Both the position numbers and the translations under genes were made by a program. The notes under the pieces were generated by a model. That model worked only from the letters and a program-made list of their open reading frames with translations. It was not told the DNA's origin and searched no databases. Positions 1 through 23,813 of a DNA stretch of 23,813 bases are shown here, in pieces. The stretch lies in the IMG/VR virus record IMGVR_UViG_3300037489_000160, positions 1 through 23,813 of that record. One strand, 5' to 3'. Origin of the DNA: a virus. Every line of letters begins with the position of its first letter. The stretch's first letter is position 1.

Positions 1-58
1 TATGACCAAATGGACATTCAACCAAATGTTCCCGGAATTTAAAAATGATAAGCATTAA
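1..58 (+). CDS. 3' end (or tiny whole) of an upstream gene, unrecognised
   Basis: A reading frame that is open at the left edge ends with TAA at 56-58. Its visible residues are MTKWTFNQMFPEFKNDKH. It overlaps the start of the polymerase gene by 14 bases, which suggests that the two are co-translated. The ATG at position 2 could be the real start of an 18-residue peptide or an internal Met of a longer protein. The window edge hides which. No function can be assigned. Confidence 0.4.
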   Translation, partial: MTKWTFNQMFPEFKNDKH

Positions 59-2813
59 AACAGAATACAGCTTCCGAAAAGTATTTGGCCATATTGATAA
101 AGTGGCGGAGCGTTGCGCAGCCGTCGGATTAAAAGCTGCGGCGATTGCTGACTATGATAATACCTTTGGGCATGTACAATGGCGCAAGTCTTGCGAGAAG
201 CATGGCATCCACGCTTGCTATGGCGTTACGCTCCGTGTTTATGTCGGAAAACTCGAGAACGAACGCAAAGCGGATTTTATATGGACAACATTCATTGCTC
301 AAAACAATAAAGGGCTAAGGCAAATCAATGAGCTGGTTTCCGAGGCATATGCAAATTTCTATTATGTCCCAAGGTTAAGCTCGCATCGTCTTTTCGAAAT
401 GTTGCCAACTTTAAAAGATAACATGGTAATGTTTAGTCTTAAAAATACTTTGGCGCCTGATACTCAATTTATCCCGAGGCATGACGACAGGCCATTTCAT
501 GTATGGGCTGGTTTTGATAATTACTATCCAGAGATTAAAGATCGGATTGTGTATGAACTTAGTGCGGAGCGTTTCGAAACCAAAACAACGCCGCAACATA
601 TATTAACTAAAGAGGAATGGCTTGAGATATTCCCTCACCGTGATTCTGTTTGGGATGATACTCAGGACTTGTTGTTATCCTTTGATGCTCAATTAACTAA
701 AGCGCCTTTGCTACGGTTTCCGGATAAATTCGATATCAGGAAGCAATGCAAGATTGGTGCAAAATTGAGAAACATAGATTTGACCGACCCAGTATACAAA
801 GCGCGTATGAATCGCGAATTGTTATTGATTAAGAAAAAAGATTACATTGATTATTTTGCGGTCGTTGCGGACCTTATCAACTACGCGAAGGAACATATGC
901 TGGTCGGCCCTAGTCGCGGAAGCAGCGCGGGCTCCTTGGTTTGTTACTTGTTGGGCATTACTGAAATTGATCCTATCCCTTACGGATTAATATTTGAACG
1001 CTTTATTGACGTAACTCGTTTGGACTTGCCTGATATTGATATTGACTTCCCGGACGATAAGCGTTGGATGGTAATTGAATATTTGGAAAATAAATATGGG
1101 AAAGCCAACATTGCTCATATCTGTAACATCAGCCGGCTGAAGCCTAAATCAGCCATTGGGGAATTTGCGAAAGCGCTACAAATCCCCACGTATGAAACGC
1201 AGCCTGTGAAGGATGCGATTATTGAACGGAGCGGAGGAGATGCGCGCGTTGCTATGTGCATAAAAGATACGCTCGAATCGACCGACGCAGGAAAAGAATT
1301 TATTAAAAAATATCCGCCCATGGCATTAGTGGAACATATTGAAGCCCATGCGCGTCATAGCGGAGTTCACGCAGCGGGGATTATTGTTTGTAACGACCCG
1401 ATTACTAAATATGTCGGCTTCAATAGTCGCGACAATGTTGCGATGGTTGATAAGAAAGATGCGGAAGAACTGAACCTATTGAAAATTGATATTTTGGGAT
1501 TGCGCACGCTTACAATATTGGAACAAACCCTAGAGCAAATTGATAAAGGATTTAATTGGCTATACAATTTGCCTTTAGATGATGCTGATACCTTTACAGT
1601 ATTTAATAACATGCGCCTCGCAGGAGTATTTCAATTTGAAGGATACGCGCTACAATCGCTAACACGCCAAATGGAGATAACAGAATTCAATGACATCGTA
1701 GCAATAACATCATTAGCGCGTCCCGGTCCGTTACATTGTGGTGGTGCAACCGACTTCATTGAACGTCGAACGGGACGCAAGCCGATTAAATATTTGCATG
1801 ATTCAATCATTCCTTATACTGAGGAGACGTTTGGTACAATCGTATACCAAGAACAAGTCCTGCAAATAAGTCGCGAAGTTGGAAAGTTGAGTTGGGAAGA
1901 TACAAACCAATTACGTCGAGCGCTGAGCAAAAGTCTTGGTGATGAATTCTTTAATAAGTACAAAGTCAAATTCCTAAAAGGAGCTAAGGAAAATGGCATG
2001 GAGGAATCGGAAGGTATTAAGATATGGGAGAACATGTGTACATTTGGCTCTTGGGCATTTAATAAATCGCACGCGGTTAGCTATGGGCTTATCAGTTATT
2101 GGACAGCATATTTAAAAGCGCATTACCCGTTGGAGTTTGCTGTTGCGATGCTCAACAATGTTCGCGATGACTCCCAGGGAGTGAAACTGTTAAGGGATAT
2201 GGTTGAGAATGAGGGGTTGAAGTATAAGCCTGTTGATGCTGAATATTCTATGGGGACCTGGTCTGTTAATGACGGGCTCTTGATCGGAGGGCTTGTCAAT
2301 TTAAAAGGAATTGGCGCGAAGAAAGCTCAACAAATAATCGACCGGAGGAAAAAAGGATTAAAATTAACACCAGCAATCCAAAAGATAATCGACAAAGCGG
2401 AAACGCCATACAATGACATCTTCCCGGTCCGGAGCCGGTTTGCTGATTATTACAAAAACCCGAGCGCATATAATATAAACAGCACCGGCCTATCGTATCT
2501 AAAAGACGTTCAAGAGGATGGCTCATACATTTTTATCGGATTACTCGTTGACCGAAACTTGCGGGACCTTAATGAGTATGGGAGCGTTGTTAAGCGCGGT
2601 GGAAAAATAATCAAGAAAAATAATCTGTTCCTGAACTTTACGGTCGAAGATGATACAGACAGCATCATCTGTACTATCGACCGATACAAATATCAGGCGA
2701 TGGGAAAGACGATAGCAGAGACCGGGAAAATTGGCGAGGACTTCTATTTGATAAAGGGAAAAATCAGTGGGGATTGGCGGAAAATCTACGTGGAGAAGGT
2801 GAGAAAATTATGA
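45..2813 (+). CDS. dnaE-like: Phage DNA polymerase III alpha subunit (C-family replicase)
   Basis: This 922-residue protein is a C-family DNA polymerase, which copies DNA at the replication fork. An N-terminal PHP-like domain (about 1-65) is followed by the palm, with GPSRGSSAGS at 288-297 and the PDIDIDF motif at 329-335. Its D330 and D332, together with D482 in KIDILGLRTLT, match the three catalytic aspartates of the family. Further conserved blocks are HARHSGVHAAG (435-445), ARPGPL (558-563), YQEQVLQI (601-608) and FNKSHAVSYGLISYW (672-686). A helix-hairpin-helix (about 749-768) and an OB-like fold (about 826-922) end the protein. The PHP metal ligands look lost: Lys replaces His in the usual HSEYS motif, and ADYDN replaces TDHGN. 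The protein is about 240 residues shorter than E. coli DnaE and seems to lack the C-terminal tau-binding region. The start overlaps the previous frame by 14 bases. Identification is secure; its use in phage replication is inferred. Confidence 0.95.
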   Translation: MISIKTEYSFRKVFGHIDKVAERCAAVGLKAAAIADYDNTFGHVQWRKSCEKHGIHACYGVTLRVYVGKLENERKADFIWTTFIAQNNKGLRQINELVSEAYANFYYVPRLSSHRLFEMLPTLKDNMVMFSLKNTLAPDTQFIPRHDDRPFHVWAGFDNYYPEIKDRIVYELSAERFETKTTPQHILTKEEWLEIFPHRDSVWDDTQDLLLSFDAQLTKAPLLRFPDKFDIRKQCKIGAKLRNIDLTDPVYKARMNRELLLIKKKDYIDYFAVVADLINYAKEHMLVGPSRGSSAGSLVCYLLGITEIDPIPYGLIFERFIDVTRLDLPDIDIDFPDDKRWMVIEYLENKYGKANIAHICNISRLKPKSAIGEFAKALQIPTYETQPVKDAIIERSGGDARVAMCIKDTLESTDAGKEFIKKYPPMALVEHIEAHARHSGVHAAGIIVCNDPITKYVGFNSRDNVAMVDKKDAEELNLLKIDILGLRTLTILEQTLEQIDKGFNWLYNLPLDDADTFTVFNNMRLAGVFQFEGYALQSLTRQMEITEFNDIVAITSLARPGPLHCGGATDFIERRTGRKPIKYLHDSIIPYTEETFGTIVYQEQVLQISREVGKLSWEDTNQLRRALSKSLGDEFFNKYKVKFLKGAKENGMEESEGIKIWENMCTFGSWAFNKSHAVSYGLISYWTAYLKAHYPLEFAVAMLNNVRDDSQGVKLLRDMVENEGLKYKPVDAEYSMGTWSVNDGLLIGGLVNLKGIGAKKAQQIIDRRKKGLKLTPAIQKIIDKAETPYNDIFPVRSRFADYYKNPSAYNINSTGLSYLKDVQEDGSYIFIGLLVDRNLRDLNEYGSVVKRGGKIIKKNNLFLNFTVEDDTDSIICTIDRYKYQAMGKTIAETGKIGEDFYLIKGKISGDWRKIYVEKVRKL

Positions 2814-3019
2814 CCAAACGGTATCAGATAAGCGAGGCCCAATTCAACCGGCTACTCGATAAGACCCGGATCTCTAGAAACACCCGGAGAGGGCTTAAAA
2901 AGGTGCTTGTACATGGGAAAACCTACGAGGAGAGCGGGTTCACAAAGCAATTCATCTATAAAAAGATCAAAAGGATCAAGGAGTTAGCGAAGGAAGAAGG
3001 GCTTGAGATTTTTCATTGA
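2810..3019 (+). CDS. Small KorA/TrfB-like helix-turn-helix DNA-binding protein
   Basis: This 69-residue basic protein resembles the DNA-binding domain of the plasmid repressor KorA (TrfB). ISEAQF near the start matches the family's LTESQF, VLVHGKTYEE corresponds to VLVDGKPQAT, and the following GFTKQFIYKKIKRIKEL fits the recognition helix of a helix-turn-helix. A frame starting at 2774 is longer, but the ATG at 2810 is preferred. It has a good ribosome site (GAAGGTGAG) and forms an ATGA overlap with the polymerase stop codon, so the two genes are translationally coupled. A transcriptional regulator acting on the phage's own promoters is the likely role, perhaps on the promoter 18 bases downstream of its stop codon. 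KorA itself has a C-terminal dimerisation domain that is missing here. Family assignment rests on motif similarity read by eye. Confidence 0.6.
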   Translation: MTKRYQISEAQFNRLLDKTRISRNTRRGLKKVLVHGKTYEESGFTKQFIYKKIKRIKELAKEEGLEIFH

Positions 3020-3036
3020 AATATCAGTGAAAAGGG

Positions 3037-3064
3037 TTTACTTTCTCGAGAGATGGACTATAAT
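3037..3064 (+). promoter_or_regulatory. Sigma-70-type promoter for the small-gene operon
   Basis: TTTACT (3037-3042) and a perfect TATAAT (3059-3064) are separated by 16 bases. They lie in the only sizeable non-coding gap in this part of the block, 44 bases before the start codon at 3108. The spacer holds an 8-base palindrome, TCTCGAGA (3044-3051), which could be an operator. Initiation is expected near 3071. The promoter would let the genes from 3108 onward be expressed independently of the polymerase operon. Confidence 0.6.
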
Positions 3065-3107
3065 TATTGATAGTAGTTAAATAAATCAACCCCGAGGAGA
3101 GCGCGCC

Positions 3108-3578
3108 ATGTATACTGTAAAACAAAAAATCAACAAGAAGGTAACCAAAATCATCGACCAATTCGCTACTATCGGCGAAGCCGAAACCTTCATCACCGGA
3201 ACCAACTATTTCATCCACTTCAGCGCCGACGCTATCAGGGCCCAGGGCAATCCCCAGGAGACTTTCTGGAACGGTAAGAACCCCGAGTCAGTAAGCCAAC
3301 TCAACGTCGCTATCGACGGACGCACCTGGTGTGAAATAAGAGAAAATATGTGTCCAGCCCTTGATGATTGGCGGAAGCTTCAAAATGCTTACTATCGCTA
3401 CTACAACGACGGTGACGGTTTTGTAAATAAGCTCCGCCATCTAGCGAACCGCCATGGGATTGAGATTACCGGGTATCATACCTCACGCGATTTCCGCAAC
3501 CCTATTCTGGAAGATAAACTCGAGCAGCTCGCCGACGTAGTATTTGCCGCCGCGCTCCGCGAAAAAATCGCAGCTTAA
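3108..3578 (+). CDS. Hypothetical phage protein, 156 residues
   Basis: The product is not recognised. The start has a clear ribosome site (AGGAG at 3095-3099, 8 bases before the ATG). It is the first gene after the strong promoter at 3037-3064, so it is probably the most abundantly made product of this block. The sequence looks soluble and mixed, with a Lys-rich start (VKQKINKKVTKI), an aromatic stretch NAYYRYYNDGDGF near residue 95, and a helical C-terminus. No signal peptide, membrane segment or catalytic motif is visible. Base composition of the first half is more GC-rich than that of the following gene, which may mean a separate origin. Confidence 0.75.
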   Translation: MYTVKQKINKKVTKIIDQFATIGEAETFITGTNYFIHFSADAIRAQGNPQETFWNGKNPESVSQLNVAIDGRTWCEIRENMCPALDDWRKLQNAYYRYYNDGDGFVNKLRHLANRHGIEITGYHTSRDFRNPILEDKLEQLADVVFAAALREKIAA

Positions 3579-3606
3579 TTCGAATATATAACAAGGAGAC
3601 AAGACC

Positions 3607-3948
3607 ATGACTAATAAAATGAAACCTTTTGACTGTGAAGATTATTTTGGGTTCAGTGGCGCTGAATCGACCGACAATCACGAACCTCATCTAGCTTATA
3701 TAGATTTTAGCAATAGTAATAATCCAGAAGAAAATCATTACTATGTAATAATGGCGAATGATTTAAATGCTGACGAAGATGAAGATGCCCCAACGATTGA
3801 AATTGGAAATCCGGGAGAGGATGAAATTTGTTTTAAAAAAGAATTTCAAACAGCAAGACAAGCCCTCGATTTCGCCAATCATCTTTTATTAAAAGTTGAT
3901 GGCAAAACGAAGTCCGAAATTGACGCTGTGTTAAATTACCTTAACTAA
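3607..3948 (+). CDS. Hypothetical acidic protein, 113 residues
   Basis: This small protein is not recognised. It is strongly acidic, with DLNADEDEDAPTIEIGNPGEDE in the middle as the most charged part, split here only by short hydrophobic residues. The C-terminal third (FQTARQALDFANHLLLK and on) looks helical. The ribosome site AAGGAG lies 8 bases or so before the ATG, inside the leader AGGAGACAAGACC that recurs before the next genes. There is no membrane segment. Small acidic early phage proteins sometimes bind host nucleic-acid-binding proteins or mimic DNA, but nothing here shows that directly. Confidence 0.7.
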   Translation: MTNKMKPFDCEDYFGFSGAESTDNHEPHLAYIDFSNSNNPEENHYYVIMANDLNADEDEDAPTIEIGNPGEDEICFKKEFQTARQALDFANHLLLKVDGKTKSEIDAVLNYLN

Positions 3949-3963
3949 TCCCCCAGACCCAAA

Positions 3964-3977
3964 AGGATAAGACCATG
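3964..3977 (+). promoter_or_regulatory. Repeated translation-start leader AGGATAAGACCATG
   Basis: The 14-base string AGGATAAGACCATG spans the ribosome site and start codon here and again at 4263-4276. Close variants are at 5376-5389 (AGGATAAGACAATG) and 3594-3609 (AGGAGACAAGACCATG). The distance from AGGA to the ATG is nearly constant. Normal ribosome sites in this window do not share the AAGACC part, so this is more than a Shine-Dalgarno match. It could reflect gene duplication or a shared translational control signal. Confidence 0.55.
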
Positions 3978-4247
3978 AGCAATATGAGCTACTGCAGATT
4001 TCAAAATACCCGTAATGACTTCCAAGATTGCCGATACGCTATGGAAGAAATCTTGGAAGGAGGCGAAGAGCCATTGTCAGGCGAAGAACTCGAAGCGGCA
4101 AAACAGTTACTGGACGATGCTGTTGAATTTGTGATGCTGTTTTCGGAAACTTTGAACATTGATTCAGGAAACATCGAGGACCTCGGATACCAAGGCAGCG
4201 TGAAGGATGAAGTCCACCATTTGATGAGCGGTGAAAAAATTAAGTAA
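3975..4247 (+). CDS. MSYCRF-type conserved phage protein, 90 residues
   Basis: The N-terminus MSNMSYCRFQNTRNDFQDC resembles a small protein family common in phage genomes, usually beginning MSYCRFENT and lacking a known function. The remainder is acidic and helical (GEEPLSGEELEAAKQLLDDAVEF). The gene starts right behind the leader AGGATAAGACC and lies 27 bases after the acidic gene. Two cysteines (residues 7 and 19) are the most conserved part of the family as I recall it. Its position next to the DUF932 gene is consistent with an early or middle phage operon. Function is unknown. Confidence 0.7.
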   Translation: MSNMSYCRFQNTRNDFQDCRYAMEEILEGGEEPLSGEELEAAKQLLDDAVEFVMLFSETLNIDSGNIEDLGYQGSVKDEVHHLMSGEKIK

Positions 4248-4273
4248 CACCAACCAACTAAGAGGATAAGACC

Positions 4274-5347
4274 ATGAACAAAGGCAAAACATTAACTCAG
4301 CTGGCAGTAGAAATCGAAAGACGCCAAGAGGCCAAAGTTGACTATGTAGTCGATACGCGTGAACTTGAATTCCTTCAGATAGGTGAAGAGGAGAATAAAA
4401 CTTTTGCGCTGAACGTTCCCGGCCAAGGCTACTATGGGATAGCTGATCACGCCCATCATCAACTAGCCAACAAGCTGGGAATCCCCATGCCGTATTATCG
4501 CCGCATGATGTCTCAGGCTCCCGAGCTACTGACCGACAACGTAGCGCATTGGCTACATGATGGTGATGATAAGCGTATGATCAGGACCCTTGACCAGAAC
4601 GTTCGAGCCGTCCTATCGAATCGCTACAAGCGCATTGAGAATGAGGATATTCTTCAAGCAGCCCTTCCCGCTATCGAGGAGCAAAAAGACGCGATAATCT
4701 TATCCACGGAAGTCACTGATTTGAAGATGTACGTGAAAGTTTTATTCCCGTCCCTAGAACAGGAAATTAAAACGGGTGACACCGTTCGTCCCGGTGTAGT
4801 AATTTCGAACAGCGAGGTGGGCGCCGGGAGTCTAAATGTTCAGGCATTCTTTTATCGCGACTTCTGCACAAATGGATGCGTGTTTGGGCAAGGCGATTTA
4901 TTTGGCCTGAAAAAGACTCACCTTGGTCGAGCCATCAGCGTGGATGATTTTGAAGTTTATCGCGATGATACTATCGCGGCGCAAGACCAAGCAACCTTGC
5001 TACAAATTCGTGACGTGGTATCGGTAGCCTCGAGCGAAGATATGTTCAACAAGATGGTCAATAAATTACGCCAATCAACCGAAGGTCCGCAAATCGAAAA
5101 TCCAGAAGCAGCCGTTCAAGTTCTCGCAAAGGCAGTCGGACTAAATGAAACGGAGCGTGGTCAGGCTTTAATTAATTTAATCGAGGACCGGGACATGACC
5201 CGCTGGGGCGCTCTGAATGCGGTTACTAAGATTGCCAATGAATCGGAATCTTACGACCGTTCGAGTGAGTTGGAAAGCTTGGGCGGTAAGATCCTCGAGC
5301 TATCTATGCGGGAATGGGGAACGATTGCTCAAGCAGTCGCAGCCTAA
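4274..5347 (+). CDS. DUF932 phage/plasmid-like protein
   Basis: This 357-residue protein resembles the DUF932 family (phage/plasmid-like protein), found widely on phages and plasmids. Family-like features include the early segment FALNVPGQGYYGIADHAHHQL, then LGIPMPYYRRM, the central RAVLSNRYKRIENEDIL, and a later domain with CTNGCVFGQGDLFGLKKTHLG (about 197-217) in which two cysteines are spaced C-x3-C. The length fits the usual 300-400 residues. It follows the same AGGATAAGACC leader as its neighbours. The biochemical role of DUF932 is not established; links to DNA metabolism or plasmid maintenance are only by association. No membrane segment is seen. Confidence 0.8.
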   Translation: MNKGKTLTQLAVEIERRQEAKVDYVVDTRELEFLQIGEEENKTFALNVPGQGYYGIADHAHHQLANKLGIPMPYYRRMMSQAPELLTDNVAHWLHDGDDKRMIRTLDQNVRAVLSNRYKRIENEDILQAALPAIEEQKDAIILSTEVTDLKMYVKVLFPSLEQEIKTGDTVRPGVVISNSEVGAGSLNVQAFFYRDFCTNGCVFGQGDLFGLKKTHLGRAISVDDFEVYRDDTIAAQDQATLLQIRDVVSVASSEDMFNKMVNKLRQSTEGPQIENPEAAVQVLAKAVGLNETERGQALINLIEDRDMTRWGALNAVTKIANESESYDRSSELESLGGKILELSMREWGTIAQAVAA

Positions 5348-5386
5348 TATCAACGGCCAAGGACGGCCATCAACGAGGATAAGACA

Positions 5387-5524
5387 ATGGCTAGTACAAT
5401 GAAAATAATCCCAAGAGATAAGACCAAAGTATGGGGCTTTTGGGCAGATGATGAACAGTCCAAGAAAATCAACAAAGCAAAACGGACGATTGAGGACAAC
5501 CAAATCATCCCAAAAAACAAATAG
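5387..5524 (+). CDS. Small hypothetical protein, 45 residues
   Basis: A 45-codon frame starts at the ATG directly behind the repeated leader AGGATAAGACA (5376-5386) and ends with TAG at 5522-5524. The product, beginning MASTMKIIPRDKTKVWGFW, is basic and rich in Lys and Asn toward its end, with three aromatic residues in a WGFW cluster at 16-19. It is not recognised. Its start signal matches those of three upstream genes, which is the main argument that it is real. The next gene starts 7 bases after the stop. Confidence 0.6.
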   Translation: MASTMKIIPRDKTKVWGFWADDEQSKKINKAKRTIEDNQIIPKNK

Positions 5525-5531
5525 GAATGGG

Positions 5532-5765
5532 ATGATGTCTTGTGATGCATTTTTCATCTCCCGGTTAATGGGCGAGCAAATCGAAATAATACGCGCTACA
5601 AATAAGCAATCCCGTTGGCGCGCATTGTTTCGACGCGCTGATAAGGAAGCGATAGAGGAGCTTTGCGTGTTACAAGAAAAGCTGCACAAGATATTATCAG
5701 AAGGAGTCCCGGAAGAATGCATCAATGGCGATATACCAAAATGGTTAACATTTCAAGCAGATTAG
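5532..5765 (+). CDS. Hypothetical protein, 77 residues
   Basis: The frame can be extended upstream to 5448, but that part lies over the previous gene in another frame. The ATG pair at 5532/5535 is a better start, with AGGA at 5523-5526. The product (MMSCDAFFISRLMGEQIEII and on) is mixed-charge and mostly helical: a basic middle (KQSRWRALFRRADKEA) is followed by an amphipathic helix (IEELCVLQEKLHKILSEG). There is no signal peptide. It is not recognised, and it ends the run that began at the promoter at 3037. Confidence 0.6.
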   Translation: MMSCDAFFISRLMGEQIEIIRATNKQSRWRALFRRADKEAIEELCVLQEKLHKILSEGVPEECINGDIPKWLTFQAD

Positions 5766-5808
5766 TCGAGGCGTATCAGAGTCAGCCGAAAAACTCTGCA
5801 ATGAGAAT

Positions 5809-5832
5809 AAGGAGAATGCCATCATGGACTAA
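5809..5832 (+). other. Minigene ATG-GAC-TAA with good ribosome site, or nonsense-broken small gene
   Basis: AAGGAG (5809-5814) is followed after 9 bases by ATG GAC TAA (5824-5832). Read past the stop, the same frame stays open through the next start codon at 5929. So this is either a two-codon minigene, comparable to the lambda bar minigenes, or a short gene broken by a nonsense codon (CAA to TAA needs one change). The 163-base gap between 5765 and 5929 otherwise holds only the hairpin at 5884-5911. Confidence 0.35.
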
Positions 5833-5883
5833 TTTAAGCACCACCTAAAAAAAATAGAAACCAAATTGCCAAACGAGAAGTAC

Positions 5884-5911
5884 GGATGCGCCTTAATCCT
5901 GAGGCGCATCC
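5884..5911 (+). promoter_or_regulatory. RNA hairpin in the leader of the envelope cassette
   Basis: GGATGCGCCT (5884-5893) and AGGCGCATCC (5902-5911) form a perfect 10-bp GC-rich stem with an 8-base loop. It ends 5 bases before the ribosome site AGGAGA (5917-5922) of the lipoprotein gene. No T-tract follows, so it is not a standard terminator on this strand. It may protect the 5' end of a processed mRNA, or modulate translation of the lipoprotein. Confidence 0.6.
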
Positions 5912-5928
5912 AACCTAGGAGAAGCACG

Positions 5929-6165
5929 ATGAAAATATTAATGGCGATAATTATTACAGTGGCATTGGCCGGTTGTAATGATGAGGAAATCGAAAACACC
6001 AAGGACATGATCGAGGCCATCGCGAAGGAGCAAGCCACCGAGGCTGTTTGTAAAAAGGCTGACGAATACTTCCTCAAGAAGTGTGTTGGGGATCTCGACG
6101 CCTTAACGCAAGTCGGTTGCGATGAACTCAAAAAGGCGATGCTTGAGCATTGCGTGGTAGAATAA
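5929..6165 (+). CDS. Small lipoprotein with twin C-x10-C pattern
   Basis: This 78-residue protein begins with a lipoprotein signal peptide: MKILMAIIITVALAGC, with lipobox LAGC and the lipidated cysteine at residue 16. The mature part starts NDEE. An Asp at position +2 is not present (Asn is), so outer-membrane sorting is plausible in an enterobacterial-type Lol system. Four further cysteines lie at 41, 52, 64 and 75, giving C-x10-C, an 11-residue gap, then C-x10-C. This looks like two helices that could be stapled by disulfides in the periplasm. The ATG at 5929 is chosen over an in-frame TTG at 5866 because of AGGAGA at 5917-5922 and the signal peptide. It is the first gene of a three-gene envelope cassette. 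No family is recognised. Confidence 0.75.
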   Translation: MKILMAIIITVALAGCNDEEIENTKDMIEAIAKEQATEAVCKKADEYFLKKCVGDLDALTQVGCDELKKAMLEHCVVE

Positions 6166-6167
6166 TC

Positions 6168-6332
6168 ATGCCACGGATAAAAGGCTTCACCCTAATCGAA
6201 TTGATGGTTGTTGTAGCAATTTTAGGCATACTCGCATCAATTCTTATTCCAGCAATCCAAGAACATCAGGAACGCCAGGAAGACAAAGCTGATACATTAA
6301 ATCAAACTGAAAATACAGAGGAGCTAAAATGA
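6168..6332 (+). CDS. Miniature type IV prepilin-like protein
   Basis: The 54-residue product carries a textbook class III signal: MPRIKG then FTLIELMVVVAILGILASIL. Prepilin peptidase of the host would cut after G6 and methylate F7; E11 is the Glu at mature position 5, needed for pilin assembly. The hydrophobic helix ends near residue 30 and is followed only by a short charged tail (EHQERQEDKADTLNQTEN). No globular head domain is present, so the mature protein would be about 48 residues against roughly 100-160 for normal pilins or pseudopilins. The start lies 2 bases after the lipoprotein stop, and its end overlaps the next gene by ATGA. No strong ribosome site is visible, which suggests coupling. 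It could insert into, or interfere with, host pilus or type II secretion fibres; that is inference. Confidence 0.8.
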   Translation: MPRIKGFTLIELMVVVAILGILASILIPAIQEHQERQEDKADTLNQTENTEELK

Positions 6333-7150
6333 AACCGTTACTATACATAGCAATTGTACTATCGCTAGCATCCATGAACGCCGGGTGTATTTCTCCGAGT
6401 AAAATTGAAGCGGGTGAAGAAGGTGTATTGATTTATAAGCCGTGGATATTTGGACATGGCGGTGTTGATGCCGACCCGATAACGACTGGCTTAACTTGGA
6501 CTGTATGGTCCACTGGAGTCACGCGTTACAATATCAAACCAATGAAGGCCACAGAGCCATTTAAAGATGTCACTGCCTCGGATAACGTAGCCATTGATTT
6601 CAATTCCTACTTAACGTTGCAAATTCAAGAAGGCAAAACGCCCATATTGCATGAAGATAGTGGCAAGGAATGGTATAGCAATAAGGTGAAAGATTATTAC
6701 CGCACTGTGGTCCGTAACGAGGCCCGAACAAGATCATCCATTGAATTGCGTATCAGCCCACAAGCTATAAATGATGCCCAACAAAACATCCACGACATCA
6801 TGGCCAAGTATCTTAAAGATATTGATTTGCCTGTCAAGGTTGTTAAAGTTGTTATTGGCCAAGTTACTCCACCGCAAGATGTACTTGACGAAGCGGAAAG
6901 AACAGCTGCCCAAAAGCAACGTAATGCGACGGAGAAAGCGAGAGCGAGCGCTGAACTAGATCGTAAACAGGCTGAGATAAATAAGGCGTTGGCAGATAGG
7001 GCTTATGCGAAGCAATTCAAAATGACCACTGACCAGTTCCTAGAGAATAAGCGCCTGGATATTATGCAACAAGCAGTGCTGAAAAAAGACGGCGATATAT
7101 CATTGATTATGAATGCTTCGAATGCGACGCCAATATTCAATGTGAAGTAG
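6329..7150 (+). CDS. SPFH/prohibitin-like lipoprotein
   Basis: This 273-residue protein has an N-terminal export signal ending in NAGC (Cys 20). The lipobox is imperfect, with Asn where Leu is usual, so a plain membrane anchor or signal peptide is an alternative. Residues of about 25-185 fit the SPFH (band 7/prohibitin) fold: EAGEEGVLIYKPW, a VTASDNVAIDFNSYLTLQI strand pair, then YYRTVVRNEARTRSS and KYLKDIDLPVKVVKVVIGQV. A typical Ala/Lys/Glu/Arg-rich helix follows (EAERTAAQKQRNATEKARAS and on, about 188-235). SPFH proteins form large membrane rings. The ATGA overlap with the prepilin-like gene couples the two. A terminator follows at 7175, closing the cassette. The role in phage biology is unknown; membrane remodelling, protection or exclusion are possible. 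Confidence 0.8.
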   Translation: MKPLLYIAIVLSLASMNAGCISPSKIEAGEEGVLIYKPWIFGHGGVDADPITTGLTWTVWSTGVTRYNIKPMKATEPFKDVTASDNVAIDFNSYLTLQIQEGKTPILHEDSGKEWYSNKVKDYYRTVVRNEARTRSSIELRISPQAINDAQQNIHDIMAKYLKDIDLPVKVVKVVIGQVTPPQDVLDEAERTAAQKQRNATEKARASAELDRKQAEINKALADRAYAKQFKMTTDQFLENKRLDIMQQAVLKKDGDISLIMNASNATPIFNVK

Positions 7151-7174
7151 TAATTTGTAATAATGTAATGTAAC

Positions 7175-7205
7175 TAGCTGGCGGAAGATTCCGCCAGCTA
7201 TTTTT
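7175..7205 (+). terminator. Intrinsic terminator after the envelope cassette
   Basis: TAGCTGGCGGA (7175-7185) and TCCGCCAGCTA (7190-7200) form a perfect 11-bp stem with a 4-base loop, followed by TTTTT (7201-7205). This is a strong rho-independent terminator for plus-strand transcription. The next gene starts only 18 bases later with no room for a promoter, so some readthrough must feed the downstream genes, or they are expressed from elsewhere. Confidence 0.9.
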
Positions 7206-7222
7206 AAATAAGGAGAATCAAA

Positions 7223-7456
7223 TTGGAACAGCTAACATTAAAGCCGATTACATCGCGGAGTATAACAACAAAGAAAAAGCCCAGATACTTCCGTTGTAAA
7301 AACAAAATCAAAAGTCGCGATGGGAAAGGAACACGGACTTTTGAATCAATCAACCTGGCCAAGAAGGAATCCCGAAAGCTACAGATTGAAACTGACGGTG
7401 GGCTAGGCCGTGGATGCCTCGTTGTCGTTGCCAGATTGCCAAGGCGAATCCGGTGA
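7223..7456 (+). CDS. Small basic hypothetical protein with TTG start
   Basis: The frame begins with TTG, 6 bases after a good ribosome site (AGGAGA at 7211-7216), directly behind the terminator. The 77-residue product is very basic, with Lys/Arg-rich stretches (TTKKKPRYFRCKNKIKSRDG and LAKKESRKLQ) and a short hydrophobic run GCLVVVARL near the end. It could bind nucleic acid, but no known domain is recognised. Its stop overlaps the GTG start of the next small gene by four bases (GTGA). Confidence 0.6.
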   Translation: MEQLTLKPITSRSITTKKKPRYFRCKNKIKSRDGKGTRTFESINLAKKESRKLQIETDGGLGRGCLVVVARLPRRIR

Positions 7457-7584
7457 GGTTTTTCATACCGGAAGGAAACCCAACTGCTGTCTATGATTCT
7501 ATAGAGAATGTAATGTTTCACTTGGCGACTATAGAAGAAGCCCATGCGCTACTCGGATTGCTAAATGATCTTTCAAGTCAATGA
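7453..7584 (+). CDS. Very small hypothetical protein with GTG start, 43 residues
   Basis: The GTG at 7453 overlaps the stop of the previous gene as GTGA and has AAGG 8 bases upstream (7441-7444). The product reads MRFFIPEGNPTAVYDS and then an amphipathic helix (IENVMFHLATIEEAHALLGL). An alternative in-frame ATG lies at 7414 and would give 56 residues, but it has no good ribosome site. The frame fills what would otherwise be a gap and overlaps the next gene by 20 bases. No function can be assigned. Confidence 0.5.
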   Translation: MRFFIPEGNPTAVYDSIENVMFHLATIEEAHALLGLLNDLSSQ

Positions 7585-8044
7585 CATTGTCCGATACGGA
7601 TACAATAATGGCAAACATTCTTTAATACGTTTGCTGCGATACAATTCGCGCTTCCGTCGTTGGTACGGTGTAGAATATTCTGGCAAAGAAATAAGAGTAC
7701 AGGTGCATGGATTAAGACCCGCGAGCCCGGAGGAAATTAAAATGTTTGAGAGGGATGAAAGAATGATGACTGAATATAAAAAATATATAATTGTGAAAAA
7801 TATCGGGACAGGGGAATATGAATGTTTGACCTTTCCTGATGACCAACTACACCACGATGTGTATATGGATTATGTGCCGAAGCAAAAAGCGCCAATTGTA
7901 TTAATGTCAGCAGGCTTTTATTTAAAGTCACCCGGTCGCCCGGTAAAGGCTTTTGGTGCGAGTGAATCCCTCGGCATTGGTTCGCGTCCGGAGGAAGATG
8001 CCAAGATCATTGAGGAATATTTAAATGGAACCAACATACCATAA
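7565..8044 (+). CDS. Hypothetical phage protein, two-part, 159 residues
   Basis: The product seems to have two parts. Residues 1-60 (starting MIFQVNDIVRYGYNNG) read like a small beta-barrel with many basic and aromatic residues. Residues 67-159 contain APIVLMSAGFYLKS and GASESLGIGSRPEEDAKIIE, a pattern I associate with a conserved phage hypothetical family of unknown role. An internal in-frame ATG at 7763 has its own ribosome site (GAGAGGG, 8 bases upstream), so the second part may also be made alone. The annotated start at 7565 has only a weak ribosome site and overlaps the previous gene by 20 bases. Function is unknown. Confidence 0.65.
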   Translation: MIFQVNDIVRYGYNNGKHSLIRLLRYNSRFRRWYGVEYSGKEIRVQVHGLRPASPEEIKMFERDERMMTEYKKYIIVKNIGTGEYECLTFPDDQLHHDVYMDYVPKQKAPIVLMSAGFYLKSPGRPVKAFGASESLGIGSRPEEDAKIIEEYLNGTNIP

Positions 8045-8264
8045 AGGCAATAGCACCAACCACGGCTGGTACAGCGAGGAGAAAGGCGTGCCAATTGGCA
8101 CAATACGAATGATCCATGGCAATTTGTATTACGCATGGACAGAATTAGACAAAGGGCTTTTCAAAAAGCCACGTGTGTTATGGCGATTGGTATTCCCTTA
8201 TAAAGACAAACTTTTCACCAACCCGAGATTGTGCGCTGTGCCCGATCTAAAAACGAGGAAATAA
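8025..8264 (+). CDS. Hypothetical protein, 79 residues
   Basis: The gene overlaps the previous one by 20 bases and has a ribosome site (GAGGA, near 8012) inside that gene. The product is basic and aromatic (NHGWYSEEKGVPIGTIRMIH, then NLYYAWTELDKG and RVLWRLVFPYKD), which suggests a small beta-rich fold. It has no signal peptide and a single cysteine near the C-terminus. It is not recognised. The next gene starts 1 base after its stop codon, so it is part of the same tightly packed run. Confidence 0.65.
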   Translation: MEPTYHKGNSTNHGWYSEEKGVPIGTIRMIHGNLYYAWTELDKGLFKKPRVLWRLVFPYKDKLFTNPRLCAVPDLKTRK

Positions 8265-8265
8265 C

Positions 8266-8538
8266 ATGACTCATAAAATACAAATCACGCTCGAGGGAAA
8301 AACCCTCAAAACTTTTTTCCAAGTGATAAATATCGCTAACAAATTCCTAAAGAATCGACGCGACAATCACCCCATGTTCGCGGAAGATGTCGAAATGGCA
8401 AAGGCAGTTGCTATGGGCTATATGCTTTTAATGACGGAAATCCATAACCAAAATGGAGATGCTGCGCGAAAAGCATATGAGGACTTCATCGAATCCATGA
8501 AGGAGGAGCGAGATGAAATGCCAAATCTGCGAGGGTGA
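8266..8538 (+). CDS. Hypothetical helical protein, 90 residues
   Basis: The start codon follows a good ribosome site (ACGAGGAAATAAC). The N-terminus reads MTHKIQITLEGKTLKTFFQV, a strand-like start, and most of the remainder is predicted helical (EDVEMAKAVAMGYMLLMTEI and KAYEDFIESMKEERDEM). There is no export signal. It is not recognised. Its last 26 bases overlap the next gene and contain that gene's ribosome site, so the two are probably translated together. Confidence 0.65.
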   Translation: MTHKIQITLEGKTLKTFFQVINIANKFLKNRRDNHPMFAEDVEMAKAVAMGYMLLMTEIHNQNGDAARKAYEDFIESMKEERDEMPNLRG

Positions 8539-8848
8539 GCTACATTTCCGGTGGACGGACTCTCACGGCGTAGGAGCGTGCACGCGCTGTGGGGCTCCTT
8601 ATCGGTTGTATCACTACGCGAACAGCGGAGAGCGGCTGGATAAGGAGCCGGAATTGATGATTTTACCCGATTATATAGCCTTAGCTAAGGAATATTGGGA
8701 AAAACACCACCGAAACGTCGCGCCGGGGGCCTTCAACATGCCTGGAAGCTCCTACGAGGTTGCTACAGGGGAGGACTTCGAAACATTCGCGGCATGGATT
8801 GAAAAAATTGATTTACCAACCAACGAGGAGAAAAAGCATGAAGATTGA
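8513..8848 (+). CDS. Zinc-ribbon hypothetical protein, 111 residues
   Basis: The N-terminal 30 residues hold a zinc-ribbon pattern: C3-x2-C6, then GEL and a strand, and C23-x2-C26 followed by GAPYR. Such ribbons bind one zinc ion and often recognise nucleic acids or other proteins. The remainder (LPDYIALAKEYWEKHHRN and GEDFETFAAWIEKIDLP) looks helical and is not recognised. The ATG at 8513 has AAGGAGG close upstream, inside the previous gene. Its end overlaps the following gene by 11 bases. A regulatory or nucleic-acid-binding role is a reasonable guess only. Confidence 0.7.
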   Translation: MKCQICEGELHFRWTDSHGVGACTRCGAPYRLYHYANSGERLDKEPELMILPDYIALAKEYWEKHHRNVAPGAFNMPGSSYEVATGEDFETFAAWIEKIDLPTNEEKKHED

Positions 8849-9152
8849 TTTTAACAGAGTACTAATCGACTTAACCGGAGAAGAAATATCAGAGTCAGCA
8901 AAGGAGCCTGATAAAAAAGCCACTTTGAAATTCATCACGATGCAAGCTTTGATGAATAACGTTCGAGGCGACGAGAGCTTGTCCGGTCACGATAAGTTCA
9001 AGCAATACGAACTTGCTCAAAAGGTAAACACAGGAGTGGTTGAACTTACCGCCGAGGAGATCGCTTTAATTAAAGAGCGAATTGGGTTAGCATTCCATAC
9101 CGCCATTATCGGTCCCGCTTATCAATTATTGGAGGGAATGCCTGAGCAGTAA
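8838..9152 (+). CDS. Hypothetical protein, 104 residues, last gene of the plus-strand block
   Basis: The frame is open from 8760, but the upstream part lies over the zinc-ribbon gene. The ATG at 8838, with CGAGGAG at 8824-8830, is the better start. The protein (MKIDFNRVLIDLTGEEISES and on) is mostly helical; its middle HDKFKQYELAQKV and ELTAEEIALIKERIGLAF resemble small phage proteins that bind at chaperone or tail-assembly sites, but I cannot name a family. It ends 4 bases before the bidirectional terminator, which closes the plus-strand transcription unit. Confidence 0.65.
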   Translation: MKIDFNRVLIDLTGEEISESAKEPDKKATLKFITMQALMNNVRGDESLSGHDKFKQYELAQKVNTGVVELTAEEIALIKERIGLAFHTAIIGPAYQLLEGMPEQ

Positions 9153-9156
9153 AAAA

Positions 9157-9212
9157 TGAGCCTCGAGACATCCATGGGGAACATATAGATTCACGTCTCG
9201 AGGCTCAAACTT
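9157..9212. terminator. Bidirectional terminator between the convergent blocks
   Basis: TGAGCCTCGAGAC (9157-9169) and GTCTCGAGGCTCA (9195-9207) are perfect 13-base inverted repeats with a 25-base loop. A T-rich run follows on the plus strand (9211-9215), and an A-run precedes it (9151-9156), which reads as a T-run on the minus strand. It therefore serves both operons. The stop codon of the tail fibre (9214-9216) lies just outside the stem. Confidence 0.85.
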
Positions 9213-9213
9213 T

Positions 9214-10692
9214 TTAAATACCAATCTCAGTTAACTTACAACTCACCAACCAGGTTATATCTTTACTCGCCTCGCCCGTCACTTCAATCTTCAATGCCTC
9301 GTTCGTATCATCAGCCGTCACACTAAACGTCCAACCCGAGGCAGCAGCATCATTGTGGGTGCTGACTGTAGTTATCGTACCAATCAATGCTGTGTTGTTC
9401 GATGCGTCCCGTTTTATCGCTCCCGTAACAACTTGTATTTTTGAATCACCAGCAGTCCCTGCACCTCCGCCGGTCTGACGTCCTACCATTGTAATAATAA
9501 AGCCCCAAGTTGTACTGGCGCGCAATATAGCGCGGGCAGAGCCACCATCCAAAAACAATTCAGTGGCAGTAGCATCAGTCGTTGTATTATAATATTCAAG
9601 AAATGATGTTTGTGCATAATCTATAAAGTGTGACCCCTGAAAAGAAAGTTGACCATCTAAATAGGATTTTGAATGGCCAATAACCATTCCACTGTCCGCA
9701 GTTACACTGCCTAAACGTCCTATGACTACGGCATTGCCAGCGCCTACTGCAGTTGCGTCTTCTCCAATACATATATCTCCATTATTTGGAGCATCAGCAT
9801 TAGCGCCAATTGCAATTGCACCATTCGCTACCGCTCTACAATTATATCCAACCGCAACAGTTTGTACTGATGATGCCGTTACTCTCGAACCGAGCGCAAC
9901 GCTATTTGCTCCTGAAGCTACTTGTGTGGCAGCAGATCTTGTTGATTGAATACATAGAGCATCCGTTCCTCTAGCATTTCCTGCGATGCCAGCACCTTGT
10001 ACTTCTATAGCTCCGTGGGCAATTGTATTCCCAGAGCTATTCAAAGTTATATCCGTTTCCCCTTCGCGACCAATAATTAAATCATCACTAACTACACCAA
10101 TATGATAATACTCATAAGTAGTATCATGATCAGCCGCTGTATATAATTGAGTTTTACCGCCGACTGTTGAAGCAGCAGCATGACCATAAACTTCTATAAC
10201 ACCTGCAGTAGTATCATCAACGCCAACTTCCAACGGATTAGTGGCACCGGAACCACCAGTACCATAAATTAATGGGCGTTCATCTGTTATATTTGCATTG
10301 AGTATCGATGTCTGACTAACAACCAACGCCACCTGACATACTGGGAAATGGTCTGAGGTATAGGACGGTGGGACCGGGCTCGCTGCTTCTGAACCCGCGA
10401 TGATATTATATAGCCCTGTTGTTTTATTAATGGCGATTCGATCTATACGAGGATTAGTCACTGGTGCTGTAATCGTCGTAGTTGTCTGCTGCGCCTTCAA
10501 CGTGAAAGTAGTTCCATCATAAATCCGACCAGCATCAATGAGTACTGTCATGTCTGGAGTAGCAGCTTCATGAGGCGCGAAGCTACCCGCAATCTCATTA
10601 AGCACTTGTATAGAACTATCAATCTCAATTTTATATGTTACATTCGAATCAGTAGTTGTAAAATTTGGTTGTACGAAAGTTTTTACAGTCAT
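9214..10692 (-). CDS. Tail fibre / adhesin with YadA-like head repeats
   Basis: This 492-residue protein ends the late operon and is the likely receptor-binding fibre. The N-terminal third (to about 145, with NPRIDRIAINKTTGLYNIIAG) resembles the base domain of phage fibres. Residues of about 257-339 carry repeats such as GANSVALGSR, VQTVAVGYN, NGAIAIGANA and GDICIGEDA, the AIG-type 14-residue repeat of the YadA/Hep-Hag beta-roll. The C-terminus is a separate beta-rich domain. Such repeats form left-handed trimeric rolls. The ATG at 10692 is chosen over one at 10716 because AGAGGGG sits just upstream and because it starts 2 bases after the previous stop. No chaperone or lysozyme motif is visible. 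Host receptor is unknown. Confidence 0.75.
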   Translation of the reverse strand: MTVKTFVQPNFTTTDSNVTYKIEIDSSIQVLNEIAGSFAPHEAATPDMTVLIDAGRIYDGTTFTLKAQQTTTTITAPVTNPRIDRIAINKTTGLYNIIAGSEAASPVPPSYTSDHFPVCQVALVVSQTSILNANITDERPLIYGTGGSGATNPLEVGVDDTTAGVIEVYGHAAASTVGGKTQLYTAADHDTTYEYYHIGVVSDDLIIGREGETDITLNSSGNTIAHGAIEVQGAGIAGNARGTDALCIQSTRSAATQVASGANSVALGSRVTASSVQTVAVGYNCRAVANGAIAIGANADAPNNGDICIGEDATAVGAGNAVVIGRLGSVTADSGMVIGHSKSYLDGQLSFQGSHFIDYAQTSFLEYYNTTTDATATELFLDGGSARAILRASTTWGFIITMVGRQTGGGAGTAGDSKIQVVTGAIKRDASNNTALIGTITTVSTHNDAAASGWTFSVTADDTNEALKIEVTGEASKDITWLVSCKLTEIGI

Positions 10693-10694
10693 GT

Positions 10695-13600
10695 TTATAT
10701 CCCCTCTGCTTGCCAATTAATATTACCGGCTTGCGCTGTACCGCCTGTGTCATATAATCTAACGTCAAAATCTATTGCTGTTATATTGTCGATTGTCGGT
10801 AACAAAGGCGTTGCGCCTAACGGTTGAACAGTAATTGATACTGGTGCATTATGAAAACGATTTGGAAATGTAATCGTCTGCCCTGCTGAAATTACAGATA
10901 CATTGGAAGCGCTTTCTATTTTTGTATTATCATCAAGCCAAGTATTAAATTCATGAACAATAGGAACAGCAGCGCCTATAGTAAATTTCGATTTGAAATA
11001 TCTTCCAATGGCATGCGCTTTTGTCCAAAGTTCAAAACCGTCGTATGATCCCGCATCTAATTTATAATCCAATTCGAATTTTTGTATACCAAGATAATTC
11101 TCACCGGGTCCGAGACTTTTTGCTAAAGACATCCAAACACGAATATCACTATCATAACCAAGATCAATTTCTGGCGCTTCATAACTGGCCGTCGGATATG
11201 GGTTTGGGACAAATTCGTCAAACGTTTCCCAGCCAACTTCTGAAGGATCTGTTTGGCTATCTACTATTAAAAATCCATCAGGATGTTTGATAAAATTAGT
11301 TAATGTTCCAGGCCATTGTTTAGATTCTGTTTGATGAATGATAGTTAAATAATCTGACGTGACTGCTTGGTCTTTAAATGTAGCATTAATCGAATAGGTT
11401 CCCTCATTATCAATTGCTTTTATATAAAAACGCCAAGTGCCTTCTGGAATATCATTTGATGTATAACTTGTTACCAATCCGACTTTATCAATTATAACTG
11501 CTGTTTCCCAAGTGCCCGTCGTTTCGCCATAACGTAATTCATAAGCTGTAAGGTCTTCATCAGTCACCGCTGTCCATGAAAAATTAACTGCTATCCCTGC
11601 TTGAACAACATTTAACGTAGCCACATCACCAGGCGGGGTTGGTACATCCAATTCTGGAAAAACCCATTCTGGAATAAAAATAATTCTATGACTACTATCT
11701 ACAGCAGGAATATAATTATCTGTATATCCTTTATTCAATGATGTTCCTGGGTCCGGTGTTAAAGTCCACCAGTCTGGAAAATCTGGAGATATAATTATAT
11801 ACCCAACTGAATTTGGGCCAATACTTTTCCAAAATAATTGCCTCGGCGCGGGCAATGGCTCTATTCCGTGATTGGCAATAAAGGCTCCATTTAATGTATC
11901 TGGAATAACGGATGATGAACCATCTAATAATACTAGCCAATTCCCCGTAGAACCACCGCCACCACTTCCCGCGTATAAAAAAGTTGAATGCGAATGCGGT
12001 TTCGAAGTACCGCCAATAGAACCATCACCACCGCTCAAATCAACATTTCCACTGGCGCCAAATGAAACTCCTCTTGTTACCGTCATGAGGCCAGTTCCGC
12101 CATAAGCGCCGGTCCCTCCGTCTGCAACTTTTGGTGGCGATTGATTTTCTGGTGGCCCACTCCCTGTGGGATAATGACCATAGTATAAATTTCCGCCTTT
12201 ACCACCAGACGTTCCCCAAAGCTCTGTCGGCAATCCCGTCAACTTTTCAAGTATCGGATTATATTGAACATCAAAAGTCGATAATGCGTGAACGCCAGAA
12301 TCTGTTAAAGGGCGCTGATCAGTTGCCATATCAACAACCAATACCTTACCACCTTCAGTCAACGCATTTGTTTTAATTCCACCAGCCGGTTTCGTCGCAC
12401 CGGAGTATCCAATATTGCCAGAAGTCGTAGCCGTTCCGATTAATCCTTGATCATTCCCGCTAATGTCTCCATTTATAGTTAAGTGGCCCATGACACGTAG
12501 TTGAATATTTTTTGTTATATTAAATATTACATCCGCATCAATAACAAGATCCCCAATGTGATAATAAATCGCACCATCTGGATTATGTATGTCAGCATCG
12601 CCACGAATTGTACTTGTCTGTTTTATATGTCCAACACCACCAAGGTTTTCATAATCATTATTAAAATCATAAAAACCACCGTCTACCCAGGTTGCCAAAT
12701 TGCGCCCTTCTTTCGAATACCACTCATCAGGAAGAACGCCAGCAGTATCAAACGGAGCATCCGTCACTGCAACTGCGCGCGTAGAGCCAAAGAAATTTAA
12801 GGTTATTTCCCCTGTTATCCAATTAACAGAAACTTGCTGAACTTCCATTGATCGATCTAAAGTTGTACCATCCTCAAAATCATCAACGCCAATTAATTGC
12901 ACCCGAGCAACATCACCAACCTCTAACAGATTTTCTGACGGCAATAATGTAGTTGATATTAATTCAGGAGGCCCAGCATACCTATCTCGAAACGATGAAA
13001 ACATTGCATACAATGTACTGAACGTATGTCGTGATCCATTCAGCCCTCTAAACTTTACAACATAAGGTTTAGAAAGGCCATACAAATCGACGCTGTCTGA
13101 ATCTATAAGTGCATTGGTACGAGTGTATCTTTCTCGCGCATCAACCCAATTCCAATCAATACTTATATAATTATAAATTTTATCAAAGCTATGCGTTAAT
13201 TGAGAATGTTTTATAATATTACTTTCATCAAGAGTTCTAATATATGCAGCATCTTTAAGAATACGCGTCATTCTTTTTAGGCCAAGTGCACCATCCGCGT
13301 AAATCGGAGAAAATGCGCCAAACAATAAAAGTAATTCCTTCTCAATAAATTTTTTCCCATCCTGTTTCTTTAAACCTTCGAATGTAGGAATAAAACCATC
13401 ATCCGTCGTAGTATTCCATAAATCATTCCCAATGCCTGTGAAGTCTGACAATCTAACATATTGTATATCCACTCCCAAATGCCAAGTCGGCGGTAAAGTC
13501 CCTGACTGATTATACATAACTCCAGTAAGCAAAGCATATATTAATTTAACTGCCGGCATTTCCAAATAAACATATTCTTCAACAGGCGTTCGCCGGTCTT

Positions 13601-14324
13601 CAGAAGATGACGGATCTATACTATGCTCAGCAGGTTTTGTATTTAATGCCCCACGCTGACAACCCGTAAATGATGCTGATGTTATTCCTGTATAACGAAT
13701 TATCTCATCTTCAATTTTAATATAACCAACAGTCTGATCTGGAGCGTCAGTAAATGTAGTGCCATGTTCCAACATCACAAAACCAGTCGTAAAATATACC
13801 GGAATAACATCAACAATATCATCAACGCTATTTGACAATGTAGTTTTTGCTAAATCAAAAATATCTTTCCGAGCAATGCGCTGGACATCTGAACAAGTGA
13901 ATGCATATTCATTTGGCCTATAGGTAACTTCATCAATGAGCTGTGTTTGAATTAACGAGTAATCAGCCCACACTAAATCCTTGAAGCCAATATAAGCCCT
14001 TATCCTTTTTTGTTTAATTGCTTTTCCAGCAACTTGTTTAGTATTAAGTAAATCAGATATCGCATCATTTTTATTTACAGTAGTGAAATTGAATGTGCCA
14101 ATACTTGAAACGGCTCTATCTGGATTTAATTTTTGACTTGTTCCTGAAATATTTTTAAGAACATTATAAATAACTGTTGCTGCGGCAGGCGCAACGCCGT
14201 CCGGATGAGAGGTGAAATAAACAAGATCTGTACCAGCATCATCAAAAGCAATTTCTACTGTAATGCGAACTTCTTTTGATTTTTGTATATTTAAATTAAG
14301 ATAATTATCAGTGACAGTTCTCAT
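10695..14324 (-). CDS. Large tail-tip / central fibre protein with FN3 domain
   Basis: At 1209 residues this is the largest product here. Its place after the tape measure and distal tail genes fits a tail-tip (hub) protein. Residues 1-520 look like the hub: mixed alpha/beta, with ENLLEVGDVARVQLIG and EVQQVSVNWITGEITLNF near 464-511. Residues of about 585-620 are strand-rich, and 620-800 form a Gly/Ser-rich stretch (GGTGAYGGTGLM, GASGNVDLSGGDGSIGGTS, AGSGGGGS). A fibronectin type III domain occupies about 894-985 (FSWTAVTDEDLTAYELRYGE). The C-terminal 200 residues are beta-rich and not recognised. Start overlaps the preceding gene by ATGA. A role in host contact and tail-tip structure is inferred from position. 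Confidence 0.75.
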   Translation of the reverse strand: MRTVTDNYLNLNIQKSKEVRITVEIAFDDAGTDLVYFTSHPDGVAPAAATVIYNVLKNISGTSQKLNPDRAVSSIGTFNFTTVNKNDAISDLLNTKQVAGKAIKQKRIRAYIGFKDLVWADYSLIQTQLIDEVTYRPNEYAFTCSDVQRIARKDIFDLAKTTLSNSVDDIVDVIPVYFTTGFVMLEHGTTFTDAPDQTVGYIKIEDEIIRYTGITSASFTGCQRGALNTKPAEHSIDPSSSEDRRTPVEEYVYLEMPAVKLIYALLTGVMYNQSGTLPPTWHLGVDIQYVRLSDFTGIGNDLWNTTTDDGFIPTFEGLKKQDGKKFIEKELLLLFGAFSPIYADGALGLKRMTRILKDAAYIRTLDESNIIKHSQLTHSFDKIYNYISIDWNWVDARERYTRTNALIDSDSVDLYGLSKPYVVKFRGLNGSRHTFSTLYAMFSSFRDRYAGPPELISTTLLPSENLLEVGDVARVQLIGVDDFEDGTTLDRSMEVQQVSVNWITGEITLNFFGSTRAVAVTDAPFDTAGVLPDEWYSKEGRNLATWVDGGFYDFNNDYENLGGVGHIKQTSTIRGDADIHNPDGAIYYHIGDLVIDADVIFNITKNIQLRVMGHLTINGDISGNDQGLIGTATTSGNIGYSGATKPAGGIKTNALTEGGKVLVVDMATDQRPLTDSGVHALSTFDVQYNPILEKLTGLPTELWGTSGGKGGNLYYGHYPTGSGPPENQSPPKVADGGTGAYGGTGLMTVTRGVSFGASGNVDLSGGDGSIGGTSKPHSHSTFLYAGSGGGGSTGNWLVLLDGSSSVIPDTLNGAFIANHGIEPLPAPRQLFWKSIGPNSVGYIIISPDFPDWWTLTPDPGTSLNKGYTDNYIPAVDSSHRIIFIPEWVFPELDVPTPPGDVATLNVVQAGIAVNFSWTAVTDEDLTAYELRYGETTGTWETAVIIDKVGLVTSYTSNDIPEGTWRFYIKAIDNEGTYSINATFKDQAVTSDYLTIIHQTESKQWPGTLTNFIKHPDGFLIVDSQTDPSEVGWETFDEFVPNPYPTASYEAPEIDLGYDSDIRVWMSLAKSLGPGENYLGIQKFELDYKLDAGSYDGFELWTKAHAIGRYFKSKFTIGAAVPIVHEFNTWLDDNTKIESASNVSVISAGQTITFPNRFHNAPVSITVQPLGATPLLPTIDNITAIDFDVRLYDTGGTAQAGNINWQAEGI

Positions 14325-14956
14325 GGCTCTACTCTAATCTTGAAAGTGGCTGTATACTGAAGAGTCCCACTAACACGAGCAATTGAAGGCGTGTCCTGTA
14401 ATTCGCAAGCGAAAGGCGCGACAGGCGCCGCAATAGTCCCATAAGGGTCGAGCGAAAATGACTCATTGGCTTTAACTGAACTGAAAAATTGAAGCCAGAA
14501 AGGGAGTTCTGCTTGGGTAATATAATCAGTGACAATTGTCCAAAAGTCTTCTTCTTTATTTAATATAACTTCACGCGCGCCACCTAATGAAGTTGACTCG
14601 TTTTTATCATCCTGAAAAGACATGTCGAGTTGATGCGCAGCAGTTTCTAATGAAACCGTTTGTCCCAAGCCGTTATAATAACCAACTATGCTTATAGACG
14701 GCCCAGCAGATTCATCCGTTATAACAGTCACCACTTCGATTTTCGAAGCGGATGAATCTGCTGATAATTGATGCCAACCTGAATTCGCTGTTGACCCAGT
14801 GACTTCAACCCATTGCCCTGATAATAATCCTGATAAATCCGTTGTGGTTGAATTTATAGAACTATCAGAATTGGCAAATGAAATATCAGTTTTTGTTAAT
14901 TCTGAAAACCCAGTTGGATTAATTCTTCTTTTTACGTCATAAGTAATCGCAGTCAT
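14321..14956 (-). CDS. Distal tail / minor tail protein, 211 residues
   Basis: The gene lies between the tape measure and the tail-tip protein with ATGA overlaps on both sides, the usual site of a distal tail (minor tail) protein. The sequence is beta-rich and Ser/Thr-rich, with SGQWVEVTGSTANSGWHQLS, then DFWTIVTDYITQAELPFWLQ and a closing GTLQYTATFKIRVEP. The C-terminal half reads like the minor tail domains that contact the tape measure end. There is no signal peptide and no cysteine except one near residue 188. Function rests mainly on position. Confidence 0.6.
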   Translation of the reverse strand: MTAITYDVKRRINPTGFSELTKTDISFANSDSSINSTTTDLSGLLSGQWVEVTGSTANSGWHQLSADSSASKIEVVTVITDESAGPSISIVGYYNGLGQTVSLETAAHQLDMSFQDDKNESTSLGGAREVILNKEEDFWTIVTDYITQAELPFWLQFFSSVKANESFSLDPYGTIAAPVAPFACELQDTPSIARVSGTLQYTATFKIRVEP

Positions 14957-16722
14957 GATGTAAGCTCCAATCCTTGCCGGCTATCTGCGCTAAATAAAAT
15001 CCTGTCCCCACGTTCAATAGCTTCCTGTAATTGATCAAACACTTGATTAACTAACCCAACAGAAACTGTATCTTCACTACTACCAGTTAAATTAATAGTT
15101 GTTGTTCCTCCGGGAGCTTGTGCTGTTCCTGTTACTGTTGCTGCGGCATTCGTTGGTGCTACTGGTGGGGCTCCTCCGTTAAATGCGCTGCCAGTCGCTA
15201 CACCACCGCCCCCAACAGAGACACTACCACCCCCTCCAAATTGAGCCTTACGAATATTATCAATTTGAACTTTAGTAGCAACAGCAGCCGAAGCAGCAAA
15301 CGCCGCACCGAGAATTGGCCCCCCAATCTTAGCGCCGGCTGCATAGGAACTTGTGATTGCCTCGAAACCTTTTACCAGAGCATTAGCAATCGAAAACTTC
15401 TTACCAATTTCAAATTCCTTCTTAGACGAGGAAGACATCAGCTGTGCCAAATTCCCCGTGAGGCTTTTAGCTATATTGAATTTGGCTGCTGATAATGCCT
15501 GTTCCTGTTTGAGCAATTCTTTTTTTGATTGCGCCTGTAATTCAAGTGCACTAAGTTCCGCATCCAATGCAACTTGGTCATCATCTCCAAATCTGTTTGC
15601 CTCTTTTGCGGCTGCTATTGCTTCAGAAGTTAATTGAATTTCAGCTTGCGCCTCTTTCAATGATTCTTTTAATGCATCTGAAGGAGGCGGAGCGCTCAAC
15701 AAAGCTTGCAACGCATCTGAAGTTTCCATCAATTTAAAAGTAGATACTTCAGCCCATAATTGCAAATCTTCCGAGGGCTTCATATCAAAGCCAGGAATTT
15801 TATTTACAAAGAAACTAAAGGAACGATCAAGCGCAGCAACTTCATTAATAATCGCGGCAAGAACAGCCGTCGCACCTAGCTTTAATGTCTCCCAAGCTAT
15901 TTCAAAATATTGCATAGTGTCAACAGCAACACCAATAATATTAATAACCGTTTCAAATCCCGAACTAATGCTGTCTCGAAAGCCGTTGGCTTCAACAGCA
16001 GACTCAACGAACCGGTCAGAAATTAATTTTATAAATGGGGCAACTGAAATTGCTAATGTGTTGCCAACACCTTTCATAACAGCTTTGGCTTTCGTGAAAG
16101 CATCATTAGATTGCTCAATAGAAGCGGCATCGACTCGACTAATAGCAATGCCCAATTTCTCTGCTTCTTCTTTTGCTTCGCGCAATCCTTCGCTACCAAG
16201 CGCCAAAGTGTTAATCAATTTGGTTCCACGTCCGCCAAATATATCATAGGCAATTGCAGTTTTTAAAGTTTGATTTTCAACTTTATTTAAGGCGTCAGCA
16301 ATAGTCGCAAATTGTTCATCCGGAGATAGTTCCATCAACCTTTCTGTCGAAAGATTTAATGTTTCAAAATGTTGGGCATAGGTTTCCAATCCTCGATTCG
16401 CATCAAAGATGGCCTTCTGTTGTTTTACAAGGGACTTATTTAATGTTTCCTGTTGAACGCCTGTAAGTTCTGCTGCGTGTTGTAATCCCGCAAGAGCTTC
16501 CGTTGTAATGCCGAGTTGATCTGCGGTCTTTGCTAATGCGTCTGCGGATTTTAAAGAGGATGCTGTAAGCGCACCAAAGCCTCCCACTCCGGCCAATGCC
16601 AACACGGCAGTCTTGGTACCAAAAAGTGATTTGCGCATTTTCCCCAACGAGGATCTAACCGCAGCAAATGCCTTTTTGGTTTTGTTCTTGGCTCTTATAT
16701 TTACAGTTGTGTCAACAGCCAT
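14953..16722 (-). CDS. Tail tape measure protein
   Basis: This 589-residue protein sets tail length. The basic N-terminus (NIRAKNKTKKAFAAVRSSLG) is followed by a Gly/Ala hydrophobic stretch (about 38-54) and a region typical of tape measures (LAKTADQLGITTEALAGLQH, LNKSLVKQQKAI). Two hydrophobic segments lie near 255-300 and 440-485 (ATAVLAAIINEVAAL, GGPILGAAFAASAAVA), which may reach the host membrane during DNA entry. A Gly-rich linker (FGGGGSVSVGGGGVATGSAF) precedes the C-terminus. At the usual 0.15 nm per residue it predicts a tail of about 90 nm. It starts 1 base after the stop of the GT frameshift product and ends in an ATGA overlap. Confidence 0.9.
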   Translation of the reverse strand: MAVDTTVNIRAKNKTKKAFAAVRSSLGKMRKSLFGTKTAVLALAGVGGFGALTASSLKSADALAKTADQLGITTEALAGLQHAAELTGVQQETLNKSLVKQQKAIFDANRGLETYAQHFETLNLSTERLMELSPDEQFATIADALNKVENQTLKTAIAYDIFGGRGTKLINTLALGSEGLREAKEEAEKLGIAISRVDAASIEQSNDAFTKAKAVMKGVGNTLAISVAPFIKLISDRFVESAVEANGFRDSISSGFETVINIIGVAVDTMQYFEIAWETLKLGATAVLAAIINEVAALDRSFSFFVNKIPGFDMKPSEDLQLWAEVSTFKLMETSDALQALLSAPPPSDALKESLKEAQAEIQLTSEAIAAAKEANRFGDDDQVALDAELSALELQAQSKKELLKQEQALSAAKFNIAKSLTGNLAQLMSSSSKKEFEIGKKFSIANALVKGFEAITSSYAAGAKIGGPILGAAFAASAAVATKVQIDNIRKAQFGGGGSVSVGGGGVATGSAFNGGAPPVAPTNAAATVTGTAQAPGGTTTINLTGSSEDTVSVGLVNQVFDQLQEAIERGDRILFSADSRQGLELTS

Positions 16723-16723
16723 T

Positions 16724-17364
16724 TCACAATCCTCGACGTTTTAAAAAGATCATTGCTTCCAAATAGAAATTTGGTTGATCAAGCAATCCACCTCCCTTAA
16801 GCAACACTCCCTGTTCATATTGCCTATACCAATCTATCAAAGTCCAACTATCGTCCGTCACCATTGGCAATAAGCATATGTTGGATACAATCAGCTCCTT
16901 GATCTCCCATTTCGGATAAGGTGCTGGATTGCCTTCATTACAATACTTATGTTTACATTTATCGCAATTGAATTGCCCTTTGTCATCCTTTAAAATTTCA
17001 ATTGCGATTATTAGTTTTTTTCTTCCTCCTCCGTAGCAGAACTGCGATTGACAATCTCAGCTGCTAAATCGCTAAGAATTTCCATTGGCAGATGGCGTAG
17101 ATTGAACTTGGTAAATTTAAGTGGCTTTCCATTAGCATCAGAAATATTCTCCCAACCTACAACACCCTCGTGAATTGCAGCTTTCAATCCAATCCCAGTA
17201 AGCTTTAATTCACCATTGCGATCTTGATCTGTCTCCGCAAAAACAGCCATATGAGTTTCCCCAACCAAAGGCCTCAATTTGAATTTTGCTGGCTTGTCTT
17301 CATCCTTCTGAGAATCTGGAAGATACCAAGATGAAATTACTTTTGTATCAATTGTTAATGCCAT
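16724..17364 (-). CDS. Tail assembly chaperone GT (-1 frameshift product)
   Basis: The full 213-residue product consists of the 117-residue G protein plus 96 residues read after a -1 shift at 17020-17014. The extension runs from 17014 to the TGA at 16726-16724, one base before the tape measure ATG, with no stop codon. It has no ATG until its second half, so it can hardly be translated any other way. The T part contains a Cys cluster (FNCDKCKHKYC) and then a helical region (WTLIDWYRQYEQG, LLDQPNFYLEAMIFLKRRG) like the T domain of other siphophages. As in lambda, GT would hold the tape measure and recruit tail tube subunits, with G in excess. The signal is visible in the sequence; use and frequency are inferred. 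Confidence 0.85.
16961..17020 (-). promoter_or_regulatory. -1 programmed ribosomal frameshift signal
   Basis: On the minus strand the heptamer A AAA AAC (17020-17014), in the right phase and directly before the G stop codon, is followed after 5 bases by a perfect 12-bp stem: ATCGCAATTGAA (17008-16997) and TTCAATTGCGAT (16972-16961), loop 24 bases. Heptamer, spacing and stem are all in the classic arrangement. A loop this long could also hold a pseudoknot. Confidence 0.85.
17011..17364 (-). CDS. Tail assembly chaperone G
   Basis: This 117-residue protein lies between the tail tube and tape measure genes, where siphophages keep the G chaperone. It starts MALTIDTKVISSWYLPDSQ and has a mixed body (FKLRPLVGETHMAVFAE) and an acidic end (SSATEEEEKN) coded by the slippery run. 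Termination at TAA (17013-17011) gives G; a -1 shift gives GT. The ribosome site GAGGGG stands before the ATG. It acts in the cytoplasm during tail assembly and is not part of the virion. Sequence similarity to lambda G is not visible by eye, so identity rests on position and the frameshift signal. Confidence 0.85.
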   Translation of the reverse strand: MALTIDTKVISSWYLPDSQKDEDKPAKFKLRPLVGETHMAVFAETDQDRNGELKLTGIGLKAAIHEGVVGWENISDANGKPLKFTKFNLRHLPMEILSDLAAEIVNRSSATEEEEKN

Positions 17365-17382
17365 TGTGTTCCCCTCGCTTTG

Positions 17383-18309
17383 TTACGTGAATAAAAATTG
17401 GACCTCATCATCTGTAGTCGATTCAGCCATGCCGCAAGTTATATCAAGCGTTCTTATTGCGTCTCGATCTCCCGGTGCTATGTCCCGATAATAAATGACG
17501 GGTTGCGATATTTCATAAATATTCCCAGCAGTAGCACCAATCGAGCCAGTCGTCATAGCAAACTTAGTTCCCGCGCGGAAATCAGCATCAAACGGCTGAG
17601 TAGCGACCAACTGATGCTCCGGGTCGAACGAGCCGGCAACATCCCGGCCCGTAATGCGAACTTCACCATATCCATCAGCAGCATTAGGACTTGGAGCCAA
17701 CGCAAGCGCATTCGCCATATCGAAAGTGAGCGTAGCAATCACCGCCGCATACCCGCCTAAATCGAAAGCAGCACCGATAAAGGGAGTTGGAACAGTAGAA
17801 TCATACGTAGCAGCCGGCAAAGCCACATCTGTAACAACGGAGACATGCCCTGTCATTGTAAAACTTAGCTTCCCTACTTCCCCTACAGGTAGATTGACGC
17901 TGACGTTTCCTCGAGCCCCTGTAAGCTTCATCAGGGTCCCATCTTGATAATAATAAATGGTTGCTGATTTGATGGCGGTCGAGGCTGGATCGTAAGCGAC
18001 AGAGACGCCTGGGTCAATCGTTTCAGCAAATCCAGAAGCCTCCAATAGGTCCCCGAACTCAGGAGCAGTTCCCGCGACTCCGGAGCCCTTAATCTCAACA
18101 TCAAAAGTAATAGTTCGTAGCATCCCCCCATAAACATGTGGCAACTTACCCAACGAGGCTCTTACAGCGGGACGTTCATTCATCCGTAACCCTTCGTTGG
18201 CCCAATTAAGATTCTCAACCAGAACAGCATTGGTGGCTGGAACCGGAACAGGATCTGTATTGTAGGTCACTTCCTCTATGGCGAGGATGACTTCACGATT
18301 CGTGATCAT
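17383..18309 (-). CDS. Major tail tube protein
   Basis: The 308-residue beta-rich protein is the likely tail tube subunit. It starts MITNREVILAIEEVTYNTDP, a typical opening of this family (reference to the strain-specific phrase 'AIEEVTYNTDPVP'), with TITFDVEIKGSG, GNVSVNLPVGEVGKLSFTMTG and a Gly/Ala-rich second half (FIGAAFDLGGYAAVIATLTF). Its size is larger than the lambda tube protein, with a probable extra Ig-like domain. It lies two genes after the tail terminator (only a 46-codon gene lies between) and before the chaperone G, the normal order. The start has a strong ribosome site (GGAGG, 8 bases upstream), inside the small gene before it. No sheath gene is present, which argues for a siphovirus. 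Confidence 0.85.
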   Translation of the reverse strand: MITNREVILAIEEVTYNTDPVPVPATNAVLVENLNWANEGLRMNERPAVRASLGKLPHVYGGMLRTITFDVEIKGSGVAGTAPEFGDLLEASGFAETIDPGVSVAYDPASTAIKSATIYYYQDGTLMKLTGARGNVSVNLPVGEVGKLSFTMTGHVSVVTDVALPAATYDSTVPTPFIGAAFDLGGYAAVIATLTFDMANALALAPSPNAADGYGEVRITGRDVAGSFDPEHQLVATQPFDADFRAGTKFAMTTGSIGATAGNIYEISQPVIYYRDIAPGDRDAIRTLDITCGMAESTTDDEVQFLFT

Positions 18310-18433
18310 CTTTCTTTCCTCCGCTTTCTTTCAATTTGCCTTTGGTAGCATCTTTCTTTTCCGAGGAGGAAGATGACCCCTCTTGAGCGCCACCGCTTCT
18401 TGGTTTGACTTCTTTACGTTTTCGATCAGTCAT
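18293..18433 (-). CDS. Tiny Lys/Ser-rich hypothetical protein, 46 residues
   Basis: A 46-codon frame starts at the ATG at 18433, which overlaps the tail terminator stop as ATGA and has AGAGGTGA just upstream. It ends at 18293, overlapping the tail tube start by 17 bases. The product (MTDRKRKEVKPRSGGAQEGS, a run of serines, then EKKDATKGKLKESGGKKDDH) is highly charged and probably disordered. No hydrophobic core is seen. It fills the gap between two tail genes exactly, which is the main argument that it is translated. Function unknown; a small assembly factor or a leader that couples translation of the tail tube are possible. Confidence 0.7.
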   Translation of the reverse strand: MTDRKRKEVKPRSGGAQEGSSSSSEKKDATKGKLKESGGKKDDHES

Positions 18434-18861
18434 GTCAAATCACCTCTTGCTGTTCTATACTTAACAACATAATTGAGTCGTTGTATCGCGATAGGTTGCG
18501 CACCATCCGGGCTCAAGGTCGGTTCACTCGCGGAAATTGCATCCAAATCAATAACAATAGTCGGCAGCCCAAGTGTGTAATCAGCGAAAAGCGCTGCGTG
18601 AACTTCGCCTCTTATAGTATTTAATAATTCGTCAACTTGAGAAGTCGTCTTCACCCTCGATTCAACAACAACTTCCAATACCCAATCATAAAAACTATTG
18701 CTGATCATCTCTTCAACAATGTCTGCCCCCATAAAAATTGCCAATCCAGGCAACTCAACTGAAGACGAATCATAAACTTGTGCCCGCACTACATTACTCC
18801 CAGTTGTAGTTAAGCCTGTAAGCGTAGTCACTACAGCGTCCATGATTTGTTCAGTTCTCAT
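18430..18861 (-). CDS. Tail terminator protein
   Basis: This 143-residue protein resembles tail terminators (gpU-like) by its position and its order of elements: an N-terminal helix (MRTEQIMDAVVTTLTGL), strands around LPGLAIFMGADIVEE, then YDWVLEVVVESRV and TTSQVDELLNTIRGEVHAAL, and a last strand ending RLNYVVKYRTARGD. It would cap the tail tube and end its growth. The start shares one base with the head-tail joining stop codon (TAATG overlap), and its own stop overlaps the next gene by ATGA. The family match is by pattern, not by strong motif. Confidence 0.75.
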   Translation of the reverse strand: MRTEQIMDAVVTTLTGLTTTGSNVVRAQVYDSSSVELPGLAIFMGADIVEEMISNSFYDWVLEVVVESRVKTTSQVDELLNTIRGEVHAALFADYTLGLPTIVIDLDAISASEPTLSPDGAQPIAIQRLNYVVKYRTARGDLT

Positions 18862-19136
18862 TATGGCTCCTCGAGTATAAGTAGAATTAATCCGGTGCCG
18901 TCTGGTTGATGCCCAACCACTGTATAATCTATAGCATTAATGGTAATGGTACTACCATGTGCTACAGAAGGAACATCAGCAACAGGGCAAAGAAAAGTCG
19001 GCCTTGTTGATTCAACACCATTTACTGCTACAAATAAATCTTCAAAAATGCCAATGACAGAGGCAGCAAGATACGTCGCTGTTGTAGCGTGCTCATCAGC
19101 ATTAAAGAATGCTGAAAAATCTTCTGTCATTGGCAT
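18861..19136 (-). CDS. Head-tail joining protein (gpFII-like)
   Basis: The 91-residue protein fits the small head-tail joining family (lambda gpFII type). It starts with DFSAFFNADEHATTATY, has the middle VPSVAHGSTITINAIDYTVV, and ends DGTGLILLILEEP; the strand pattern and the GSTITINAIDYTV segment match the family's LTIGEENFWV-like core. Position between the capsid cement gene and the tail terminator supports this. The ATG at 19136 has AAGGAAA upstream; it lies 11 bases after the cement gene stop. It would sit at the neck and connect the finished head to the tail. Confidence 0.75.
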   Translation of the reverse strand: MPMTEDFSAFFNADEHATTATYLAASVIGIFEDLFVAVNGVESTRPTFLCPVADVPSVAHGSTITINAIDYTVVGHQPDGTGLILLILEEP

Positions 19137-19147
19137 AATACTTTTCC

Positions 19148-19510
19148 TTAAGTAAGCGTATTTACACCGACGTTGATCTTGACCAGAATGGTGTCGCTAG
19201 TTGTCGCGCCTTTCGTTTCCATCGCAACACAACCAAGGGTCAGATCGCCTGACGCTGGAGTAGCAGCATCGTCATCAATTTCACTAACAGATGAATCATA
19301 AGTCACCGTCTCACCAACGCCAATAACAGCAGCATCAACTTTAGGTAATGCGTAAACACCCTCAAGTTCCAGGACGATAGTTTCACCGGAAGCAGCAGCA
19401 GCGGTTTTTGCGATACCTAATAGAGTACCGACTTGAATCATGTCGCCGGCAGCAACCGCGCCCGAAGTTACGTAATTGAGTGTTTGGCCTGGGCCTGAAT
19501 AAGTTTTCAT
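19148..19510 (-). CDS. DUF2190 capsid cement / decoration protein
   Basis: This 120-residue protein matches the DUF2190 family, small beta-rich proteins that decorate or reinforce phage capsids. The pattern is TLNYVTSGAVAAGDMIQVGTL, then IAKTAAAASGETIVLELEGVYALPK and a closing GDLTLGCVAMETKG and ILVKINV. It lies directly after the capsid gene, separated by a hairpin at 19539-19563, the usual place of a decoration gene. The start at 19510 follows AAGAGGAAATATT. One cysteine is present. Role in stabilising the expanded head is by family knowledge. Confidence 0.8.
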   Translation of the reverse strand: MKTYSGPGQTLNYVTSGAVAAGDMIQVGTLLGIAKTAAAASGETIVLELEGVYALPKVDAAVIGVGETVTYDSSVSEIDDDAATPASGDLTLGCVAMETKGATTSDTILVKINVGVNTLT

Positions 19511-19538
19511 AATATTTCCTCTTAGTTAAAAATGACCA

Positions 19539-19563
19539 AAGGAGGTGATAAAATCACCTCCTT
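19539..19563 (-). promoter_or_regulatory. Hairpin with Shine-Dalgarno and anti-Shine-Dalgarno arms
   Basis: AAGGAGGTGA (19539-19548) and TCACCTCCTT (19554-19563) are perfect 10-base inverted repeats with loop of 5 bases, in the gap between the capsid and cement genes. On the minus strand a T-rich run (TGGTCATTTTTAAC) begins only after some bases, so it is a poor terminator and might attenuate or process the late mRNA. The right arm on either strand equals the 3' tail of 16S rRNA. Confidence 0.6.
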
Positions 19564-19569
19564 CAATTA

Positions 19570-20907
19570 TTAGCTATTGCCTTTAACACCACCACGCCAT
19601 TCCATAGCAGCAGTGCCATAGTCCAGGCGAACTTTCCACATGATACCATCAATCGTGAAACCCAGTTGCGATTCCAAGTATGGAGTATCAACACCATCCA
19701 AGAAAGCAACCTCAATCACAGGAGCCTCATTTGGATTCGCAATCATATACCACTCGGTTGCACCCAGGCGAGGTTCAGTAATTAATTCTGCAATATTACG
19801 AATTGGATTTGGTTTCTTGCTGTTTGCTTGGCTTGGGTCCGTTTCAGAAGCAATCAAAACATTCAACGTATCTTCCTGTTCAACACCCGCCAGGATATAA
19901 GCAGGCTGAATATTCAGGAAGTCATTTTCATCCACATCTTTCTGTTTCCGCATTAGGGTCCGAGCAGCACCCAAACTTGTAGCAGAAGGAACGGCACCTG
20001 TTGGAAGATTAGCATGATCATTTAAATCAAACAAAGCGATTCCATCATTCATAAGTGGATTACTTTGCAACAGGGCATAGGCATCAGCACCAACAGTACG
20101 ATTAGCAGCGCGTCCCATGAAGCGGAGAATCCGAATGAATCCACCCAAGTCATCATTAATCATTGCCTGACGAGTAAAGGAGATGGCCTTGCCTTTGGTG
20201 GCTGCCTGAATGGTCTCTTTATCTTCACCGAATGAACCAAAGCTATACTCACCACCCTCCGGAATCAAATCAAGTGAATTAAAGGAGCCCAGTTGAATAC
20301 GGTCGTTGACTTTGAAATCAGACACCTCGCCCTTAGCACACCAAGAACTCCAAGTCTCAGGGAAAGTGCCATAAGCCGCACGCAATTCTTTGTTGGCAGT
20401 ATTGTCCAGCAGATAAGGGAAATCGCTGGAGCTATGAGTAAACGCAGCAGCAACAATTTCCATTTTCGTTTTGCCTCGAATACTTACCCCACCCTTCATC
20501 AGACAGGCCTTACCAATTTCCATCAAGGTCGCGCCGCGATATTCATTTTGAGCATCGTGGGTTTTGCTTCCAATCCGCATTTGAAGTGCATCAACTATCT
20601 GATTACGGAATTTTTCACGAGCATCAGCAAGCAACTCAATCCGAGTGTCATCAGTACTCGCCGTAGAACTTTTGCCGATAGCATCAAGCAGCATCTTCCG
20701 AGAATCCTCAATATTGAATTTCTCATCCAGGCACTTATCCATCAGAACACGATGCTCATCGCCATGAAGATTAAACACCGCACGAATCTCCTTACGGCGA
20801 GCATCATCAGCAGCTTCAGCTTTTGCTACAGCCTCATCTGACTTGGCCTTAATCTCATCTGCCTTGGCTTTTTCGGCAGCAGCTATTTCTTCTGGTGTCG
20901 GTTTCAT
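19570..20907 (-). CDS. Nested capsid product from an internal start (inferred)
   Basis: Within the protease-capsid gene, an in-frame ATG at 20907 is preceded by AGAGG (20920-20916) at the ideal 8-base spacing. Translation from there would give a 445-residue protein starting MKPTPEEIAAAEKAKADEIK, that is, an N-terminal helical (delta-domain) segment and the whole capsid fold, without the protease. The helical segment would act as scaffold and be cut off by the protease. This is an inference from the start signal; the longer fusion is also open and in frame. The nested arrangement recalls lambda C/Nu3. Confidence 0.5.
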   Translation of the reverse strand: MKPTPEEIAAAEKAKADEIKAKSDEAVAKAEAADDARRKEIRAVFNLHGDEHRVLMDKCLDEKFNIEDSRKMLLDAIGKSSTASTDDTRIELLADAREKFRNQIVDALQMRIGSKTHDAQNEYRGATLMEIGKACLMKGGVSIRGKTKMEIVAAAFTHSSSDFPYLLDNTANKELRAAYGTFPETWSSWCAKGEVSDFKVNDRIQLGSFNSLDLIPEGGEYSFGSFGEDKETIQAATKGKAISFTRQAMINDDLGGFIRILRFMGRAANRTVGADAYALLQSNPLMNDGIALFDLNDHANLPTGAVPSATSLGAARTLMRKQKDVDENDFLNIQPAYILAGVEQEDTLNVLIASETDPSQANSKKPNPIRNIAELITEPRLGATEWYMIANPNEAPVIEVAFLDGVDTPYLESQLGFTIDGIMWKVRLDYGTAAMEWRGGVKGNS

Positions 20908-21621
20908 ATCATTTTCCTCTTCATTGATTTTGCCAGCTGCTGCCGACAAATTATTCACAGACCCATTATCTGAGTCAGCACCTTTTAGATTAGCAGGGTC
21001 AAGTATACTACGAGACTCCACTTTTCCAAAATCTTTCGGAATGTTCTTGAAATCATATTTGCTCAAATCAAAGTGGGCAGCGATTTCAACCGCATCCGTA
21101 ATTTCATCAATAAATCCAAGCTCCAAAGCTTCATCAGAATCCATAACAGTTTCTTCATCCATCATCACTGATATAGTTTCTCTATCGAGCCCAGACTTTT
21201 CAGAATAAACTGTAATTACACGTTCCTTCAACTTGTCCATTATCTCTGCTGTCTTTCGAAGATCGCTCGATTCCCCCATACCAACGCCAAGTGGATTATG
21301 AATCAATATTAATCCATTAGCAGCCATCAATCGACGGTCACCAGATTGCGCAACGAGGGAAGCCATTGACCATGCTATGCTTTCAACGTCCGTGATTATT
21401 TCAGCAGGATGTTTTTTGAGAATGTTATAGATCGCATTTCCTTCAGTCATCGACCCGCCAGGGGAATTAATCCGGACTGTGATTTGTTTAACATCACCAA
21501 GGGCTTTAACATCCTTCGCAAAATCTTTGGATGTAATTCCCCAGATACCGATTTCATCATAAATCATAATTTCAGCAGACTGAGTTGCCTTATTATGAAT
21601 CATCTTGTACCAATTTTTCAT
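19570..21621 (-). CDS. Fused ClpP-like prohead protease and major capsid protein
   Basis: The 683-residue protein joins a head maturation protease to the capsid subunit. Residues of about 10-185 are ClpP-like (S14 family): NSPGGSM at 52-58, the nucleophile Ser85 in AWSMAS, and His108 in LILIHNP. The third member is probably an acidic residue of MDEETVMDSDEALELGFIDEI. After a linker (to about 235) comes an Ala/Lys/Glu-rich coiled coil (EEIAAAEKAKADEIKAKSDE) and a helical stretch, then the capsid domain (about 330-683), of HK97-like type by size and position. The ATG at 21621 is chosen because AGGAGA lies 6 bases upstream. Upstream ATGs at 21627 and 21645 are too close to it or lie in the previous gene. 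The protease would cut the capsid's N-terminal arm during head maturation. Confidence 0.9.
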   Translation of the reverse strand: MKNWYKMIHNKATQSAEIMIYDEIGIWGITSKDFAKDVKALGDVKQITVRINSPGGSMTEGNAIYNILKKHPAEIITDVESIAWSMASLVAQSGDRRLMAANGLILIHNPLGVGMGESSDLRKTAEIMDKLKERVITVYSEKSGLDRETISVMMDEETVMDSDEALELGFIDEITDAVEIAAHFDLSKYDFKNIPKDFGKVESRSILDPANLKGADSDNGSVNNLSAAAGKINEEENDMKPTPEEIAAAEKAKADEIKAKSDEAVAKAEAADDARRKEIRAVFNLHGDEHRVLMDKCLDEKFNIEDSRKMLLDAIGKSSTASTDDTRIELLADAREKFRNQIVDALQMRIGSKTHDAQNEYRGATLMEIGKACLMKGGVSIRGKTKMEIVAAAFTHSSSDFPYLLDNTANKELRAAYGTFPETWSSWCAKGEVSDFKVNDRIQLGSFNSLDLIPEGGEYSFGSFGEDKETIQAATKGKAISFTRQAMINDDLGGFIRILRFMGRAANRTVGADAYALLQSNPLMNDGIALFDLNDHANLPTGAVPSATSLGAARTLMRKQKDVDENDFLNIQPAYILAGVEQEDTLNVLIASETDPSQANSKKPNPIRNIAELITEPRLGATEWYMIANPNEAPVIEVAFLDGVDTPYLESQLGFTIDGIMWKVRLDYGTAAMEWRGGVKGNS

Positions 21622-21631
21622 GTCCATTCTC

Positions 21632-23665
21632 CTATTTAAGTCCAATCCACGTATTAAGTGTTAAGTAATTATCTAAAAAAGTCAAAACCCCTTGAGCTAT
21701 TCCGACAACCGATCCAAGAATATCATACTCCAAAATTAAATGTTTGCCATTTGGTATATTAGTAATTGCTGTAATATCCAAAGTCTCATAATATTGCCCA
21801 TCACCAAGATCGTTAAGAGCCAAAGATTTTTGAACCCATCCCGAAGTTTTAAAAGTATCGTCATCAAAATCCAAATATGAATTTGTTGTAAGATTATCGC
21901 GTACCTTTACAGAAACCGTTAATCCAGTTACTCCTCCTGAATTATTTACTGATAATGAAATTGGAGCCGCAGTTTCAAATCTCGTTATAGAAATTTGACC
22001 ACCTGTATCTATACTAGCAGCCGCTACAACAGCACCAGCAACCGTAACCGAACCAACAGCACTCGTCGCTTCGACGCCAGTGAGCGCTACAGTTCCAGAT
22101 TTAGTAAAACCTAAAGAGCCAACAGCACTCGTTCCTTCGACGCCTGTTATTCCAATTTCTACATCTGCGCCCGTCGATACAGAACCGACAGCGCTCGTTC
22201 CCTCGACACCCGTTATAGCAACACTCGTCCCAAGGCTTACACTTCCAACAGCACTCGTTCCTTCGATGCCTGTTATAGAAACACTCCCTGATTTAGTAAG
22301 TCCAACTGAACCGACAGCGCTCGTTCCTTCTACTCCTGTTATTGGAATAATTACATCACCGCCAGCAGCAACACTTCCGACAGCGCTCGTTCCTTCTACT
22401 CCTATTAATGCGACTGAATGAACAGAACCAACAGAGCCAACAGCACTTGTTCCTTCGACGCCTGTTATAGAAACACTCGTTCCAGGGCTTACACTTCCAA
22501 CAGCACTCGTTCCCTCGACGCCTGTTATTGGAATAGTTACATCACCACTAACAATAACATTCCCAGCAACACTCGTCCCCTCAACACCCGTTAATGCGAC
22601 TGAATGAACAGAGCCAACAGAGCCAACAGCACTCGTTCCTTCTACTCCTATTATTCCAGCGCTGCCTCCTTTAGTAAATCCGACTGAACCAACAGCACTC
22701 GTTCCTTCTACTCCTGTTAATGCTACTGTTCCTGATTTGGTAAAACCTAAAGAACCAACTGCGCTCGTTCCTTCAACCCCCGTGAGCGCTACACTTCCCG
22801 ATTTAGTAAAGCCTAAAGAGCCAACTGCTGATGTTCCTTCAACTCCCGTTATAGGAACAGTTACGGATATTGACGCGGTAACACTACCAACAGCACTCGT
22901 TCCTTCTACTCCAATAATTGCTTTCGAAATTTCTGGAGATACAGATCCAACAGCACTCGTTCCTTCTACTCCAGTGAGCGTTGCCCCAGCACCAGCGGCT
23001 GCAACTATTTCTATATAATGGCCAGCATTTTCATCAACTGCATTCCAGTCAACAGTTACCGCAGATGGTGCACCGTCTAATAAATCAATAACGTAATAGG
23101 CTTGGTCTGATGTTCCTGATATACCTGTGGCACCATTAAATATATCATTGAAAGTAGCTGAACCAAGTCTATTAGAAGCCGGGTCCCCATCACCCCCTTT
23201 AAAGGTACATGCAGCATATAAAGCATTTCCAGCTGATCCTGCGGCTGGAGTGAACACGGTTCCTGCCGCTGTTGAATTATTAACCTTCTCCTGAAGAAAG
23301 TTAGTGGCATCAGCCACGCTTGTCGCGACAGTTCCAAGATAATTAACAGCAGTAGACCAAACGGTATCAGTAGTCGAAATAACAATATCAACCGTACCAG
23401 AGCCAGCCGTTGGGTTAATAAGTCCATATGTGTATACGCGCACATCGCCGTTACTACCGCTTGCTGTAGTAGCATGAACAAGTGTGAGTGGTTCACCACC
23501 ACCAAGACTCCATTCCGGAGTTCCAACTACATTCTCACCAGCCTCAAGACCAAAAGATACCAGAGTTAGCGTTGTTCCAACATCAACTGTGTGAGTAATA
23601 TCAGCAGTCGTGCCATTACTACTTGCGGTGAAAATGCTAGTTGTTACGCCACGTGTGACAGCCAT
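21632..23665 (-). CDS. Repeat-rich virion protein between portal side and capsid gene
   Basis: This 677-residue protein has three parts. Residues of about 1-225 form a beta-sandwich domain (VYTYGLINPTAGSGTVDIVI, YLGTVATSVADATNF, NALYAACTFKGGDGD) of a type met in phage structural and secreted proteins. Residues 231-551 are 15 repeats of TGVEGTSAVGSV plus a variable stretch, spaced exactly 20 or 22 residues. The C-terminus (about 552-677, with ISLSVNNSGGVTGLTVSVKVRD) is another beta domain. There is no signal peptide. The gene starts 4 bases after the previous stop and ends 10 bases before the capsid start, so it belongs to the late operon. A capsid appendage or decoration is likely by position, but this is inference. 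Confidence 0.75.
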   Translation of the reverse strand: MAVTRGVTTSIFTASSNGTTADITHTVDVGTTLTLVSFGLEAGENVVGTPEWSLGGGEPLTLVHATTASGSNGDVRVYTYGLINPTAGSGTVDIVISTTDTVWSTAVNYLGTVATSVADATNFLQEKVNNSTAAGTVFTPAAGSAGNALYAACTFKGGDGDPASNRLGSATFNDIFNGATGISGTSDQAYYVIDLLDGAPSAVTVDWNAVDENAGHYIEIVAAAGAGATLTGVEGTSAVGSVSPEISKAIIGVEGTSAVGSVTASISVTVPITGVEGTSAVGSLGFTKSGSVALTGVEGTSAVGSLGFTKSGTVALTGVEGTSAVGSVGFTKGGSAGIIGVEGTSAVGSVGSVHSVALTGVEGTSVAGNVIVSGDVTIPITGVEGTSAVGSVSPGTSVSITGVEGTSAVGSVGSVHSVALIGVEGTSAVGSVAAGGDVIIPITGVEGTSAVGSVGLTKSGSVSITGIEGTSAVGSVSLGTSVAITGVEGTSAVGSVSTGADVEIGITGVEGTSAVGSLGFTKSGTVALTGVEATSAVGSVTVAGAVVAAASIDTGGQISITRFETAAPISLSVNNSGGVTGLTVSVKVRDNLTTNSYLDFDDDTFKTSGWVQKSLALNDLGDGQYYETLDITAITNIPNGKHLILEYDILGSVVGIAQGVLTFLDNYLTLNTWIGLK
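22013..22975 (-). repeat. 15 tandem in-frame repeats (20 or 22 codons each)
   Basis: The core GVEGTSAVGS is repeated 15 times at residues 231, 251, 273, 295, 317, 339, 359, 381, 401, 421, 443, 465, 485, 507 and 529. All distances are 20 or 22 residues, never odd. One copy reads EGTSVAGN, one GIEGTS and one GVEATS. At the DNA level the cores differ by synonymous changes (for example TCTACT versus TCGACG on the plus strand), so the repeats are kept at the protein level rather than being a recent DNA expansion. Some linkers recur (LGFTKSG, GSVHSV). Confidence 0.95.
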
Positions 23666-23669
23666 TAAC

Positions 23670-23813
23670 TTATGCCGGGATAATGTCTATAAGTGCTTCT
23701 AAATCAGAGAATTTTGTCCGTAATGTTGCTGTATCTGCTGTAGATCGAGTTGAATAGTCCTCTTCTAAATTAGGGCGATCAAAGGTCGTCCCTCTAATCT
23801 CTAAATTAGCCTC
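23670..23813 (-). CDS. 3' end of an upstream late gene, unrecognised
   Basis: A frame open at the right edge ends at TAA (23672-23670), 4 bases before the repeat protein start. Its last 47 residues read EANLEIRGTTFDRPNLEEDY, then a Ser/Thr-rich stretch and SDLEALIDIIPA. By the usual gene order a portal or connector gene would be expected on this side, but these residues are not enough to say. The close spacing shows that it is in the same operon as the structural genes. Confidence 0.6.
   Translation of the reverse strand, partial: EANLEIRGTTFDRPNLEEDYSTRSTADTATLRTKFSDLEALIDIIPA

Follow-up and report, generated by a model that had tools for sequence, protein, structure and literature searches.

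A probable conserved internal start in phage protease-capsid fusion genes and the protease-free capsid precursor it would produce

The window analysed here, a stretch of 23,813 nucleotides of viral DNA (IMG/VR record IMGVR_UViG_3300037489_000160), encodes a fusion of protease, scaffold and capsid protein, and comparison with related genes suggests that this gene very likely contains a second, conserved start from which a protease-free capsid precursor is made. We put at roughly 0.85 the probability that one gene yields two co-terminal proteins in this way, that their co-assembly sets the protease dose below one per subunit, and that the scaffold is then cut. A one-to-one fusion would place a protease on every capsid subunit, and initiation at a second, conserved site would account for the way in which these phages can escape this. 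Many phage and prophage genomes would then encode a further protein that is missing from their annotation and, if the reading is correct, the protease dose of the prohead could be tested by altering a single start site.

The fusion gene and its family

An earlier reading of these letters (the sequence-only reading) had placed a ClpP-like protease and a capsid protein in a single frame, and this holds. The frame runs on the minus strand from the ATG at 21621 to a stop at 19570-19572 (683 aa), open throughout, with an AGGAG 7 nt upstream of its start codon (Table 1), and Pfam locates PF00574 (Clp protease) at residues 11-176 and PF25209 (Phage_capsid_4) at residues 393-680. A programmed frameshift or stop between the halves was considered and rejected, since the frame is open. 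Against NF045540, the profile for ClpP-like prohead protease/major capsid protein fusion proteins, the protein scores 669.4 bits (cut-off 475) over profile positions 2-649 of 652, a full-profile match. A tblastn search with the fusion found some match in 1393 phage records and at least 80% coverage in 68, and the matches listed include Gifsy-2, Fels-1, mEp213, mEp460 and F10. Because of this score and these relatives, we assign the ClpP-scaffold-capsid fusion to an already known kind.

The ClpP fold with its catalytic Ser and His is supported by PF00574, by Foldseek matches to ClpP and by the invariance of Ser85 and His108. Homology to the S49 proteases (the family of lambda C) was not found, as SppA_dom scored 26.8 bits, where the cut-off is 155, and ClpP-type families led. 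In an AlphaFold model of the fusion (mean pLDDT 73, pTM 0.43, from a 23-sequence alignment), the ClpP domain ends near residue 180 and is followed by disorder over residues 198-242 and by helices over residues 243-317, with a long helix beginning at 243. A single-sequence search found no solved structural relative of the capsid half, and the best 60 of 114 matches in a profile search, as well as the 50 Foldseek matches listed, were all to ClpP.

Downstream of the fusion gene lie cement, head-tail and tail genes. Directly upstream (21632-23665, minus strand), where relatives have a portal gene, lies a gene whose 677-aa product repeats GVEGTSAVGSV many times and has no match in Pfam or PHROG. 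The window also encodes a 922-aa DNA polymerase III alpha-like protein (45-2813, plus strand) and a 60-aa frame (6150-6332, plus strand) with a pseudopilin-like N-terminus (GFTLIELMVVVAILG); phage F10 has an annotated prepilin-type protein near its tail genes. A 100% identical copy of the fusion protein is encoded at 2168-4216 of a 39758-base IMG/VR contig (L003).

Table 1. Coordinates of the fusion gene, its parts and its two start sites in the window
Feature	Position	Strand	Basis or remark
Protease-scaffold-capsid fusion gene	19570..21621	-	683 aa; NF045540, 669 bits
ClpP-like protease domain, residues 1-180	21082..21621	-	Pfam, AlphaFold model, Foldseek; Ser85 and His108 invariant
Linker, residues 181-242	20896..21081	-	mostly disordered in AlphaFold model
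Helical scaffold (delta-like) segment, residues 243-317	20671..20895	-	AlphaFold model
HK97-type capsid part, about residues 334-683	19573..20622	-	Pfam match at 393-680 and AlphaFold model
AGGAG ribosome site of the full-length ATG at 21621	21629..21633	-	overlaps stop of upstream gene
AGAGG internal ribosome site	20916..20920	-	read from sequence
Internal ATG, Met239	20905..20907	-	sequence and conservation
Predicted protease-free scaffold-capsid product, 445 aa	19570..20907	-	predicted from conservation

Conservation of the proposed internal start

Within this frame, the ATG at 20907-20905 is preceded by AGAGG (GAGG), which ends 8 nt before it; the sequence-only reading had named this site and its 445-aa product correctly. 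It had also set the ATG where the linker ends and the helical segment begins, and the AlphaFold model agrees, since the disorder covers residues 198-242 and the helix begins at 243, which puts Met239 at the linker's end. Seen in the window alone, however, the site is unremarkable and weak evidence, because 12% of other in-frame ATGs match equally well (71 of 596 in the 28 window-group genes found first, for a Shine-Dalgarno match of at least 4 nt at a spacing of 4-12). At 4 nt (GAGG), the window's internal Shine-Dalgarno sequence belongs to the weakest sort, and when the linker of the window's own gene is recoded synonymously, 58% of trials yield a match.

The case for the start comes from its relatives. 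A first set, drawn from one viral scan, one genome scan and phage records, comprised 172 fusion frames (159 distinct), and in a tree made from it with the linker left out (589 columns, FastTree support 0.914), the 28 first-found genes with a linker ATG and a Shine-Dalgarno sequence of 4-7 nt formed exactly one side (28/28). The window's group had thus been marked by the site itself, and four further scans were therefore made for more members. The enlarged set held 266 distinct sequences from 410 loci, after short frames (5) and copies of the window itself in plus-strand orientation (2) had been excluded. The tree of these 266 fusions, again without the linker, separates a group of 113, the window's, from one of 153 that includes Gifsy-2 and F10. 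The window's group is defined as the smallest tree side holding the original 28 (support 0.946), and one of its members, L016, has the other protease type described below.

A linker ATG with a Shine-Dalgarno sequence at a spacing of 4-10 is present in 103 of the 113 members of the window's group versus 1 of the 153 in the Gifsy-2-type group, and among the loci fetched later in 74 of 84 versus 1 of 22, where all such counts cover related sequences and not independent events. Six of the ten exceptions in the window's group carry a linker GTG or TTG with a Shine-Dalgarno sequence (AAGGAG-6-GTG in L224 and L292, AGGAG-6-TTG in L304, L305 and L335, GGAG-6-TTG in L331), and in 4 of the 113 (L271, L275, L279 and L312) the linker ATG is kept with a poor Shine-Dalgarno match. 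When GTG and TTG are counted too, the site is found in 109/113 of the group and 80/84 of its later-fetched loci; their presence in place of ATG fits a start codon rather than a required methionine. Conservation in close relatives was a check set beforehand, and the four nearest (L178, L179, L018 and L019, 45-56% identical to the window) all keep the internal start, with the ribosome site at a spacing of 8-10 nt although the surrounding residues differ. Taken across these relatives and the whole group, the conservation of the site lies far beyond chance, and the internal start as such, as first proposed, is probably real.

It is also informative to examine the Gifsy-2-type group. The view that this group has no internal start was rejected when a scan further upstream, covering all in-frame start codons, found a start with a Shine-Dalgarno sequence at the equivalent of window residue 194 in 153/153 members. 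This site lies just after the protease domain, approximately 45 residues upstream of the window group's site, and consists mostly of GAGGA or AGGAG before ATG-CC, with Met-Pro in 152/153; an equivalent start was found in 0/113 of the window's group. By these counts, each of the two groups retains one putative internal start, in a position of its own. Among Gifsy-2-type representatives below 80% identity the site is present in 46/46, where 1000 recoding trials left a mean of 21.2 and a maximum of 33; it came to light by inspection and has no later held-out set.

One more scan addressed fusions to another protease type, which we label S78/U35 after a related record's annotation (Rhodobacter, Stenotrophomonas S1 and Bordetella PY223). 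It gave 85 loci with 61 full fusions; most of the 24 dropped loci were cut or lacked the N-terminal part of this type, and two (L465 and L485) were dropped by a filter flaw though both have the junction Met. A junction start codon with a Shine-Dalgarno sequence is present in 44/49 representatives and absent from 5/49, a count favoured by picking the best site in the junction region, and other in-frame ATGs of these fusions reach the same match in 61/510 cases. In Shewanella 1/44 and Vibrio 1.049.O the junction Met has no Shine-Dalgarno match of at least 4 nt, and in FP_Epona the protease and capsid are two genes at the junction, with AGGAGGT before the capsid gene. L485 and L465 were considered as further natural splits and rejected, the stop lying before the likely real start. 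We think it probable that protease-capsid fusion genes generally have a single junction start, whichever of the two protease types they contain, that two clades each keep one at positions about 45 residues from each other, and that annotating this widespread arrangement as a single gene misses a second protein, the protease-free precursor.

Codon choice, alternative explanations and the ratio of products

If the site were needed only as peptide, its nucleotides should be no more constrained than the encoded residues. In the 28 genes, synonymous recoding of the upstream codons with each gene's own codons lowered the number with a match from the 28 observed to an average of 17.1 and a maximum of 24 over 2000 trials, and for 68 window-group representatives below 80% identity, taken only from genes that already have the site, recoding left 42.6 on average and at most 53 in 1000 trials. 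The codons themselves are skewed: upstream Glu is GAG in 84/113 positions versus 46% elsewhere, Lys is AAG in 54/68 versus 59%, and Gly is GGA in 8/12 versus 5%. These comparisons indicate that the site is conserved beyond what the amino acids need. Predicted mRNA structure is also weakest exactly at the internal site (mean -9.6 versus -16.2 kcal/mol at other in-frame ATGs), but accessibility was downgraded as independent proof, as the energies change little on recoding (-9.6 real versus -11.4 recoded; -9.8 versus -10.0 under 65% identity). The encoded residues account for most of the low structure, which recoding largely reproduces, so that it fits a start without proving one.

It is conceivable, although we consider it unlikely, that the linker motif is instead kept at the peptide level, for instance because the phage's own protease cuts there, in which case the short form would arise by proteolysis and the ATG would be incidental. 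Phage capsid proteases cut such precursors, and a pattern of Lys/Glu-Glu, two or three residues and Met is visible in the peptide too. However, the codon choice exceeds the peptide's needs, six genes have GTG or TTG instead of ATG, the nearest relatives share the ribosome site but differ in the residues around it, and the sites of the two groups lie about 45 residues apart. Very improbable, in our estimate, is that the site is a relic of the start of a once separate capsid gene, kept by descent and now useless; the two-gene arrangement of FP_Epona, with its AGGAGGT, and the joining of other protease types at the same place would suit such an origin, but a strong Shine-Dalgarno sequence is kept at 45-56% protein identity, and the site is found in 109/113 genes (GTG and TTG included) while the linker varies freely. 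That a single ATG merely happens to follow GAGG, as the 12% and 58% given above would allow for the window alone, is contradicted by the conservation of the site in the group (74/84 among later-fetched loci) and has next to no likelihood.

We favour the reading in which the conserved start is used. Ribosomes at 21621 would then make protease-scaffold-capsid, and those at 20907 would make scaffold-capsid without the protease. The long and short products would co-assemble through their common scaffold and shell parts, and the prohead would thereby hold a built-in protease dose of less than one per capsid subunit, with the protease cutting the scaffold off all subunits before expansion. The sequence-only reading went further and expected the capsid form in excess and the fusion to be rare, a ratio that we find unsupported: in the window, the Shine-Dalgarno sequence is stronger at the full-length start (AGGAG) than at the internal one (GAGG), and a simple score combining duplex and structure also puts the full-length start ahead (-4.7 versus -2.6 for the internal start). 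By the same score the internal start is the better one in 52/98 of the window's group and in 125/150 of the Gifsy-2 group. As the full-length ribosome site shares nucleotides with the stop codon of the gene before it, translational coupling to that gene may also matter for the full-length start.

Relation to known systems

Within its own NF045540 family of ClpP-scaffold-capsid fusions, the window's protein is approximately 35% identical to that of Gifsy-2 over the whole length. Gifsy-2 is without the window's linker start and has its own AGGAG-9-ATG some 45 residues upstream, with a predicted product of 476 aa; its gene is called a "tripartite capsid gene" in print, as worded in a reference in PMC8538268. 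The NF045541/phrog_4523 fusions (Rhodobacter RcOceanus, Stenotrophomonas S1 and Bordetella PY223) have a homologous scaffold-capsid half and a junction ATG with a Shine-Dalgarno sequence. The window matches those profiles only from about residue 233, so that the protease half differs.

Nested in-frame protease/scaffold genes are textbook knowledge. In phage Mu (I/Z) and in the herpesviruses (UL26/UL26.5), protease and scaffold are co-terminal nested products, although there, in contrast to the window, the capsid protein lies outside the nested product. In lambda C/Nu3, as in the window's gene, a nested start lies in frame within the gene for a capsid protease, and the window's gene has one mark of this kind, a conserved in-frame internal start codon with a ribosome site; the parallel with lambda drawn by the sequence-only reading is thus apt as a way of working. 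Used as a positive control, lambda did not score at its annotated nu3 start (C residue 239), which has no Shine-Dalgarno match. At C residue 309, presumably close to where the Nu3 start has since been revised, AGGAGG lies 4 nt upstream and predicted structure is the least among in-frame ATGs. These two positions are 833 (annotated start) and 1043 (codon 309 of C) in the lambda sequence used, L418.

Among the papers listed by our literature searches, which covered few of the subscription journals, none reports an internal start for a fusion of protease and capsid; Effantin et al. 2010, reportedly on the tripartite capsid gene of Gifsy-2, may describe one. What seems to be new here, within the known theme of nested genes, is a conserved internal start that would give a protease-free form of the capsid protein. 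In lambda, C carries the annotation S49 peptidase, the nested start gives scaffold alone, and the capsid protein has a gene of its own, E, whereas the short product of the window's gene would include the capsid protein itself.

Follow-up and report, generated by a model that had tools for sequence, protein, structure and literature searches.

A tandem repeat of even period in a predicted phage protein encoded beside the capsid gene, a candidate virion accessory protein

The head fibre of phage phi29 (gp8.5) and the spike of SPP1 (gp12) are repetitive, extended head accessory proteins, and T4 Hoc, T5 pb10 and N4 gp17 combine Ig-like domains with head-gene expression and a presumed display role (PMC7602432). 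The head fibres of phage 7-7-1 touch flagella, their fibre proteins still to be identified (PMC12796354). Repeats of comparable size are seen in the curlin CsgA, which consists of 22-residue strand-turn-strand units, and right-handed beta-helices occur in tailspikes such as CBA120 TSP2 and K2-2. The repeat described below is itself encoded by at least three deposited phages, all cultured and aquatic, in proteins (HTVC023P gp68, DSL-LC04 WJZ48131 and ct7L0027 UOF80312) that are all annotated 'hypothetical protein'.

Here we analyse a gene in a 23,813-nucleotide stretch of DNA from an uncultured phage (IMG/VR record IMGVR_UViG_3300037489_000160; 'the window'), for which an original prediction from the letters alone had proposed a 15-copy beta repeat, perhaps a capsid appendage comparable to the Ig-like displays of other phages. 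Apart from the window, only IMGVR_UViG_3300037480_000137 in IMG/VR carries this gene, and its copy is identical. What is new here is a widespread viral repeat that has had no name, a parity rule in its spacing and the swapping of unrelated repeats beside a shared end domain. The gene and the parts of its product are as follows:

21632..23665, minus strand: repeat-protein gene, an open reading frame of 677 aa with an ATG start
22976..23665, minus strand: N-terminal domain (residues 1-230), a probable phage beta-sandwich module, from a blastp match to a protein of relative L060
22016..22975, minus strand: 15 repeats, core TGVEGTSAVGSV, in 20- or 22-residue units, from core spacing and an AF2 beta-solenoid model (pLDDT 70-82)
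21668..22015, minus strand: C-terminal Ig-like domain (residues 551-666), from AF2 (pLDDT 91-97) and a structure match
21635..21667, minus strand: C-terminal tail NYLTLNTWIGLK, from alignment A5

Genomic setting and distribution

The repeat gene lies in the head gene block of the window, with these neighbours:

19148..19510, minus strand: cement/head decoration protein (PF09956 E 3e-18; PHROG 122 E 1.5e-16)
19570..21645, minus strand: ClpP-like head maturation protease fused to the major capsid protein (PF00574 E 8e-31; PF25209 E 7e-54; PHROG 133 E 2e-189)
23670..23813, minus strand: C-terminal end of the gene upstream of the repeat gene, cut by the contig end (from its translation)

The stop codon of the repeat gene (21634-21632) stands four bases before the likely ATG of the protease-capsid fusion (21627), and the genes past this fusion are, in order, cement, head-closure and tail genes; the placement in the head block that had been proposed is thereby upheld, and the gene is encoded with head genes as Hoc-type decoration proteins are. 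Both contigs carrying the gene stop 120-150 bases upstream of it, and no portal gene was matched in the window or in IMGVR 3300037480_000137. mEp043 and LLS have a protease-capsid ~37% identical to the one here, and in both no gene separates the protease-capsid gene from the adjoining portal gene; the repeat gene is therefore an addition in this phage. The statement that no such protein is standard at this position thus holds in comparison with mEp043 and LLS, but such proteins are not rare: four relatives (L101, L003, L034 and L008) carry one adjoining terminase, portal or capsid genes.

At least 498 contigs or stretches in IMG/VR encode the repeat, and among 84,980 prokaryotic species genomes (GTDB-based contigs) it occurs in two, both times on MAG contigs of <20 kb; judged by these searches, it is widespread in viruses and almost absent from bacterial genomes. 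The repeat protein as a whole has no family in Pfam, PHROGs or NCBIfam (BACON, Big_2, YadA head and Phage_fiber included), its two end domains have no match in PHROGs and nothing above cut-off in Pfam, and the Curlin profile gave no Pfam-A hmmscan match for the window protein (E up to 1) or its relatives. PDB sequence searches returned none for the protein and only chance-level matches for profiles. With the full-length protein, tblastn against phages gave no match, probably because the BLAST low-complexity filter was on; shorter queries recovered the deposited carriers named above. A literature search with repeat motif strings found no paper.

The repeat occurs in two architectures. The proteins of architecture A are short: they begin W/G-rich, continue with 6-16 repeats and end W-rich; in the podophage contig L073 such a gene is flanked by an SU10-like adaptor gene (PF24175 E 7e-8) and an S74 tail-fibre gene (PF13884 E 3e-11). 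Architecture B comprises large proteins adjoining packaging or head genes, namely the window protein, that of L008 (gene before TerL) and that of L034 (gene followed by TerL, portal and P22-like coat genes). These settings bear on an alternative that we regard as possible, at roughly one chance in three or somewhat less: the protein may be a tail or neck part, its repeat serving as spacer in a piece that binds receptors or is linked to an adaptor, and its adjacency to the capsid gene mere operon order. Such a part would suit the gene order in L073 and an N-terminal module akin to a family of minor tail proteins, but it fits poorly with the fused relatives, which adjoin terminase, portal and capsid genes, and with a window gene that all but touches the capsid gene. 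The capsid appendage originally proposed retains the argument from the head gene block; attachment to the head is nevertheless not implied by the repeat, because podophage copies adjoin a tail fibre gene.

Other genes of the window deserve mention. A 500-aa protein that closes the tail operon (9214-10716, minus strand) has YadA-head-like repeats (PF05658 E 6e-5, below cut-off) and is a candidate trimeric adhesin tip. A lone 54-aa ORF (6168-6332, plus strand) consists of the N-terminal methylation segment of a type IV prepilin (MPRIKGFTLIELMVVVAILGILASI...; PF07963 E 2.8e-10), has no pilin body, and is possibly a pilin decoy or a pilus interference peptide. Adjoining it (5866-7150, plus strand) are two lipoprotein-like products, one from a small ORF and the other a 273-aa Band_7/SPFH protein (PF01145 E 1e-14), making an envelope-directed cluster unusual for a phage. 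The window further contains a phage-encoded DnaE-type DNA polymerase III alpha subunit with a PHP domain (45-2813, plus strand; PF07733 E 7e-67).

End domains and exchange of the repeats

The N-terminal domain matches in blastp the L060 protein at 4112-4822 (E 9e-7, 32% over 105 aa), which itself matches PHROG 2106, a minor tail protein family (E 7e-8). An alignment scan yielded no further homologues of this domain, and the full-length AF2 model shows no fold for it (pLDDT ~35); the start of the L101 protein resembles it weakly (18%, judged by eye).

For the C-terminal domain, a beta-sandwich of Ig topology is predicted with high model confidence, which lends substance to the Ig-like likeness originally drawn. 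Residues 547-666 were matched (VIA) to 9jzp, the Nir2 C-terminal domain, at the top among the matches listed (Z 10.6, rmsd 2.4 over 102), with macroglobulin-type and antibody/Ig-type domains next. The domain was found in 50 other IMG/VR loci (alignment A5); in the same alignment the C-terminal end of L103, EDYLTVPKFVGLK, resembles the window tail. It also occurs in repeat-less proteins of head-tail gene regions (L105 4989-5567, 192 aa; L111 4659-6116). In L152 (phage ctUtU524; 3024-5186), a 720-aa protein whose gene separates the portal gene from that of the major capsid protein has an N-terminus that looks Ig-like by eye, followed by helical-looking repeats ('AAIKAKTDNLPSDPA').

Another observation to emerge from these relatives is that the same C-terminal domain follows different repeats. 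In L003, where the gene stands before TerL, portal and capsid genes, it comes after AETLSAADTVSAQVDFxxxV, with all 21 of 21 intervals being 20 or 22; in L101 (gene order TerL, portal, repeat-protein gene, capsid gene) and L103 it comes after a third repeat, LTLTEYQATVNAxxxIxAxxDA, whose intervals are mostly 22, with one of 24 and two of 25. Because end domain and period stay constant while the repeat sequence differs, the repeat is modular and exchangeable: the module has been swapped, and a period of 20-22 kept, beside a shared Ig-like end domain.

Spacing parity and predicted fold of the repeats

Scanning the region with a core profile picks out 15 sites (core starts at residues 231-529 of the 677-aa protein), whereas 200 shuffles of its residues gave 4.7 sites on average and never more than 9, so that the 15 copies originally counted stand; TRF also detects the array and assigns it periods of 66, 186 and 192 bases. 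The intervals along the array are 20, 22, 22, 22, 22, 20, 22, 20, 20, 22, 22, 20, 22 and 22, that is, five of 20, nine of 22 and none of the 14 odd. These intervals are not independent, since whole linkers (GFTKSGTVAL, GSVHSVAL) are common to adjacent copies. Pairwise codon comparison of the cores counts 548 synonymous and 142 nonsynonymous differences (pN/pS 0.20), and the linkers, at pN/pS 0.80, are far more weakly constrained; the cores are under purifying selection and the linkers much less so, in agreement with the earlier description of cores kept at the protein level and linkers left to vary.

The parity of the window gains weight from its relatives, whose intervals are also nearly all even: among 193 intervals in 18 proteins, 139 are 22, 46 are 20, two are 24, five are 21 and one is 23 (187 of 193 even), and when each linker type is counted once the tally is 63 even against 5 odd. 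Spacing that is 'never odd' is thus true of the window (14 of 14) and too strong for the family, in which 6 of 193 intervals are odd.

Two mirror axes run through the unit profile, one at the T of GTS and one at the linker, and they pair columns V3-V9, G2-G10, T1-S11, V0-V12 and V20-V14. The class A profile scores 1.75 for symmetry, where the 95% point of the permutations is 1.1, and the independent L101/L103 repeat scores 1.08, where it is 0.47; in neither case, nor for the L008/L034/L060 units, did any of 1000 column permutations reach the observed value. The nine 22-residue units of the window are more weakly symmetric (1.19; 16 of 1000 permutations), and by column permutation the symmetry is not significant for its five 20-residue units or for the L003 repeat. 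The inward columns 0, 3, 9, 12, 14 and 20 are all aliphatic on average, and together with the mirror symmetry this fits a unit of two strands and two turns.

We obtained two AF2 models from different alignments, leaving A2 and A7, which had misplaced fragments, out of the folding. The segment model (five repeats, 57 aligned segments) is all beta, with strands at columns 19-4 and 7-14 and turns at 5-6 and 15-18, at pLDDT 55 and pTM 0.46; its best VIA match listed is the CsgA fibril 8enq (Z 11.3, rmsd 8.4 over 90), with other solenoids next. The full-length model (25 rows) shows the repeats as a beta-solenoid of two strands per coil (block means no higher than pLDDT 82), and VIA superposes its repeats (residues 181-539) on beta-helices of tailspikes, 5w6p (Z 13.8, rmsd 6.1 over 284) and 6w4q (Z 13.2, rmsd 4.1 over 253). 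A regular beta fold rather than disorder is therefore predicted, and the beta structure with alternating strand facing that had been anticipated is consistent with the mirror-symmetric unit, the alternating hydrophobic columns and both models.

Because AF2 tends to turn tandem repeats into solenoids, we consider a beta-solenoid likely rather than established. For perfect repeats AF2 yields confident false solenoids, recognisable by internal charge stacks (PMC11795689). The window repeats show no internal charges in the solenoid model, which favours it; the L003 repeat has a Glu in 18 of 18 units, and a solenoid would turn it inward. A less probable but credible arrangement, at about one chance in four, has the same role and replaces the solenoid, then an artefact, by a fibre of antiparallel beta-hairpins, one per unit and probably trimeric like the adenovirus triple beta-spiral. 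Hairpins account just as well for a unit mirrored about two turns, adenovirus shaft repeats likewise combine two strands with a turn and a variable loop, the bias of AF2 would explain the models, and the conserved acidic columns of L003 are awkward in a parallel stack; yet the inward face of the window units is aliphatic, both AF2 runs gave solenoids, and the PDB sequence search was without a match. Low-complexity sequence drifting by repeat expansion, with no folded stalk, would suit repeats rich in small residues and the identical linkers of some adjacent copies, but is made very improbable by the constraint on the cores, by parity and mirror symmetry over hundreds of diverged units and by a period retained in sequence-unrelated repeats. 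A solenoid rises ~0.48 nm per coil, so a stalk of 15 such coils would measure ~7 nm and would not be the 'long' spike of the original prediction.

Proposed role and comparison with known systems

From the restriction to phages, the coupling to the capsid gene, the beta end modules and the purifying selection on the stalk, we infer a virion accessory or adhesion protein, made from the head operon and composed of a beta-sandwich, a rigid stalk of 15 coils and an Ig-like domain, a reading that we hold to be rather probable while leaving ample room for doubt. The stalk of two-strand beta coils would keep a binding domain away from the particle, where it could contact cells or other surfaces; the conserved Ig-like domain would be the docking side. 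A host- or surface-binding role is suggested by analogy with Hoc, pb10, gp17 and head fibres (PMC7602432). Each repeat would run as strand, turn at G-T, strand and turn at the variable linker, its hydrophobic residues pointing inward and mirroring each other over both turns. A change from 22 to 20 would shorten both sides of the linker turn by one residue and so keep facing and pairing, whereas a one-residue change there would flip the facing of the strand, which would explain why odd intervals are nearly absent. Relatives would retain the Ig-like domain and exchange the stalk for other repeats of the same period.

More tentatively, aquatic phages might build modular stalks by swapping unrelated two-strand beta coils of 20/22 residues between the same end domains, giving adjustable rigid adhesion rods, possibly CsgA-like and self-assembling. 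If the reading as a virion accessory protein is right, a repeat of hundreds of uncultured virus contigs that is missing from all the family libraries searched would be a common appendage stalk, its fold revealed by a simple parity rule in sequence; the same-period swap of unrelated repeats would be a clean natural case of a fold kept without sequence, and there would be a route to spotting such appendages in viral dark matter.

With the proteins of HTVC023P, DSL-LC04 and ct7L0027, the window protein shares the repeat (tblastn), the 22-residue period and a late-gene location; those proteins are short, come from podophage-type genomes and show no Ig-like domain, whereas the window protein has one, and the DSL-LC04 protein differs further in its GW-rich N-terminal stretches. 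The CsgA unit is alike in length and layout but different in motif, the window repeat being without Gln/Asn ladders and with no secretion signal noted. Tailspike beta-helices align with the repeat model (Z 13.8, 13.2 and 10.5) but are unrelated in sequence, at rmsd 4-6 Å, and the window repeats are short and near-perfect. Like phi29 gp8.5 and SPP1 gp12, the window protein would be a repetitive, extended head accessory; their stalks are helical or collagen-like, whereas its own is predicted to be all beta. T4 Hoc, T5 pb10 and N4 gp17 stack Ig domains, whereas the window protein owes its length to a short-period repeat.
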